A stretch of DNA of 64,000 bases, taken from NCBI GenBank assembly GCA_016933025.1, contig JAFGBT010000030.1:62001-126000 (forward strand), given 5' to 3'. Below, one piece after another: positions 1-64,000 of this stretch. Numbering within the stretch: the stretch's first letter is position 1; the number at the start of each line of letters is the position of its first letter. The notes below the pieces were generated by a model. That model made no database searches, was not told where the DNA came from, and was given only the letters and a program-made list of their open reading frames with translations. A program made the position numbers and the translations under genes. The DNA is from Spirochaetota bacterium. Lineage in GTDB: Bacteria > Spirochaetota > UBA4802 > UBA5550.

Positions 1-2
1 CT

Positions 3-548
3 GTATTCGATAAAAGTAGTTTTGATATTGAAGAATATAAAATAAAAATATGTAAAGATAATCCATTCGATGAAATATGGATGGTCTTCTATGATTTTAA
101 AAAACAAAAGTGGGGAGTTCTAAAAAGATTAACCATGAAACAAGAAACAATTACCTATTTGCAGCTATTATCCGAGCAGATAAGATTTATTAAATCTCAA
201 CAATTGCGTATATCAAATTACTCGCTCTTATTGCAAGCTGGATTAGTTTCAATATTTCGGCTGGATTATTTTCCATATGCATGGGTATTGATTTTATTTT
301 CTGTTGTACTTTCTTCATATGCTGTTGCTTTCATCATTCATTCTCAATATAGCATGATGAAGTGCCGGAAGAGAGAGAAACGCATTATTGATACCGGTAC
401 AGATGAATTGAAATTCGTTATTACCGGCGAATATGGAGAATACCCTGAATCAAATACAAAATTCTGGAAAGATTGGCTATTCTTCATTCCTTTTACAATT
501 ATCAATATAATTGCATGTGTAATCGCAATTATTATAATTTTAAGATAG
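3..548 (+). CDS. Membrane protein of unknown function, 5' end cut by window edge
   Basis: The reading frame is open from base 3 without a stop, so the true start probably lies left of the window. About 181 residues are visible; ATG codons at 81 and 135 are possible internal starts. The first part is charged. Two hydrophobic segments follow (coded at about 210-345), then a polar loop, then a last hydrophobic segment (about 475-545), so three membrane helices are likely. It stops 11 bases before hsdM, which suggests co-transcription with the restriction-modification genes. I do not recognise the family. Small membrane proteins beside restriction systems sometimes act as accessory effectors, but here that is only inference. 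Base composition is much more AT-rich than hsdM. Confidence 0.55.
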   Translation, partial: VFDKSSFDIEEYKIKICKDNPFDEIWMVFYDFKKQKWGVLKRLTMKQETITYLQLLSEQIRFIKSQQLRISNYSLLLQAGLVSIFRLDYFPYAWVLILFSVVLSSYAVAFIIHSQYSMMKCRKREKRIIDTGTDELKFVITGEYGEYPESNTKFWKDWLFFIPFTIINIIACVIAIIIILR

Positions 549-559
549 AGAAATTACCT

Positions 560-2578
560 ATGTCCCAAAACGTCCGTGAATTAGCAAACTTCATCTGGTC
601 CGTGGCCGACGAACTGCTGCGGGACCACTACAAGCGCAGTAAATACGCCGATGTCATTTACCCTTTTACCGTGTTCCGGCGGCTCGATTGCATACTTGAA
701 AAGAACCACGAAAAGGTGCTGGAAGCCTATAATAAATACAAGAAGCAGTTGAAAGACCTGACCGGCGTACTGACCAAGGCTTCCGGGTACAGCTTTTACA
801 ATACCTCGAAATATACGTTCGAAAAGCTGTTGAACGATTCAGTCAACATCAAAGAAAACATGCTCCATTACCTTAACGGCTTTTCAGACAACATTCAGGA
901 AATCATCGACAAGTTTAAGTTTCGCCAGGAGATACAGAGCCTCTACGAAAAAGAGCTGCTATACAAGGTCGTGAAGAAATTCGCGGACCCGCAGATAAAC
1001 CTTCACCCGGATAACATCACCCACATGGAAATGGGATATGTTTTCGAAGAGCTTATTAGGAAGTTCAACGAGGCCACGAACGAAAACCCAGGCGAGCACT
1101 TTACGCCGCGTGAAATAATCCATCTGATGGTCAATGTCCTTATATCGAAAGACAGGGACAAGCTCGGAAAGAAAGGCATAATAACAACCGTGTATGACCC
1201 CGCCTGCGGTACCGGCGGCATGCTCACGGTCGCGAAGGAAGAGCTGATAAACCTGAACCCTGACGCGAAGATTGAGCTGTTCGGTCAGGAAAGCCAGGAA
1301 GAGACATACGCGGCATGTAAATCCGACATGTTAATCAAGAACGAAGACCCGGATAAGATAAAATTCGGCTCTTCGTTTTCAAAGGACGGATTCCCGCGCC
1401 AGCACTTTGACTATATTCTTTCAAATCCGCCCTATGGCAAGAACTGGAAATACGATGAGGAATTCATCAAGGAAGAAGCCAAAAAAGGCGAGGCCGGGCG
1501 CTTCGAGGCGGGTCTGCCGGGCATAAGCGACGGCCAGCTCCTATTCCTCCAACACATGATTTCCAAGATGCACAGGGACGGCCACCAGACGCGCATAGCC
1601 ATCGTTTTCAACGGTTCTCCGCTCTTCAACGGCGACGCGGGGGAAGGGGAGTCGGAAATCCGCCGCTGGATATGTGAGAACGACTGGATGGAAGCGATAA
1701 TCGGCCTTCCGAACCAGCTATTCTACAATACCGGCATTTTCACCTACATCTGGGTGCTGACGAACAAGAAAGAACCGGACCGCAAGGGCAAGATAGCCCT
1801 CATCGATGCCCGCGACCTGTATGAAAAGATGGGCAAGAGCCTGGGCGACAAGCGTAATTATATTACGAATGACCAGATTAAGGAAATCACAGCCCTCTAT
1901 CTTGGCAACGTACCCAATGGAAGGGTGAAGCTGTTCAGCAACACAGACTTCGCGTATCGCAAGGTCCAGATTGAACGGCCCCTGCGATTAAACTTTCTCG
2001 CTTCCGAAGAGCGAATAGCGCGGCTGGATGCTGAATCGGCATTTGCGAATCTTGCCGTGTCGAAGAAAAAGAAGCAGAACGAGCGGGAGAAGGAAGAAAA
2101 GGAGGGCCGGGATTTTCAGGAAAGCATGAAGAACGTACTCCGCTCATTGCCGCAGACATTGTACAAGGACTGGAAATTGTTCGAACCTGTTCTGGATGAT
2201 GTTTTCGGAAAAAGCGATGTTAAGATTAAAAAGCCGATAAAGACAGCTATCTATAAATCACTTTCAGAAAAAGACGAAACAGCGGAAATCGTCTACGATG
2301 ACGGCCAGCCGCTGCCGGATACCGATTTACGCGACCATGAATATATCCCCTATGAGCAGGATATACAGTCTTACTTCGACAGGGAAGTTAAGCCCCATGC
2401 TCCTGATGCCTGGATAAATGAGGATTATATTGATTCAAAGGATGGTAAAATCGGCCGCGTGGGGTATGAGATTAACTTCAACCGCTATTTCTATAAGTAC
2501 CAACCGCCGCGACAGCTGAATGAGATTGAAAAAGATATTCGAGAAGTAGAAAAGGAAATTATTGAAATGCTTAAATAG
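560..2578 (+). CDS. hsdM: Type I restriction-modification system DNA methyltransferase subunit
   Basis: Modification subunit that transfers a methyl group from S-adenosylmethionine to adenine N6 at sites chosen by HsdS; also part of the restriction complex. The 672-residue protein has an N-terminal helical domain, then the Rossmann-like methyltransferase core with motif I DPACGTGGM (residues 213-221) and catalytic motif IV NPPYG (289-293). A charged, possibly coiled-coil C-terminal part follows. An upstream in-frame ATG at 473 would overlap the preceding gene by 76 bases; the ATG at 560 gives the usual N-terminus and was chosen. First gene of the run hsdM, HNH gene, hsdS, hsdR. Composition is GC-richer than the flanking genes. 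Confidence 0.95.
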   Translation: MSQNVRELANFIWSVADELLRDHYKRSKYADVIYPFTVFRRLDCILEKNHEKVLEAYNKYKKQLKDLTGVLTKASGYSFYNTSKYTFEKLLNDSVNIKENMLHYLNGFSDNIQEIIDKFKFRQEIQSLYEKELLYKVVKKFADPQINLHPDNITHMEMGYVFEELIRKFNEATNENPGEHFTPREIIHLMVNVLISKDRDKLGKKGIITTVYDPACGTGGMLTVAKEELINLNPDAKIELFGQESQEETYAACKSDMLIKNEDPDKIKFGSSFSKDGFPRQHFDYILSNPPYGKNWKYDEEFIKEEAKKGEAGRFEAGLPGISDGQLLFLQHMISKMHRDGHQTRIAIVFNGSPLFNGDAGEGESEIRRWICENDWMEAIIGLPNQLFYNTGIFTYIWVLTNKKEPDRKGKIALIDARDLYEKMGKSLGDKRNYITNDQIKEITALYLGNVPNGRVKLFSNTDFAYRKVQIERPLRLNFLASEERIARLDAESAFANLAVSKKKKQNEREKEEKEGRDFQESMKNVLRSLPQTLYKDWKLFEPVLDDVFGKSDVKIKKPIKTAIYKSLSEKDETAEIVYDDGQPLPDTDLRDHEYIPYEQDIQSYFDREVKPHAPDAWINEDYIDSKDGKIGRVGYEINFNRYFYKYQPPRQLNEIEKDIREVEKEIIEMLK

Positions 2579-2599
2579 TTAAAAGTTTGGAGTATTTTG

Positions 2600-3928
2600 A
2601 TGTCATTATTATCATTAGTAGAAGCCTCTATGTATTCTGGATATTCAATTGAATTGCTACAATACTTTTCGAAGAAATGTCCTAAATATAAAGATAATAA
2701 AAAATTAAAAATTCAGAATAAATCTAAAATAAAATATATAGATGAGATTGAATTAAAAGAATATATTGAATATCTAAAACAACCATGGCCAGTTAGAAAA
2801 GGTTCGACACGTGCTGATATTCCTGATGCTATTAAAGAAGATGTAAAAAGAGAATCCCACTATGGATGTGCAATATGTGGCCATATGGATAATGGTGAAG
2901 TTGCACATATCGAAGCATACTCCAAGTATTTTAACAATAGTCCCGATAATCTAATTTATTTGTGTCCCAATCATCATACAAAATATGATTATGGATATAT
3001 TCCAGTAAGTAATTTAACCATGGATGTTATTCGCTCTGCAAAACAAATTAAACGAGAATCTCGTAGAAGGATGTTGCGATTTGAGGATAACACAGTAAAA
3101 GAATTTACTTCTCTAATCAAATATATAAAAAAATTGCAGAAGGATATTGATGATGCGCCAAAAGAAGAGATAGCTTCAATAAAAATTAATGAATTAAAAA
3201 ATATAATGAATTTTGCACCTGAAATAACCCAAAAAGCTATTGAGACCGCAAAAAAAGATAAAGAATCAGAAATAAGTAAAATAATTTTAAAGAATGCGCC
3301 CAGAGTATCGAAATTTGCTGTTGGTATTTTAGAAAAAAGCGAAAAGCAAATATTAAATGATTCACAAAGGATGGTCGAAGCATCTGCTGACATTATTATT
3401 GATTTAGATGAAGTCGAATGCCCTCACTGTAATGGACGCGGTCAAACAGGTCTGGTTGGGGATATATGCTCATACTGTGGTGGCTCATGCTTTATTAGCC
3501 AAGAGAAAGCTGATGCGTATGACCCGGATGATTTAGACGAGGTTGAATGCCCTCACTGTAATGGACGCGGTCAAACAGGTCTGGTTGGGGATATATGCTC
3601 TTACTGTGGCGGCTCATGCTTTATTAGCCAAGAGAAAGCTGATGCGTATGACCCGGATGATTTAGATGAAGTCGAATGCCCTCATTGTAATGGACGCGGG
3701 CAAACAGGTCTGGTTGGAGATATATGCTCATATTGTGGTGGTTCATGTTTTATTAGTAAGGAAGAAGCCAATAAATATGACCCTGACAAGCTTGATGAAG
3801 TTGAATGCCCTCATTGCCATGGAAGCGGCCAGACAGGTCTGGTTGGGGATATATGCAAACTTTGCGAAGGAAGCCAATTTGTATCAAAATCAATTAGAAC
3901 GGCTTATTATGAAAAATATGGGAAATAA
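2600..3928 (+). CDS. HNH nuclease-like protein with four tandem zinc-ribbon repeats
   Basis: Unusual gene placed between hsdM and hsdS. The 442-residue protein has an HNH-type core: CxxC at 90-93, His103, Asn117, Cys122 and His125/His126, the pattern expected of a metal-dependent HNH endonuclease with a structural zinc. A lysine-rich helical section follows (about 150-265). The C-terminus is four 43-residue repeats (from residue 268), each with CPHC and CxxC (or CxxCEG) pairs resembling DnaJ-type zinc fingers, so four zinc sites are predicted. ATG at 2600 follows TTGGAG at good spacing. The gene is very AT-rich compared with hsdM, suggesting separate acquisition. Nuclease activity is inferred from the motif; the role of the repeats is unknown. 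Confidence 0.8.
   Translation: MSLLSLVEASMYSGYSIELLQYFSKKCPKYKDNKKLKIQNKSKIKYIDEIELKEYIEYLKQPWPVRKGSTRADIPDAIKEDVKRESHYGCAICGHMDNGEVAHIEAYSKYFNNSPDNLIYLCPNHHTKYDYGYIPVSNLTMDVIRSAKQIKRESRRRMLRFEDNTVKEFTSLIKYIKKLQKDIDDAPKEEIASIKINELKNIMNFAPEITQKAIETAKKDKESEISKIILKNAPRVSKFAVGILEKSEKQILNDSQRMVEASADIIIDLDEVECPHCNGRGQTGLVGDICSYCGGSCFISQEKADAYDPDDLDEVECPHCNGRGQTGLVGDICSYCGGSCFISQEKADAYDPDDLDEVECPHCNGRGQTGLVGDICSYCGGSCFISKEEANKYDPDKLDEVECPHCHGSGQTGLVGDICKLCEGSQFVSKSIRTAYYEKYGK
3401..3916 (+). repeat. Four tandem 129-bp coding repeats
   Basis: Units begin at 3401, 3530, 3659 and 3788, an exact 129-base period (43 codons). Units 1-3 are nearly identical in DNA with only scattered, mostly third-position changes; unit 4 has diverged more. 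The repeats lie wholly inside the HNH gene and keep its frame. Near-identity at the DNA level suggests recent expansion, and copy number could vary between strains by recombination or slippage. Confidence 0.95.
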
Positions 3929-3964
3929 ATATATTAAAAAATATTTTTTTAAATGATTTAATTT

Positions 3965-5323
3965 ATGGCGTTTAATAAATTCGACAAATCATATCCTTCA
4001 TGCAAGGCATCAGGTAGTGAACAGATTGGGGTTATTCCTTCCGAATGGAATTATCTTCCCCTTAAACGCATTGTCTCAACTAAAATAACAGACGGCCCGC
4101 ATGAAACCCCGGATTTTATCCCTGATGGTATTCCATTCATATCAGCCGAAGCTATTAAAAACAATAAAATAGATTTCAGCTTAAAACGAGGAGATATATC
4201 TCCTGAACTACATAAACAGTATTGCAAAAAGACGAAACCTCAATCGAATGATATATTCTTTATTAAATCTGGTGCAACAACAGGAAATATCGCAATCGTT
4301 GAGACTGACATAGAATTTAGTATCTGGTCTCCCTTGGCGGTTATTAGATGTGATCCTTTGCAAATGTATCATAAATATCTGTTTTACTTCATGCAATCAA
4401 ATGAATTTAAAAAACAGGTCGAAATTTACTGGTCATTTGGGACACAACAAAATATCGGCATGGGTGTAATAAGTAGATTGTGTACGCCAGTACCATCTGT
4501 TGATGAACAGCAAGCCATAGCCTCCTTCCTCGACCGGGAAACCACCCGCATCAACAGGATAATCGAAAAGCAGACCCGGCTCATCGAGCTGCTCAAAGAA
4601 AAACGTTCCGCACTTATAACGCAGGCCGTCACCAAGGGGCTTGACCCGAATGCGAAGATGAAGGATTCCGGTGTGGAGTGGATTGGGGAGATACCAGAAG
4701 GGTGGGGCGTAATTCGTTTAAGATTTACTATTATTTTTAATCCTAAAAAATCAGGTATTACCGGTATAGAAAATAATTCAGAAGTACAATTTGTTCCCAT
4801 GGAATTAGTACCTGATAATGACGAAAACCTTTCACTTGAACAAACTGCTGTATACCAAGATGTAAGAGATGGATATACATATTTTCAAGATGGCGATATT
4901 CTAATCGCAAAAATCACTCCTTGCTTCGAAAATGGGAAAGGTGCTATTGCCAATAATCTGACAAACTGTATTGGATTTGGTACTACTGAATTACATGTGT
5001 TGCGACCAAAGCAGGATATGATTCAAACAAAATATTTATTTTATTTAACGAAACTACAATCTTTCAGAGAAATTGGCGAATCCATGATGAAAGGAGCTGC
5101 CGGGCAAAAAAGAGTGCCTGAATTATTTATAAAAGACTGTTACTTGCCAATTCCACCATTATTAGAACAAAAAGGAATTGTGGATTATATTGATGAAAGC
5201 AATAATTATACTAATAGTTTAATTTCAAAAATCGAAAAACAAATCGACCTGCTCAACGAATACAAGCAATCACTCATCACAGCAGCAGTTACAGGAAAAA
5301 TAGACGTGAGGAACGTTCAATGA
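3965..5323 (+). CDS. hsdS: Type I restriction-modification specificity subunit
   Basis: DNA-recognition subunit, 452 residues, setting the bipartite target of the methylase and nuclease. It has the classical double layout: target-recognition domain 1 (about 20-180), a conserved helical spacer (181-220, beginning VDEQQAIASFLD), target-recognition domain 2 (about 235-410) opened by the repeat phrase GVEWIGEIPEGW, and a C-terminal helix (415-445). The recognition domains are AT-rich while the spacers match the GC-richer codon use of hsdM and hsdR, a sign that recognition domains were swapped in. It overlaps hsdR by 4 bases (ATGA), indicating translational coupling. Confidence 0.93.
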   Translation: MAFNKFDKSYPSCKASGSEQIGVIPSEWNYLPLKRIVSTKITDGPHETPDFIPDGIPFISAEAIKNNKIDFSLKRGDISPELHKQYCKKTKPQSNDIFFIKSGATTGNIAIVETDIEFSIWSPLAVIRCDPLQMYHKYLFYFMQSNEFKKQVEIYWSFGTQQNIGMGVISRLCTPVPSVDEQQAIASFLDRETTRINRIIEKQTRLIELLKEKRSALITQAVTKGLDPNAKMKDSGVEWIGEIPEGWGVIRLRFTIIFNPKKSGITGIENNSEVQFVPMELVPDNDENLSLEQTAVYQDVRDGYTYFQDGDILIAKITPCFENGKGAIANNLTNCIGFGTTELHVLRPKQDMIQTKYLFYLTKLQSFREIGESMMKGAAGQKRVPELFIKDCYLPIPPLLEQKGIVDYIDESNNYTNSLISKIEKQIDLLNEYKQSLITAAVTGKIDVRNVQ

Positions 5324-8274
5324 AGATATTAGAACGGGACATGGAGAGCATCATTGAAAGCGATTTAGTCAATTCCGGTTACTTTCGCGGCTCTCCTGAT
5401 AAGTATGATAAAACATACTGTATGGATACTGAAAATCTTATCAATTTCATCATAGCCACGCAGAAGGATAAATGGGAAGAATACCGGAAACAGCACGGCG
5501 AACGGGCCAGGGACACCCTGACAGCCAAAATAAAGCAGGCAATTGACGATAAGGGCAGTCTCGAAGTCTTCCGCAAGCCGTTTAAATCCCATGGCGTATA
5601 TTTCGACCTCGCGTATTTCAAACCCGCAAGCGGTATGAATGAAAGCTTCCAGAAGAAGTACCAGGGGAACATAGTAAGCGTCACCCGGCAGGTCAAATAC
5701 AGCCTCCACAATGAGAATTCCCTCGATATGGTCGTTTTCCTGAACGGCCTGCCCATCGCCACGCTGGAATTGAAGGACAAGCTGACCGGCTCCGGCTATT
5801 CGGTAGAAAACGCGATAAAGCAATACCGCAAGGACCGCAGCAGCAAGGAACCGCTCTTCAAGTTCGGGCGCTGCCTGGTCCATTTCGCCGTTGACGAAGA
5901 CATGGTGTACATGACCACGCACCTGAAAGACGAGAACACGAAATTCCTGCCGTTCAACAAGGGCCACGAAGGCGAGGCAGGGAACCCGCCTACCTACGGC
6001 TTTTCATCGGAATATCTCTGGAAGGAGATACTGCATAAAGACAGCATCCTTGAACTGATTCAGCTCTTCATCCAGATGACAGATGAGCTTGATGAGGACG
6101 GCAAGCCGACCGGGAAGAAGATAATCATATTCCCTCGCTACCATCAGCTCGACGCAGTAAGAAAGCTCGTGACTCATTCAAAAGACAAGAAGTGCGGTAA
6201 TTATTATCTCATTCAGCACAGCGCGGGGAGCGGCAAGTCGAATACGATAAGCTGGCTCGCTCACCAGCTCTCCATCCTTCATGACAAAAACGATATGAAT
6301 GTGTTCGATTCCATCATTGTTGTCACCGACCGCCGGATACTCGACAGGCAACTGCGCACGAACATTCTCGCCTTTGAGCAGAATCCCGGCGTGGTCGCGG
6401 GCATTGACAAGGGTTCGAAACAGCTCAAAGACGAGTTGGAAGCCGGGACCAAGATAATCGTAACGACATTGCAGAAGTTCCCCTATATCGAGGAGCAGAT
6501 AAAGGCGCTGCCAGGCAAGCGTTTCGCCGTTATTATCGACGAGGCCCATTCATCATCGAGCGGTGAAATGTCGAAAAGCCTGAAAACCGTCCTGAAACTC
6601 AATGAGCCGGACGACGACCCTGCGGACGATGAAGATGACGTTACCTGGGAAGACGAGATAGAACAGCAGCTCAAAGCAAGGGGCAGGCAGCCCAATATCA
6701 GCTATTTTGCCTTTACCGCCACGCCAAAGCCGAAGACGTTGGAACTGTTCGGGACCAAGCAGAGCGACGGCACGTTCAAGCCGTTTCACCTCTACCCGAT
6801 GAAGCAGGCCATTCAGGAAGGCTTCATCAAGGACGTGCTGGTCAATTACACGACCTATTCGACCCTTCTGCACCTTGTAAAGACCATAACATCTGACCCG
6901 GAATACGACAAGATAAAGGCATCGTCTCTCCTGAAAACCTATGTCGAATTGAGCAAGCAGACCATCGAGAAAAAGACAAAGATTATCATAGACCATTTCC
7001 GTGAAAACTGTCTCGATGAAATACCTGATTCCCACGGCAAAGGTCAGGCCAAGGCCATGGTGGTTTGCTCATCCCGCGCCCAGGCGGTTAAGTATAAAAA
7101 GGCCATCGATAAATACTTGAAGGACAATAAAATCGGCTTCAAGGCGCTTGTGGCCTTTTCAGGCACGGTCGAGGACGAGTTCAAGAACAAATACTCCGAA
7201 GAGGGGATGAACGGCTTCTCGGAGGACAAGACAGCCAATAAATTCAAGGAAAGCCAGTACAAGATACTTGTGGTGGCGAACAAGTTCCAGACAGGGTTCG
7301 ACCAGCCTCTATTGTATGCCATGTATGTGAATAAAAAGCTCATTGGCGTAAATGCCGTCCAGACCATCAGCCGCCTGAACCGGGTCTGTGACGGCAAGAA
7401 GGAGCCGATAACTATCGATTTTTACAACGCGGCGGATGTCATTAAAAAGTCTTTTCAGGACTTCTACGAGGATACGACGCTGGTTGAGGCCAGTGACCCG
7501 GACAAGCTCTATACCTATCAGGAAACTCTTGAAATGTTCAGGTATTACAAGCAGGACGAAATCGATGCTTTCTGTAAGATAGCTATGCAGAATATCAAAC
7601 AGCAGGATAAATTAAATGCCGTCCTGGTCCCTGTTGTGGAACGGTTCAAACAGGATACAAAAGAGCATAAAGAGCAGTTCCGGGCGACCTTGAAAACCTA
7701 TGTGCGGGTATATTCCTTCCTTTCGCAGATTATATCGTTTTCGGATGTGGAGCTTGAAAAGCTGTATATTTTCGGAAGGATATTGTTGCGGAAGTTGATT
7801 CTTGATAAGGGAACCCTGCCGTATGAGGTCTTGCAGCAGGTCGATTTGGATAAGATTGAAATTAAGAAGAAAGGGACCGGCATAGAGCTTGAAAAGGGTA
7901 AGGGCGGCAAGCTCAAACCAGGGGAAAAAGACCCTCATGCCCGCAGCATCGAGCTGAAAGAACACCTGTCAATCATTATCAGTGAAATCAATGACAAATA
8001 TGCCACGGATTTCAATGACTCGGACAAATCAGTTGCCGATACCCTGCTGAACGTGGTAGGGCAGGACCAGGATTTCGAGGCGCAGGTCAAGAACAACCCC
8101 AAGGAAAACGTCTGGTGGGCCTTCCAGACCAAGTTTAACAAAGAGCTTCAAAACATGATAGACAAGCACTTTGAATTTTACAAGAAAATCAATGACAACG
8201 AGGATATCAAGAAAGACTTCATGAAGCAGATGTTCGATGCATTGTATAACAAGATGATTGTGAAGCCGACGTGA
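5320..8274 (+). CDS. hsdR: Type I restriction endonuclease motor subunit
   Basis: ATP-dependent translocase and nuclease, 984 residues, which cuts unmodified DNA in complex with HsdM and HsdS. The N-terminal PD-(D/E)xK nuclease domain shows Asp136 and the ELK triad at Glu150-Lys152. The helicase part has Walker A (GSGKS, 303-307), a DEAH box (407-410), the motif III phrase FTATP, and motif VI (QTISRLNR). A C-terminal helical region for complex assembly follows. No internal stop or frameshift was seen, so the enzyme appears intact. Last gene of the hsd run. Confidence 0.95.
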   Translation: MKILERDMESIIESDLVNSGYFRGSPDKYDKTYCMDTENLINFIIATQKDKWEEYRKQHGERARDTLTAKIKQAIDDKGSLEVFRKPFKSHGVYFDLAYFKPASGMNESFQKKYQGNIVSVTRQVKYSLHNENSLDMVVFLNGLPIATLELKDKLTGSGYSVENAIKQYRKDRSSKEPLFKFGRCLVHFAVDEDMVYMTTHLKDENTKFLPFNKGHEGEAGNPPTYGFSSEYLWKEILHKDSILELIQLFIQMTDELDEDGKPTGKKIIIFPRYHQLDAVRKLVTHSKDKKCGNYYLIQHSAGSGKSNTISWLAHQLSILHDKNDMNVFDSIIVVTDRRILDRQLRTNILAFEQNPGVVAGIDKGSKQLKDELEAGTKIIVTTLQKFPYIEEQIKALPGKRFAVIIDEAHSSSSGEMSKSLKTVLKLNEPDDDPADDEDDVTWEDEIEQQLKARGRQPNISYFAFTATPKPKTLELFGTKQSDGTFKPFHLYPMKQAIQEGFIKDVLVNYTTYSTLLHLVKTITSDPEYDKIKASSLLKTYVELSKQTIEKKTKIIIDHFRENCLDEIPDSHGKGQAKAMVVCSSRAQAVKYKKAIDKYLKDNKIGFKALVAFSGTVEDEFKNKYSEEGMNGFSEDKTANKFKESQYKILVVANKFQTGFDQPLLYAMYVNKKLIGVNAVQTISRLNRVCDGKKEPITIDFYNAADVIKKSFQDFYEDTTLVEASDPDKLYTYQETLEMFRYYKQDEIDAFCKIAMQNIKQQDKLNAVLVPVVERFKQDTKEHKEQFRATLKTYVRVYSFLSQIISFSDVELEKLYIFGRILLRKLILDKGTLPYEVLQQVDLDKIEIKKKGTGIELEKGKGGKLKPGEKDPHARSIELKEHLSIIISEINDKYATDFNDSDKSVADTLLNVVGQDQDFEAQVKNNPKENVWWAFQTKFNKELQNMIDKHFEFYKKINDNEDIKKDFMKQMFDALYNKMIVKPT

Positions 8275-8302
8275 TTCTATTTTTTTTTACAAGGGGAATT
8301 AT

Positions 8303-8656
8303 ATGAGCGATAGGAAAAATAATATCAACTTAATGAATCTATTAGTCAAAATATATAACGGTTCAGAGAAAAAACCAAGATTTAGCTTGGAACAGGTCAG
8401 GTTATTACAAGAATTAGTAACAATCGGCTTTCTGAATCCATCTGCTATTAAATTTATTGGAGACAGCCAAGGTGTATCACAATGTGCGATGACAGGTGAA
8501 TACCCTTTAACGATTGAGGGCAAAGAATATATGGAAATGGGATGGTATAAATCTTTGCAGCAGTCAGGGAAATATCAACTGGTTCGGGATATTGCGGCAT
8601 TCATCGGTGCTGCTGCGGGTGTGGTTATAGGAATTCTAAAAATCATCTATGGATGA
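8303..8656 (+). CDS. Small protein with C-terminal membrane anchor, unknown function
   Basis: A 117-residue protein starting 28 bases after hsdR with AAGGGG before its ATG, so it may be the last gene of the restriction operon. The first about 90 residues are polar and helical, with a winged-helix-like feel (segment around EQVRLLQELVTIGFLNPSAI). The last 20 residues (AFIGAAAGVVIGILKIIYG) form one membrane helix with small residues. I do not recognise a family. Tail-anchored small proteins occur in some defence islands; whether this one is linked to restriction is inferred only from position. Confidence 0.6.
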   Translation: MSDRKNNINLMNLLVKIYNGSEKKPRFSLEQVRLLQELVTIGFLNPSAIKFIGDSQGVSQCAMTGEYPLTIEGKEYMEMGWYKSLQQSGKYQLVRDIAAFIGAAAGVVIGILKIIYG

Positions 8657-8712
8657 AATTTTTTATTTTAATGAATCACAATTATAAAATTCGTGTGACA
8701 TAATATTTTTAA

Positions 8713-8741
8713 TTGACACAAACATGTTAATTTGTTAATTT
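8713..8741 (+). promoter_or_regulatory. Sigma70-type promoter for the structured RNA / RHH gene
   Basis: TTGACA (8713-8718), a 17-base spacer, and TAATTT (8736-8741). Transcription would start near 8748, about 10 bases before the first base of the large hairpin at 8759. Confidence 0.5.
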
Positions 8742-8758
8742 GTTTTCAGTCAGTGGGA

Positions 8759-8850
8759 AACCGCTGGCCCGATGAAAGATGATGATAGATGCAGAATTGC
8801 AGTGTCCCTGGCGGGACATGTATCATCATTTATTGGGCCAGCGGTTTTTT
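8759..8850 (+). ncRNA. Strongly folded Y-shaped RNA element ending in a T-run
   Basis: The 5' arm 8759-8787 pairs with 8821-8846: 12 uninterrupted pairs, six more including two G-U pairs, a 3-base bulge, then eight pairs. The top carries two small hairpins: TGCA-GAAT-TGCA (8790-8801) and TGTCCC-TGGC-GGGACA (about 8803-8818). Six Ts follow the stem, so it could end transcription. It sits between a good promoter and the RHH gene. It may be an attenuator, a small regulatory RNA or a terminator; no known RNA family was recognised. Confidence 0.55.
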
Positions 8851-8867
8851 ATTTTGGGAGGTTGGTA

Positions 8868-9020
8868 ATGCGTTACATTGCAGTTCGAGTACCTGACAAC
8901 ATCCACAAGGCGGTAAAAATAAAAGCAGCAAGGGAAGGTGTCTCAATTCAATTATTCATAATACGATTGTTGGAAATAATTATTGCTAACAGTGTAGAGG
9001 ACAAAGAGATGCGAGTATAA
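8868..9020 (+). CDS. Ribbon-helix-helix small DNA-binding protein
   Basis: A 50-residue protein beginning with a short beta strand (RYIAVRVPD) followed by two helices (NIHKAVKIKAAREGVS, then IQLFIIRLLEIIIANS), the layout of Arc/CopG/HicB-type ribbon-helix-helix repressors that bind DNA as dimers. The ATG at 8868 has GGGAGG eight bases upstream. An in-frame ATG at 8772 would translate through the big hairpin and is unlikely. Such proteins often repress their own promoter or act as antitoxins; no partner toxin is evident next door. Confidence 0.65.
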   Translation: MRYIAVRVPDNIHKAVKIKAAREGVSIQLFIIRLLEIIIANSVEDKEMRV

Positions 9021-9153
9021 TCAGAATTCATATGGATGCCTATTATGATAAATATTTCTAAACGATAGCATCCTCAATAATATAAACAAGTTTTTTAAGG
9101 TACCTATGAAATTCATGGGCAGAAATAATATTGTCTAAAAAAGGAGGTCTGAA

Positions 9154-9399
9154 ATGAATATTAACAATTTCCTTTATACTTTCCTTGATGACGAAGAACT
9201 GCTTCTTGTGTTTATAAAGCAGAAAGTTGAGGAAGCCTTTCGAAGAATTGATGAACATCAAAATGATAACGGAAAATTATCAATAAAAGGTGATAATTAC
9301 ATATTCGAAACGACATCAAGACTTTCAGATTTTAATCAAGAACTAAAAAAAATAACAAAATATTTGGATAAGAATCTTCATAAGTTAATGTCAAGATAA
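9154..9399 (+). CDS. Hypothetical protein, island gene
   Basis: An 81-residue acidic/amphipathic protein with an excellent ribosome-binding site (AAAGGAGG, 8 bases before ATG). Mostly helical, no signal peptide or membrane helix, no family recognised. Its stop overlaps the start of the next gene (TAATG at 9397-9401), so the two are translationally coupled and probably work together. Confidence 0.55.
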   Translation: MNINNFLYTFLDDEELLLVFIKQKVEEAFRRIDEHQNDNGKLSIKGDNYIFETTSRLSDFNQELKKITKYLDKNLHKLMSR

Positions 9400-9908
9400 T
9401 GCGCGAAGATAAAACATTTTATATTGCCGAAAAGCGGATATTCCGTGATAAAAAAGAGAAGCCAACCTTCCGGCTACCGGCATTGGTGATTGCCGTCTAT
9501 CATATATTGCAATCATACGCTTGGGGTGATAAATACGAAGCTTATCCATCGTTAAGTACAATACGCAACCAAGTTTTAGCATCAAAACAATCGATTGTTG
9601 ATGCGCTATATTTTTTAGACAAAGTAAAACTCATCCAAATTTGCAAGGATGAGAATTGTCATGGGGGACGAGATAAAAACTATTATTATCTTCGCAGATT
9701 GTCGGATGACGACATCATTCCCATACAGCAGTTATTACCTGCCGGTCATGAGTTTTTAAAGCGTAGAAAAAGATATAGGCGGGAAAAGGCAAGGTCCAGA
9801 CGCGAAACCTTGGATGATGAAAACAAGGTACCGCCGCGAAACCATGCAAGGTCTTCACGTGGTACTAATAAGAAGATGAAATATAATGATAAGAAAGAAA
9901 AGAGGTAA
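9399..9908 (+). CDS. Helix-turn-helix protein, replication/regulation type
   Basis: A 169-residue protein. Residues about 20-85 look like a winged helix: LPALVIAVYHILQSYAW, then SLSTIRNQVLASKQSIVDALYFLDKVKLIQ as the recognition region. This resembles helix-turn-helix domains at the front of plasmid and phage replication or partition regulators. The last 45 residues are very basic (RRKRYRREKARSRR and similar), suggesting nucleic-acid binding. It is coupled to the preceding gene by a TAATG overlap. The exact role (plasmid-type initiator remnant or island regulator) cannot be decided from the sequence. Confidence 0.5.
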   Translation: MREDKTFYIAEKRIFRDKKEKPTFRLPALVIAVYHILQSYAWGDKYEAYPSLSTIRNQVLASKQSIVDALYFLDKVKLIQICKDENCHGGRDKNYYYLRRLSDDDIIPIQQLLPAGHEFLKRRKRYRREKARSRRETLDDENKVPPRNHARSSRGTNKKMKYNDKKEKR

Positions 9909-9926
9909 AAAGAAGTACGCTTTAAG

Positions 9927-9954
9927 CATTTCGCCACATGAATGTGCCGAAATG
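9927..9954. repeat. Inverted repeat upstream of the recombinase pair
   Basis: CATTTCG (9927-9933) and CGAAATG (9948-9954) flank CACAT/ATGTG with one C-C mismatch and a 2-base loop, giving a 12-pair dyad. There is no T-run after it, so it is not an ordinary terminator. It lies 25 bases before a small gene coupled to the recombinase and may be an operator or recombinase-binding site. Confidence 0.5.
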
Positions 9955-9978
9955 TGTTAAGTTCGGGGAATTCTGGCT

Positions 9979-10179
9979 ATGGTTGAAATACAACACGAAC
10001 ATTTATTTATCAGTACAATTACAAGAGCAGTTATGTGCATTAGTGTATTGACAAAGCAATTAAAGTCTGATACTAATGATACTGTCAATTCAATAGCCGA
10101 TGCTCCATTGAATGACATATATCGCGATAGAGTCATTGTGACATACATGATACTCAAAAAATGGAAACGTGATTCCTGA
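9979..10179 (+). CDS. Small hypothetical protein coupled to the recombinase
   Basis: A 66-residue helical protein with no recognised family. Its stop and the recombinase ATG overlap (TGATG at 10177-10181), so it is likely translated together with the recombinase. It could be a recombination directionality factor or regulator, but nothing in the sequence proves this. The ribosome-binding site is weak. Confidence 0.4.
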   Translation: MVEIQHEHLFISTITRAVMCISVLTKQLKSDTNDTVNSIADAPLNDIYRDRVIVTYMILKKWKRDS

Positions 10180-11741
10180 TGATAATTGATGACCTCGAAA
10201 TACTGCACGAGATAATTGACGGCATAAAGGAATCCTCGCGGCAAGGACGGGAACCAGCGTTCAGTTACGAGCGTATAAGCGACAAAGTACAGAAGGATGG
10301 CCTTTCATTGCAGTTCCAGGAGGATGGAGCGGCCAGATACGCGGCCAGCAAGCGACTTAATATAATAAAATGCTTCTCCATAGTGGAAAGCGCAAAGTCG
10401 AAAGGCCGCAAGATATTCAACAAAATGCTCGACCTTGCGGTAGAACACGGCATAAAGCATATTATATTCAAGAACACCGATAGAATGAGCAGGAATTATT
10501 ACGATTTGATAAGGATTCAGGAACTCATTGACAAGCATGATTTCAACATCCATTTCTATCAGGCATATAGGGTTCTCAATAAACAATCGACCTATATTGA
10601 TGACTTCATCCTCGATGTTGAGGTGGCGGCGGCAAAGCAGTTAAGCAAGAAGCTTTCGTATGAGGTTAAGACCCACAATAAATACAAGGCGGGGAAGGGG
10701 ATAGCCCCCTGTATTTCTCCCTACGGGTATAAATATAACAAAAAGACCAAAATGCATGAAATCGATAAAACACGTGAAAAGGATTGTCGCTTTATATTCG
10801 ATGAATTTGACACTCATAAATACAGCCTGACCGAATTTACCGTTTTAATTAACAAACGAGGTATCAGGTCCAAGACCAAGAAGTTATGGAAAAAGTCACA
10901 ACTATACTTCATGCTCACCAACCCGTTCTATCACGGTGAATTTATATATCATGGTGAAATATTGCCCGGAACTCATAAAAAATACTATAATAAGGACCGC
11001 TATGAAGAGCGGTGCAAAATATTGAGCGGCAGGTTCATCGGCACAAAGAAGTGGGAAACCGACTACCTGCTGGCAAAGTTTATTAAATGCGCCTCGTGCG
11101 GCAAAACCATGACCGGCACATTGAAGAAAGAAAAATATATATACTATAAGCACGATTGCCCCAATGCCCCGAGGCAGGTCAACATCATAGAAGACGATAT
11201 ATTCGCCCTCATTGACGGCCACATGCAAAACTTCGCCTTTTCCGTTGAATTCGGGGACTATTTGAAACAGCTCATCAGGGAATCGACTGACTACAAAAAG
11301 GAAGACGCGCGTTTGGAGCGGGTAAGGTTTAACCGCCGTATATCCGCGCTCGAAGCCAAGCAGGAGAAGCTCCTTGACCTGTATGCGGATGATAAAATTG
11401 ACCGGGGTATATTGAACAAGAAGATTGAGCAGTATCGCATGGAAATCAGGCTGCTGGAAAGGCAGAGGGAATCGCTGTCGGTCGATACCGAGAAGTTCTA
11501 TATCAAGGTCGTTGAGGTCATCGACATGTTCCGCCAGTTACCCCAGATATACCTCGAAGCCCCCAGGGAAGGGAAGGTCGAGATACTCCGGTCCATGGCC
11601 ACGGCCATCAAGCTGGATGGGGACGACCTCGAAATCCTCTGGGAGAAGCCGTACAGCTTCTTTGTGGAGCCGCAGGTCCTGGCCCTCCAAAAAGAAACGA
11701 GCGGGAAAGTTCCCACTCGTCCTATTCTGCTCCCCCGGTAG
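10179..11741 (+). CDS. Large serine recombinase (site-specific integrase)
   Basis: A 520-residue recombinase likely to move the island. The N-terminal resolvase domain has the catalytic Ser34 in YERIS, then GLSLQFQ, and an FKNTDRMSRN stretch typical of the active-site arginines. A recombinase domain follows (about 175-290, including PYGYKYNKK). A zinc-ribbon section has Cys304, Cys307 and Cys327, and the C-terminal part is a coiled coil (about 370-425), the layout of large serine integrases. It overlaps the small upstream gene by one base. The last codons and the TAG stop (11739-11741) lie inside the 3' end of the opposite-strand tRNA-Asn gene, so the gene reaches the attachment point. It appears intact. 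Confidence 0.9.
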   Translation: MIIDDLEILHEIIDGIKESSRQGREPAFSYERISDKVQKDGLSLQFQEDGAARYAASKRLNIIKCFSIVESAKSKGRKIFNKMLDLAVEHGIKHIIFKNTDRMSRNYYDLIRIQELIDKHDFNIHFYQAYRVLNKQSTYIDDFILDVEVAAAKQLSKKLSYEVKTHNKYKAGKGIAPCISPYGYKYNKKTKMHEIDKTREKDCRFIFDEFDTHKYSLTEFTVLINKRGIRSKTKKLWKKSQLYFMLTNPFYHGEFIYHGEILPGTHKKYYNKDRYEERCKILSGRFIGTKKWETDYLLAKFIKCASCGKTMTGTLKKEKYIYYKHDCPNAPRQVNIIEDDIFALIDGHMQNFAFSVEFGDYLKQLIRESTDYKKEDARLERVRFNRRISALEAKQEKLLDLYADDKIDRGILNKKIEQYRMEIRLLERQRESLSVDTEKFYIKVVEVIDMFRQLPQIYLEAPREGKVEILRSMATAIKLDGDDLEILWEKPYSFFVEPQVLALQKETSGKVPTRPILLPR

Positions 11742-11802
11742 GACTCGAACCTACGACCCAGTGGTTAACAGCCACTTGCTCTACCGACTGAGCTACAGGG
11801 GA
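11730..11802 (-). tRNA. tRNA-Asn (GTT)
   Basis: Read on the minus strand, a full cloverleaf folds: acceptor TCCCCTG/CGGGGGA, D arm GCTC...GAGC, anticodon loop CTGTTAA (anticodon GTT) in a 5-pair stem, and T arm GTAGG-TTCGAGT-CCTAC. Discriminator base G; CCA is not encoded. The 3' end overlaps the last 12 bases of the serine recombinase gene, making this tRNA the probable island attachment site. Confidence 0.95.
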
Positions 11803-11816
11803 ATAAATGCGATAGT

Positions 11817-11845
11817 AAATTGATAATGAAGCTTGTATGTGTCAA
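11817..11845 (-). promoter_or_regulatory. Probable promoter of tRNA-Asn
   Basis: On the minus strand TTGACA (11845-11840), 17-base spacer, CAATTT (11822-11817), ending 15 bases before the tRNA 5' end. The -35 box is perfect; the -10 box is weak. Confidence 0.4.
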
Positions 11846-11862
11846 TTATTTTTTCTAAAAAT

Positions 11863-11891
11863 TTGACAAATCAATCATTTTTATCTTGATA
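11863..11891 (+). promoter_or_regulatory. Possible promoter for nadA
   Basis: TTGACA (11863-11868), 17-base spacer, TTGATA (11886-11891). Transcription would begin near 11898 and include the hairpin at 11946-11980 in the leader. Confidence 0.35.
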
Positions 11892-11945
11892 AATTGTTAT
11901 ATTCCGATATTATTAAATTAAACCATTATCGGTTGATAACGAACA

Positions 11946-11980
11946 CGCTTTTTCCCCACGCAGCATCGTGGGGAAAAGCG
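11946..11980 (+). promoter_or_regulatory. Near-perfect hairpin in the nadA leader
   Basis: The arms 11946-11960 and 11967-11980 pair over 14 bases with one bulged T; the 6-base loop is CAGCAT. The hairpin ends 12 bases before the nadA ATG, where no clear ribosome-binding site is visible. There is no T-run on the plus side. It may be a protein operator, an mRNA control element or a terminator remnant. Confidence 0.5.
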
Positions 11981-11992
11981 TATTAATAACAT

Positions 11993-12895
11993 ATGTCATC
12001 AGCAATACAAATAAAAGAACTCGCCCGGGAAAAAAAGGCGATCATCCTGGCTCACAACTATCAGATCGGCGAAATACAGGACGTCGCCGATATTACCGGG
12101 GACTCGCTTGAACTGTCACAGAAGGCCTCTGCAACTGACGCCGCCATGATTATATTCTGCGGGGTCCATTTTATGGCTGAAGCTGCGAGCATCCTGTCCC
12201 CCGACAAGACGGTGATTATGCCGGACCCGACAGCCGGGTGCCCCATGGCGGACATGGTGACCCCGGAAGACGTCATGGCCCTCAGAAAGGAGCATCCGGA
12301 TGCGAAGGTGGTCACGTATATCAATTCGACAGCGGCCGTCAAGGCCTGTTCCGACGTCATCTGCACTTCTTCCAACGCGATAAAAATAGTCGAGCGGACG
12401 GAGGGCGACACAATTATTTTTCTTCCTGACAGAAACCTCGGCTCCTATGTCCAGCGCTTTACCCCCAAGCATATCATTCTCGGGAGTGGATTCTGCCCAA
12501 CGCATGATCATTTTACCAGGGACGATCTTCTTGCGGTAAAAGACAAGCACCCTGACGCCGTCGTAATGGTCCACCCCGAATGCAGGCCCGAAGTCATCGA
12601 TATCGCAGACCATGTGCTCTCCACCGGCCAGATGGTCTCCTTCGCGCAAAATACCGATAAACAGAAGATCATTGTCGGTACGGAGATCGGCATTATCCAC
12701 AAGCTGAAACGCATCGCGCCCCATATTGAATATATACCGGCATCCCAGTCCTTCATATGCCCTGACATGAAGAAGATAAATCTTCAAACGCTCCTCAGCT
12801 CGCTCCAGAACGAGGAGACACGTGTAACCGTGGACGCCGAAGTGCGCAGGAACGCGAAAAAGGCGCTGGAAAAGATGCTGGAGCTTTCATACTGA
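11993..12895 (+). CDS. nadA: Quinolinate synthase
   Basis: Condenses iminoaspartate with dihydroxyacetone phosphate to quinolinate in de novo NAD synthesis. The 300-residue cytosolic protein has the HNYQ start motif, and Cys83, Cys168 and Cys256 at the spacing of the three cysteine ligands of the [4Fe-4S] cluster, plus MVHPEC. Length matches the short NadA type. No nadB or nadC lies nearby. The next gene begins directly at the stop codon, so they form an operon. A strong hairpin lies in the leader. Confidence 0.95.
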   Translation: MSSAIQIKELAREKKAIILAHNYQIGEIQDVADITGDSLELSQKASATDAAMIIFCGVHFMAEAASILSPDKTVIMPDPTAGCPMADMVTPEDVMALRKEHPDAKVVTYINSTAAVKACSDVICTSSNAIKIVERTEGDTIIFLPDRNLGSYVQRFTPKHIILGSGFCPTHDHFTRDDLLAVKDKHPDAVVMVHPECRPEVIDIADHVLSTGQMVSFAQNTDKQKIIVGTEIGIIHKLKRIAPHIEYIPASQSFICPDMKKINLQTLLSSLQNEETRVTVDAEVRRNAKKALEKMLELSY

Positions 12896-14167
12896 ATGGA
12901 ACAGGACATGTCTGATAATATAAAAGACATCACCTGCGATGACGGTCCGGTTGGCGAGGAAGGGTCAGGTCCGATTACCGCTCCAGAACAGGTAGAAAAG
13001 AACGGTACGGGCGACGCCGCTCAATCCTTCGAGGAAGAAACCAGACAACAGCTCAATATTCTGAGGGAAAAAACCTTCACTCCCGAGCTTCGTCGCCTCG
13101 TGGATAGGGTGCGGGATAACGAGCCGGCCGACGACGATGAATACATTGAAGATGCCGACGCATCCCTAAGCGACGAGGAGCTGCAGGTGCGTCTCGGCCG
13201 CCTCTACTACCAGGCAAGCAATATCCTCGACGACCGTGGGATCAATATATCCTTCAATCCTTTTGACCTTAAAGAGACGCTTGCCGCCCCGAACATCCGC
13301 TCGGCACTCGTCGAGCACATCATCACCCAAATGGCCGGTCTTTCTCTTCCTTCTTTTGCGCTGCTGTCGTACAGCATGGATAAAAAAGGATTCGTGCCGG
13401 CAGAACACAATCTCTCCCTGTACCTGGCCGACAACATCATCGTGAGCCTGCGCGACACCCTCTTTAAAAGAATTCTCGCCAGCAGCGACGGCATTATTAT
13501 TGATCCGGCCGAGCTTGGCCAGGACCCCTGTCTATCGAAAATATTCTCGCCAAAGGACGGAACCGCAGTGCGCCCCATATATTTCATCCAATTGAGCGCT
13601 CTGGTCTCAGAGGTAACCGGAGAACTCCTTATTTCAAGCAAAATGCATCTTTCCCCGTTTCTTCCATCATCAATGCTCATGATCGAATTGCCCGCCCGAT
13701 CCGAATACAGGGACGCGGGAGCGATAACCGCCGCCGTCAGGCAAAAACTCTCAATCCCGTACTTTCTCCTGAACGACAACCTGTCCCTGATATTCCACTC
13801 GGGAACCTATGACGATCTCAGCTACACGTATCGCGTGCTCGATTACCTCTTCACCATATTCCTGCTCCAGCGAGACCGGGCGGGGCTCAGCATACAATCA
13901 AAGACCGCGGAAAATTCGAACATGTCATTCCTTATCAAGTACATCATATCAAAATTGAGCCACGATCTCTATTCCGATTCGGTTATTGTCCATATACTCA
14001 GGAACAGGCTGCTGATCCTGACGAGGGACGACTGCATGGTTGCGATCAAGGAGATCATCAATGGATATAACGATCTCATCAAGGGACAATTTAGCATACT
14101 CGAGTTTTATCCCGCGGATTTCCAGGATTCGCTCGATATAATACAGAGAATAATCATTGACAATTAA
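12896..14167 (+). CDS. Unknown conserved-looking protein, acidic N-terminus
   Basis: A 423-residue protein starting immediately after nadA. The first about 90 residues are strongly acidic and probably disordered (DDDEYIEDADASLSDEE). The rest is mixed alpha/beta with no membrane segment or signal peptide. A second ATG at 12908 is possible. The C-terminal 60 residues resemble a small alpha/beta module of the kind found in response-signalling proteins, but no motif secures a family. No function is proposed. Placement between nadA and a PorV-like gene suggests it is a housekeeping gene of this lineage. Confidence 0.7.
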   Translation: MEQDMSDNIKDITCDDGPVGEEGSGPITAPEQVEKNGTGDAAQSFEEETRQQLNILREKTFTPELRRLVDRVRDNEPADDDEYIEDADASLSDEELQVRLGRLYYQASNILDDRGINISFNPFDLKETLAAPNIRSALVEHIITQMAGLSLPSFALLSYSMDKKGFVPAEHNLSLYLADNIIVSLRDTLFKRILASSDGIIIDPAELGQDPCLSKIFSPKDGTAVRPIYFIQLSALVSEVTGELLISSKMHLSPFLPSSMLMIELPARSEYRDAGAITAAVRQKLSIPYFLLNDNLSLIFHSGTYDDLSYTYRVLDYLFTIFLLQRDRAGLSIQSKTAENSNMSFLIKYIISKLSHDLYSDSVIVHILRNRLLILTRDDCMVAIKEIINGYNDLIKGQFSILEFYPADFQDSLDIIQRIIIDN

Positions 14168-14225
14168 CGTGAAACTGTTGCGGCTTCTTCAGGAGGGAAC
14201 CGGCCTTTTCATTGTGTAGAATGAT

Positions 14226-15422
14226 ATGAACACCATGCGGCGCATACTATTTTGCTGGCTGTTACTCGCCATCTTCGGCGCGCGGGTACTCTTTGCCGCC
14301 GGGACTGTCGGGATATCAGGCGCGACATTTCTTGAATACGGTGTCGGCAGCCGTCCCATGGGGATGGGCGAGGCCTTCGCCGCTCAGATTGAGGACATCA
14401 GCGCGCTCTATTACAACCCTGCAAGCCTCGGGTCTCTTAAATACCCACAGCTCGCGCTGTTCCACCATGAGTTGATAGAAGACTCGCGGCTTGAAAATCT
14501 TTCGTTCGCGTATCCGATTAAAAACGGATTCATCGGCATCACCAATACCATGTTCTGGGTCCCCGCATTCGCCAAGATCGATATTAACGGGATCAATGTC
14601 GGTGATGTGCAGTTCTACAACGGCTGTCTCACCGCCGCCTACGGATATGATTTCGAGTATCTCTACGTCGGCGTTGCAATGAAATATATCTACCAGAGGA
14701 TCGACACGAAGCTGGTGCACGCCTTCGGCGTCGACATCGGTCTGCTGAAGGGGCTGAGAATGTGGACTCCCTTTGATGCGCCGATCAGGAATTTCCACAT
14801 CGGGCTCTCGGTTCTGAATCTCGGGACAAAAGTCATGGACAGCCCCCTCCCGCGCCAGATCCGTATCGGGTTCTCCTATAAGCCGCTGAACTGGATGGCC
14901 ATGAACATCGACCTGATTGAAAACTGCATCGACGCGAGCGACCTCATCGATTTCACCCACGGATTCAACGAGAGCTTCAGGCTCAACCTCGGTCTCGAAC
15001 TGTCATATCTCGATCTTCTCTACATCAGGGGAGGGTGGCGGTTCAACGATACCGGCACCTATACCGTCGGCCTCGGCTTCAACTACGTCATCAAAAACGT
15101 CTCGTTCACTATCGACGCCTCGTTCGCCGACGCGGGGACGTTCAATCCCACCTATTCTTTCAATGTCGCCTTCAAACTGATTCCCAAAGTCGTTACCATA
15201 GAAGACCGGAAGAGCGCGCAGGAGCACTACAAGAGCGGAATCAAATCATACGTCGGAGATGACATCGAGGGCGCCATCAGGGAATTCAAAACTACAAAGG
15301 ACTTCGATCCCTATCATAAAAACATAGACCGCAAGATCAAAGACCTTGAGGAGATACAGGAACTTAAGAAGCTGAACCAGATGGAAGAGGAAAAGCTCAA
15401 GGAAAAAAGACGTAATAGATAG
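14226..15422 (+). CDS. PorV/PorQ-like (UPF0164-type) outer-membrane protein with C-terminal TPR-like tail
   Basis: A 398-residue exported protein. The N-terminal signal peptide is clear (RRILFCWLLLAIFGARVLFA, cut near Ala25). The mature part starts GTVGISGATFLEYGVGSRPMGMGEAFAA, followed by YYNPASLG, the hallmark of PorV/UPF0164 beta-barrel proteins. Alternating beta strands continue to about residue 325. The last 70 residues are helical (SAQEHYKSGIKSYVGDDIEGAIREF), like a TPR unit, and end highly charged. In known families such proteins are outer-membrane barrels; a specific role here is not shown. Confidence 0.8.
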   Translation: MNTMRRILFCWLLLAIFGARVLFAAGTVGISGATFLEYGVGSRPMGMGEAFAAQIEDISALYYNPASLGSLKYPQLALFHHELIEDSRLENLSFAYPIKNGFIGITNTMFWVPAFAKIDINGINVGDVQFYNGCLTAAYGYDFEYLYVGVAMKYIYQRIDTKLVHAFGVDIGLLKGLRMWTPFDAPIRNFHIGLSVLNLGTKVMDSPLPRQIRIGFSYKPLNWMAMNIDLIENCIDASDLIDFTHGFNESFRLNLGLELSYLDLLYIRGGWRFNDTGTYTVGLGFNYVIKNVSFTIDASFADAGTFNPTYSFNVAFKLIPKVVTIEDRKSAQEHYKSGIKSYVGDDIEGAIREFKTTKDFDPYHKNIDRKIKDLEEIQELKKLNQMEEEKLKEKRRNR

Positions 15423-15520
15423 ATAGCCGGCCCTCGAATTGCCGTTTTTAGACTTGACATCCGGGCCTTTCCTGTCGCAAGATTAATAGGTATGCCCGGC
15501 ATTTAACAGGATTTTTACCA

Positions 15521-15988
15521 TTGGACATTAAAAAACTTATAACAACAATATCTCCCCTCGCACTGCTCATCTTCATATTTTCTTCCTGCCCCCTTGCCGG
15601 CGGCAAATACTGCATCATTAAAATCATAAACGCCCGAAAAAAGTTGGTCACCCTGAGCGCTGAAATTGCCGACACGGAGACGCTCAGAATGAAGGGGTTG
15701 ATGAACAGAAAGGAAATGGATCGGAACGCAGGAATGCTCTTTGTATTCGACAGTGAACATCTCCTTAATTTCTGGATGAAAGACACGCACCTTCCCCTGA
15801 GCATCGCCTATATTGCGGGCGATGGCACCATCAACGAAATACATGACATGAAGCCGCTCGACGCATCCGTCACGTACCCTTCGTCACGTCCGGCCAGATT
15901 CGCTCTCGAGGTGCACCGGGGATGGTTCGAAAGAAACTCGATTACCAGGGGCTGCAGGATACTGCTGAATGGATGCGTCGGTAAATAG
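15521..15988 (+). CDS. DUF192 family lipoprotein
   Basis: A 155-residue protein with a hydrophobic N-terminus ending FSSC, a probable lipobox, so it is likely a lipoprotein. The body carries the DUF192 signature: LRMKGLMNR, GMLFVF, FWMKDTHLPLSIAYIAGDGTI, and a closing ALEVHRGWF. The family folds as a small beta barrel of unknown function. The best start is TTG at 15521, with AACAGG upstream; no ATG fits the signal peptide. The 3' end overlaps hflX by 20 bases. Confidence 0.8.
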   Translation: MDIKKLITTISPLALLIFIFSSCPLAGGKYCIIKIINARKKLVTLSAEIADTETLRMKGLMNRKEMDRNAGMLFVFDSEHLLNFWMKDTHLPLSIAYIAGDGTINEIHDMKPLDASVTYPSSRPARFALEVHRGWFERNSITRGCRILLNGCVGK

Positions 15989-17141
15989 GATCCCTTCATC
16001 CAAAGACGAGAGGGCTTTTATCATCGGGATACGGATCAGAGGCGCCGATGATGGGACCGCCGACAGCTCCATCGAGGAACTGAAACTCCTGGTTAAAACC
16101 GCCGGGGCGGTCGTCGCGGGTACGCGCGTTCTGACCCGTGACAGAATAGACCAGACCTATATCGTCGGGAAGGGCTATCTCGATGATCTGGCACGCACGA
16201 TCGCCGAGAACAGGATCCGCCTGGTTGTCTTTGACCTCAACACCATCAGGCCAGCGCAGGTCCGCAACCTCGAGGACCGCCTTAAATGCCGTATCATCGG
16301 TCGTACTGAAATCATCATGGACATCTTCGCCAGGAGGGCGAGGAGCGCGGACGCCAAAATACAGGTAGAGCTGGCGCAGCTTAAGTACATCCTTCCGCGG
16401 CTGAAGGGCCTGGGCGGCGTCCTTTCCAGGCTGGGGGGCGGCATCGGCACCAGGGGGCCAGGTGAAAAAATGCTCGAGACCGACCGTCGCCACGTTGAGC
16501 GCCGCATCTCCTCTCTCAATTGTAAGCTCGACAAGATCAAAAAACACCGAGACCTTATCAGGAAATCCCGCCGCGGCGAGCTCATCGGTTCGGTGGTAGG
16601 CTACACCAATGCCGGCAAATCAACTCTCATCAACCTCTTGGCGCGGGACGACCTATTCGTCGAGGATCGCCTGTTCGCAACGTTAGATTCTTACACGCGA
16701 TCAGTCTACCTCGGAAACGGCAAACGCTGCCTTCTCATTGACACGGTCGGATTCATTCGCAACCTCCCGGCCAACCTCATCGAGTCGTTTAAATCAACTC
16801 TGGAGGAGATACGCGAATCCGATTTCCTGATACATGTCGTCGACCTTTCAGCGCCTGATATTGGCGCCAACATACAGACCGTCAATTCGGAAATTGCCGA
16901 GCTAGGCTGCGCCGGCAAAAAAACGATCCTTTTTTTCAACAAGGCCGATCTCCTTGACGGCGATACGCCGGTAAACCGGGTGATGAATCGATACCCTGAA
17001 GCGATCATAGGTTCCGCGGCGAAGGGTGCGGGAATGGATGAGTTGCGATCGCGAATACTCGAAATAAACGATCAGCGCGTCAACGGTCACCCTCCCGGTG
17101 ACAGAAAACATCGCTCAGCAGAGGGCAATGTACTGGCTTGA
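15969..17141 (+). CDS. hflX: Ribosome-associated GTPase HflX
   Basis: GTPase that binds the large ribosomal subunit and can split stalled ribosomes. The 390-residue protein has the HflX N-terminal domain, the glycine-rich linker LSRLGGGIGTRGPGE, a coiled coil, then the G domain: G1 GYTNAGKS (211-218), G3 DTVGF, and G4 NKAD. The length is typical. It overlaps the DUF192 gene by 20 bases, and the last 70 bases contain one copy of a 16-bp direct repeat found again before secA. Confidence 0.95.
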   Translation: MDASVNRIPSSKDERAFIIGIRIRGADDGTADSSIEELKLLVKTAGAVVAGTRVLTRDRIDQTYIVGKGYLDDLARTIAENRIRLVVFDLNTIRPAQVRNLEDRLKCRIIGRTEIIMDIFARRARSADAKIQVELAQLKYILPRLKGLGGVLSRLGGGIGTRGPGEKMLETDRRHVERRISSLNCKLDKIKKHRDLIRKSRRGELIGSVVGYTNAGKSTLINLLARDDLFVEDRLFATLDSYTRSVYLGNGKRCLLIDTVGFIRNLPANLIESFKSTLEEIRESDFLIHVVDLSAPDIGANIQTVNSEIAELGCAGKKTILFFNKADLLDGDTPVNRVMNRYPEAIIGSAAKGAGMDELRSRILEINDQRVNGHPPGDRKHRSAEGNVLA

Positions 17142-17206
17142 ATACAACATGTTTTATTATTGACGTATATGCCGATGGGATTCTATTGTACAGCGCGTCA
17201 ACGGTC
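17073..17206 (+). repeat. 16-bp direct repeat pair between hflX and secA
   Basis: CAGCGCGTCAACGGTC occurs at 17073-17088 (inside the end of hflX) and again at 17191-17206 (secA leader), 118 bases apart. Both copies are exact. The second lies at the predicted secA transcription start, so it may be a remnant of a local duplication or a binding site. Confidence 0.6.
17160..17189 (+). promoter_or_regulatory. Probable secA promoter
   Basis: TTGACG (17160-17165), 18-base spacer, TATTGT (17184-17189). Transcription would start near 17196, leaving a leader of about 85 bases before secA, which has AAAGGA as ribosome-binding site. Confidence 0.4.
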
Positions 17207-17279
17207 TTTACCATGATTACCGAGCCGATTGTTTCTAACGGGATAATGACATACCACCCCTTTATTAAAGGATACTGTA

Positions 17280-20036
17280 ATGGTCGATAAAATTCTTAGC
17301 ATTTTTTTCGGAACCAAGCACGATCGCGATGTGAAGAAGCTCCGACCGCTCGTCGCGAGGATCAATTCGCTTGAGCCTGAAATTAAAAAGCTGACGAACG
17401 AGGAAATGCGCGAATTGACCTCGAAATTCCGTCAGCGCATCGCAAACGGCGAGTCACTGGACGACATTCTGCCGGAAGCCTTCGCCCTGGTTCGCGAGGC
17501 TTCCATACGGACGCTCGGCATGAGACATTTCGACGTTCAGCTTATGGGGGGCATCGTGCTCCACCAGGGAAGGATTACTGAAATGAAAACCGGGGAAGGC
17601 AAAACGCTGGTCGCCACGCTTCCGGTCTATCTCAACGCTCTCGGCGGAAACGGCGTCCATGTCGTCACGGTCAACGATTACCTGGCGCGCCGCGACGCAG
17701 AATGGATGGGAACGATATACAAGTTCCTGGGCCTTGAGGTGGGGATCATACAGCACGACCTTTCGCCGCAGCAGCGCCAGAAGTCCTACCGGTGCGACGT
17801 CACGTACGGGACCAACAACGAGTTTGGCTTCGACTATCTCCGCGACAACATGGTCGAGCACCAGAGCCTGCGCGTTCACCGGAAGCTCAACTACGCCATA
17901 GTTGATGAAGTCGACTCGATTCTCATCGACGAGGCGCGAACCCCGCTCATAATCTCGGGTTCCACGGAAGAATCCACCAAGAAATACTATCTCATCAATA
18001 AGATAATTATGAGCCTTCGCGAGAAAGAGGATTACGAGGTCAATGAGAAGGACCGTCACGTCACGCTCACCGAAGACGGCGTGCGGCACGTTGAGCGCCT
18101 CCTGAAAATCGACAACCTCTACGACAACAGACACATAGACACCGTCCACCACGTTAACCAGGCCCTTAAGGCGCACACGCTCTTCAGGATCGACGAGGAC
18201 TACATCGTCAAGGACGGCCAGGTTATCATCGTCGACGAGTTCACGGGCCGTCTGATGCCAGGACGTCGCTATTCCGACGGCCTCCACCAGGCTCTTGAGG
18301 CGAAGGAAAACGTAACAATAGCCCGCGAAAGCCAGACCCTGGCGACAATCACTTTCCAGAACTTTTTCCGCATGTACAATAAGCTTGCCGGCATGACCGG
18401 TACCGCCGACACCGAGGCGATGGAATTCCGGAAGATTTACAACCTCGACGTGTGCGTTATACCGACCAATATGCCGATGATCAGAACCGACTACCCCGAT
18501 CGAGTCTATCGTACGGAGCACGAAAAGTACGACGCCATACTCGCCGAGATACGAGAGCTGAACGCGAATAGCCAGCCGGTCCTGGTGGGCACCATATCGA
18601 TAGAGAAATCCGAAAAGCTCTCCCGAATCCTTCAGTCCAAGGGGGTCATGCACAACGTCTTGAACGCCAAGTTCCACGAGCAGGAGGCGCGGATCATCGC
18701 CGAAGCGGGCAGCCCGGCGTCTGTCACCATAGCTACTAATATGGCCGGCCGCGGCACCGACATCGTCCTCGGCGGCAGGAAGACCTATGTCGACGAGCTC
18801 GAGTCGCATATCCCTGTTCACGATATCAAGCTCTGGGATGAATTCAAGCTGAAGATATTCACTTCAGATTTTGACGGCGCCGACGTACTTGCCGAGCGCA
18901 TGATGGGCCAGGACAAGAGCAAGGCCAAGGGTATCATCCGCGACGGCAAAGAATGGACAGTACGGCACAACAGGGTAGTCGAAGCCGGGGGCCTCCATAT
19001 CCTCGGAACAGAGCGCCATGAGGCGAGGCGGATCGACAACCAGCTCCGCGGCCGTTCCGGCCGCCAGGGCGACCCGGGCTCCTCGCGGTTCTACCTTTCA
19101 CTGGAGGACGACCTGATGAGGCTCTTCGGTTCCGAGCGCATCGGGAACATCATGCAGCGGCTCGGCATGGAGGAAGGTCAGGAAATCGAGAGCCCGATGG
19201 TGACGAGAGCCATCGCCAGCGCGCAGAAGCGCGTCGAGGGGCGTAACTTCGATATCAGGAAGCACCTCCTCGAATACGACGACGTGATGAACTCACAACG
19301 CGAGTTTATATACAACGAGCGCGATCAGATACTCCTTGGCGAGGATATATCCGAAAAGTTTCTTTCCTATATCGAGGATGTCTGCAGGGAAAAGTTTGAG
19401 CAGTTTACCGGCGGCAAGAACCATCCCGAGGAATGGGACATCCTGGGCCTGCAAAACTGGATGAAATTCAAATTCGGCGTCGAATTCGATCTCGAAAAAA
19501 ACGACCCGATCAAGCTGAGTTATACCGAGTTCGTGGAATCCATCATTCAAACGCTCAAAGACGCGTACGCCGCCAGGGAGTCGACCATCGGCGTCGCCGA
19601 CATGCGTACCCTCGAGCGCATGATATCGCTCCAGATCATAGACGGTAAATGGCGCGACCATCTCTACAACATGGACGAGATGCGCGACGGCATCTGGACG
19701 CTGAGCTATGGCGAGCGCAACCCCCTGGTTGAATACAAGATCCAGGGCTTCAACCTCTTCCGTGGCATGCTTGCCACCCTCAAGGAGGACATACTCGAGT
19801 ACATGATGAAGGTGCAGGTCGAGCGCGTCGAACCGGAGCAGCCGGCCCCCGTTGAATACCAGCCGGTCGGCAGCGAGTTTCATGCCGAGGTCGAGCAGTT
19901 CGGCTCCGGCGGCATACCGCTTTCGAATCAGTCGGCGCCCCCGAGGAGGCACGCCGAACCCAAAAAGGAACACCACGATCCTGCGCCGGTCATCGGGGGC
20001 GTCAAGCGCAAGAAGAGCCGCCGCAGCAGGAGGTGA
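17280..20036 (+). CDS. secA: Preprotein translocase ATPase SecA
   Basis: Motor that pushes unfolded preproteins through SecYEG at the inner membrane. The 918-residue protein has Walker A MKTGEGKT (102-109), the [13 protein letters not shown] motor motif, the preprotein cross-linking and helical scaffold domains, and [13 protein letters not shown] in the second nucleotide domain. The C-terminal tail is rich in Pro, Glu and Lys/Arg (ends [10 protein letters not shown]) and lacks the usual CxCx8CH zinc motif that binds SecB, so it is a zinc-free SecA. Its stop overlaps the possible ATG of the next gene. Confidence 0.97.
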
Positions 20037-20041
20037 TGATC

Positions 20042-21403
20042 GTGTCTTCCCCGCTAATGAAAAGCGTTTCCGGCATCAGGGGCATCGTGGGTGAGACCAT
20101 TACTCCCGGTCTTATCGCCTCCGTCGGCTCTGCCTTCGCCCGCCACACGGGAGGCGGCACCGTTGTCATCGGCCGCGACACCCGTCCGACCGGCGAGGCT
20201 ATTGAGCGCGGGCTCGAGTCCTCGTTGCTCCTGGCCGGGTGCCGCGTTGTAAATATCGGGATTGTTCCGACACCGACCGTCGAGGTCATGGTCGAGCACC
20301 TCAAAGCCGACGGTGGGATCGTTATCTCCGCGTCGCATAACCCGATCGAATGGAATGCCTTCAAACTGATAGGGAAGAGCGGCACGTTCCTTACCGCATC
20401 GGAGATCGAGAAGTTTTTCGATCTCATGGAGCTCCCGTTTTTGGCAACCCCATGGGACCGGGTAGGCCTGGCGGTCAGGGAAGAAGGTTCTCACGAAATC
20501 CACATCAACAAGATACTCTCCGTAATCAACGTCGACCTGATACGCAAGCAGAAATTCAGAGTAGTACTTGATTCCGTCAATGGCGCAGGCTCCGCCATCA
20601 CCCTGAAGCTCCTCAAAGAGCTCGGATGCGAGGCCGTGCCGATTCACTGCGACATGACCGGGATATTCCCCCGCGGCGCCGAGCCGGTGCCGGAAAATTT
20701 ATCGGACCTTTCTGCCGCTGTCGTCGAGAATAATGCCGCTATCGGCTTCGCGCAGGACCCGGATGCCGATCGGCTCGCCATCGTCGACGAGAAGGGAAGG
20801 CCTATTGGAGAAGAAAGCACTGTTTCCCTCGCGGCCGAGCACCTCCTCTCGAAACAGAGCGGCCGGGTCGTAATCAACCTTTCGACCACCCGCGCGGTGG
20901 ACGACATCGCAATGAGACACGGCGCGCCGGTCATCCGAACACGCGTCGGCGAAATAAACGTAGTTGAGGAAATGATGCGCTTTGGCGCGCGCATCGGGGG
21001 CGAGGGAAACGGCGGCGTGATATCGCCAGAGGTCCATCTAGGGCGCGACAGCCTTGTCGGCATAGGCTATGTCCTTGAAATGATGGCTGAAAGAAACAAA
21101 ACAATATCAGAATTATCGGCCGACCTTCCGCGATATATCATGAAAAAGGGGAGCATCCGGCTCTCGGGCGCCGGCATCGTCAAGTCGGCACTTCATAAGC
21201 TCAAGAAAGATTTCGCAGGCCAGAAAATTTCCGATATCGACGGCCTCCGCATAGAATTCATCAACCATCCCGAATTCCAGGGAGGATGGGTGCACCTGCG
21301 TCCATCAAACACCGAACCGATCTTCAGAATCATTGTTGAGGCGGCTGACAGAGAGAGGGCCGAAACAATGTACGATTATTTTACCAGACTGCTTTCTGTA
21401 TAA
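20042..21403 (+). CDS. Phosphohexomutase (phosphoglucosamine/phosphomannomutase type)
   Basis: Interconverts sugar 6-phosphates and 1-phosphates; likely feeds UDP-GlcNAc or GDP-mannose synthesis. About 453 residues with all four alpha-D-phosphohexomutase loops: catalytic ISASHNP, metal-binding DPDADR, sugar-binding GEGNGG, and phosphate-binding RPSNTEP. The DPDADR and GEGNGG versions resemble archaeal-type GlmM more than standard bacterial GlmM (DGDGDR), so the substrate is uncertain. GTG at 20042 sits 8 bases after AGGAGG; the ATG at 20036, which overlaps the secA stop, is too close to that site. A second mutase lies at 27022. Confidence 0.88.
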   Translation: MSSPLMKSVSGIRGIVGETITPGLIASVGSAFARHTGGGTVVIGRDTRPTGEAIERGLESSLLLAGCRVVNIGIVPTPTVEVMVEHLKADGGIVISASHNPIEWNAFKLIGKSGTFLTASEIEKFFDLMELPFLATPWDRVGLAVREEGSHEIHINKILSVINVDLIRKQKFRVVLDSVNGAGSAITLKLLKELGCEAVPIHCDMTGIFPRGAEPVPENLSDLSAAVVENNAAIGFAQDPDADRLAIVDEKGRPIGEESTVSLAAEHLLSKQSGRVVINLSTTRAVDDIAMRHGAPVIRTRVGEINVVEEMMRFGARIGGEGNGGVISPEVHLGRDSLVGIGYVLEMMAERNKTISELSADLPRYIMKKGSIRLSGAGIVKSALHKLKKDFAGQKISDIDGLRIEFINHPEFQGGWVHLRPSNTEPIFRIIVEAADRERAETMYDYFTRLLSV

Positions 21404-21424
21404 TTATATACGCCAACACGACGT

Positions 21425-21479
21425 AATCCCGGCAATGGAGCACGCTCATCCATTTTTCAGCTTGACAAATCCCGGCAAT
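21425..21479 (+). repeat. 12-bp direct repeat upstream of aspS
   Basis: AATCCCGGCAAT occurs at 21425-21436 and 21468-21479. The two copies are 43 bases apart in the mutase-aspS gap. Possibly chance, possibly a paired binding site. Confidence 0.35.
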
Positions 21480-21546
21480 AACAAAAATTTACTTGTTTTT
21501 GCTCTTTGCATATAGTACATTACACTTTCATAAAGAAGCGATTTCT

Positions 21547-23322
21547 ATGTATACAAGCAGATCCTATTGCGGGGAATTGACTCTTGAGATGGTCGGAAAC
21601 CGAGTTGAGTTAGCCGGCTGGGTCGAGAGCAACAGGAACCTCGGCGGCATCATATTCATGAAGCTGCGCGACGTCACCGGAACCGTGCAGATGGTCGTCG
21701 ATTCCTCCGCTTCTTCAGAGCTTCTCTCCACTGCCGACCAGGCGAGGAGCGAGTTCGTTGTCAGGGCCTCGGGAACGGTCAGAAAACGTGATCCCAGGAA
21801 TGTTAATCCCGACCTGCCTACCGGCGCTATCGAAGTCGTTGCGGATTCAATTATAATATTGAACGCATCTCTGGTCCCGCCGATTCCTGTTGACGTTAAG
21901 GACCAGACGGGCGAAGATCTCCGCCTCAAGTATCGATACATCGACCTTCGCCGCGAGGATATGCGCGACGCGATCATCAAGAGACACCGTGCAATGATGG
22001 CGGCGCGCCGATTTCTGAGTGAGAACAGGTTTTTCGAAATTGAAACGCCGGTGCTCAACAAATCCACCCCGGAGGGAGCTCGGGACTTCCTCGTACCGAG
22101 CAGGAACAGCATAGGCGAGTTCTACGCGCTCCCCCAATCCCCGCAGCTCTTCAAGCAGATACTCATGATATCGGGATTCGACCGGTATTTCCAGATCGTG
22201 AAATGCTTTCGTGACGAAGACCTCAGAAACGACCGCCAGCCTGAATTTACCCAGATTGACCTGGAGCTTTCATTTATTGAAGCCGGCGACATCATGCGGG
22301 TCGTCGAAGGCTTATTACAAGAGATGGTTCGCGAGGTGACGGGGAGGGAAATAAAAACACCATTCCGGATACTGAGCTACCGCGAGGCCATGGACCGGTA
22401 CGGAACAGACGCCCCGGACACGAGGTTCGGACTTGAACTATCAGACTGCGGCGATATATTCTCCAATTCCGATTTCACAATGTTTACTGCCGCTCTTGCC
22501 GATGGCGGAGTCGTCAGGGGTATAGCGGCGCGGGACGACGGTAAAATATCTCGAAAAATGATAGATCAGTATGCCGAGGAAGCCAAAGTCTTCGGGATCA
22601 AGGGACTCCCGATGTGCAGGTACACCGGCAGCGCCGCGGAGGGCGGTATCGCAAAGTACCTTAAACCGGATGATATTGATAAACTGCGGACGCGCTTCAA
22701 CCTGTCCGGTCAATCAATACTCTTTTTTGCCGCCGGTTCCCCTGCCGCGGTTTCAAGCGCCCTTGCGAACGTCCGCATCAAACTTGGGCGCGCACTCAAT
22801 CTTATTGACGAAGACAGGCTCGAATTCCTCTGGGTCACCGATTTTCCGCTCTTCGAATACAGCAGAGACGACCGCCGTTTTTATTCCAAGCACCACCCGT
22901 TCACCGCACCCAGGGCAGACTGCCTGTCGATGCTTGCGTCCCTGAAGCCTGAAGAGGCCGAGCGGGTCATCGCGCAGGCCTATGACGTCGTTCTTAACGG
23001 CGTTGAGATTGGCGGCGGCTCGATACGCATCAATAACCCTGATGTGCAGAGCAGTGTCTTTTCTCTGCTGGGAATCTCCCGGGAAGAGGCAGAGATGAAA
23101 TTTTCCTTTCTGATAGATGCACTCGGATTCGGGGCCCCGCCTCACGGCGGCATCGCCCTCGGCCTCGATCGCATCATGATGCTTCTGTTGCGCCGAAAAT
23201 CCATTAGGGACGTTATTGCGTTCCCCAAGACCACCCGCGGCCAGTGCCTGATGAGCAACGCGCCGTCGCCTGTTTCTCCCGAACAGCTCGAGGAATTAAA
23301 CCTTAAAGTTATCGGCAAATAG
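21547..23322 (+). CDS. aspS: Aspartyl-tRNA synthetase
   Basis: Charges tRNA-Asp (and possibly tRNA-Asn) with aspartate. The 591-residue protein has the N-terminal OB-fold anticodon-binding domain, class II motif 2 (FRDEDLRNDRQPEFTQIDLE), the bacterial GAD insertion domain, and motif 3 (GIALGLDRIMMLL). ATG at 21547 was chosen because it gives the standard N-terminus and has AAGAAG upstream; an in-frame ATG at 21493 adds 18 unrelated residues. No gatCAB genes are seen here, so tRNA specificity is not decided. Confidence 0.95.
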   Translation: MYTSRSYCGELTLEMVGNRVELAGWVESNRNLGGIIFMKLRDVTGTVQMVVDSSASSELLSTADQARSEFVVRASGTVRKRDPRNVNPDLPTGAIEVVADSIIILNASLVPPIPVDVKDQTGEDLRLKYRYIDLRREDMRDAIIKRHRAMMAARRFLSENRFFEIETPVLNKSTPEGARDFLVPSRNSIGEFYALPQSPQLFKQILMISGFDRYFQIVKCFRDEDLRNDRQPEFTQIDLELSFIEAGDIMRVVEGLLQEMVREVTGREIKTPFRILSYREAMDRYGTDAPDTRFGLELSDCGDIFSNSDFTMFTAALADGGVVRGIAARDDGKISRKMIDQYAEEAKVFGIKGLPMCRYTGSAAEGGIAKYLKPDDIDKLRTRFNLSGQSILFFAAGSPAAVSSALANVRIKLGRALNLIDEDRLEFLWVTDFPLFEYSRDDRRFYSKHHPFTAPRADCLSMLASLKPEEAERVIAQAYDVVLNGVEIGGGSIRINNPDVQSSVFSLLGISREEAEMKFSFLIDALGFGAPPHGGIALGLDRIMMLLLRRKSIRDVIAFPKTTRGQCLMSNAPSPVSPEQLEELNLKVIGK

Positions 23323-23323
23323 G

Positions 23324-24289
23324 ATGACAGAGAACAAATTCGAAATAGACGACACGTCGGTATTCCGCCGAATTTGCGGGTTCAAGGACAATAATCTAAA
23401 AAAGATTGAAGGGATGACCGGCGTCGACATCATACCGAGGGGAAACACGCTTATCGTCAAGGCATTGAAGGATAAAAGCGATCTGGCCATGAAACTACTT
23501 CATGTAATGAGTGATTTTCTCTACGCGAACGGCAACGGGTACGAATTCGACGATTTCGACCTGAAATATATAATCACCACCGTTATGTCAGGTAAAAATT
23601 TCAGACCGGATGACGTAAACAGGCTCAAGCTATCATTCCCGGATACCGGCCGTGTCATCGTTCCCAAGACCATAAACCAGGCAAGCTACATTACATCAAT
23701 GCACAATAACGCCGTCACGTTTTCGACCGGCCCGGCCGGGACCGGCAAGACCTATCTCGGCGTCGCGGTAGCGCTCAAGTTTTTCCTGTCTGGCAAAGTC
23801 GATCGCATCATTCTTACCAGGCCTGCAGTCGAGGCGGGTGAGAACCTGGGGTACCTTCCCGGAGATCTCATCCAGAAGATCAACCCGTACCTGCGCCCTC
23901 TCTATGACGCTCTTTTTGACCTCCAGCCGTTTGAAAAGATCAGCAAGCTCATGGAAAAAAACCAGATTGAGGTCGCGCCGCTCGCGTACATGCGGGGGAG
24001 GACGCTCAACAACGCGTTCATCATCCTCGATGAGGCCCAGAATACCACCGTCTCGCAGATGAAAATGTTCCTGACCAGGATGGGGAATAACTCCAGGATG
24101 GTTCTTTCCGGAGACGACACGCAAATCGACCTGGAAAAACCGAAGCATTCCGGCCTCCTTCATGCCATGCGCATCCTCAGGGGAATAGAGGGCGTCAGCT
24201 TCGTACGCTTCACCAGGGACGATATATCGCGCCATCCCATTGTCGAAAAAATTGTTGCGGCCTATGAAAAAAGCGGTCACGGTGAATAA
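23324..24289 (+). CDS. PhoH-like ATPase
   Basis: Predicted RNA-associated P-loop ATPase of the PhoH/YbeZ family, 321 residues. It has an N-terminal KH-like stretch (KIEGMTGVDIIPRGNTLIVKA), Walker A GPAGTGKT (136-143), and Walker B with IILDEAQNTT. It starts one base after the aspS stop. The order phoH, 7TM-HD gene, ybeY is a known conserved string in many bacteria; PhoH and YbeY are linked to rRNA processing. Confidence 0.92.
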   Translation: MTENKFEIDDTSVFRRICGFKDNNLKKIEGMTGVDIIPRGNTLIVKALKDKSDLAMKLLHVMSDFLYANGNGYEFDDFDLKYIITTVMSGKNFRPDDVNRLKLSFPDTGRVIVPKTINQASYITSMHNNAVTFSTGPAGTGKTYLGVAVALKFFLSGKVDRIILTRPAVEAGENLGYLPGDLIQKINPYLRPLYDALFDLQPFEKISKLMEKNQIEVAPLAYMRGRTLNNAFIILDEAQNTTVSQMKMFLTRMGNNSRMVLSGDDTQIDLEKPKHSGLLHAMRILRGIEGVSFVRFTRDDISRHPIVEKIVAAYEKSGHGE

Positions 24290-24295
24290 TCAGCC

Positions 24296-26578
24296 ATGAA
24301 GACATCCCTTACAAACGCGCTTCGAAACCTGCGGCTCATCCTGGGCGACAAGAACATCAAATTCTCATTAATTTCCGTTATTGCCATCATACTCATTTCC
24401 ACGCTCCTCCTTTCCGTGAATTTTTTAGGAACCTCGTACGATTACGACGTCGGCGACATCGCCAATGAAGACATACGGGTCCCCCGCGACATAGAATACG
24501 TCAACCAGGCGGAGACCGCCCTTGAGCGCAAGCGCGAATCCGAGGCGGTACCCATCGTTTTCGATAAGGACTCGTCGATCCTCCAGAGAAAACTCAACAT
24601 GGTGCATGCCCTGATCAATCACGCCACGGAAACCCTCAAGCAATACCCTCCGACCGGCAACGATTACAACTTGCAGATATACGCGATGAAATCCCGCATG
24701 CCGCGGTATCTCCACTACAGCGACCCGATTCTTCTGGAAATCCTGCGTTTCCGCGACCATGTTAAGCTGAAAAAGGTCATGTCCCGCATTCTTATATATA
24801 TTTATGACGATCCGCAAATGGGGATACTCGACAAGCCATACGAGAACCCCCTGAAAATCGAAAACAACAACGTGACAGTTCGCTCCATAAACTCCCCGGA
24901 GGCCATTGACGAGGTCTCCCGCTCCCTCAAAACCCTCAAAACTGCGGACGATATAACGAGGAACCTCTACGGCATTTCTGCGACATTGAGCCCGGGCATC
25001 CAGAAACAGACCCTGCTGGCGATTGCGGGGGTTATCAATTCTCTCCTTGAACCGAACATGAGCTTCAACATCGAGGACACGAAGAGACGTATTGTCGAGG
25101 CACTTAAAAAAACACCCCAGATTATGGGCAGGCTCAAGAAAGGGCAGACGATCGTGCGCGAGGGAGACACCGTAACGCTCGACATACTGAATAAGATCGA
25201 AATATACAACCAGCAGACGGCCTCACTCAATATAGGATTTATCATTGGAACGTTCCTGATCCAGATCGTCTTTTTCATGATATTCGGGTATTTCCTCTTG
25301 GAATTAAGCAGTGCGTTCCTTCCCGATAAAAAAGCGATAATAATCATCTTCACCCTCATCGTAATCTTCATGGCCTACACGTTTTTCATTTCCAGGCTTG
25401 AATCGCCCGTCAACTCGAAGCTGACTTTTGCGTTCATGCTTCCGATTTCATTCGCGACAATGATCATATCCATACTGTACAACCGGTACCTCTCCATCAT
25501 GGCCGGAATCTACATCGTGTTTTTCACAACCCTCATCAGTGGCGGCTATATAACCACAGCAATAATCAGCTTCAGCACGGCACTGGTGGGCGTATTCGTC
25601 AATGAAAACGTAGAGAAGCGGACTGATTTTTTGCGCGGCGGTCTTATCATCGGGGTCATCAACGCCATCATCGCGATAGCGGTCGCGCTTATTCACGAGA
25701 TCCCCGTGGTAAACGTTAATTCCCTGAAGATCATGGGCATCGCCTTCACCAACGGTGTCGTCAACTCGATACTGGTTCTCGGGATTCTTCCGATCTATGA
25801 AAATATATTCGGCATCACGACCAAGTTCAAGCTCCTGGAGCTTTCCGATCTGAACGCCGACATCTTCAAGGAAATGCTGATGAAGACGCCCGGGACCTAC
25901 AATCATTCAATGCTCGTTTCCACAATGTCCGAGGCCGCCTGCAAGGAAATCGGTGCCAACCACCTCATGGCGCGCGTCGGCGCGTTCTACCATGATATCG
26001 GCAAGATAGAGGATGCCGGGATGTATATCGAGAACAGGGTCACCGATCCGAGGGCCAGGGAGATCTCCCCGCGAGACTACGCCCAGCTCATTATCTCGCA
26101 TGTCGCGAAGGGCGTAGCCATGGCTGAGCGCAACCAGCTTCCCGAATCGGTCATCGACTTTATACGGGAGCATCACGGGCAGACCACCATGACCTTCTTC
26201 TATCACCAGTCGCTCGAGCTGGCGGGGGCAGACGAGCATGATTCCGTAAACAAGTCGGACTTCCAGTACCCCGGGCCCAAGCCGCACAGCAAGGAAATAG
26301 CCGTCGTCATGCTCGCGGATTCAATCGAGGCAGCGGCTCGGTCGCTTCAGAACCCGACCTACGAAAAGCTTGATGGCCTTGTCCGCAAGATCGTCTACAA
26401 CAAGCTTAACGAGGGCGAGCTCGAGTTTTCCGACCTGTCCATGACCGAGCTGCGCGTCATACAGGAGACATTTATTTCACTGCTGAAGGGTATTTTCCAT
26501 ACGCGCATCGAATACCCCGAGGATTTCGATCTGAAAAAACTCGAAAAAAAGATAGTGAAAAACAATGGTTCGCATTGA
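24296..26578 (+). CDS. 7TM-HD domain phosphodiesterase (PgpH-type)
   Basis: Membrane protein of 760 residues. An N-terminal helix (about 20-43) is followed by an extracytoplasmic 7TMR-HDED domain, seven membrane helices (about 305-495), and a cytoplasmic HD phosphohydrolase domain with His566-Asp567 (FYHDIGK), the REHHG motif and downstream helices. In Gram-positives this family (PgpH) degrades cyclic di-AMP; the same activity is inferred here. It overlaps ybeY by 14 bases. Confidence 0.9.
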   Translation: MKTSLTNALRNLRLILGDKNIKFSLISVIAIILISTLLLSVNFLGTSYDYDVGDIANEDIRVPRDIEYVNQAETALERKRESEAVPIVFDKDSSILQRKLNMVHALINHATETLKQYPPTGNDYNLQIYAMKSRMPRYLHYSDPILLEILRFRDHVKLKKVMSRILIYIYDDPQMGILDKPYENPLKIENNNVTVRSINSPEAIDEVSRSLKTLKTADDITRNLYGISATLSPGIQKQTLLAIAGVINSLLEPNMSFNIEDTKRRIVEALKKTPQIMGRLKKGQTIVREGDTVTLDILNKIEIYNQQTASLNIGFIIGTFLIQIVFFMIFGYFLLELSSAFLPDKKAIIIIFTLIVIFMAYTFFISRLESPVNSKLTFAFMLPISFATMIISILYNRYLSIMAGIYIVFFTTLISGGYITTAIISFSTALVGVFVNENVEKRTDFLRGGLIIGVINAIIAIAVALIHEIPVVNVNSLKIMGIAFTNGVVNSILVLGILPIYENIFGITTKFKLLELSDLNADIFKEMLMKTPGTYNHSMLVSTMSEAACKEIGANHLMARVGAFYHDIGKIEDAGMYIENRVTDPRAREISPRDYAQLIISHVAKGVAMAERNQLPESVIDFIREHHGQTTMTFFYHQSLELAGADEHDSVNKSDFQYPGPKPHSKEIAVVMLADSIEAAARSLQNPTYEKLDGLVRKIVYNKLNEGELEFSDLSMTELRVIQETFISLLKGIFHTRIEYPEDFDLKKLEKKIVKNNGSH

Positions 26579-27020
26579 GATATTTTGCGAGGGCATCTCT
26601 CTCCCTTATGAGCAGGTCACCCAGCAGCAGATCAGGAAAACGGCCGCGGCCGCAGCGGAGCGTCTTGACCTGAGAAACGCGTCCATCAGCATCATTATCT
26701 CCGACGACAACTATATCCGAACGATCAACAAGGAATTCCGCGGTCATGATGAGCCGACCGACGTAATATCCTTCTCAAACAGGGAGAACCCGTTTCCATC
26801 CCTCGACGCGGAGCAGGAAGAAATCGGCGACATCTATATTTCGATAGAGCGTGCCAGCAGGCAGTCGCGGGAATGCCACGTCACGCTCCCGGAAGAGGTC
26901 AAACGGCTTGTCATCCATGGGATGCTCCACCTGCTCGGCTATGATCACGAGCGTTCCGACGAAGACGAGGAGTTGATGCTGCAAAAAGAGGAAGAGCTTT
27001 TCGACGATATTCCGATTTGA
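26565..27020 (+). CDS. ybeY: Endoribonuclease YbeY (rRNA maturation)
   Basis: Zinc-dependent endoribonuclease needed for 16S rRNA 3' maturation and ribosome quality control. The 151-residue protein carries the H-x3-H-x5-H zinc motif at His118, His122 and His128 (HGMLHLLGYDH) and the DVISF signature. It overlaps the upstream HD gene by 14 bases. The end is one base from the end of the oppositely oriented phosphohexomutase, so transcripts converge head-on without a visible terminator. Confidence 0.95.
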   Translation: MVRIEIFCEGISLPYEQVTQQQIRKTAAAAAERLDLRNASISIIISDDNYIRTINKEFRGHDEPTDVISFSNRENPFPSLDAEQEEIGDIYISIERASRQSRECHVTLPEEVKRLVIHGMLHLLGYDHERSDEDEELMLQKEEELFDDIPI

Positions 27021-27021
27021 T

Positions 27022-28773
27022 CTAAAGGGCGTTAATTTTTTTCAGCATATCTTCTTTGAGGGCCGCGAGCTTTTTCCGCGCTTCGATCTCACTTTCGGCG
27101 AGCTTTCCCGCGTCAGTCTTTTCGCGCACGCTGAAGTAGAACTTTATCTTCGGCTCGGTTCCCGAGGGACGCATGGTGATCTTCGAGCCGTCTTCTATAA
27201 AAAACTGGAGCACGTTTGATGAAGGGAGGCCGGTTATTTTTGCTTCGCTTCCGGACGCGAGCCTCTTCCTCACCAGGTTCTTTATATCATCGATCGACTC
27301 GACCGGTATCGAGTTAAAGGCGGCCGGCGGCGATTGCCTGAACCTCTCCATGATGAACGAAATTCGCTTGTTCCCCTCAACCCCTTTTAGTGTGAGGGAA
27401 TGCATGTCCTCGAGATAAAGACCGTAACGGGTGTATATCTGGGCGAGAAAATCGTATAGCGTCATGTTCTTGCCCCTGAGCCAGTCGGCCATTTCTGCAA
27501 AGAAATAGCATGAACTTACTGCATCCTTGTCTCGCACAAAAGAAACCGGAAGGTAACCGTAACTCTCCTCGCCGCCGAACAGGAATGTCGCCGAGCCTGT
27601 TTCGTCGAATTCCTTCATCTTCGAGGCTATCCATTTGAATCCGGTCAGCACGTTATACATTTTGCAGCCCAAATGATCGGCTATTTCGCGCTGCAGCTCG
27701 GTCGTCACGATTGTCTTAACGACTGCGGCGTTGCTTGGAAGCGATCCATTTTCACTGGATCTGGTAAGAAGGTAATATTCGAGCATGGTACCTATCTGGT
27801 TGCCGTTTATCAGAATATATTCTCCGTCAGTTCCTTTAAACCCTATCCCCATCCTGTCCGCGTCAGGATCGGTCGCCATGATAATGTCTGCGTTGTTCGC
27901 CTTCGCCAGTGCGGTGACCAGGTTCATTGCCTCTTTCTCTTCAGGATTCGGATATTTAACGGTGGGAAATCCGCCGTCAGGCCGCCCCTGTTCGTCCTGT
28001 ACCATTACATTCTCAAAACCGAAATGTTTCAGCACGCGGGGTATGATCAGATAGCCTGTACCGTGGAGTGGTGTATACGCTATCGTGACAGCGGACCTTC
28101 CGATCGGCCTGAGCGCCGCCTCTTCAAGTGACTTGATATACGCGTTCGTTACCTCGTCTTTTAAGACCCTGATCAATCCGGAAGAGATGCCCTCTCTAAG
28201 TCCGATCTTTTTTATTTTCTCGATTGAGTCAACCCCGGCGACTTCTTGTATGATGAGATCGTCATGGGGCGGAGTTATCTGCCCGCCGTCGTCCCAGTAT
28301 ACCTTGTAGCCGTTATATTCCGGCGGATTATGACTCGCCGTGATAACCACTCCGGACACCGCCTTCAGATACCGTATTGCGAATGAGGCGAGGGGGGTCG
28401 GCGTAATGTCCTCGAATAGATATACCGGGATCCCATTGCCCGCAAGAATACAGGCTGTTTCATTTGCAAAGACATCGGAAAAACGCCTTGAGTCGCGCGC
28501 GATCACTACGCCGTTGCCGGGCGATTCTGTTTTCATGATATAATTTGCCAGTCCCTGCGTGGCCATTCCGACTGTATATATATTCATCCTGTTCGTACCG
28601 GCGCCTATGACGCCGCGGAGCCCGCCGGTGCCGAATTCGAGCGTCCGATAAAATCGGTCCTCTAGTTCCTTTTCGTTGCCGGCCTCCAGCAGCGCCGTTA
28701 TTTCCTGCGTGGTCTCACTGTCAAACGGCGGCTTTGTCCATTCATTCGCCCTGCTCTTCACGGAATCTTTCAT
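27022..28773 (-). CDS. Phosphoglucomutase/phosphomannomutase (PgcA-like, long type)
   Basis: Phosphohexomutase of 583 residues, the length of the PgcA/PGM2-type enzymes that interconvert glucose 1- and 6-phosphate. Motifs visible are TASHNPPEYNGYKVY (catalytic serine), TDPDADRMGI (metal loop), GGEESYGY (sugar loop) and RPSGTEPKIKFY (phosphate loop). Distinct from the shorter mutase at 20042. The promoter should lie in the 28774-28845 gap shared with tilS. Confidence 0.92.
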   Translation of the reverse strand: MKDSVKSRANEWTKPPFDSETTQEITALLEAGNEKELEDRFYRTLEFGTGGLRGVIGAGTNRMNIYTVGMATQGLANYIMKTESPGNGVVIARDSRRFSDVFANETACILAGNGIPVYLFEDITPTPLASFAIRYLKAVSGVVITASHNPPEYNGYKVYWDDGGQITPPHDDLIIQEVAGVDSIEKIKKIGLREGISSGLIRVLKDEVTNAYIKSLEEAALRPIGRSAVTIAYTPLHGTGYLIIPRVLKHFGFENVMVQDEQGRPDGGFPTVKYPNPEEKEAMNLVTALAKANNADIIMATDPDADRMGIGFKGTDGEYILINGNQIGTMLEYYLLTRSSENGSLPSNAAVVKTIVTTELQREIADHLGCKMYNVLTGFKWIASKMKEFDETGSATFLFGGEESYGYLPVSFVRDKDAVSSCYFFAEMADWLRGKNMTLYDFLAQIYTRYGLYLEDMHSLTLKGVEGNKRISFIMERFRQSPPAAFNSIPVESIDDIKNLVRKRLASGSEAKITGLPSSNVLQFFIEDGSKITMRPSGTEPKIKFYFSVREKTDAGKLAESEIEARKKLAALKEDMLKKINAL

Positions 28774-28902
28774 AGTATTTCCTTCTCTTACCGGTTATTA
28801 TTGGCCGGTCATTGGCCAACTCACAATACTATGTAGTCCCCATTAATGTATGAGTCAAGAAAATTAATAGACACCGCTCGGCGTAGCGGTTATATTGAAA
28901 AA

Positions 28903-30315
28903 ATGGAACAAGTGATTTCAAAAGTCGCTCAATTCATCGCCGTACACGAACTTGTCGAGAGGGGTGATCGAGTCCTCCTGTCGTTATCCGCCGGCAAGGA
29001 CTCCATGTTCCTGCTCCGGGCCATGCTGGTCCTTTCTGGAGATTTGAAATTTACAATATCGATATTTCACCTCAATCACATGACCAGGGGCCCCGAATCT
29101 GACCGGGAGGAGGAACATGTAGTCGGGCTGGCCCGTGAGAACGGTCTGGATCTTTTTGCCGAGCACCATGATTTCAGAAAGGACAGGCCTCCGGGCGTCT
29201 CTTTCGAGGAGCATGCGCGCAATGTCCGATACCGCATTCTGGATGAGATAGCAGCGTCATCCGGGTTCAATAAAATTGCCACTGCCCACACCTTTGACGA
29301 TCAGGCAGAGACGATACTCCTCCGTATATTATCGGGAACGGGCATTCACGGACTCAGGGGGATACGCCCCCGGAGAAACAATATTATACGCCCTCTGCTC
29401 ACGGTTACATCCGCTGAAGTATACGCTTACCTGAAAGCGCATGACATTGTATGGCATGAAGACTCGTCTAACCGGGACCTGTCTTTTTCAAGAAATTTCA
29501 TACGGCACCGGGTGCTTCCGCTTGTCCGGCAGAAATTCCGTACAGCTGACGATTCCCTGGTGTCGCTTGGCGAGGTCGCCGACGAAACGATGTCGCTGCT
29601 CGATTCGATGTTTAACGAGATCCATCCCGGCCTGTTCGAGGCCTCGGACGCGGCCCTTCTGGTAGACGCCGGACTGCTTACGGGAAACCCTCCGGCCTTT
29701 AATCACGCGATATCCTCCGCCATCAGGGAGCGTTTCGGGCATCAGGTGAACCGCAGCATGCTTGGCAAAATCCATTCCGGTTATCAGATAGATCGCGCCA
29801 ACGTGGAGTTGTACGCCGACTCCCGCATACGTGTTGACAAGGTTTTTCTGGGCGGGAAGAGCATGCTGAAGATATATCCCGTATCACAGGCACGAGAAGA
29901 AATCCCCGAATGGGAATACCCCGTGTCCATAGGTCAACCTGAACGGAAACTTGCCATCCCCGAGATAGGCCTTTCGCTGACGATAAAAATCAGCGACTTC
30001 GCGGAATTCGAAAAATTCCGTGAAAACCAGAATTATATATTTGTATCGATGGAAAGCCGGATAAAATCCGTGTATATTAGGAACAGGAGGGCGGGCGACA
30101 GAATTAGGACAGAAGAGGGAACTAAAAAAATTAAGGATTTGCTGATCGAGAAAAAGCTGGACGCGATTTCAAAAGACCGGGTTCCACTCCTCGTAGCCGA
30201 TTCGAAAATTATGGCATTTATGCCCGGACTTCTGTACGGAATACCCAACAGAGTTTCCGTGGATTTTCTTGTGGACAAAAATTCCCAAAAAGTCCTTGCT
30301 GTCATTAAAAACTAA
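28903..30315 (+). CDS. tilS: tRNA(Ile)-lysidine synthetase
   Basis: Modifies C34 of tRNA-Ile(CAU) to lysidine so it reads AUA. With the start at 28903, the 470-residue protein has the PP-loop at residues 29-34 (SAGKDS), a slight variant of SGGxDS, followed by HLNHMTRG, THNxxDQ-like AHTFDDQAETILLR, and the C-terminal TilS domain. An in-frame ATG at 28846 would add 19 residues; homologues usually begin about 25-30 residues before the loop, so 28903 is preferred. Confidence 0.92.
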   Translation: MEQVISKVAQFIAVHELVERGDRVLLSLSAGKDSMFLLRAMLVLSGDLKFTISIFHLNHMTRGPESDREEEHVVGLARENGLDLFAEHHDFRKDRPPGVSFEEHARNVRYRILDEIAASSGFNKIATAHTFDDQAETILLRILSGTGIHGLRGIRPRRNNIIRPLLTVTSAEVYAYLKAHDIVWHEDSSNRDLSFSRNFIRHRVLPLVRQKFRTADDSLVSLGEVADETMSLLDSMFNEIHPGLFEASDAALLVDAGLLTGNPPAFNHAISSAIRERFGHQVNRSMLGKIHSGYQIDRANVELYADSRIRVDKVFLGGKSMLKIYPVSQAREEIPEWEYPVSIGQPERKLAIPEIGLSLTIKISDFAEFEKFRENQNYIFVSMESRIKSVYIRNRRAGDRIRTEEGTKKIKDLLIEKKLDAISKDRVPLLVADSKIMAFMPGLLYGIPNRVSVDFLVDKNSQKVLAVIKN

Positions 30316-30348
30316 TGTTTGGAAAGATAGCTTTTTCAGGAGATCTAC

Positions 30349-32277
30349 ATGAATAAAACCGCGAAACAGGTCGCCCTTATGCTTCTCATAGGGCTTATTA
30401 TACTGGCAATTTTCCGGCTCAACCAGAATGACGGCGAACGAAAGATTCTCAGTTACAGCGAATTTATGCTCAAGGTATCATCGAAGGAAATATCCCGGGT
30501 CACCATTGAGAACAATCGGAAGATATTCGGTTTTTACGCCGCTCCCAAAATCGAAGATGCGAAAAAACCGGGCGTCACCATAATGGGAAAAAAGGAGACT
30601 CCCGATTTCGAAACCATTATCCCCTACGAGGACCCGGAACTGGTTAAAACGCTTATGGCCAACGGCGTCAAGGTCGACGGCAAGGAAGAAGATGAAAACT
30701 TCTTTCTTAAATACCTGGGGAGCTTCATCCCGATGCTTCTTATCTTCGGCTTTATATGGTTCATCATGATCCGTCAGATCCAGTCAACGGGCAACAAGGC
30801 TCTTTCCTTCGGAAAGAGCAGGGCCAAGCTCAATCCTGAGACGAAGAAGAAAGTTACCTTTACCGATGTCGCCGGCGTCGACGAGGCAAAGGATGAGCTC
30901 TGGGAGATTGTGGAATTTTTAAAAGAACCCAAAAAGTTCATCAATATCGGAGCGAGAATCCCCACGGGCGTGCTCCTGATGGGGCCTCCGGGGACCGGAA
31001 AAACGCTACTCGCGCGCGCTATCGCGGGTGAGGCAGGCGTTCCCTTTTTCTCAATAAGCGGTTCTGATTTCGTCGAAATGTTCGTCGGTGTGGGAGCCTC
31101 CCGCGTTCGAGACCTGTTTGATCAGGGCAAGAAAAACGCCCCCTGCATAATATTTATCGACGAAATCGATGCGGTCGGACGCCTGCGGGGAGCCGGTCTC
31201 GGCGGGGGTCATGACGAGCGCGAACAGACCCTTAACCAACTCCTCGTGGAAATGGACGGATTTGAGACCAATGAAGGCGTCATTATCATTGCCGCGACCA
31301 ACAGGCCAGACGTTCTTGATCCTGCGCTGCTCCGCCCCGGACGATTTGACCGGGAAGTGGTTGTTGATATCCCCGACGTGAAAGGGAGGGAGAAGATACT
31401 CGCCGTACACACGAAAAAAATACCTCTTTCACGCGAGGTCGACCTGAAGATTATTGCCCGCGGCACACCTGGATTCACCGGGGCCGACCTGGCGAACCTG
31501 GTCAACGAATCGGCACTCCTTGCCGCGCGGAGGAACAAGAAACGGGTTACCATGCAAGATATGGAGGATGCCAAGGACAAGGTCCTTATGGGGCCGGAGC
31601 GCCGCTCCATACTGATTTCCGAAAGAGAGAAGGAAATCACCGCGTATCACGAGGGGGGACATGCCATTCTCGGCATCCTCACCGGGTCCGACCCCGTGCA
31701 CAAGGTGACGATTATCCCGCGCGGCAGGGCGCTCGGTGTCACCATGCAGCTCCCCCAGGAAGACCGTCGGCTCTATTCGAAACAACACTGGCTTAACCAG
31801 ATCACTGTCCTCTTTGGCGGCCATCTGGCGGAGGAAATGAAATTCAAGGAAGTCACCACCGGATCTAGCAGCGACCTTGAGCGCGCGTCTGATATTGCAC
31901 GCAAAATGGTGTGCGAATGGGGGATGAGCGAAAAACTCGGGCCGATCACGTTCGGCAAGCGGAATGAGCAGATATTCCTTGGTAGGGAGATATCCCAGCA
32001 CCGGGACTACAGCGAATCAACGGCACAGCTTATTGACGCCGAGGTTAATGCCATCATCGAAAAATGCAAGCTTAACGCGCAAAGGCTGCTGAAGAAAAAC
32101 ATGTCCAAGCTTGACCGCCTCGCGCGCAATCTTATTGATCGTGAAACGCTTACCGGCAGCGAGATATCAATTATCATGAGCGGCCATAAACTACCGCCAG
32201 TTCTGAACCATGACGAAAAACAGAAGCCGGCAGGCAGGCCGCAAACCTCTGCCAGGCCAGAAGCGGACGACAAATGA
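30349..32277 (+). CDS. ftsH: ATP-dependent zinc metalloprotease FtsH
   Basis: Membrane-bound AAA+ protease that degrades misfolded membrane and regulatory proteins. The 642-residue protein has two membrane helices (about 8-24 and 124-142) around a periplasmic domain, Walker A GPPGTGKT (212-219), Walker B FIDEID, the SRH region, and the zinc site HEGGH (434-438; most FtsH have HEAGH). The C-terminal tail is polar. AGGAG precedes the ATG. The tilS-ftsH order is common in bacteria. Confidence 0.97.
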
Positions 32278-32292
32278 CGACTGGATGTCTTT

Positions 32293-33270
32293 ATGAACGA
32301 AATCGACCAGATACTCGCCAATATCGATAAGGAAAGCGACGACAACCTATTTCCCGAGCCCGAGGCTGAACCGAAGAAAAACGACGAGATCGGGAAACTG
32401 GTGGATTCGCTCGACGCATCCGGGGATTCTGAATCCACTGATCAGGACTCCATCCACCTTATATTTGACCTTGCAACCGGAGCACTGGTATCCGAGGGCC
32501 ACGAACCTGGTCCCGCCGAACAAGCCGTTCCCCAGGAGACGCCGGTAATGCCCGATGCGGTCATCTACAATGTCCGCGGCAACAAATCGTGGAACTGCCG
32601 AGAACCTTATGTCATACGCGTCAGCCAGGATGGTCTCCGCAAAGATATAGAAAGCCTGCAGAAATCTTTCATGTTCGTCGACGCACCACTCGCCCCTGAG
32701 GCCATTAAGCTCAGGATAAAGCAGGCTATCGTCACGTTCATGAGAAAACCGAACGAGAATATCACCGACAGGTATACCGACTTCATACACAAGAACATCG
32801 GCTCCATTGTTCAGGAGTTGTCGAAACGTTTCAAACTTGATCAGGCAAGCGAACGGCTCTTCATCTATCACATCGGTCCTCTGACGGTACACAAGCTTAT
32901 ACGCGACTGCTTTCACCAAAATAAATACGGTTACTGCTACAAGCAGCTTCCGGGCAACAAAGCATCCAGGTTTTTCCCGGAGGAATTCATCAAGGATATC
33001 GTTATGAAATGGTTCGAGGAAAACATATACACCCTCGACCTTAACTTCGACAGCATCCAGCTTTACGAGGAAATGAAGAAAATTGCCGTCCGAAAATATC
33101 AGAACGACCTGAGGACGTTCAACGCGCGTCTTAAACAGCTAAACGAAAAGGTAGGGCATGATAAGACCGTCAGCAGGCACAGGCTCTTCCAGATGAAGGG
33201 GGCCGACTGGTTCGGCAGCACCGACCTGGAGGTCTACCGGAGGTTCCTCGGAAACTCCATTTTCATGTAG
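32293..33270 (+). CDS. Unknown cytoplasmic protein downstream of ftsH
   Basis: A 325-residue protein of unrecognised family. The first about 90 residues are acidic and low in complexity; the rest is helical, with aromatic-rich stretches (YGYCYKQLPGNKASRFFPEEF; MKWFEENIYTLDLNFD). No signal peptide, membrane helix or obvious catalytic motif. It starts 15 bases after ftsH, on the same strand, and ends 13 bases before the convergent recG stop, so it is probably co-transcribed with ftsH. Confidence 0.65.
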   Translation: MNEIDQILANIDKESDDNLFPEPEAEPKKNDEIGKLVDSLDASGDSESTDQDSIHLIFDLATGALVSEGHEPGPAEQAVPQETPVMPDAVIYNVRGNKSWNCREPYVIRVSQDGLRKDIESLQKSFMFVDAPLAPEAIKLRIKQAIVTFMRKPNENITDRYTDFIHKNIGSIVQELSKRFKLDQASERLFIYHIGPLTVHKLIRDCFHQNKYGYCYKQLPGNKASRFFPEEFIKDIVMKWFEENIYTLDLNFDSIQLYEEMKKIAVRKYQNDLRTFNARLKQLNEKVGHDKTVSRHRLFQMKGADWFGSTDLEVYRRFLGNSIFM

Positions 33271-33283
33271 CGAACCGCGCAAC

Positions 33284-35377
33284 TCAGGATAGCATGTTGA
33301 GAATCTTCTTGTTCCGTATGCCGTTCAGGAGTGGACCGTATTTTTTATTCTTGAACTGGTCCCATAGTACCGCAACGTCGTTCCGGCCCGAAACCAGTTG
33401 TTCCGCTACATCCCTCGCGTACAGAATGAGTTCCATGTCAAGAGAAAGGTCTGCGAACTCGAAACTCCCGCCATGGCCGTGTTGACGGAAGCCGATAAGC
33501 TCTCCAGCGCCGCGCTGCTTCAGGTCTTCCTCTGCTATCGCGAAGCCGTCGTTTGTGGCGACAATGGTCTCTATCCGCCGCCTGCTATCGTCAGGAACAT
33601 CGTCCGGGCTGACAAGTATGCAGAACGACTGGACGTCTCCACGCCCCACGCGGCCCCGCAACTGATGGAGCTGGGAAAGGCCGAACCGCTCCGCATGCTC
33701 GATAACTATTATCGTCGCGTTGGGAACATCGATCCCGACCTCTATGACGGTGGTGCATACGAGTATGTCGATTTCGCCTTCCTTAAACCGTCGCATTACG
33801 CCATCCCTCTCTTCCTGCTTCATCCGGCCATGGAGCAGGTCGACCCTCCTGTCAGGAAACACCTCATTTTTCAGCTTATTGAACACCTGCGTGGCCGATT
33901 TCAGGTCGATTTTCTCAGACTCCTCTATGATCGGAAGGACGTAATAAACCTGCCGCCCCTGTGAGATATAGCGCTCCATGGAGTTGTAGACGCCTTGAAG
34001 GCGTGATTCCTGGAAGGCCATTGTCTTTACGGGGAGCCTGTTGAGGGGCATAGTGCGAATCGACGTTACCGCGAGGTCTCCGTAAATGGTGAGCGATAAT
34101 GATCTGGGTATCGGCGTCGCTGTCATGATGAGGAGGTCAGTGTCCTCTCCCTTCTCGCGAAGAGCGGAGCGTTGTTCCACTCCAAACCGGTGCTGTTCGT
34201 CGATGACGATGAGTCCCAGATCCCGGTATGCGACGCCCTCCTGTATGAGGGCGTGGGTACCTATGACAAGGCCTGCCTTCCCCTCAGAAATCATTCTGTA
34301 GGATTCCAGCTTCTCGCTTTTTGGCGTACTGCCGGTGAGAAGGAGACAGCCGACAGACCCGCCTATGAGCTTCTTGAAATTCGCGTAATGCTGCTGCGCG
34401 AGGATCTCTGTGGGGGCCATAAGCGCTGACTGGCTTCCTCGGGAGAACGCCATGAGTATCGCGGCCATCGCCACCACGGTCTTCCCGGAACCCACGTCGC
34501 CCTGGAGCATCCGGTTCATGGGGTAGGGCGATGCCATATCACTCCGGATCTCTGCAACGGCAGCGGACTGGTCGCTCGTGAGTTTAAAGGGGAGGCCGGA
34601 AATGAAATTACTGCACGCCGAATCGTCAATGGCGGCGATTTTTTTCCTTTTCGTTTCGCGCATGTACCTCCGCGAGAGCGATAGATAGTACTGGTGAAAA
34701 AATAGTTCGTTAAATGCAAGCCGGCGGCGCGCCCGTTCGGCCTCTTCGAACGAGCCGGGGAAGTGTATTGAATAAATGGCCGTGCTGATATCAACCAGTG
34801 AATGTCGCGCCAGGATGGCGGGATCGACGGTCTCCTCCACATGGGGAAGATAATTATCGAGCGCTCCCTTGATGACGCGACGGAACCCGCGCGAATCGAA
34901 GCCGTATGACTTAAGCTTTTCGGTTGAACGGTAGAGCGGAATGATGCGGCCGGTATGGATTCCCTGAAGGACCGAGCTGTCGTCGACGAAATCGAACTCC
35001 GGATGTACCATCTGCTTTTTCCGGTAGAAATTAATTTTACCGGAAAATATTACGAAATCACCGATTGTAAATAGTTTCATGAAATACTGGACACCGCCGA
35101 AAAAGACGCCTTTGAGAACATCGGTGCCGTCATCGATATCAACTTCGAGAAATCTTTTCCTGCCGCGCGAAAGATGCACGTTGGTTATCCTGCCCGATAC
35201 CGTAACAATGTCGTTCAGGAAGCAGTCCTTTATTAGCTTGAAATATGAGCGGTCAATATAGCGGCGGGGTATATAGTAGAGCAGGTCTTCGACGGTCTCG
35301 ATTCCCGCTTCATTGCGGAGGATTACGGCTTTTTTCTGACCGATACCCCTGAGGAGCGTTACACTGTCATTCAGCAC
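33284..35377 (-). CDS. recG: ATP-dependent DNA helicase RecG
   Basis: Branched-DNA helicase that reverses stalled forks and processes recombination intermediates. The 697-residue protein has an N-terminal wedge/OB region, Walker A GDVGSGKT (293-300), a DEQH box (393-396), TATPIPRSL, and the C-terminal helicase lobe ending in QLRGRVGRG and the RecG-type GFRQHG. It starts with GTG at 35377 after GAGGAA, two bases beyond the stop of the upstream small membrane gene, so both are in one operon. Confidence 0.95.
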   Translation of the reverse strand: MLNDSVTLLRGIGQKKAVILRNEAGIETVEDLLYYIPRRYIDRSYFKLIKDCFLNDIVTVSGRITNVHLSRGRKRFLEVDIDDGTDVLKGVFFGGVQYFMKLFTIGDFVIFSGKINFYRKKQMVHPEFDFVDDSSVLQGIHTGRIIPLYRSTEKLKSYGFDSRGFRRVIKGALDNYLPHVEETVDPAILARHSLVDISTAIYSIHFPGSFEEAERARRRLAFNELFFHQYYLSLSRRYMRETKRKKIAAIDDSACSNFISGLPFKLTSDQSAAVAEIRSDMASPYPMNRMLQGDVGSGKTVVAMAAILMAFSRGSQSALMAPTEILAQQHYANFKKLIGGSVGCLLLTGSTPKSEKLESYRMISEGKAGLVIGTHALIQEGVAYRDLGLIVIDEQHRFGVEQRSALREKGEDTDLLIMTATPIPRSLSLTIYGDLAVTSIRTMPLNRLPVKTMAFQESRLQGVYNSMERYISQGRQVYYVLPIIEESEKIDLKSATQVFNKLKNEVFPDRRVDLLHGRMKQEERDGVMRRFKEGEIDILVCTTVIEVGIDVPNATIIVIEHAERFGLSQLHQLRGRVGRGDVQSFCILVSPDDVPDDSRRRIETIVATNDGFAIAEEDLKQRGAGELIGFRQHGHGGSFEFADLSLDMELILYARDVAEQLVSGRNDVAVLWDQFKNKKYGPLLNGIRNKKILNMLS

Positions 35378-35378
35378 G

Positions 35379-35708
35379 CTATTCCTCTTCGGCTATGTAC
35401 CATACGGAATCCGGTAGCTGGACGTATTTCCCTTGCTTGGTGTAGAAATAGGTATAGGCCCTCTCGCCGGACCCGGCCCTGGTGTAACCGGATGTGATCT
35501 TTTCAATACCGACCCAGCGCTTGATTATTCTGCCATCAAACCCGAAGACAGTTACTGTCATGTTCTGGCCGGTTACAGAGCCGATTTTTCTTTGCAGCTG
35601 CTGCCGTTGCTCATAGGTGAACAAATAACGAAAAAATATAACCGATCCGAGGATGAGAATCACAACAAATACTATTCCTGCGATCTTAAATTTCGTTGTC
35701 GAGAACAT
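35379..35708 (-). CDS. Small single-pass membrane protein, unknown function
   Basis: A 109-residue protein with one N-terminal membrane helix (residues about 7-30) and a soluble beta-rich domain of about 75 residues ending in acidic EEE. The ATG at 35708 has AAGGAG at ideal distance; the longer frame to 35810 would overlap the upstream gene and lacks such a site. No family recognised. It is placed between a ThiF-like gene and recG on the same strand. Confidence 0.65.
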   Translation of the reverse strand: MFSTTKFKIAGIVFVVILILGSVIFFRYLFTYEQRQQLQRKIGSVTGQNMTVTVFGFDGRIIKRWVGIEKITSGYTRAGSGERAYTYFYTKQGKYVQLPDSVWYIAEEE

Positions 35709-35787
35709 GGGTATCTCCTTATTATAAAAATTATGATATGCGGCTGGCTCTATCGATGGCGAATCGCTCCCGTCCCGAGACGCCGTC

Positions 35788-36519
35788 TTATGCCGTTCCG
35801 CAGACGCCACAGCGCGGATTTCGCTTCACATTCATTGTATCGAACTTCATCGTCAATCCGTCCCAGAATAGCACCCTGTTTTTCAACGATGGGCCGAATC
35901 CCGCAAGGTACTTGACAGCTTCCAGTGCCTGGAGGGAACCGATAAATCCGGCGGTCGCGCCGACAATATAATTAGTCTCCTCTTTATCCTTGATGTCCAT
36001 AAAACATGCAAGGCAGGGCGTCTCCGGCGGTTGAAGGAATGTCAGCTGTCCCCCGAACCCGGAAACGCCGGCATGTACCATCGGGATCCGACGTTCCACT
36101 GAAACGCGGTTTACAACGTACCGAGTTTCAAAATTATCGAGACAGTCAACGATCAGGTCGCAATTACCGATGACATCCATGGAATTTTTATCTGTTATAC
36201 GCTCATTCAAGGTCCTTACGTCGACCAAAGGATTCAATTGTTGAATACTTCGCTTGGCGGAATCGACCTTGCTCACACCGATGCTATTGAAGGCATGTAG
36301 TATCTGCCTGTTCAGATTGCTGATATCGACGACATCCGGATCGCATACAGTCAGGTGACCGACACCGACCGACGCCAGATATAAGAGAACGGGGCTGCCG
36401 AGTCCCCCGGCGCCGGCCACAAATACCTTCGATTTCTTCAACTTCTCCTGTACGGCAGGCCCCCATGAACGCAATCCCAACTGACGTGCGTACAGTCCCA
36501 ATTCCTTTTCACTCAGCAT
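35788..36519 (-). CDS. ThiF/MoeB/HesA-type E1-like adenylyltransferase
   Basis: Activates the C-terminus of a small sulfur-carrier protein (ThiS or MoaD type) by adenylation. The 243-residue protein has the nucleotide loop GAGGLGSP (36-43), the Asp/Arg pattern D-x3-SNLNRQ, and two CxxC pairs (169/172 and 237/240) that bind zinc. There is no fused rhodanese domain. No thiS, moaD or partner genes lie nearby, so thiamine, molybdopterin or another pathway cannot be told apart. GGGAAA precedes the ATG. Confidence 0.85.
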   Translation of the reverse strand: MLSEKELGLYARQLGLRSWGPAVQEKLKKSKVFVAGAGGLGSPVLLYLASVGVGHLTVCDPDVVDISNLNRQILHAFNSIGVSKVDSAKRSIQQLNPLVDVRTLNERITDKNSMDVIGNCDLIVDCLDNFETRYVVNRVSVERRIPMVHAGVSGFGGQLTFLQPPETPCLACFMDIKDKEETNYIVGATAGFIGSLQALEAVKYLAGFGPSLKNRVLFWDGLTMKFDTMNVKRNPRCGVCGTA

Positions 36520-36815
36520 ACATCACACTTTCCCAGGATTAACGCATTAATGCTTGAATTAAAAACATCCTATTCCCAACAATGAACTTCCCTTGCCACG
36601 GGCCGCGCAACGGGCAGGGCAATGATTTCAGAGCTCATCCATTAAACCAGTGGAATCACTACTGCACCTCGTTTGTCGTGAAATTGGCGCAGGCACAGAT
36701 AAGGATATAAAAATATATCATTACGTCAAATAATAAAAATAGAGCGAGGTTGATATTGATTGCTGCATCCTTTTCGCCATTTTCAGGCGCGATTCAATAC
36801 CTCATCCCTTATGCC
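36520..36815. other. Intergenic region, no gene seen
   Basis: About 300 bases between the ThiF-like gene start and the tRNA terminator. Both strands lack convincing coding frames. It must contain the ThiF-operon promoter, but no clear -35/-10 pair could be assigned. The part from 36700 to 36750 is AT-rich. Confidence 0.5.
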
Positions 36816-36845
36816 AAAAAACCCGGGCTTCTACCCGGGCTTTTT
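36816..36845 (-). terminator. Rho-independent terminator of the tRNA pair
   Basis: On the minus strand a GC-rich hairpin, CCCGGG-TAGAAG-CCCGGG, is preceded by five As and a G and followed by six Ts. It lies 55 bases after tRNA-Tyr. The A-run on the other side would also allow stopping in the plus direction. Confidence 0.85.
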
Positions 36846-36899
36846 GCAATACGATCAGCGATGGCATGGTAGCCGGTATAAAGCTGGCTCCCGTTTTTT

Positions 36900-36981
36900 T
36901 GGTGAGGGATGGATTCGAACCATCGAAGGCTACGCCGGCAGATTTACAGTCTGCTCCCTTTGGCCGCTCGGGAACCTCACC
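36900..36981 (-). tRNA. tRNA-Tyr (GTA)
   Basis: Minus-strand cloverleaf with acceptor GGTGAGG/CCTCACC, anticodon loop CTGTAAA (anticodon GTA), a long type II variable arm and T loop TTCGAAT. Discriminator A; CCA not encoded. It lies 9 bases after tRNA-Thr and is co-transcribed with it. Confidence 0.95.
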
Positions 36982-36990
36982 GTTAATCTC

Positions 36991-37063
36991 AGCTGGCGAG
37001 AGGAATTGAACCCCCAACATGTTGATTACAAATCAACTGCTCTACCGATTGAGCTACGCCAGC
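36991..37063 (-). tRNA. tRNA-Thr (TGT)
   Basis: Minus-strand cloverleaf with acceptor GCTGGCG/CGCCAGC, anticodon loop TTTGTAA (anticodon TGT) in a 5-pair stem, and T loop TTCAATT. Discriminator T; CCA not encoded. First gene of the Thr-Tyr pair. Confidence 0.95.
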
Positions 37064-37079
37064 AAATATTTGAAAATAC

Positions 37080-37108
37080 TTTATTTAATCATGAAGAATA
37101 ACTGTCAA
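37080..37108 (-). promoter_or_regulatory. Promoter of the tRNA-Thr/Tyr pair
   Basis: Minus strand TTGACA (37108-37103), 17-base spacer, AATAAA (37085-37080), 16 bases before the tRNA-Thr 5' end. Confidence 0.5.
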
Positions 37109-37417
37109 ATGTTTTTTTTATTAATGGGTTATTTCCGGCCCATTAAAGGGCCTTATTCAAATCGACGATGTAACCGATAGTATACGGCATACTCTAAATA
37201 ATTGAGATTATTGATATTCGCTGGAAGACCCCTCTTTTTTCTTTGCTGTTTAAGGGCAACGGTATTACTAATTATAGTCTTATTTAATTTCTTGACATAT
37301 ATATCATACTTAATTAAATGATAATTTTTAACTATAAAATTTAGCATCACATGCCGATACCGTGGCCTATAACAGCTTGATAATCTCGTTATCGATGCAA
37401 ACATAGATTAATGTACA
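37109..37417. other. AT-rich intergenic region before tolC
   Basis: About 310 bases without a convincing gene. It has an 8-bp inverted repeat TTAATGGG/CCCATTAA (37121-37146) and a TTGACA at 37292-37297 that could serve the tolC operon with a poor -10 (TAAATG, 17 bases on). A short minus-strand frame at 37153-37404 looks like chance. Confidence 0.4.
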
Positions 37418-38872
37418 ATGGCTTTTCCTGGAATGAGAATGAAATATTATATATCGCTCATCACCCTTGCGCTCATATTAATCGGGTACCGGTCCTATCC
37501 TGCCGATACGCCGAAACTCCTGACCCTTAATGAATGCATCACGGTGGCCTTGCAGAATAACACTGCAATTCTTGTTTCAGAAGAAGACAAGAAAAAGGCA
37601 ATGGCTGAATACCGTGTCGCTCGGGGACAGCGACTCCCCATGCTCAGTTTTGACATACGCAGTCAACAGTATCCCAAGGTTACCGGTCTGTCTTCACTCT
37701 ATCCGCTTTATTTTGATATGCCGGAAAACATAGCCCTCACGTACTATGATTCTAAAAAGCAAAAGGATGAGGAAAAAAATGAATTTTCCCGTTATTACAA
37801 TCTCGGCATCTCATTGGGAGTAACCGCCGGGGTGACGCTTTACAGCGAAAAAAAGGCCCGCACCCAGGAGACAGCAAAGAAGGGCATAAAGCTTTCCAAA
37901 TATCAGTCCCAGAAGGTAATCGGCGACGTTATTTTCAACGTTAAAAAATCATATTATTCGTATATGATTGCCAGGGAAAGCGTTATGCTGCGGCAGAAGC
38001 TTCTTGCGAGCAACCGTGAGCGCCTCAAGCTAACCGAAATTCTTTTTAAGAACGCTCTTAAGCCGATCCTGGATCTGACCAAGGCGCGATACGAGTCAAG
38101 CGACGCGGAACTATCGTTCCAGAAGGCGCAAAACGAAGAGCGCGAAAAAAGGATGGAACTGTTCAGGACGGTCGGCGTACAGGATCCGGGCGGCAATTTT
38201 ACACTCGAGGATAAAAGCGACCTCCGCGAACTCGCATATTCCCCTGAAGAATTATACAAGCTGGGAGACCAGTATTTCCCCGATCTTCAGATTGCCAAAA
38301 CACAGACGCAGATTAACAGGCTGAAGGTTAAGGTGGAGAAGGGGGGCCATTATCCGGAAGTCGAATTACAGGCGGGTGCCTCGTATGAAAACGGCAGCCT
38401 AGGCCTCACTTCATTCGGGAGCGATCTGGTTAAACCGGGGAATTGGAAGCCGAGCGGCTTTGTTGCATTCGTTGCGCGCCTCCCGCTCTTTTCCGGAGGA
38501 ATAGTTTCGGCCAGGATCGATTCCGCACAGGCCGATTACCACAAGGCGTTATACAAGGAAAAAGAGACTGTCTTAAACATGCAGGCAACTATTGACAATA
38601 TCCATACAACCCTCAGGGAGCTCCAGAAACAGGTCGCTCTGGCCACTCTGATGAAGGAAAACGCGGATAAGAGCATGCTGCTGGCTAAAAAGAGCTATGA
38701 GAGCGGCGCGGGCACGCAGCTCGACCTTCACGAGGCCAACCTCTCGATCATCAACGCGGAGATGGCATACCTGAAGGCTAAATTTGACTACCTGATGACA
38801 ATGGCAAAACTTTCCAGCATTGTCGGGTTGGGAGAAGATTCTTTATGCAAAAAACAACCAGAAAAAAAATAA
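37418..38872 (+). CDS. TolC-family outer-membrane efflux protein
   Basis: Outer-membrane channel of a tripartite exporter, 484 residues. A signal peptide (KYYISLITLALILIGYRSYPA) is followed by two repeats of the outer-membrane efflux domain with long coiled-coil helices; LTLNECITVALQNN is the typical first-helix phrase. ATGs at 37433 and 37439 are alternative starts. It overlaps the next gene by 28 bases, and the three genes (channel, adaptor, ATPase) form one operon. Confidence 0.9.
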   Translation: MAFPGMRMKYYISLITLALILIGYRSYPADTPKLLTLNECITVALQNNTAILVSEEDKKKAMAEYRVARGQRLPMLSFDIRSQQYPKVTGLSSLYPLYFDMPENIALTYYDSKKQKDEEKNEFSRYYNLGISLGVTAGVTLYSEKKARTQETAKKGIKLSKYQSQKVIGDVIFNVKKSYYSYMIARESVMLRQKLLASNRERLKLTEILFKNALKPILDLTKARYESSDAELSFQKAQNEEREKRMELFRTVGVQDPGGNFTLEDKSDLRELAYSPEELYKLGDQYFPDLQIAKTQTQINRLKVKVEKGGHYPEVELQAGASYENGSLGLTSFGSDLVKPGNWKPSGFVAFVARLPLFSGGIVSARIDSAQADYHKALYKEKETVLNMQATIDNIHTTLRELQKQVALATLMKENADKSMLLAKKSYESGAGTQLDLHEANLSIINAEMAYLKAKFDYLMTMAKLSSIVGLGEDSLCKKQPEKK

Positions 38873-39951
38873 TTGCCGTCACGGTTGTTTCCGCGGTCAT
38901 CATTGCCCTTTTCAGCCTGATCAGGGGCTGCGGCACAAGGTCCGGGGATACACTGGAATTTGAACCGGCGATAATAGGCACTGTGGAAAAAACCATATCC
39001 GTCACCGGCATCCTTGAAGTCATCGACTCTGTTCGTGTTGCCGCGAAATCAACGGGCGTCGTCAAAAAGGTCTACGCCGACTTCAATCAGAATGTAAAGA
39101 AGGGGACCCTTCTTGCCGCCATGGATTCAACCGATATGGAACAGCGGCTGGCAAAAATTGCCGCTCAGATCGAGAGTGGAAAGATAGAAATGATCATTGC
39201 GCGTGAAGACCTTGAAAGCAAGCGCTCGCTCTTCAAGGAAAACCTTATATCTGAAAAAGGCCTCGAGCGCGCCGAGTTCAATTATAAGTCACTTGAATAC
39301 AAGAACAAGCAGATCCAGGTTGACTACAATATCGCAAAAAAAATGAAGGCCGATGCACGCATCGTCGCGCCGATCAGCGGCATCATCATTGCTCGCACCG
39401 TAGAGGAAAACACCCCGGTGCCGTTAAATACGCCTCTATTCATAATCGCGCCGTCCCTGAAAAACATGCGGCTGATCATCAGCATCGACGAGTCTGATAT
39501 CGGCATGATTAAAAAGGGACAGGCCGTAACGTTCACGGTGAGCGCCTTCCAGGACAAGACATTCAGCGGCATCATCAACCAGGTCCGCATCAATCCGGTC
39601 GTCAAGGGAGGTCTCGTAACCTACGAATCGGTTGTCATTTGCGATAACAGCAAGCTCCTTCTTAAACCAGGCATGACCGCAACGGCCACGATACAAATCA
39701 GCAAGAAGGAAAACGTCTTGAGGGTGCCCAACCAGGCTCTCCTCATCTCTCCCGTGGAAGACGAAGTTGAAGAGGATAAAAATATCGTTTGGCGCAAAGC
39801 GGAAAAACTAACGGGGAACATCCCGGCCGAGAAGGTGCCTGTAGAGATCGGACTGCGGGGAGACAACTTCACTGAAATCAAGAAAAACATCAAGAAGGGC
39901 GATCTTATCCTCATAAAATTCATCCGTGGCGGCAAGGGTTCCGGCAGGTAA
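38845..39951 (+). CDS. HlyD/MacA-type periplasmic adaptor protein
   Basis: Membrane-fusion subunit of 368 residues linking an inner-membrane transporter to the TolC-type channel. One N-terminal membrane helix (about 8-28), a lipoyl-like half (RVAAKSTGVVKKVYADFNQNVKKGTLLAAMD), a coiled-coil hairpin (about 95-160), the second lipoyl half (IVAPISGIIIART), and a beta-barrel domain. The sequence pattern is closest to MacA-like adaptors that work with MacB-type ABC transporters. The stop is immediately followed by the ATPase gene. Confidence 0.9.
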   Translation: MQKTTRKKIIAVTVVSAVIIALFSLIRGCGTRSGDTLEFEPAIIGTVEKTISVTGILEVIDSVRVAAKSTGVVKKVYADFNQNVKKGTLLAAMDSTDMEQRLAKIAAQIESGKIEMIIAREDLESKRSLFKENLISEKGLERAEFNYKSLEYKNKQIQVDYNIAKKMKADARIVAPISGIIIARTVEENTPVPLNTPLFIIAPSLKNMRLIISIDESDIGMIKKGQAVTFTVSAFQDKTFSGIINQVRINPVVKGGLVTYESVVICDNSKLLLKPGMTATATIQISKKENVLRVPNQALLISPVEDEVEEDKNIVWRKAEKLTGNIPAEKVPVEIGLRGDNFTEIKKNIKKGDLILIKFIRGGKGSGR

Positions 39952-40686
39952 ATGTCAAAAAACCTAATTGAAATTATCGACCTTGAAAAGACGTTTTTTC
40001 TCAGCGATGTCGTTCAAGTCAGGGCGCTCAAGGGCGTGAGCCTTAATGTCCAACGGGGCGAATATATAGCCATCATGGGCGCATCGGGATCGGGAAAGTC
40101 TACGCTCATGAACATACTCGGCTTCCTTGACACCCCTACGGCGGGCCGATACATACTTGACGGGATTGACGGTAGCCGTCTCGACATCGACCAGAAGGCC
40201 GAGATACGAAATACCAAGATCGGATTCGTATTTCAGGGTTTCAATCTTCTTGCCCGGACATCGGCCCTTGAAAATGTCGAGCTCCCCCTGTTTTACAAGG
40301 GAGACATCACGCCCAAACTCCTTACTTCAAAGGCCCAGCAGCTCCTCGCCAGGGTGGGCCTTTCGGGTAGGGAAGACCACCATCCCAACAAGCTGTCGGG
40401 TGGTGAGCAGCAGCGGGTAGCCATAGCGCGAGCCCTTATTAATGACCCCGCCATCATCCTCGCCGATGAGCCTACAGGAAATCTCGACACCAAAAACACG
40501 AGAGAGATAATGAGCCTCTTCACGCGCCTGAACAGGGAAATGGGTATAACCATCATTATGGTCACCCATGAACCGGAAGTGGCGGAATACACCAACCGCA
40601 AGGTTGTGTTCAGAGACGGTCTCATTATCGATGATAGTAAGGTGAAAAAGACCAAAAAAAGAGGCACCAGCCGGGTTCACGTATAA
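39952..40686 (+). CDS. ABC transporter ATP-binding protein (MacB/LolD type)
   Basis: Nucleotide-binding subunit of 244 residues: Walker A GASGSGKS (43-50), Q-loop FQGFNLL, signature LSGGEQQ (148-154), Walker B ILADEP with Glu173, and H-loop MVTHEPE. Closest in type to MacB, LolD and FtsE ATPases, which partner FtsX-like permeases. Its ATG follows the adaptor stop directly. No permease gene follows; the next 370 bases are non-coding and the next gene is a recombinase, so the permease must be elsewhere or has been lost. Confidence 0.92.
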
Positions 40687-41054
40687 CACTCCATCTTCGC
40701 CGCTCGTTCCGTCAGGCCGCAGAAGCAACAAAAACGCCAAATAATCCTACCCGGTGTATATCAGTGTCTTGTTTGACCTTTCCTATATGCGACATAAATT
40801 CATTATGTCGCAGCATTCCTGCGCTTCAGAAGGCAAATAATATTAAAATCGTCATATAAAAATTTACTTAAAAAAATTAAAATTTTTTATATAAAATTTA
40901 AAGTTTTATCTCATTTAATTAAGACATAATCATATATGACCGATAATTAATTTGTAATTATACTTTATTCGCATACATTAATTAATATAACTTACCTGGT
41001 GGATTTTTTTCAAAAAGATATGGAGTGGATAAAAAACCACTCAGGAGAGCAGTC
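40687..41054. other. Non-coding, very AT-rich gap before the recombinase gene
   Basis: About 370 bases with no gene on either strand. The first 100 have ordinary composition; 40840-41000 is almost entirely A and T, as in strong upstream promoter elements or nucleoid-protein binding sites. It contains the perfect hairpin at 40788-40812. No remnant of a permease gene was recognised. Confidence 0.6.
40788..40812. repeat. Perfect 10-bp inverted repeat
   Basis: TGCGACATAA (40788-40797), loop ATTCA, TTATGTCGCA (40803-40812). No T-run follows, so it is more likely an operator than a terminator. Confidence 0.6.
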
Positions 41055-41948
41055 GTGAAAGAAGTTCAAGCGATCAATCGGTTCAAGAGATTTCTGCAGG
41101 TCGAGAAGGGGCTGTCGGAAAATTCAATTTATTCCTATACCTATGATCTTAAAAAGTTCAGCGACTTTTTGTCTTCCAACAATAAAGACATTATGTCCGC
41201 AACGCAGGAAGATATCCAGCAATTCTTGAATTTCGAGAAAAACAAGAAGAAAAACTCCACCAGAACTATGGCCAGGTCGCTCGCAGCAATCCGCCAGTTC
41301 TACAATTTCATGTCCGATAAATTCGAGACGATCGAAAATCCAACGATAAAAATTGAATCGCCGCATGTCGAAAAGACTCTCCCCGATTTTCTTACAATAC
41401 AGGAAGTCAACACCCTCTTTGCTTCCATATCCGAAAACGATCCGTATGAGCTCCGCGACAAGACCATCTTCGAGCTCCTGTACTCCTGCGGGCTCAGGAT
41501 AAGCGAGGCAATCGAGATACTCTATGACAACGCTGACTTCGAAAATTCAATCATCCGCGTTATGGGGAAGGGTAATAAAGAGCGGCTCTCACCCATTGGC
41601 GACGAGGCAAAGCGCCTTTTGAAAAAATATCTCCATGAATCCCGTCCCGAAATATGCGGTAAGCGCGATTGCGAATTCCTTTTCATCAGCAAAAAGGGCT
41701 CGAAACTCAACCGCAAAAGCGTCTGGAGGCTCCTTAAAAACTACGTATCCCGTACCAAGATCAAGAAGAATATTACACCGCATACCCTTCGCCATTCGTT
41801 TGCGACGCATCTCATAGAAAACGGTGCTGACCTAAGGTCGGTGCAGGAGCTCCTGGGCCACATGGACATTTCTACAACCCAGGTCTATACCCACCTGGCA
41901 AAGAAAAAGCTTCAGGAAATTCACAAGAAACACCACCCGAAAGGCTGA
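41055..41948 (+). CDS. Tyrosine recombinase, XerC/XerD type
   Basis: Site-specific recombinase likely to resolve chromosome dimers, 297 residues. N-terminal SAM-like DNA-binding domain (1-95) and catalytic domain with Arg148, Lys172, His243, Arg246, His269 and Tyr278, the complete active-site set. GTG at 41055 follows AGGAGA at 6 bases and gives the normal XerD N-terminus; an in-frame GTG at 41025 is possible. Whether it is the XerC or XerD partner cannot be told, since no second copy is seen. The next gene begins 1 base after the stop. Confidence 0.9.
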   Translation: MKEVQAINRFKRFLQVEKGLSENSIYSYTYDLKKFSDFLSSNNKDIMSATQEDIQQFLNFEKNKKKNSTRTMARSLAAIRQFYNFMSDKFETIENPTIKIESPHVEKTLPDFLTIQEVNTLFASISENDPYELRDKTIFELLYSCGLRISEAIEILYDNADFENSIIRVMGKGNKERLSPIGDEAKRLLKKYLHESRPEICGKRDCEFLFISKKGSKLNRKSVWRLLKNYVSRTKIKKNITPHTLRHSFATHLIENGADLRSVQELLGHMDISTTQVYTHLAKKKLQEIHKKHHPKG

Positions 41949-41949
41949 T

Positions 41950-43140
41950 ATGCCGGGCGGTATCCATACCAGAAGCAATCTATTCGCGGCGGCGTGCGCA
42001 GGGCTCTCCCTTTTAATCGGGTCCTGCGTTCCCTTTATGAACAGGAAATATTATCCCGGCAATTTCGATACCACTACGGTTCGCATACTAATCTCCAGGA
42101 CGCGCAGCACTGTTACTATTACATCACGGTCTGCCTACCGTATGTCCGGAAACATGGCCGGCCATCAGCTACCCGAGTCCCCATCCACTAAGCTCGTACT
42201 TCATCCTGAAAAGGCCGCAGGAACCATCGTGTTGGACCCTGGCGTGTACCCGCTCCTCCTCAACGGCGCCCCATACCGCGGCGGTTTTATTATCACAGCA
42301 ATAAAAGGCGAACTATTTGTTGTAAACAAATTAAAAATTGACGAATACTTGATGAGCGTCGTTCCCGGCGAAATCCCCGCGGACTGGAACGAAGAGGCCC
42401 TCAAAGCCCAGGCAATAGCGGCCAGAACGTACGCCTATTACCATCTTCTGAAGGCCGGGAAGGTGGAATCCCTGTACGATCTTGACGCAACGACAAGCTT
42501 TCAGGTCTATCGCGGCATGTCAGAAGAAAAACAGCGTACGTCTGAAGCAGTCGCCGCGACGGCGGGTGAAATTATCGTCTATGAGAACAAGCCGATCCTT
42601 TCCTTTTTCCATTCGACCTGCGGCGGTAAAACAGCCGACGATAAGTATGTATGGAAAGGGAACAATCTGCCGTACCTAAAAGGAGTCAGCTGCGGATTTT
42701 GCTCTGATTCCACTAAATACAGTTGGGAAACCCGCCTGAGCCTGGCCGAGATCCGGAAGGGCCTTCAGCACAAGTACCCTGGCATTGGCGCCATACGAAG
42801 CATTAATTTTAAAAAAAGGCAGGGAAGGGTAACGCTCGTCAGCATCCGTCACTCAAAAGGCAGGATTGCCGTTCCAGGAAATACCTTCAGACTTTTTTTC
42901 CCTGACGATAAAATCAGGAGCCTCTATTTCTCTTCCAAGAAAATCCGAAATGGTATTGTCCTCTCAGGCCACGGGTGGGGGCATGGAGTCGGCATGTGCC
43001 AGTGGGGCGCTCGCGGCATGGCGAAAGAGGGTTACGGGTACAAAAAAATATTGCTGCATTATTACACCAATGTTAACATAAGCAGCATCCGCAACAGCAA
43101 TGTTGCATCCGCGATTAAAGAATCGTATGACCGCCAGTAG
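41950..43140 (+). CDS. SpoIID/LytB domain lipoprotein
   Basis: Predicted secreted peptidoglycan-acting protein, 396 residues. The N-terminus (LFAAACAGLSLLIGSC) ends in a lipobox Cys, so it is a probable lipoprotein. The SpoIID domain covers most of the rest: IDEYLMSVVPGEIPADWNEEALKAQAIAARTYAYYHL and SFFHSTCGG, with HGWGHGVGMCQWGARGMA near the end. SpoIID is a lytic transglycosylase in spore formers; in non-sporulating bacteria relatives are linked to cell-wall remodelling or division. It sits in the run recombinase, this gene, queA. Confidence 0.88.
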   Translation: MPGGIHTRSNLFAAACAGLSLLIGSCVPFMNRKYYPGNFDTTTVRILISRTRSTVTITSRSAYRMSGNMAGHQLPESPSTKLVLHPEKAAGTIVLDPGVYPLLLNGAPYRGGFIITAIKGELFVVNKLKIDEYLMSVVPGEIPADWNEEALKAQAIAARTYAYYHLLKAGKVESLYDLDATTSFQVYRGMSEEKQRTSEAVAATAGEIIVYENKPILSFFHSTCGGKTADDKYVWKGNNLPYLKGVSCGFCSDSTKYSWETRLSLAEIRKGLQHKYPGIGAIRSINFKKRQGRVTLVSIRHSKGRIAVPGNTFRLFFPDDKIRSLYFSSKKIRNGIVLSGHGWGHGVGMCQWGARGMAKEGYGYKKILLHYYTNVNISSIRNSNVASAIKESYDRQ

Positions 43141-43143
43141 CAT

Positions 43144-44181
43144 ATGCCTGAAAAAAAGTATACTCTCGACGACTTCTATTTTGAACTTCCCGACGAGCTT
43201 ATCGCTCAGCAACCGGCTGAAAATCGCGATGCCTCCCGCCTGCTCGTCCTTGACAGATCAAACGACTCCATTGTTCATGCTGAATTTGCTGATCTTCCCC
43301 GTTTTCTGACCGCTAATGACATACTCGTCTTTAATGACGCCCGCGTTATACACGCCAGGGTTTATTGCCGTCGGGAGACCGGGGGCATGTGCGAACTTCT
43401 CCTCACCGGCCGTCTTGACGGCAACCGCTGGAACGCCATCACCAACAGGACAAGGCGCCTGAAGGCGGGAGAAACGCTTCAAAGCGCTGTCGACCCGTCT
43501 ATCACATTTATGGTCTGCGGGAGGGACGGAGATTCACTCGAAATAGAATCCACCTGCCTCCTGAATGACGAGGTTCTCGCATCGATAGGCCAGATTGCGC
43601 TCCCCCCGTACATACGCAGGAGCGCGACAGAGCATGATGACGATCGCTATCAAACGGTGTTCGCGAAAGAAAGCGGCGCCGTTGCCGCGCCGACCGCCGG
43701 TCTTCATTTCACGGACGGATTACTGCGCGTGATAGGAGAAATGGGGGCCAGATGGGTATTCCTGACACTCTATGTTTCATGGGGGACGTTCCTGCCGGTA
43801 CGGACGCAAAATTTAGAAAATCACCATATGCATGTCGAGAGGTATATCCTGCCCGATAGTTCCGCCCAAACTATCAACGAAGGGAGGAAAAAATGCTCGC
43901 GGATTATAGCCGTGGGTACTACATCCCTGAGAGTGCTTGAAGCCACATTCCATAACGGCGTCAACATCCCGGGCGAGGGGGAGACCGATATCTTTATATA
44001 TCCTCCACGAAAAGTCCTCTCCTCGGACGCTCTTATTACGAACTTCCACACGCCTCATTCAACGCTCCTGATGCTGGTCTCCGCTTTTGCCGGCCATGAA
44101 AGTATCATGAGCGCCTACAGAGAAGCCGTTTGCATGAAATACCGTTTCTTTTCGTATGGCGATGCGATGTTCATTATATGA
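43144..44181 (+). CDS. queA: tRNA preQ1(34) S-adenosylmethionine ribosyltransferase-isomerase
   Basis: Adds the ribosyl part of S-adenosylmethionine to preQ1 in tRNA, giving epoxyqueuosine. The 345-residue protein has the family start (LDDFYFELPDELIAQQPAENRDASRLLVLDR), the NDARVIHAR motif, and the C-terminal VGTTSLRVLE and NFHTPHSTLLMLVSAFAG motifs. Length is typical. It starts three bases after the SpoIID stop. No tgt gene is present in the window. Confidence 0.96.
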   Translation: MPEKKYTLDDFYFELPDELIAQQPAENRDASRLLVLDRSNDSIVHAEFADLPRFLTANDILVFNDARVIHARVYCRRETGGMCELLLTGRLDGNRWNAITNRTRRLKAGETLQSAVDPSITFMVCGRDGDSLEIESTCLLNDEVLASIGQIALPPYIRRSATEHDDDRYQTVFAKESGAVAAPTAGLHFTDGLLRVIGEMGARWVFLTLYVSWGTFLPVRTQNLENHHMHVERYILPDSSAQTINEGRKKCSRIIAVGTTSLRVLEATFHNGVNIPGEGETDIFIYPPRKVLSSDALITNFHTPHSTLLMLVSAFAGHESIMSAYREAVCMKYRFFSYGDAMFII

Positions 44182-44211
44182 ACTCAAAATACTCCTTCAG
44201 CAATTTTTATA

Positions 44212-44241
44212 TTGACATATCACTGAAAAAAATTCTTTAAT
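44212..44241 (+). promoter_or_regulatory. Probable promoter of the Nif3 operon
   Basis: TTGACA (44212-44217), 18-base spacer, TTTAAT (44236-44241). It lies about 48 bases before the Nif3-type ATG in the only sizeable gap of this stretch. Confidence 0.45.
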
Positions 44242-44289
44242 AATGACGATTTTTTTCACAATCGCGTCGCATCGTTCGTAGTATTATAT

Positions 44290-45111
44290 ATGAAAATTGA
44301 GACCTTAATCCAGCTACTCGATTCTAACCTTCGCCCTGAGATCCAGGAAGGCTATGATAATTCCGGTTCGCAGGTTATCTTCAGCGGAACGGAGGTCGAA
44401 TCCATTCTCCTCGCCCTTGATATAAGCGGATTAGTCGTTGATGAGGCCCTCTCAAGGGGCGCCGGACTCATCATCACGCACCATCCCATGTTCTTCTCGC
44501 CAGTCAAAAAAATACTCCCCGCTGATCCGCGCTCCTCTATCATTATTAACCTCATCGAACGTAGGTTGAATGTGTATGCCGCCCACACCAACCTTGACAA
44601 GCTTTTTTATGATAAACTGGCGCTCGCCCTGGGACTCCAAAACGTACGGTTGCTCTATCCCGACGCATCGATCGACGATGATACGCCGGTCGGATATGGC
44701 ATAACCGCTCGTCTTGATCCGCCTGTTTCATTGCGCGACCTTCTGGAATCCGTGCGCTCCAGGCTGAAACTCGAGTTTCTGTTATACGCCGGGGAGGTTG
44801 ACAGGAAAATCTCCTCCCTGGCCGTTCTGAACGGGGCGGGTGGCAGATACATCGAAAAAATAGCGGCGGAAAATCCGGTTGATTGCGTGATCACCGGTGA
44901 CGTCGGCTATCATCATGTGAAATCCGCGTGCGACAGAGGGATGGCGGTCATTGACGCGGGCCACTACGGGACCGAAGCGGTGCTTCTCGGTTTTTTGCGG
45001 GACCGGATAAGCGACTACTTGACAAAACAACAGGGCTCGGCAAATATCAGGATATACCTATCCGAGGCTGAAAAAAATCCCATCAGGACATACTGGTTAG
45101 GCCATGAATGA
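44290..45111 (+). CDS. Nif3-like dinuclear metal-centre protein
   Basis: Member of the Nif3/YbgI family, 273 residues, which bind two metal ions; some are GTP cyclohydrolase I-like hydrolases but the cellular role is unsettled. Family motifs: GYDNSGSQV, LALDISGLVVDEA, ITHHPMFF (metal His pair), AAHTNLD, and C-terminal DVGYHHVKSA...DAGHYGTE. It overlaps the next gene by 8 bases. Nif3, CT398-type zinc ribbon and RNase HI occur together in several phyla, including mycobacteria. Confidence 0.92.
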   Translation: MKIETLIQLLDSNLRPEIQEGYDNSGSQVIFSGTEVESILLALDISGLVVDEALSRGAGLIITHHPMFFSPVKKILPADPRSSIIINLIERRLNVYAAHTNLDKLFYDKLALALGLQNVRLLYPDASIDDDTPVGYGITARLDPPVSLRDLLESVRSRLKLEFLLYAGEVDRKISSLAVLNGAGGRYIEKIAAENPVDCVITGDVGYHHVKSACDRGMAVIDAGHYGTEAVLLGFLRDRISDYLTKQQGSANIRIYLSEAEKNPIRTYWLGHE

Positions 45112-45802
45112 TGATATAAAAATTATGATAGAGCTCCAAGGTTTCTGGGACAACGTGCTTGCCTCCCGCGCGGGCATTGAAAAAGCGCGGGAGACGGAAC
45201 GGTCGCTTGAAAAGGATCTTGCTGACGGCAATCGGAGGCTCGCCTCCCTCGGAAATACCGTCAAGGAATTGAAAAACAGCACAAAGCAGAATGAACTTGA
45301 CCTGAAAGAAAAGGAAGAACGGATATCTAAACTCGAAGAGCGAAAAAAAATAATTCATACCGAGAAGGAACTTAAGGCTCTGGAAAAGGAGATCGACGTT
45401 ATACGCTTCGATATCGGCGCCCTCGAGGAGAAGGGACTCGCCGTGTATGATGAACTGGACGCCAGGCAGACCGAATATGCCGAACTGGAAGAGGCCGTCG
45501 GAGTCATGGGGGCCCGGCTTAATGAGACAAAAACCAAGCATGCCGGTGAAATTGCCGACTTTGAGAATACCATAAAGACCAATGAATCCGCTTTCAATTC
45601 ACTGGTCGGGAGTCTCGCCGTACAGCACAAGTCCCGGTTTCTCAAATTAATACAGTCCAAGGACGGCAAGGGAATCGCCAGAGTCGATGGAGAAATATGC
45701 GGTTTCTGCAACCGCAAAATCCCGGCGTCACTCGCCATCGATTCCGGAAAAGATGAAAAAGTCGTCACCTGCTCTAATTGCGGCAAGTTTATATACAGGT
45801 AA
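45104..45802 (+). CDS. CT398-type coiled-coil zinc-ribbon protein
   Basis: A 232-residue protein made of a long antiparallel coiled coil (about 10-180) and a C-terminal four-cysteine zinc ribbon (CGFCNRKIP...CSNCGKFIY), the arrangement of the CT398/Rv2229c family. Members are thought to bind nucleic acids or act in secretion; no catalytic site is visible. It overlaps the Nif3-type gene by 8 bases and precedes the RNase HI gene by 9. Confidence 0.88.
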   Translation: MNDDIKIMIELQGFWDNVLASRAGIEKARETERSLEKDLADGNRRLASLGNTVKELKNSTKQNELDLKEKEERISKLEERKKIIHTEKELKALEKEIDVIRFDIGALEEKGLAVYDELDARQTEYAELEEAVGVMGARLNETKTKHAGEIADFENTIKTNESAFNSLVGSLAVQHKSRFLKLIQSKDGKGIARVDGEICGFCNRKIPASLAIDSGKDEKVVTCSNCGKFIYR

Positions 45803-45811
45803 GGTTCGCCA

Positions 45812-46483
45812 ATGCTGTTAAGTATCGACAGGGTTCTCAGCCTTCTGGCCGAAGGAAAAAGCATCGAGAAGATCGCGGAGCTGGCTCACTGCGAGGTATC
45901 CGACGTCGTAGAAGTCATCGAGGCAGCACGTGCGGTCATTGCCCGCCATGAAAAACAGTTATCCCGCAAAAAGATTATCATTAAAAAAAGCTCCGGCGAA
46001 CCATTGGAAGAAGGAGAGGGGGAAGACGGGGCGCCGTCACTGGAATCAATATTATTCGAAGGCGCCGAGCTATCAACAATACCGCTCAATTCTTCCCTCA
46101 CCATGTACGTGGACGGCGCATCCAGCGGCAATCCGGGACCGGCCGGCATCGGCATTGTAATCTTCGACCATGAAAACCGCCAGGTCGGGAAAATCTCATC
46201 GTATGTCGGCAGGCGTACCAATAATTTCGCAGAATATACCGCCCTGATTCGGGCCCTGAAAATTGCCATATATTTCAAAACCAGGCTTCTGAAAATACGC
46301 ACCGATTCCGAGCTGGTCGTCCGTCAGCTGAACGGCGATTATAAAGTTAAAAATGACCAGATTAAGAAACTGTACGATCAGGCCGCGGCGCTCATTAAAA
46401 AAATCGATACGTGCAAAATAGAGCATATTCCGAGAAGCCAGAACGATAAAGCTGACTATCTTGCGAAAAAGGCGGTCCGGTAG
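45812..46483 (+). CDS. RNase HI with N-terminal helix-turn-helix-like domain
   Basis: Degrades RNA in RNA-DNA hybrids. The 223-residue protein has an RNase H domain at about 96-223 with catalytic Asp101 (YVDGASSGNPGP), Glu141, Asp165 and Asp215. Residues 1-50 are an extra domain: a helix-turn-helix-like segment (LLAEGKSIEKIAELAHCEVSDVVEVIEAA), joined by an acidic linker. That is not the usual hybrid-binding domain of RNase HI. The recJ gene starts just after its stop. Confidence 0.85.
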   Translation: MLLSIDRVLSLLAEGKSIEKIAELAHCEVSDVVEVIEAARAVIARHEKQLSRKKIIIKKSSGEPLEEGEGEDGAPSLESILFEGAELSTIPLNSSLTMYVDGASSGNPGPAGIGIVIFDHENRQVGKISSYVGRRTNNFAEYTALIRALKIAIYFKTRLLKIRTDSELVVRQLNGDYKVKNDQIKKLYDQAAALIKKIDTCKIEHIPRSQNDKADYLAKKAVR

Positions 46484-46487
46484 ACCG

Positions 46488-48539
46488 ATGGGCCCGGTGA
46501 ATACCATGCCCGCTATGGATGCCGCCAGGGTCGAGGAACACGCCGCTCTTTTTTCAATTGATGGCACCATCATACGCATCCTCCATTCGCGTGGCTATGA
46601 CACCCCGGAACTCATTGAGCCTTTCCTGAACCCACGTCTCGGCGACCTGCACAGCCCATTCCTGATAGATGGAATGAGCGAGGCCGTGGTGCGCATGCGC
46701 AGGGCAATTGAAGACCGGGAACGGATCGGGATATTCGCGGATTCCGACCTTGACGGTATCACCTCGCTCGCTGTAATGCATACCCTGCTGGCAAGGTTTA
46801 AAATAAACCCATTTATAAGATATCTCAAGGATGATGAAAACTACGGAATCACCAGGGATATAATCGACGAATTCCATCATAACGCGGTGAAGCTTCTGGT
46901 TACCGTCGATTCCGGCATCAGGGACGTCTCCGAAATAGCATACGCGCGCTCCCTGGGAATGGACGTTATTATCACCGATCACCACGAACAGGACGTATCA
47001 TTGCCGGATGCCGTCATCCTGAACCCGAAAGTAATCGCCTGCTCGTACCCGTTCAAGCACCTTGCGGGCGTCGGCATCGCCTTCAAATTCTGCCATGCTC
47101 TTCTTCTCAGCTATCTACCTTCCTATGGCAGGAGGTTTGTCATTATAGGTCCCGTCGACAGCGGCGGATACGTCGTATCATGTATACGCAACTGCATTGC
47201 AGAGAGCCAGGTAACGGTCTCGGGCGATGACGGCCTCCTGGGCGCCGTCGAGCCGATCATTCCGGAAGATATCATTCTTTACCACGTTGAATCGCTGCCG
47301 GAATCATTCATCGAAGCGTGCGGTTCCGCAGTCCTTCGCCCGTTCCTCGATTTTCTTTTACAGATATTCAATACGCCCGCCACGGACCTTGGCGCCATTT
47401 GCGATAGGCTCACAATTAATCGGCGAGCATACAATGCTGAAATGGTAATACTCAACAAGCTCTTCATGGAAGCCCAGCTTGCAGGCTCGGAAAAGGTGTC
47501 CGGTTTTATCGATTCCATCCTGGGCCTTGTCTCGATCGGAAGCATCGCCGATGTAATACCGCTTGTCGGCGAAAACCGCATACTGGTCAAAACAGGCATA
47601 GACAGGCTTAACAGAATAAAACATCCCGCACTATCCAAACTGATCAACGGAGACGCTATAAACGCCCGCGTAATTGGCTGGGGAATCGGCCCGCTTCTGA
47701 ACACGCCCGGCAGGATCGGGAAAACGGAACTTACGGTAAGTTTTTTTATAGAAAATGAACCGGGTGTACTTGACGCCGTCATATCTGAGATAAAATCGCT
47801 CAACGAAAATAGAAAGATTTTCATCAACCAGTTCTGTTCAAAAATATTAAAAGATATTGAAGCGGGAACGATCCCCTCGTTCGGCAGCCTTATCTACATC
47901 AAAACCGGCGATATCCCGGACGGGTATGCCGGCCTTGTCGCGAACCGCATTTCAGATGCTACCGGCAATCCGGTTATAGTCGCCGTCCTGCCGGGTAAAA
48001 ACGGATTCATCAAGGGCTCGGGACGCTCGCGCGGCGGCATGGAATTTTTCAGTCGCGTCGAAAAGCTGCGCGACCGCTTCGAAAGGATCGGCGGCCATGA
48101 AAACGCGTTCGGCTTTACCGCGCGTGATACTGATGTTGACGGGATCATCCGGGATATCGGGAATTTTCTCGATCAGCGCCCCTCCGCTCCCGCGATGAAT
48201 GATATCTGCTGGGAACTCGACCCCGCTTCGATCACGACCGGCTTTATCAACGATATCGCTCGCATGGAACCGTTCGGCAACGGCAACGCCGAGCCTGTCT
48301 TTATTTCGCGCGGCATCCGCGTAGAATCGTTCGTCCAGTTCGGAAACGGGCATGGAAAGTATATAATTTTCGAGGGCAATCCGCTTACCGCGATAGGGTG
48401 GGGCATGGGCCACCTGATGAAGGATTATTTCGAAAGAGGGGACAAACTCGATATCATCTATCGTCTCGAGAACAACATCTTCAACGGGACGGTGTCGCCC
48501 CGCATGATAATTCTGGAATTTCCCGCTTGCGGCAATTGA
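46488..48539 (+). CDS. recJ: Single-stranded-DNA-specific exonuclease RecJ with extra insertion
   Basis: 5'-3' single-strand exonuclease of recombination and mismatch repair, about 683 residues. Motifs: DSDLDGITS (metal aspartates), TVDSG, DHHE, HLAGVGIAFK, then VSIGSIADVIPLVGENR, followed by the DHHA1 domain (GSGRSRGG) and OB region. Between HLAGVG and IADVIPL there are about 130 additional residues (about 207-337) not found in ordinary RecJ. The start is not certain: ATG at 46488 or 46506, or TTG at 46461 overlapping the RNase gene. Confidence 0.88.
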   Translation: MGPVNTMPAMDAARVEEHAALFSIDGTIIRILHSRGYDTPELIEPFLNPRLGDLHSPFLIDGMSEAVVRMRRAIEDRERIGIFADSDLDGITSLAVMHTLLARFKINPFIRYLKDDENYGITRDIIDEFHHNAVKLLVTVDSGIRDVSEIAYARSLGMDVIITDHHEQDVSLPDAVILNPKVIACSYPFKHLAGVGIAFKFCHALLLSYLPSYGRRFVIIGPVDSGGYVVSCIRNCIAESQVTVSGDDGLLGAVEPIIPEDIILYHVESLPESFIEACGSAVLRPFLDFLLQIFNTPATDLGAICDRLTINRRAYNAEMVILNKLFMEAQLAGSEKVSGFIDSILGLVSIGSIADVIPLVGENRILVKTGIDRLNRIKHPALSKLINGDAINARVIGWGIGPLLNTPGRIGKTELTVSFFIENEPGVLDAVISEIKSLNENRKIFINQFCSKILKDIEAGTIPSFGSLIYIKTGDIPDGYAGLVANRISDATGNPVIVAVLPGKNGFIKGSGRSRGGMEFFSRVEKLRDRFERIGGHENAFGFTARDTDVDGIIRDIGNFLDQRPSAPAMNDICWELDPASITTGFINDIARMEPFGNGNAEPVFISRGIRVESFVQFGNGHGKYIIFEGNPLTAIGWGMGHLMKDYFERGDKLDIIYRLENNIFNGTVSPRMIILEFPACGN

Positions 48540-48550
48540 CGTGATGGCCG

Positions 48551-49294
48551 CTATTTTATTCCCGAAACGATGAATTCGACGCGGTCTATCTTGCGGTATC
48601 CGTGATATGTTCCGGTTACTTCCATGTCCCCCATACCGACGATGTCTATCCTGTCCGCGGAGATCTCGTTATTATACATATATTTCGCAACGACTTCCGC
48701 TTTTCTTTTTGTGTAATTGTTATAGTCATAGGCGCGGGCATGACCGACTATCTTTAATGTGCAGCCCGGGTAGGCGCGTAAAACCCCTATAACCTTTTCC
48801 AGCCTCTTTTTCCCGCTGGCGGCCAGCCGGTAAAAGATGTGCCCCTTTTTGGAGACAAACAGCTGATGATCAAAGATGGTCGTTCTGTAGACGTCTCCCT
48901 TCTTGAGGAAATTACCATCGATAAGCGCATTGGTGTCCGGAGCCGCGCGGGTATGTTTGCTGACAATTTTCTCTTTTTGATCCCGCGCAAGCCCGGCCCG
49001 GGCCAGCAGGGCCGCCGTCTTGATGCGTATTACCGCTGCAGTCCCGTAATACCGCGCGCCAGCGTACCTGCCGTCATTAATGTAAATTTTTGCGCTGGCA
49101 AGGTCGGCCTGTGACTGCGAATAGAGCTCAACCGGTATGAACGGCCTGAGATCCTTTTTGGCGTTCAGGTCCTTGTCCAGCATCTCCGCATCGGATATGG
49201 CCTCTTTGGCTGCCTCCATCTCCTTTGAATCGGGATACGCCGGATGCACGAGAAGCAGGATAAAGGGCAGCAGGTACGGAATGATTCGTTTCAT
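48551..49294 (-). CDS. OmpA-family protein with helical N-terminal region
   Basis: Exported protein of 247 residues. Signal peptide (KRIIPYLLPFILLLVHPAYP), a helical region (about 25-120) like that of DUF4398 proteins, and a C-terminal OmpA-like peptidoglycan-binding domain (about 140-247) with the SADRIDIVGMG stretch. It probably tethers the envelope to peptidoglycan. It follows the smaller gene at 49306 by 11 bases, and the two share the helical domain type. Confidence 0.82.
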   Translation of the reverse strand: MKRIIPYLLPFILLLVHPAYPDSKEMEAAKEAISDAEMLDKDLNAKKDLRPFIPVELYSQSQADLASAKIYINDGRYAGARYYGTAAVIRIKTAALLARAGLARDQKEKIVSKHTRAAPDTNALIDGNFLKKGDVYRTTIFDHQLFVSKKGHIFYRLAASGKKRLEKVIGVLRAYPGCTLKIVGHARAYDYNNYTKRKAEVVAKYMYNNEISADRIDIVGMGDMEVTGTYHGYRKIDRVEFIVSGIK

Positions 49295-49305
49295 GCGGGT
49301 AACCT

Positions 49306-49662
49306 TTATTCCGAATATTTATCTTTCGTTTCATTCAGCTCATTCGTGGCCTTCTTTAATTCTATCCGCGCGTCTATCATCGCGAAATAGAGCATACCCA
49401 GAGAAATCTCATTGAAGGCCAGATCAACATCCCTGCCTGAAAGCAGCTTGCGGGCCTCGGCAATATGGCGTTCTATGCTCGATATCTCATTTCTAACCAG
49501 GTCCGCATTGCCGCTCGACTTGATGGTGCTCAGTTTTGCCTCGGTTTCATCGACGAGCTGTACCACTTCTTTTTTCTCATGCTCGGCCCCGTAGCCGGGC
49601 GCGCAAACCAGGGATACCACGGCAATTATCGTCAACCACCGTGATACATTCGTGATATTCAT
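49306..49662 (-). CDS. Small exported helical protein (DUF4398-like)
   Basis: A 118-residue exported protein: signal peptide to about residue 26 (cut after GYGA), then all-helical and charged, with a lysine-rich C-terminus. Its helices resemble the N-terminal region of the OmpA-family protein encoded just downstream, so the pair may come from one ancestral gene or interact. AAGGAAGG precedes the ATG. No known function. Confidence 0.65.
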   Translation of the reverse strand: MNITNVSRWLTIIAVVSLVCAPGYGAEHEKKEVVQLVDETEAKLSTIKSSGNADLVRNEISSIERHIAEARKLLSGRDVDLAFNEISLGMLYFAMIDARIELKKATNELNETKDKYSE

Positions 49663-49795
49663 GAGAGACCTTCCTTTTTCTTAATAAAAGTAGATCATAA
49701 CATATTTTCGACCGCGTCAATATTTTTTTGAGACAAAAATACGGGAGTTAGCCCCATAAATTGACAATTTTTAAGGGTTTTTCATAAATTTCTGT

Positions 49796-49826
49796 TTGAC
49801 TTGTATAATTGGACAAATAATATAAT
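49796..49826 (+). promoter_or_regulatory. Promoter of STAS gene 1
   Basis: TTGACT (49796-49801), 19-base spacer, TATAAT (49821-49826). It is 24 bases before the STAS ATG, which has a GAGAG/AGGGA ribosome-binding site. Confidence 0.5.
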
Positions 49827-49850
49827 GATAAATCAACGGAGAGCAGGGAT

Positions 49851-50147
49851 ATGAACATCGAAATAACCGAAGAAGCCGAACTTGTAAATATTAAAGTAAC
49901 CGGCGACATCGAGATGATGAATATCAAGAATTTCAAAGATAAACTCTTTGAAATTGGACATAATATCGATAAGAATATCGAGATCGACCTGTCCGATGTT
50001 GACTATATCGATTCCTCGGGAGTGGGTGTTTTAATCACCCTGATGAAGCTTCAGAAGAAAAAGGGCAAATCCCTGAGGATCAACAAGGTCAGCCCAAAAG
50101 TCCTTAATGTCATCAAATTAAGCTACCTTTCAGAAATTTCTGTTTGA
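49851..50147 (+). CDS. STAS-domain anti-sigma factor antagonist 1
   Basis: A 98-residue STAS-domain protein of the SpoIIAA/RsbV type, which binds an anti-sigma kinase and is switched off by phosphorylation of a serine. The DYIDSSGVGVLI motif (DSSG, 54-57) contains the target serine. There is about 75 percent identity by eye to the next gene. No kinase or phosphatase gene is adjacent. The C-terminus (EISV) is altered because the duplicated promoter begins inside the last codons. Confidence 0.9.
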   Translation: MNIEITEEAELVNIKVTGDIEMMNIKNFKDKLFEIGHNIDKNIEIDLSDVDYIDSSGVGVLITLMKLQKKKGKSLRINKVSPKVLNVIKLSYLSEISV

Positions 50148-50174
50148 CTTCACCCGCATAATGGTTATTATAAC
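50144..50174 (+). promoter_or_regulatory. Promoter of STAS gene 2
   Basis: TTGACT (50144-50149), 19-base spacer, TATAAC (50169-50174), the same spacing as the promoter of STAS gene 1. The -35 box spans the stop codon of STAS gene 1. Confidence 0.5.
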
Positions 50175-50201
50175 TAAAACGCCAGGGGGTACGCTATCTG
50201 C

Positions 50202-50501
50202 ATGAATATTGAAGTGAAAGAAGACGCCAGCCTTGTTAGCATAACCGTCAACGGCGATATTGAAATGATGACCATTAAAGATTTCAAGGAGCGATTATTC
50301 GAAATCGGGCATAATATTGATAAAAATATTACCATAGACCTGTCTTCAGTTGATTATATAGATTCCTCGGGTGTTGGCGTGTTAATCAGCCTCCTTAAGC
50401 TACAGAAGAAAAAAGGCAAGTCCCTCAACATTAAAAAAGTCAGCCCCAAAGTCCTGAATGTCCTCAAATTGAGTTCCCTTTCCGACGTTTTTGAGATGTA
50501 A
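50202..50501 (+). CDS. STAS-domain anti-sigma factor antagonist 2
   Basis: A 99-residue tandem duplicate of the preceding protein, with the same DYIDSSGVGVLI motif and the same QKKKGKSL and SPKVLNVLKLSSL C-terminal helix. Expected to bind an anti-sigma kinase or a related partner. Differences cluster in the first strands and the extreme C-terminus, so partner choice may differ. It is followed 6 bases later by ispF. Confidence 0.9.
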   Translation: MNIEVKEDASLVSITVNGDIEMMTIKDFKERLFEIGHNIDKNITIDLSSVDYIDSSGVGVLISLLKLQKKKGKSLNIKKVSPKVLNVLKLSSLSDVFEM

Positions 50502-50507
50502 ACAGCC

Positions 50508-50987
50508 ATGGACAACATCCGAATAGGAACCGGCTTTGACGCTCATGCCTTTGCTCCAGGCCGCGACCTTATCCTCGGCGGAAAAAAAATTGATTTCCCC
50601 AAAGGCCTCTCCGGTCATTCGGACGCTGACGTGCTTATCCATGCCATTATAGATTCTCTTCTCGGCGCCGCCGGCCTTGGCGATATCGGCAAGCTATTCC
50701 CTGACAGCGACAGCAGGTACAGGGGCATCAGCAGCATGAGGCTTCTCGATGAGGTTGCCAAGATTCTCCGGAGTCACACAATAACAATTATAAATATCGA
50801 TTCTGTCGTAATCTGCCAGGAGCCGAAAATCTCTTCGCACACGGACGATATGAAGAGCAACCTTTCGAGGGCTCTGGGCATTGAAGCTTCCCGGATTAGT
50901 ATTAAAGGCAAGTCAACTGAGGGTATCGGGTTCACCGGCAGAGGCGAGGGTATAGCGGCTATAGCCACCGCATTGCTGCGCCTCTGA
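50508..50987 (+). CDS. ispF: 2-C-methyl-D-erythritol 2,4-cyclodiphosphate synthase
   Basis: Fifth enzyme of the non-mevalonate isoprenoid pathway. The 159-residue trimeric enzyme has the zinc motif GTGFDAHAF, the LSGHSDADVLIHAIIDSLLGAAGLGDIGKLFPDSD signature and C-terminal KGKSTEGIGFTGRGEGI. Length matches the family. No ispD is fused or adjacent. It may be read from the STAS promoters. Confidence 0.96.
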   Translation: MDNIRIGTGFDAHAFAPGRDLILGGKKIDFPKGLSGHSDADVLIHAIIDSLLGAAGLGDIGKLFPDSDSRYRGISSMRLLDEVAKILRSHTITIINIDSVVICQEPKISSHTDDMKSNLSRALGIEASRISIKGKSTEGIGFTGRGEGIAAIATALLRL

Positions 50988-51082
50988 CGGATTCATGAGA
51001 ACGTTGTGTAATCTTAGAAATATCTCGATGAGACATAATATATCTTATCGGAAGTTGGATGTTATTATCATGAACTATTGAA

Positions 51083-51406
51083 TTAGCGCTTCATCCTTTC
51101 AAATATCATCGCCACGATATTGGTAAAGCCGGTCATAACAAGGGCGCTTATTATTACGTCGAGACGATACCAGCGCGATCCGAACAATACAATCCCCGTG
51201 TTATGAAAGAGGTTTAATAAATTTGATTTGTAGCATATAAGCCAGGCGAGAAGCAGTACAATTACATCGCGCGCGATTTTCACTGGCCTGTTTTCGGATA
51301 TGTCCTTGAGGGCGGTCATGGAAAAAACCGCCATGACGGCCACTTCCAGTATTATTGCAAAAATGAACAGATAGAAAACATTTTGAATCAGAACATCCAG
51401 TTTCAT
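51083..51406 (-). CDS. Small membrane protein with three predicted helices
   Basis: A 107-residue protein with hydrophobic segments near residues 8-30, 45-62 and 80-98, and a basic C-terminus (ERMKR). The ATG at 51406 has GGAGG close upstream; a longer frame to 51427 is less likely. Its size and layout resemble PsiE-like small inner-membrane proteins, but similarity cannot be confirmed. It stands alone between ispF and the gcvH-like gene. Confidence 0.6.
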   Translation of the reverse strand: MKLDVLIQNVFYLFIFAIILEVAVMAVFSMTALKDISENRPVKIARDVIVLLLAWLICYKSNLLNLFHNTGIVLFGSRWYRLDVIISALVMTGFTNIVAMIFERMKR

Positions 51407-51525
51407 ATATCCTCCGCAGGCCGGCAAATTTAGCGCCGCCGATTATTTTATTAACGTATGGGATAATAACAATCCATATATAAAAAATCAAGTGCATTTT
51501 TCATATCGCGGAAAATCCATGCCGG

Positions 51526-51930
51526 TTATATGTCTCCTTCTCGTTCAAGGTGCACATCGTACTCATCCATGGCCATGAGATCGTCGAACTCATTAGGCTC
51601 CTTCACCTCAATTGCATATACCCAGCCTTCGCCGTACGTGTCATCATTAACAAGCCAGGGCTCGCTCACGAGCCTGTTATTGATCTCGACAACCTTCCCG
51701 GAGACCGGGGCCAAAAAGTCAAAAAAGTCCGTATCAGACTCGAGCATGGCCGCCTTCTCCCCTTTCCCGAGCTCGCTGTCCACATCCGGGAGATCTACAA
51801 ACAGCACCCGGCCGATCTTTTGCTGCAATCGGGTGGAGACACCGCATCGGCCCGTAAATTCATCCTTCATTTCGATCCAGACGTGGCTGGCGGAAAACAT
51901 TTTTTCTTCTGGGACTGCCCTCACGGTCAA
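51526..51930 (-). CDS. GcvH-like protein lacking the lipoyl lysine
   Basis: A 134-residue protein with the whole GcvH fold pattern: EKMFSASHVWIEM, RVLFVDLPDVDSELGKGEKAAMLES, FLAPVSGKVVEINNRLVSEPWLVNDDTYGEGWVYAIE. In normal GcvH the lipoylated lysine follows ES-V; here the stretch reads ES-D-T-D, putting Thr67 at the lysine position, so glycine-cleavage function is unlikely. No gcvT, gcvP or lipoate genes are near. The best start is TTG at 51930 with AAGG upstream; GTG at 51924 is possible. Confidence 0.8.
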   Translation of the reverse strand: MTVRAVPEEKMFSASHVWIEMKDEFTGRCGVSTRLQQKIGRVLFVDLPDVDSELGKGEKAAMLESDTDFFDFLAPVSGKVVEINNRLVSEPWLVNDDTYGEGWVYAIEVKEPNEFDDLMAMDEYDVHLEREGDI

Positions 51931-52401
51931 TTAACCTTGGTTGTATGCGTCACAAATTTGCCCTATCCGCGCTCCTATTCTTCACCTCGACTCCCACATA
52001 AAGCAAGCACATTATTCAGAGGCCTTATCAATCCCTCCGCTATAAATAAAAAAAATATTCTTGACGAAAAACTACTTGTGTTATATTATTATCATAGTAT
52101 CATGTTCGTTCTTTTTATACAAATTTATATTGCAAAATTTTTTTGCAAATAATCCTCCGTCTGATTGATGTACAGGGGTTTATGTAAAGGGGATTGGGGA
52201 TTGTTGTATCCGGTCTTTTACGGTTTAGAGAGGGATCGCCGGCCAGATAGAAATCGCATGAAACGCAGATTTCCCCCCCGATTTATCAGCATGAATTAGT
52301 AATGACTATATAATCAACATCATATACGAGCGCCTGTATTTGCATCCCGTCGACACGCGACAGGATGATTCAATAAATATATTTTCAATTTGAGGTGCGG
52401 T
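51931..52401. other. Non-coding gap before the RRM gene
   Basis: About 470 bases with no convincing gene on either strand. It must hold the promoters of the divergent GcvH-like and RRM genes; a TTGACG/TATATT pair near 52060-52086 is a weak candidate. The hairpin at 52343-52367 lies in the RRM leader. The length of the gap in front of an 86-residue RNA-binding gene suggests a long regulated leader. Confidence 0.5.
52343..52367 (+). promoter_or_regulatory. Leader hairpin upstream of the RRM gene
   Basis: CATCCCGTCG (52343-52352), loop ACACG, CGACAGGATG (52358-52367): ten positions with one mismatch. It lies 34 bases before the ATG. RNA-binding proteins of this type often control their own mRNA, so this is a candidate autoregulation site. 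Confidence 0.4.
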
Positions 52402-52662
52402 ATGTCGAAACAAATTTATGCGGGCAATCTGTCATATCAGATGTCTGACGATTCCCTCCGTGATCTTTTTTTGCAGCACGGCGACGTCATGTCGGTCAAG
52501 ATCATCAGATATCCCGACTCAGGAAAGTCCAAGGGGTTCGGGTTTGTCGAGATGACCAATGACGAGGAGGCAGATAACGCCATTCAGAAGCTCAATGGAA
52601 CAGAAGTACAGGGAAGGAGCATCAGGGTGAACGTAGCAAGACCTAAAAAGAACGGCGAATAA
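52402..52662 (+). CDS. RRM-domain RNA-binding protein
   Basis: An 86-residue single RRM protein. RNP2 is IYAGNL (5-10) and RNP1 is KGFGFVEM (44-51), with the aromatic residues that stack on RNA. It ends in a short basic tail. Similar small RRM proteins in bacteria are often cold-induced and act as RNA chaperones. ATG at 52402 has GAGGTG upstream. A weak hairpin plus T-run (52706-52737) may end transcription. Confidence 0.93.
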   Translation: MSKQIYAGNLSYQMSDDSLRDLFLQHGDVMSVKIIRYPDSGKSKGFGFVEMTNDEEADNAIQKLNGTEVQGRSIRVNVARPKKNGE

Positions 52663-52705
52663 CCGCTATTGTTCCTTTAGGCACGGCCGCGTGTCCTGTT
52701 CTATT

Positions 52706-52737
52706 ACCCGGCTGATGGCCGGTTATCAAATTTTTTT
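52706..52737 (+). terminator. Weak terminator after the RRM gene
   Basis: CCGGC-TGATG-GCCGG hairpin (52708-52722) followed after 8 bases by seven Ts (52731-52737). The gap before the T-run is larger than usual, and the T-run lies inside the end of the minus-strand sirC gene. Confidence 0.35.
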
Positions 52738-53370
52738 GATAAAGTCTTTCAATGTATCGTTTTTAGAGCTGGCGACAAGGCCATTCAGCAGGTTGTCGTC
52801 CATTACGATGGTTTTAAGTATTATTCCACGCCTGTAAGACGTGAGTTCTGCGAATTCCGAATCATTACGGAGCACCTGTCGCGCGTGCATCAGCGCGTCC
52901 AGAATCTCTTCAATTGACTCGGGAATAAGCTTCTCAATATCCCTCCGTATTCGCGCGGCCAATGACGGTGAGATACCGCCGGTCGAAACAGCAACCAGCA
53001 GATCGCCCCGGCTGAACCAGGATGGCACGAAAAATGTGCAGTTCTCCGGATCATCAACGGCATTGATGAAGATATTCCGTTCCTGCGCCTCTCGGAAGAC
53101 CAGGCTGTTGGTCGCCTCGTCGTCGGTGGCGGAGAATACTATCAGAAACCCGTCGCAATCTCCCTGCCGGAACGGCCTGCGCACAAGGGTGACTGCATCC
53201 GGCGCCGATTCTCGGAGGGCCGTTATGGATTCATGAAAGTCGGGAGCGATCGCGGTTACGATCCCTCCGCACTCGAGTATGTCGCGCATCTTTCTAAGGG
53301 CGACTTCCCCGCCCCCGACCACCAGTACCCGTTTGCCGGATACGTTTAGCATTGCAGGATAGAGCTTCAT
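52726..53370 (-). CDS. Precorrin-2 dehydrogenase (siroheme synthase N-terminal type)
   Basis: Oxidises precorrin-2 to sirohydrochlorin with NAD+, and in Met8/CysG-type enzymes may also insert iron. The 214-residue protein has the NAD-binding motif VVGGGEVALRKM, the NAVDDPENCTFFVPS stretch with the catalytic Asp, and the GGISPSLAARIRRDIE dimerisation segment. It lacks the methyltransferase half, which is supplied by the cobA/hemD gene. Last gene of the heme operon; its ATG touches the ahbC stop. No separate ferrochelatase is seen, so it may be bifunctional. Confidence 0.9.
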   Translation of the reverse strand: MKLYPAMLNVSGKRVLVVGGGEVALRKMRDILECGGIVTAIAPDFHESITALRESAPDAVTLVRRPFRQGDCDGFLIVFSATDDEATNSLVFREAQERNIFINAVDDPENCTFFVPSWFSRGDLLVAVSTGGISPSLAARIRRDIEKLIPESIEEILDALMHARQVLRNDSEFAELTSYRRGIILKTIVMDDNLLNGLVASSKNDTLKDFIKKI

Positions 53371-54642
53371 CTAACGCGTCAATTCCTCCGGCATAGTATA
53401 GAGCTCACCCGAAAGTTTCAGCTCCTGTTTTGCGCGGTCGTCTATCCCGATCTCTTCGTCAGAGAGATAGCACTGTGGATCCGGGGCCCACGGATCGTTA
53501 TAGGTCCTGAAAGCGCGCACCCTCATGGATCCCATGCAGAGTTCCCGGAACCGGCAGAGCCGGCAGCGCCCCCGTATATATTCAGCCTTGTGCTTAAGGC
53601 CCCGCATCAGAGGGTCTCTTTCATCCATCCAGATATCCGCGAAGCTCCTTTCCTTCACGTTGCCAAACGAGTAGTCCTGCCAGAACTGGTCGGGATGAAC
53701 GTAGCCGAAGAAGTCTATGTTAGCGATTCCCACGCCTGTCGAATAGGCCCCCCCGCCGTTCCATGCGAGGAGCCGATGCACCTCTTCGGCCGCCGCCGTG
53801 TCTTTATCCCTGAGCTTGAGATAAAGATACACCCCGTCCGCATGATTGTCGACGGTCAGTATATTTATATCCAGACCTCGGCTGAAGAAATCGCCCGTTC
53901 GTTCGAGTATGGTGTCCATGGCTTCCCGCGACTCGCGGTGCGTGAGATCGTCCGCGAATATGTTTCCCCCGCGGCCGGAATAGACCAAATGGTAAAAACA
54001 GGCCCTGTTGATTCCTTCACGCTCGATAAAATCGAAAATCCTGCCGAGGTCTTCTTGGTTTCGCCTGGTGAGCGTGAGCCTGAGTCCGACGCGCTGCCCG
54101 ACTGCCGCGCAGTTCTGGAAGCCCTTCATGGCCTTGGCGAAAGCGCCCTTCATGCCGCGGAAGGTATCGTTGACATCTTCCATGCCGTCAAGACTGATGC
54201 CGACGTAGACTACGCCCGCATTCTTGATATCCCGGGCCGCCGCTGCGTCTATAAGCGTTCCGTTGGTTGAAATAACCGGCCGAATGTTATTCGTCGCCGC
54301 GTATTCTATAAGCTTGAAGATATCCTTCCTCATGAGCGGCTCGCCGCCTGAAAACAGCAGTGATGGTATGCCGAAGCCGGCCAGGTCGTTTATCAGCGAA
54401 AGCCCCTCGTCAGTGGTCAGCTCTCCTTCGTATTTTTTGTTACACGAATCGGTGTAGCAGTGGACGCAGTTCAGATTGCACGTACGGGTGGTACTCCATA
54501 CCACGATGGGCCTCCGCTCGCTGGCCAGACGCACGGATTCATGGGGCCTGTTTCCATGGCAATCCGGTCCAGCCTCGGCGCCATAGCGGAGGGAGTCGCC
54601 CGTGGACATGCCGCCGCAGTACAATTTCCCTATATCAATCAT
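53371..54642 (-). CDS. ahbC: Radical SAM 12,18-didecarboxysiroheme deacetylase AhbC (NirJ1-type)
   Basis: Radical SAM enzyme that removes acetate side chains from didecarboxysiroheme to give iron-coproporphyrin III. About 423 residues, starting MIDIGKLYCG, as in known AhbC. It has the cluster motif CNLNCVHC, GGEPLMR, and a C-terminal cysteine-rich SPASM-like section (CRLCRFRELC...C) for a second iron-sulfur cluster. Its ATG overlaps the stop of the ahbAB gene (ATGA). Confidence 0.88.
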   Translation of the reverse strand: MIDIGKLYCGGMSTGDSLRYGAEAGPDCHGNRPHESVRLASERRPIVVWSTTRTCNLNCVHCYTDSCNKKYEGELTTDEGLSLINDLAGFGIPSLLFSGGEPLMRKDIFKLIEYAATNNIRPVISTNGTLIDAAAARDIKNAGVVYVGISLDGMEDVNDTFRGMKGAFAKAMKGFQNCAAVGQRVGLRLTLTRRNQEDLGRIFDFIEREGINRACFYHLVYSGRGGNIFADDLTHRESREAMDTILERTGDFFSRGLDINILTVDNHADGVYLYLKLRDKDTAAAEEVHRLLAWNGGGAYSTGVGIANIDFFGYVHPDQFWQDYSFGNVKERSFADIWMDERDPLMRGLKHKAEYIRGRCRLCRFRELCMGSMRVRAFRTYNDPWAPDPQCYLSDEEIGIDDRAKQELKLSGELYTMPEELTR

Positions 54643-55670
54643 ATTCCCGCTTTGATCTCCCACTCCTCAAATTTATCGGTAAAATACCTTATCCGCTCCT
54701 TCTTGAACTCCCTAACGCTCCTCAGCGACAGATAGTCTCGTATACCAGATTTGACGGACAGGTCCTCAATGATTCCCGTCAACTCTGCGTCGTTCCTGGC
54801 GTGGACCATGGCAAAGAGAGGATACTCCCATTTCCCGGGAATAACCGTCCTCATATAAAGATGTGATATCCTCGGCTCCGCGCGGAACAATCCGGAGATC
54901 GATTCGATATCCGCCTCCGGCGCAGGCTTCCAGACAGTCATGGCGTTTGCCATGAATCCCGCCTCGCGGTGCCTGATCACGGCCGAGTATCGGCGCATGA
55001 CTCCGCCCCTCCTGAACCGCCCGGCCGTCTCGAGCAGGGAGTTTACAGTCATCGAGCCGTCGCTTTCTGATATGAGTGCCGAAAAAGGATCACGCGTGAT
55101 CGGGAGATCGCGCTGCAGAAGGCGCACCGCTTCCTTTTCTTCTGCGGATAATTCCGTGGGAGCGGACGGCGTTACGACGCCGACATCTTCGGTGAAACTC
55201 ACTCTGCTTTCTTCGCCCACGCCGAGCATAAGGCCGATTTTTAAAAGCCTCTCGTTTTTCAATATGATATAATCACTCGCTTTTGACTGTTCTGCGAGCA
55301 GTGAAACGGTCTTTTCTAGTTTTGCGCCCGAGCCGGCTGCCAGGGTAAACCATATATTGAATGTATGGTCCCTCAGATAGTTGTGGCTCACGCCGGGATG
55401 TGCATTAATCGCGGATGCCGCACGCTCAATTTCCGCATCATCGATCCTGAAGGCAATCAGCGACGAGACATACCCGAGGCTCTGACCGTTGAATATGCCC
55501 GATATGTTTCGTATGACACGTTTCTCCTTCAGGGCGCGGACAATTTCCAGGAGATCCCCCGCTTTCATCGAGAGTTCGTCGGCGATGATTTCGAATGGGT
55601 CTACGGCCAGCGGGAAATCCTTCTGGATCCTGTTGAGCACTGCCGTCACGGTTACAGTAAAATTCATCAT
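54639..55670 (-). CDS. ahbAB: Fused siroheme decarboxylase AhbA-AhbB
   Basis: Converts siroheme to 12,18-didecarboxysiroheme. One 343-residue chain holds two Lrp/AsnC-like halves. The first (1-145) has RIQKDFPL and GVSHNYLRDHTFNIWFTL, as in AhbA. The second (about 160-343) has RLLQRDLPI, AGFMANAMTVW and ISHLYMRTVIPGKWEYPLFAMVHA, as in AhbB. In many organisms the two are separate genes; a fusion resembles NirDL of heme d1 synthesis. ATGs at 55670 and 55667 are both possible. It overlaps ahbD and ahbC by a few bases. Confidence 0.88.
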   Translation of the reverse strand: MMNFTVTVTAVLNRIQKDFPLAVDPFEIIADELSMKAGDLLEIVRALKEKRVIRNISGIFNGQSLGYVSSLIAFRIDDAEIERAASAINAHPGVSHNYLRDHTFNIWFTLAAGSGAKLEKTVSLLAEQSKASDYIILKNERLLKIGLMLGVGEESRVSFTEDVGVVTPSAPTELSAEEKEAVRLLQRDLPITRDPFSALISESDGSMTVNSLLETAGRFRRGGVMRRYSAVIRHREAGFMANAMTVWKPAPEADIESISGLFRAEPRISHLYMRTVIPGKWEYPLFAMVHARNDAELTGIIEDLSVKSGIRDYLSLRSVREFKKERIRYFTDKFEEWEIKAGI

Positions 55671-56728
55671 CCCTTCATCCTTGCCGGCACGTACACGCAA
55701 TAGGGCTCCTCGGCACAATAGTTACCGTTCTCGTAATACGCGCGGGCCCTGCACCCGCCGCACCACGCCCGGTATTCGCACGCGCCGCATTTCCCAGTCA
55801 GATTGGCCGTGTCCCGGAGGTTACGGAATACTTCAGATTCTTCCCATATTTTGTGAAACGGCGTTTCCCGAACGTTGCCCACCTTTATCGGAAGGTATCC
55901 GCACGGCTGAACGTCGCCGCGATGCGAGATGAAACAGACGCCGCTGCCGGCGAGACACCCCCGTGTCATTGCCGCCATGCCGTCGGATTCCGGAGTCACC
56001 GTTCTGCCCTCCTCCCGGGCCCGCTGCCGCAGAATCCGGTAATAGTGCGGGGCGCAGGTCGCCCTCAGCTCAAGCGCCGTGTCTCTCGACCTGTCGTAAA
56101 ACCAGTTCAGCACATCCTCATATTTCTCTCTCGACAGCATCTCGGACGCAGCGATCTCTATACCGCACCCCACCGGCACGAGCATGAAGATATGGAGCGC
56201 CTTCGCTCCTTCACGCTCGGCGAGCCGTATGATGTCTTCCAGTGAATCCACGTTTCGCCTTGTGACCGTGGTGTTGATCTGGAACTCCACGCCCGCTTCT
56301 CTCAGGAAGCGAATGCCGTTCATCGCCTTCTCGAACGCACCCCGGATTCCGCGGAATCCGTCGTGAGATTCCGCGCCGCTCCCGTCAAGGGAAACGCTTA
56401 CCCTCAGGATACCCGAGTCCCGAATCGAGGCGGCCACCTCCCTGGCGATCAGGGTCCCGTTGGTCGCCAGGGCGACACGCATTCCCCTGCCGGAGGCGTA
56501 CGTAGCTATTTCGAATATATCAGGCCGATAGAGCGGCTCGCCTCCCGTGAGGACGAGAATTGGGTTGTAATGCTGCTTGATATCGTCGATGACCAGCCGT
56601 ATTTCAGGGAGCTCGAGCTCTCCCGTAAAATTGGCGCTGTCGGCTTCTGCACGGCAATGGATGCAGTTCAGGTTGCATTTTTTGGTCAATTCCCAAAAAA
56701 CCAGCCTGGGCACATGATCCATTTTCAT
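55667..56728 (-). CDS. ahbD: Radical SAM heme synthase AhbD (NirJ2-type)
   Basis: Radical SAM enzyme that oxidatively decarboxylates the propionates of iron-coproporphyrin III to the vinyl groups of heme b, the last step of the siroheme route. The 353-residue protein has the cluster motif CNLNCIHC, GGEPLYR, CAPHYYRI, the MTRGCLAGSGVCFISHRGDVQPCGYLP stretch and a C-terminal cysteine-rich region (CGACEYRAWCGGC, CAEEPYC) for an extra cluster. It overlaps hemA by 4 bases. Confidence 0.9.
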   Translation of the reverse strand: MKMDHVPRLVFWELTKKCNLNCIHCRAEADSANFTGELELPEIRLVIDDIKQHYNPILVLTGGEPLYRPDIFEIATYASGRGMRVALATNGTLIAREVAASIRDSGILRVSVSLDGSGAESHDGFRGIRGAFEKAMNGIRFLREAGVEFQINTTVTRRNVDSLEDIIRLAEREGAKALHIFMLVPVGCGIEIAASEMLSREKYEDVLNWFYDRSRDTALELRATCAPHYYRILRQRAREEGRTVTPESDGMAAMTRGCLAGSGVCFISHRGDVQPCGYLPIKVGNVRETPFHKIWEESEVFRNLRDTANLTGKCGACEYRAWCGGCRARAYYENGNYCAEEPYCVYVPARMKG

Positions 56729-58038
56729 ATCTTAAAGAGTTCCTCGATTATCTTGATTTTCTCCCTGATGTCATCCTTGTTGTGATAACCGTTCAACTGC
56801 AGCGCCTTGTTCTGCTTAATGGCCATTATGGGATTGTGGAGTATCTTCGATATGATTTGCCTCGTCAGGTCGTCAACGTGCTGCAGGTCCTCTTCGGACA
56901 GGTGCTTGAGGTGCCGTCTCCGATATTTCGCCATCTCATTCTCGCGGATCTTGTCGAAGTTTTCCTGAATATGGACGATCATCGGCACCAGCTCTAGGCC
57001 CTCATACCATTCGAACATATCCTGCGCGTCCGAATTAACGATCTCGTTCGCGTCCTCGACCTCTTTGAGCCGGTTCTTCAGGTTCTCATCCGCGATGCTC
57101 TTCAGGTCGTCTATGTTATAGAGTGTCACGTTTTTCATCTTCGCAACGTCGGGATCGACGTTACGGGGAACGGCTATGTCGATGATGAAAATCAGCCGCT
57201 CTCCCCTCTTCTCCATAATTTCATCCATCATTTTATATGAGAGGAGGTAATCGTTGCATATGACAGAGGTAATGATGATGTCAACCTCCGCGGCGGCCGA
57301 GGCAATTCCGCCAAGCGGTATGACATGCGCTTCCTTGTTGATCCGCTCGACCACCGCTTCCGCATTGTGCAGCGAACGGTTCGATATGGTGATATCGCGC
57401 ACGTTGTTCTTAGTGAGGTATTTTAATATAAGCTCGCCCATCTCCCCCGCCCCGATAAGGAGAGCCGAACGGTCGGAGAGGTCATTATTGAACATCTTCA
57501 GCGCCAGCTCTACGGCAATATACGCTATGGAAAGCGGATTCTGGGAAATGCCCGTCTGCGTGCGGACTTTTTTCGCCGTGTTGAACGACTGGTGGAACAG
57601 TCGGTTCAGGATGATGCCGCTGTTCTTGTGCAAAACCGAGTCCCGGTAGGCCTGCTTAATCTGCCCCAGTATTTCGCTTTCGCCTATGACCATGGAGTCC
57701 AGCGATGACGCCACGGTTAGCAAATGGAGCACCACCTCGCGGGAATATTTTTTGTATATGTACTGCGAGAAAATCTCTCGCGATATGCCGGTGAATTCCT
57801 CCAGGAGGTCGGTAAGCTTTTCCACCGAGCGGGATATGTTCTTCGCGGTGAAGTATATCTCTACCCGGTTGCAGGTGGATAGATATACGATTTCATCGGT
57901 TCCTATCTTTTTCGCTCGCTCATGGAACTTCTTCAGCACCGCCTCATCAAACGTAAATTTTTCGCGTATCTCGAGCGGTGCCGTCTTGTGGCTCAGTCCG
58001 ATGAGAATTATTTCAGATATTTCATCACGTTTGTTCAT
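56725..58038 (-). CDS. hemA: Glutamyl-tRNA reductase
   Basis: First committed enzyme of C5-pathway tetrapyrrole synthesis: reduces glutamyl-tRNA to glutamate-1-semialdehyde with NADPH. The 437-residue protein has GLSHKTAPLEIRE, catalytic Cys56 in STCNRVEIY, the GESEILGQIKQAY domain and the GAGEMGELI nucleotide site, ending in the long dimerisation helix. It ends overlapping ahbD and starts 67 bases after hemL in the same operon. Confidence 0.95.
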   Translation of the reverse strand: MNKRDEISEIILIGLSHKTAPLEIREKFTFDEAVLKKFHERAKKIGTDEIVYLSTCNRVEIYFTAKNISRSVEKLTDLLEEFTGISREIFSQYIYKKYSREVVLHLLTVASSLDSMVIGESEILGQIKQAYRDSVLHKNSGIILNRLFHQSFNTAKKVRTQTGISQNPLSIAYIAVELALKMFNNDLSDRSALLIGAGEMGELILKYLTKNNVRDITISNRSLHNAEAVVERINKEAHVIPLGGIASAAAEVDIIITSVICNDYLLSYKMMDEIMEKRGERLIFIIDIAVPRNVDPDVAKMKNVTLYNIDDLKSIADENLKNRLKEVEDANEIVNSDAQDMFEWYEGLELVPMIVHIQENFDKIRENEMAKYRRRHLKHLSEEDLQHVDDLTRQIISKILHNPIMAIKQNKALQLNGYHNKDDIREKIKIIEELFKI

Positions 58039-58105
58039 GTTTGCGTACTCTTCGTATTCACCGGCACCTCCTCCGGAGGAACCGGCCGCGAAACCCCGTA
58101 TGAAA

Positions 58106-59395
58106 TTACATTATCTCCTTCAACGTCACAGACACCGCAGCGGCGGTCTTTTCAATGTCATCATCCGTGTGGGCCGTCGACAAAAACCCGACCTCATATC
58201 CAGACGGCGAGATGTATATTCCCTTATCGAGCATCCCGGCATGGAAACGCGCAAATGCCTTCATATCGCATGACTTTACGCTGTCAAGTGAATCTATGGA
58301 AGAGGCGCCGGTAAAATTGAATGCGAAAATCGATTCGAGACTTGTGAACAGTAGCCTCCCCCTGTATTGTTCTACGACCGGCGCAAGGAGGGCTTTCATC
58401 CTCTCCATTCTCTCGTGCAATATCCGGTGGGCATCGATTTTCTCCAGCCTCTTCAGGGTCTCTATTCCCGCGGCCATCGCCAGTGGGTTCCCGGAGAGTG
58501 TGCCGGCCTGATAAACCGCGCCTGAGGGGGAAACCGCGCTCATTATCTTTTTAGGCGCTCCGTAAGCGCCCACGGGGAGCCCGCCGCCGATTATTTTCCC
58601 CAGGGTGGTGATGTCAGCATGCACGCCGTAATACTCCTGAGCGCCGCCGGGCGCCATCCTGAAGCCGGTTATCACCTCGTCGAATATGAGCAGTGTTCCG
58701 TGGCGTGTGCATATATCCCGCACATCACGCAAAAAATTCTCTTTCGGCGGTATCAGACCGTAGTTACAGGGAACCGGCTCCATGATTACGGCGGCGATAC
58801 CGCTCCCCTCTTTGTCCATGACGCTGGCAAGCGCATCGATATTGTTGAAGGGCACGACGATCGTGTCCCTGGCGGTGCCCGCTGTTACACCCGCAGAGTC
58901 CGGCGTTCCGAACGTCGCGAGCCCGGAACCGGCCGCGACCAGCAGGTGGTCCGCATGGCCATGATAGCAGCCGTCGAATTTTATTATCTTTTCCCTTCCC
59001 GTATATCCCCGTGCGAGGCGTATGGCGCTCATGGTCGCCTCTGTGCCGGAATTGACGAACCGCACCATGTCTATAGACTTGAATCGCTCTCTGATCATCC
59101 GTGCCAGTTTTATTTCGTGCCTGTTCGAGGTACCGAAGCTCGTGCCGCTCTTGGCGGTCTTCCGTATGGCACTTACCACCGCCGGGTCCGCGTGCCCGAG
59201 TATGAGCGGGCCCCATGACATGCAGAAGTCTATAAACTCGTTGCCGTCCTCGTCAGTCATCCGGGAGCCGCTCCCCTTTTTTATGAACAACGGCTCGCCG
59301 CCCACGGCCCTGAAGGCCCTGACCGGGGAGCTGACGCCTCCGGGCATAAGTCGCTCCGCCCTTTTCCGGAGCTTCCGTGATTTATCGATGTTCAC
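58106..59395 (-). CDS. hemL: Glutamate-1-semialdehyde 2,1-aminomutase
   Basis: PLP enzyme that turns glutamate-1-semialdehyde into 5-aminolevulinate. The 429-residue protein has the aminotransferase III fold, PLP-lysine Lys267 (LGKIIGGGLP), FDEVITGFR and the SGTEATMSAIRLARG motif. It starts with GTG at 59395 (GGATGG upstream), one base after the hemB stop, so the genes are in one operon. Acts between hemA and hemB. Confidence 0.96.
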   Translation of the reverse strand: MNIDKSRKLRKRAERLMPGGVSSPVRAFRAVGGEPLFIKKGSGSRMTDEDGNEFIDFCMSWGPLILGHADPAVVSAIRKTAKSGTSFGTSNRHEIKLARMIRERFKSIDMVRFVNSGTEATMSAIRLARGYTGREKIIKFDGCYHGHADHLLVAAGSGLATFGTPDSAGVTAGTARDTIVVPFNNIDALASVMDKEGSGIAAVIMEPVPCNYGLIPPKENFLRDVRDICTRHGTLLIFDEVITGFRMAPGGAQEYYGVHADITTLGKIIGGGLPVGAYGAPKKIMSAVSPSGAVYQAGTLSGNPLAMAAGIETLKRLEKIDAHRILHERMERMKALLAPVVEQYRGRLLFTSLESIFAFNFTGASSIDSLDSVKSCDMKAFARFHAGMLDKGIYISPSGYEVGFLSTAHTDDDIEKTAAAVSVTLKEIM

Positions 59396-59396
59396 G

Positions 59397-60374
59397 TCAG
59401 AACCATCCGTTCCTGAAAATATCGCGGGTGTGGTATGATATGATCATATCGGCCCCGGCCCTGAAAATCGACGTTATGATCTCCTTGGTCATCCTTTCCT
59501 CGTCGCAATACCCGAGCCTGGCCATGGCCTTCACCATGGAATATTCCCCGCTCACATTATAGGCGCAGAGCGGGACATTGACGATCCGCCGAATACGATA
59601 TATTATATCAAGGTATGAGAGCGCCGGCTTGACCATGACAATATCCGCCCCCTCCTGTATATCGAGGAGGATCTCCCTCTCGGCTTCGATGGTGTTGCGG
59701 GAGTCCATCTGGTAGCTGCTTCTGTCGCCAAACTGCGGCGCGCTTCCGGCGGCCTCCCTGAAGGGCCCGTAAAATGCGGACGCGTACTTCGCCGAATACG
59801 ATAGTATCGGCAGGTCATCGAACCCGCCGGCGTCAAGTGCCTGGCGTATCGCCCGCACCCTGCCGTCCATCATGTCGGACGGCGCGACCATGTCGGAGCC
59901 AGACTCGGCGTGCGATAACGCGGTGCGGGCGAGGAGCTCGAGGGTCGGATCGTTGAGGATATTCCCGCCTTCGACCATCCCGCAGTGACCGTGGCTGGTG
60001 TATTCGCAGAGGCAGACATCCGTGATTACCAGGATGCCGGGCAGGTTCTTCTTGATTTCACGCAGCGCCTTCTGGACCACGCCGTTGCGGTCATAAGCGC
60101 CGCTTCCCATCTCATCCTTCTTCTCGGGAATCCCGAACAGGAGTATCTTGTCGATGCCGCTCCGGTGGTCGGACTCCATGTCTTTCAATAAATTGTCGAC
60201 TGAGACCCGGCTTATACCGGGCATTGAATTGATCTGCTCGCGCTGATGCGTCCCCTCGACCACGAAATGAGGCATGATGAGCTTTCGCCGGTCAACCACC
60301 GTTTCGGCGACAAGTTCTCTGATAAGATGGGATGCCCGGTTTCTCCTGGGGCGCTGATGATGCTGCATTGCCAT
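59397..60374 (-). CDS. hemB: Porphobilinogen synthase
   Basis: Joins two 5-aminolevulinate molecules into porphobilinogen. About 325 residues with start at 60374; a longer frame to 60428 would run through the operator palindrome. It has the zinc site DVCLCEYTSHGHCG (zinc-type enzyme), the Schiff-base region SYSAKYASAFYGPFREA, and the second active lysine in MVKPALSYLDI. First gene of the minus-strand heme operon. Confidence 0.95.
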   Translation of the reverse strand: MAMQHHQRPRRNRASHLIRELVAETVVDRRKLIMPHFVVEGTHQREQINSMPGISRVSVDNLLKDMESDHRSGIDKILLFGIPEKKDEMGSGAYDRNGVVQKALREIKKNLPGILVITDVCLCEYTSHGHCGMVEGGNILNDPTLELLARTALSHAESGSDMVAPSDMMDGRVRAIRQALDAGGFDDLPILSYSAKYASAFYGPFREAAGSAPQFGDRSSYQMDSRNTIEAEREILLDIQEGADIVMVKPALSYLDIIYRIRRIVNVPLCAYNVSGEYSMVKAMARLGYCDEERMTKEIITSIFRAGADMIISYHTRDIFRNGWF

Positions 60375-60382
60375 TGGACCCG

Positions 60383-60400
60383 TTACAGAATATTCTGTAA
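60383..60400. promoter_or_regulatory. 18-bp perfect palindrome before hemB
   Basis: TTACAGAATATTCTGTAA is exactly self-complementary and lies 9 bases upstream of the hemB ATG, between the divergent heme operons. A possible hemB promoter overlaps it on the minus strand (TTGCCA at 60430-60425 and GATATT near the palindrome edge). It looks like the operator of a dimeric regulator, somewhat like PerR/Fur-type boxes but longer. Confidence 0.7.
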
Positions 60401-60527
60401 TATCATAGAAGCCGAGTGAATTTGGCAAGAAATTATTTTATTTCGTGCTTGATTTGTTTTTGGCGTCTCTGTTTAGCTGTTTCTACACGCATGAGCGGAC
60501 TCGCGATTCCGCTCATCTTAACGGACC

Positions 60528-61466
60528 ATGGCAATGAAGACAGTACGGATAGGAACGCGCGGAAGCATGCTCGCGCTCGCACAGGCCGGGAGCGTGCGCG
60601 ACATATTGCGGTCGAGCAATCCCGATATCGATTTCGATATCGTCCCCATAAAAACGACGGGCGACAAAATCCTTGACGCGCCCCTGGCGAAAATCGGCGA
60701 CAAGGGCCTCTTCACCAAGGAAATCGAAAATGAGCTCCTGTCCGGTTCAATAGATATCGCCGTCCATTCAATGAAGGACATGCCGACCATGCTCCCGGAC
60801 GGACTCGCGATCGGCGCGATCACGGAGCGTCTCGACCCGCGCGACGTCTTCGTCTCGAAGGACGGGTCCGCGCTTGCCGCCCTCCCCGCCGGGGCAGCGG
60901 TTGCAACCGGAAGCTTGCGCAGAAGGGCTCAGCTGCGCGCCTTCCGTCCGGACCTGACGATCGTTGAGATCAGGGGCAATGTCCAGTCCCGCCTGAAAAA
61001 AATGAGGGAGTCCCCTGAAATTGACGGCATTATCCTTGCCTGCGCGGGCATCACGCGCCTTCAAATGTCCGACGCTGTGACAGAGATCATATCGGAGGAA
61101 ATAATAATCCCCGCAGTCGGCCAGGCGTCGCTTGCGATCGAGATCAGGAGCGGAGACAGCGATATTGAAGCCCTTGTTCTTGCACTTGATCACAGAGAGA
61201 GCCGGATCGCCGTTTCCTGCGAACGGGCCTACCTGGCGGAGCTCGGCGGTGGCTGCCAGGTCCCCATTGGCGGGTACGCTACGGTCAGCGGGGACGCGGT
61301 CTCCATCTCCGGGATGGTCGCCTCCCTCGACGGGAAAACGGTTTATCGCAACGCCGTGTCCGGCCCGGTCTCGGAGAATGAAACGATAGGTAAAATCTGC
61401 GCGACAAAGCTCCTTGATAACGGCGCGAAGAGTATCCTTGATGAAATATACGGGCGTTCCCTGTAA
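60528..61466 (+). CDS. hemC: Hydroxymethylbilane synthase
   Basis: Polymerises four porphobilinogens to hydroxymethylbilane. The 312-residue protein has the GTRGSMLALAQA start, HSMKDMPT, RRRAQL, and Cys243 (LGGGCQVPIGG), which carries the dipyrromethane cofactor. First gene of the plus-strand heme operon; a second in-frame ATG lies at 60534. It ends 31 bases before the cobA/hemD gene. Confidence 0.96.
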   Translation: MAMKTVRIGTRGSMLALAQAGSVRDILRSSNPDIDFDIVPIKTTGDKILDAPLAKIGDKGLFTKEIENELLSGSIDIAVHSMKDMPTMLPDGLAIGAITERLDPRDVFVSKDGSALAALPAGAAVATGSLRRRAQLRAFRPDLTIVEIRGNVQSRLKKMRESPEIDGIILACAGITRLQMSDAVTEIISEEIIIPAVGQASLAIEIRSGDSDIEALVLALDHRESRIAVSCERAYLAELGGGCQVPIGGYATVSGDAVSISGMVASLDGKTVYRNAVSGPVSENETIGKICATKLLDNGAKSILDEIYGRSL

Positions 61467-61497
61467 TAGGCAGATGATCGCTCCATCGGAGATTTAA

Positions 61498-63030
61498 ATG
61501 GTAAAAAAAGGTAAAGTCTATCTCGTCGGCGCCGGACCTGGGGATGCCGGGCTTCTGACGATAAGGGCGCAGGAGCTGCTCCGGCTCTGTGACGTCCTCA
61601 TCTATGACAACCTGGTAAACGACCGCATCGTACGGACGATGTCGCGCGATAGCTGTGAAAAGATATATGTCGGCAAGAGCGGCGCCTCGCATGCCATGGA
61701 GCAGGAGGATATCAACCGCCTTATCGTTGAGAAGGCACGCGCCAACGCCGTTGTCGTGCGTCTGAAAGGCGGCGACCCGTACATCTTCGGCCGCGGCGGT
61801 GAAGAGGCCGCATGGTGCGCCGACAGCGGTATCGATTTCGAGGTAGTCAACGGTATCTCGGCGGCCTATGCGGTGCCTGCCTGTGCGGGGATCCCGGTCA
61901 CCAGCCGGGGACAGAGCTCCTCGGTCGCCTTCATCACTGGGCATGAGGACCCCACCAAGCTCGAAAGCGATATCAAATGGGACAGGCTCGCGACGGGCGT
62001 GCAGACCCTGGTCTTCCTGATGGGAGTGAAAAACCTCCCCTTCATCATCGACAAACTCGTCGACAACGGGCTGGCGCCATCGACTCCGGCGGCGGTCATA
62101 GAAAACGGATGCCAGCCGATCCAGCGGACTGTCGCGGGCACCCTGTCAGACATCGTCGAGAAAGTAAAGCGCGCGGCCATACGTCCCCCCTCGATAATCA
62201 TAATCGGCTCCGTTGTTGCGCTTAGGGAAAAGCTGAACTGGTTCGAGAACAGGCCCCTCTTCGGAAGGACCATTGTCGTGACGCGGTCACGGGAACAGGC
62301 ATCAGAGCTTTCGGCGAGGCTCGAGGCGCTCGGCGCCAACGTGGTGGAAACGCCTTCCATCGCGGTTCAACCCCCGGACGATCCGGCGTCGATCATCGAA
62401 CGTCTTAAACACCTTGATTCCTATGACTGGATTGTCTTCACGTCGGTCAACGGCGTCTCTTACTTTTTTAAGTATCTTCATGAGGCCGGGGGCGATTCCC
62501 GCAGCCTGTCCCCATGCCGGATATGCTCAATCGGCCCGGCAACTGGTCAGCGCCTCAGGGAATACGGCATACGGCCGGACATGCTGCCGGAGAAGTTCAC
62601 CAGCCGCGACCTGGCAGCCGAGCTCATCGGGCGCGGCGAGGTCAAAGGTAAAAGGTTCCTGCTCCCGCGCGCTGACATAGCCCCCATGGAGCTATCCGAA
62701 GCGCTCCTCCGCGCCGGCGCCGCGGGCGTCGACGACCTGGCCGTCTACCGGACCGTGGAGGAAGACCCGTCCTCAGTACCCGGTCTCGAGGTGCTGACCG
62801 GCGGGATAGCGCCTGACCTGGTCACGTTCACAAGCTCCTCCACCGTCGTCAACTTCGACAGGCTGCTACGCGTTCATGGCGGGCCTCAGCCGGGCGCCAT
62901 CAGATGCGCAGCGATCGGGCCGATTACGGCTGAAAAAGCCGGGGAGCTCGGCTATCCGGTTGAAATATCCGCGGAAGAGCATACCATTGAGGGGCTGGTG
63001 CTGGCGATACTGGAATATTATAAGAAATAA
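61498..63030 (+). CDS. Fused uroporphyrinogen-III C-methyltransferase and uroporphyrinogen-III synthase
   Basis: One 510-residue chain does two steps: HemD closes hydroxymethylbilane to uroporphyrinogen III, and CobA/SUMT methylates it to precorrin-2. The N-terminal half (about 1-245) has the methyltransferase motifs VGAGPGDAGLLT, VVRLKGGDPYIFGRGGEEA and VNGISAAYAVPA. The C-terminal half (about 255-505) is the HemD domain (IVVTRSREQASELSARLEALGANVVETPSI). Such fusions are common in bacteria using siroheme. GGAG precedes the ATG. Confidence 0.95.
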   Translation: MVKKGKVYLVGAGPGDAGLLTIRAQELLRLCDVLIYDNLVNDRIVRTMSRDSCEKIYVGKSGASHAMEQEDINRLIVEKARANAVVVRLKGGDPYIFGRGGEEAAWCADSGIDFEVVNGISAAYAVPACAGIPVTSRGQSSSVAFITGHEDPTKLESDIKWDRLATGVQTLVFLMGVKNLPFIIDKLVDNGLAPSTPAAVIENGCQPIQRTVAGTLSDIVEKVKRAAIRPPSIIIIGSVVALREKLNWFENRPLFGRTIVVTRSREQASELSARLEALGANVVETPSIAVQPPDDPASIIERLKHLDSYDWIVFTSVNGVSYFFKYLHEAGGDSRSLSPCRICSIGPATGQRLREYGIRPDMLPEKFTSRDLAAELIGRGEVKGKRFLLPRADIAPMELSEALLRAGAAGVDDLAVYRTVEEDPSSVPGLEVLTGGIAPDLVTFTSSSTVVNFDRLLRVHGGPQPGAIRCAAIGPITAEKAGELGYPVEISAEEHTIEGLVLAILEYYKK

Positions 63031-63137
63031 ATTAGTTGATAGTTGAAAGTTTTACCCAGAAATAACCTCTTGGCACACCGGCAGGGTCCTTGCACGCAAG
63101 AAGTTCCGGGCAGGTGGCTCAAATTTAACCGAATTCG

Positions 63138-64000
63138 TCAGGGCCGTTCATACGCGCCGATGTCCGCGGTACCGGGCAAAACCGCGCCTCCATTAATATC
63201 GATCCAGAAATCGAAAAACGGGAAGCTGGAACGCGGCAGGTAGGGGGTGATGTCCCTGCCCGCGTCAATGGCCGGGCTTCCGGCGGCGGGTGCGAAATCG
63301 CACAGCTCTGGATCGGCGTTGTCCGGATCTACGAAAAGCGCATCCATGTCGGTGACGACCGATTCATGGTCCTCGAGATACCAGCCGTAATACGGGTCCT
63401 GGGACCATCCCAGGCCGGTATAGATATTGTAATCGCGCCTGATGTCATCGGACCCTCCGCCGCCGTCGATGATGTTATTGAAGGAGAGATAGGGGTTCCC
63501 GTGATAGCCGCCGATGTTGAGCGCCGCGTCGCGGCTGTTGCGCACCAGGGTGTTGTTCAAAAACGAGATGGCGCCGAACGAGCCGCCCGTGTGCGCAGGG
63601 CCCCATTCATTCACGTTGCTGTCGCGGCCTGTCGCGTCCACCAGGTTCCGAATGAAAAAGAGATTGCCGCTGTCCTGGAAGGTGATGGGGCTGTTCGAAT
63701 CGATCACCCGGTTGCGCGCCACCAGTATGGTGTTGCATGAGAGATAGAGGGTGATACCGTTGGCATGGCTCCCGTTGCTTTCAATCACGGAATTTTCCAC
63801 GATCTGCGAAAGGGTCATGCCAAAAAAGCAGATGCTGGTCGAGCCGGCGCGCCTTACCGTGTTGCCGCGCACGACCGAGCAGCTCCCGCCGCCGAGGAAT
63901 ATCCCGGAGTGCCTGGCGTTCTCGGCGATGTCATTATTTTCCACGAGGCATCCGGTGCAATTGCTCAGGTACACGCCGCCGTATCCGGTCGTGGTACCGT
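63138..64000 (-). CDS. Right-handed parallel beta-helix repeat protein, cut by window edge
   Basis: The minus-strand frame is open to the last base, so the N-terminus lies outside the window; about 287 residues are visible. The part seen is made of repeated short beta turns (GIFLGGGSCSVVRGNTV, GITLYLSCNTILVARNRVID, ISFLNNTLVRNSRDAALNIGGY), the pattern of NosD/pectate-lyase-like beta helices. The end DIGAYERP is a usual closing motif of such surface or secreted proteins. Substrate unknown. Confidence 0.8.
   Translation of the reverse strand, partial: GTTTGYGGVYLSNCTGCLVENNDIAENARHSGIFLGGGSCSVVRGNTVRRAGSTSICFFGMTLSQIVENSVIESNGSHANGITLYLSCNTILVARNRVIDSNSPITFQDSGNLFFIRNLVDATGRDSNVNEWGPAHTGGSFGAISFLNNTLVRNSRDAALNIGGYHGNPYLSFNNIIDGGGGSDDIRRDYNIYTGLGWSQDPYYGWYLEDHESVVTDMDALFVDPDNADPELCDFAPAAGSPAIDAGRDITPYLPRSSFPFFDFWIDINGGAVLPGTADIGAYERP

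Follow-up and report, generated by a model that had tools for sequence, protein, structure and literature searches.

A 442-residue protein that joins an HNH nuclease domain to a tandem array of DnaJ-type zinc modules is encoded between the hsdM and hsdS genes of a type I restriction operon in a Spirochaetota bacterium. The gene is probably a stand-alone, horizontally moving anti-phage nuclease, which would occupy the gap between hsdM and hsdS as a cargo slot and draw its transcription from the operon. The arrangement most likely adds a second, independent layer of phage defence, because related bacteria hold other candidate anti-virus genes in the same slot.

Results

An HNH nuclease gene is embedded in a complete type I restriction operon

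In the window (the whole stretch of 64,000 nucleotides that was analyzed), the open reading frame of the guest gene spans 2600-3928 on the + strand and encodes 442 amino acid residues. It starts with an ATG at 2600, 21 bp past the hsdM stop codon, and ends 36 bp ahead of the hsdS ATG at 3965. Profile libraries, including Pfam and PADLOC, identified the neighbours as genuine hsdM, hsdS and hsdR genes that make up a complete type I set. The placement between hsdM and hsdS, which had been proposed in a sequence-only reading of this DNA, was thereby confirmed, and the gene has the features of an embedded gene, i.e., an extra gene between hsd genes on the same strand and with close spacing. The features of the region are as follows:

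3..548, + strand: 3′ portion of the gene (297 aa) that immediately precedes hsdM, also present in the same-genus genome G003; its start lies outside the window
560..2578, + strand: hsdM, type I methyltransferase subunit (PADLOC MTase_I, E = 3e-270)
2579..3964, + strand: hsdM-hsdS interval, putative cargo slot, occupied by other genes in relatives
2600..3928, + strand: HNH nuclease with tandem DnaJ-type zinc modules, 442 aa (full-length homologues)
2600..2785, + strand: N-terminal domain, residues 1-62, predicted winged helix-turn-helix (AlphaFold2 model, Foldseek)
2867..3001, + strand: HNH domain, residues 90-134 (Pfam HNH_2, TagI alignment, conservation counts)
3020..3391, + strand: helical spacer from the HNH domain to the repeats, about residues 141-264 (AlphaFold2 models)
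3419..3547, + strand: zinc repeat 1 (CPHCNGRG...CSYCGGSC)
3548..3676, + strand: zinc repeat 2, identical to repeat 1 in protein sequence
3677..3805, + strand: zinc repeat 3
3806..3925, + strand: zinc repeat 4, diverged terminal repeat
3965..5323, + strand: hsdS, specificity subunit
5320..8274, + strand: hsdR, restriction subunit

From N- to C-terminus, the protein thus comprises a winged helix (predicted), the HNH domain, a helical segment as spacer and four zinc modules of the DnaJ type (CxxCxGxG), each 43 residues long. Pfam assigned HNH_2 (5.2e-7) to residues 90-134 and DnaJ_CXXCXGXG (9.3e-11) to the repeats. A Foldseek search with the full-length model retrieved helical bundles only. No description of an HNH domain combined with a tandem DnaJ-like array was found in the libraries searched or in the open (non-subscription) literature.

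The hsdM-hsdS gap holds different genes in related operons

The same operon is present in G003, with 91.7% nucleotide identity over orf3 plus hsdM and 91.1% over hsdR. The similarity between the two genomes runs from an upstream integrase gene through the 297-aa gene and hsdM, ends six bases before the hsdM stop codon, returns inside hsdS and continues through hsdR. At the protein level, hsdM and hsdR are each 96% identical to their G003 counterparts, compared to just 38% for hsdS (window 3965-5323 versus L053:3357-4658). Because of this difference, target recognition is judged to have been exchanged between the two operons together with the slot cargo. The G003 gap (L053:4660-6323, minus strand) holds genes for an HTH/Peptidase_M78 protein and a DUF4411 protein instead of the HNH gene, and these two form a toxin-antitoxin-like pair.

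In more distant relatives within the phylum, the gap is occupied by Abi_2 (L056, L058, L059), RhuM (L057) or DUF4145 together with unassigned genes (L055), and in one further relative it contains no gene. The guest is therefore absent, with other genes in its place, from G003 and five other relatives. L057 has a second slot, between hsdS and hsdR (L057:5549-7800), with an FRG-domain gene and a SIR2-like gene, the latter recognized by eye and without a Pfam match. The guest gene also differs from its neighbours in GC3, which is 0.24 compared to 0.63 for hsdM and 0.66 for hsdR. These comparisons mark the gene as a guest rather than a subunit of the type I enzyme, and the space between hsdM and hsdS as a site where accessory defence genes are exchanged. 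Six type I operons on plasmids, from more distant relatives, have overlapping or abutting hsdM and hsdS genes and no gap gene, so slot use characterizes this group and does not extend to all enzymes of the kind.

A 117-aa gene with no family match lies downstream of hsdR (window 8303-8656); G003 has a counterpart with 57% identity at the corresponding position, which makes the gene part of the cassette that the two operons share. Farther downstream, a serine recombinase gene (window 10179-11741) overlaps the end of a tRNA-Asn gene (11729-11802). A 41-bp near-direct repeat at window 11682-11722 recurs about 15 kb upstream, at L043:8559-8600, and possibly marks a mobile element or a dispersed terminator-like repeat. 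It was not taken as an att site, despite lying beside tRNA-Asn, since its sequence is palindromic and could belong to a dispersed element resembling a terminator. Upstream of the operon, an 82-nt repeat occurs twice, 1.4 kb apart and 84% identical (L043:7246-7327 and 8613-8694).

The zinc-repeat array is acidic and resembles the DnaJ cysteine-rich domain

TRF detected a 129-bp period with 3.5 copies and 88% matches over 3400-3856, and a 21-mer repeat seed occurred 4 times compared to 0.03 expected by chance. The repeats are considered to lie far beyond chance because both the 43-residue period and the protein sequence are kept across phyla. They had previously been described as four nearly identical and recent; four modules are indeed present, but a recent origin holds for repeats 1 and 2 only, which differ at 3 of 120 nucleotides, all synonymous. 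The differences rise to 23-24 of 120 nucleotides for repeat 3 and to 52-53 for repeat 4. Across seven members, the last repeat had a mean similarity of 0.59 to the last repeats of other species, compared to 0.51 to the internal repeats of its own protein. Repeat 4 is, as judged from sequence, an old and distinct end module. Internal repeats are usually more alike within than between proteins (0.92 versus 0.60 for the window protein), which suggests homogenization or repeated expansion.

The 11 members carry 4 to 7 repeats each, with 4 in the window protein and on the prophage contig L008, 5 in three Hyphomicrobiales, 6 in Neobacillus and 7 in Sumerlaeota. Methylobacterium/Methylorubrum members have 5 or 6, differing between species. 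The expectation that repeat number varies was thus borne out, both between species and within Methylobacterium (5 versus 6). The spacing of the repeats is 43 residues, with the exception of one case of 42 and of 41 in Methylobacterium/Methylorubrum.

The array is probably zinc-bound. The DnaJ CxxCxGxG zinc domain profile PF00684 scored 42.3 bits against a cut-off of 32.7, and the PDB matches to the array were DnaJ structures only. No Pfam DnaJ/J-domain match was found in the window protein, and the NCBIfam DnaJ model scored far under its cut-off; a DnaJ chaperone was ruled out on the absence of the J domain. CxxCxGxG zinc knuckles are common to the window protein, the DnaJ cysteine-rich domain and anti-TRAP (RtpA), with RtpA matching four stretches of the window protein weakly. 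In contrast to DnaJ, the window protein lacks the J domain and has uniform 43-residue tandem modules with two motifs each, fused to a nuclease, whereas anti-TRAP is a small free-standing protein. Searches with the repeats only returned members of this family or fragments of them and no other array-bearing protein, so module sharing gave no clue to function.

All 11 members have an acidic array (net charge -6 to -33, pI 4.4-5.6), whereas the HNH domain is basic (+2 to +6) in all nine members with a complete one. Because of this charge distribution, direct nucleic-acid binding by the array is unlikely, and DNA- or RNA-binding zinc fingers were rejected as an explanation. The earlier idea that changes in the repeats alter DNA or RNA binding is accordingly not upheld, as the charges point to protein contacts. 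From charge and family resemblance, a role in protein contact or sensing, or in self-inhibition, fits better.

The nuclease half has a complete HNH site

The HNH_2 profile (PF13391) matched the window protein with 29.9 bits against a curated cut-off of 21. Alignment with TagI placed the zinc ligands at C90, C93, C122 and H125 and the active site at H103, N117, H126 and D130, so that the fourth zinc ligand is expected to be H125, while H126 corresponds to the histidine that binds the metal. The catalytic H-N-H residues and the structural zinc ligands of an HNH endonuclease are therefore all present and pair one to one with those of TagI. The core residues named in the sequence-only reading (C90xxC93, H103, N117, H125/H126), its coordinates and its module length of 43 residues proved right. 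TagI requires H229, N245, H254 and D258, and its zinc is held by three cysteines and the aspartate of a CxxD motif, with CxxC or CxxH in other family members (PMC6212794). H103, H126, D130, C90, C93, C122 and H125 are invariant in all members that cover these positions; the one exception is N117, in whose place the four aligned Methylobacterium/Methylorubrum members have G.

A profile of residues 1-170 built from ten members matched TagI with E = 2.8e-4. AlphaFold2 gave a good model of this segment (mean pLDDT 86), with pLDDT values of 90-96 over residues 1-62 (model m9326bc28c7ac). The top Foldseek ranks for residues 1-170 were the defence nucleases EcoKMcrA, Cap5 and ScoMcrA, with probabilities of 0.91-1.00; since their E-values of 0.016-0.1 all exceed 0.01, this fold match is consistent with the assignment and not independently significant. 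No Pfam match was found for residues 1-62. Their predicted secondary structure, strand-helix-helix-strand-strand-helix, is that of a winged helix-turn-helix, and MerR-family BmrR appeared lower in the Foldseek list as a weak match. The modelled winged helix is a possible DNA-binding domain.

These resemblances bear on a reading of the protein as a type IV enzyme, in which the winged helix or the zinc array would read a modified base and the HNH domain would cut phage DNA carrying it. Such an enzyme would complement the type I enzyme, which cuts unmodified DNA. We regard this as rather unlikely, although the closest solved HNH domains are those of the type IV enzymes TagI, EcoKMcrA and ScoMcrA, and NCBIfam gave a weak match to a phosphorothioate-dependent enzyme. 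Winged helix-HNH fusions that read 6mA exist (PMC11037411), and TgvAB is a precedent for a type IV system within a type I operon (PMC11411939). The window protein nevertheless has no SRA, PUA, EVE, SBD or other known modification reader in Pfam, and none in NCBIfam or PADLOC; it also lacks an NEco-type reader and differs from TagI, ScoMcrA and EcoKMcrA in its predicted winged helix and C-terminal zinc array. The acidic array is an unlikely base reader. Type I methyltransferases are N6-adenine methylases, and a 6mA reader beside one would have to avoid the host's own marks. Moreover, the fold does not single out type IV enzymes, as Cap5, a cyclic-nucleotide-activated HNH enzyme, ranks equally in Foldseek. 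Cap5 is a CBASS SAVED-HNH effector and likewise an HNH defence nuclease, whereas the window protein has no SAVED domain and no cyclase lies nearby in its operon.

Homologues, several of them in defence islands or mobile contexts, lie away from hsd genes

A scan of 84,980 species genomes yielded 13 loci, most of them with full or partial members. Homologues with the same architecture and 4-7 repeats are scattered sporadically over Bacillota, alphaproteobacteria, Sumerlaeota and prophage-like contigs. The family is rare: it was present in 1 of 345 phylum genomes sampled (the window's own), in 1 of 194 genomes of the Neobacillus family and in 3 of 398 from the order to which L010 belongs; the wider phylum sample contained no homologue apart from the window's own copy.

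At L010, the gene lies directly downstream of genes for SIR2 and a short Argonaute (SPARSA-type; PADLOC 4.5e-184) and an HTH-GTPase, and in Neobacillus (L011) it is flanked by Wadjet JetA-D on one side and by a gene for a DrmC-like nuclease on the other. The homologue adjoins phage tail genes at L008 and L067 and an integrase gene at L012. In three Hyphomicrobiales genomes, the HTH-GTPase gene immediately precedes the HNH-zinc gene (L010:6866-8992, L021:6870-8993 and L040:10021-12147, the last on the minus strand). It encodes a conserved protein of ~709 aa with GxxxxGKST and DSRG motifs, and the two genes may form a two-gene defence system that is not named in the libraries searched. A search of the window's genome and four others, whose negative result is weak, did not find this partner, so the autonomy of the guest is an assumption. 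Among the Methylobacterium/Methylorubrum copies that were inspected, the neighbours are metal-efflux genes and insertion sequences and no defence island is obvious, which speaks against a defence role. The N-to-G replacement and the 41-residue period suggest that these copies (L009, L014, L018, L020) form a divergent subfamily.

No relatives of HsdM, HsdS or HsdR were found in 17 homologue loci (230,572 bases), whereas the same search found them at once in the controls L053-L060. The gene thus has no conserved linkage to hsd genes, even the orthologous G003 operon lacks it, and a type I subunit was rejected as an explanation. A specific tie to type I systems, as first suggested, does not hold. 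The absence of homologues near hsd genes, which had been set in advance as refuting the proposal, argues against an obligate hsd link and leaves the defence role standing. The idea that a second nuclease is present and probably contributes a further layer of attack gains from the complete and conserved HNH site, the homologues in defence islands and the exchangeable slot.

The lack of hsd linkage also bears on a latent suicide (abortive-infection) nuclease that would be held by HsdMSR through the array as a docking part and freed by phage anti-restriction proteins. The operon position, the precedent of PrrC, which is controlled by EcoprrI, the resemblance of many slot genes of relatives to toxins or Abi proteins and the suitability of an acidic array for protein docking all speak for it. 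With no homologue accompanying hsd genes, however, Hsd binding cannot be the conserved function of the array, and we consider this explanation unlikely.

Decayed copies with a frameshift or an in-frame stop occur in an Acidobacteria bacterium (L013:8995-9716) and in Hyphomicrobiales (L042:9101-10216), as expected for a mobile defence gene. They would also suit a selfish or neutral passenger, either a homing-type HNH gene or mobile-element cargo that confers no defence. HNH domains are common in homing endonucleases, and the sporadic distribution, mobile contexts and low GC3 agree with such an origin. Against this origin, the gene sits between operon genes, in frame with the operon, instead of inside a gene. 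In addition, the array and the catalytic residues are under purifying selection (only synonymous changes separate repeats 1 and 2), and the gene recurs beside unrelated defence systems. A passenger role is thus quite improbable.

Discussion

In the anti-phage reading that we favour, the HNH domain, together with the predicted winged helix, would cut invader DNA. The acidic, probably zinc-bound array would contact protein and not nucleic acid; it may either sense a phage or host protein or fold onto the basic nuclease part and keep it inactive until infection. The nuclease would not depend on HsdMSR for its action and would form a second line against phages that escape type I restriction, in a manner comparable to the embedded TgvAB and PrrC systems.

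TgvAB is a type IV GmrSD-like system in a Vibrio cholerae type I operon and works separately from it (PMC11411939); like the arrangement proposed here, it places a further restriction system, independent of the first, within a type I operon. TgvAB, however, consists of two GmrSD (DUF262/ParB-like plus nuclease) genes between hsdS and hsdR, whereas the insertion in the window is a single gene, unrelated to these and encoding zinc repeats, that follows hsdM and precedes hsdS. PrrC, embedded in EcoprrI (PMC3874165, PMC3710099), is likewise an extra nuclease gene in an hsd operon. It belongs to the ABC-ATPase/HEPN tRNA nucleases and is held by the Hsd complex, in contrast to the HNH protein described here, with its homologues away from hsd genes. 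HNH auxiliary nucleases have also been reported around BREX-related systems (PMC12839542).

More tentatively, the protein may represent an undescribed, widely dispersed HNH defence family in which the acidic DnaJ/anti-TRAP-like array is a protein-recognition ruler or an autoinhibitory arm, the number of repeats tunes the response, and the Hyphomicrobiales members act in a two-gene system with the HTH-GTPase; we hold this fuller picture to be possible, though doubtful.

If the favoured reading is right, these proteins would form a family of HNH defence nucleases that is new and has an uncommon module at its C-terminus. The two same-genus operons, about 91% identical and carrying different cargo, would then provide a clean natural comparison for the hsdM-hsdS exchange slot, and the array would be a testable case of DnaJ-like zinc modules serving a nuclease instead of a chaperone.
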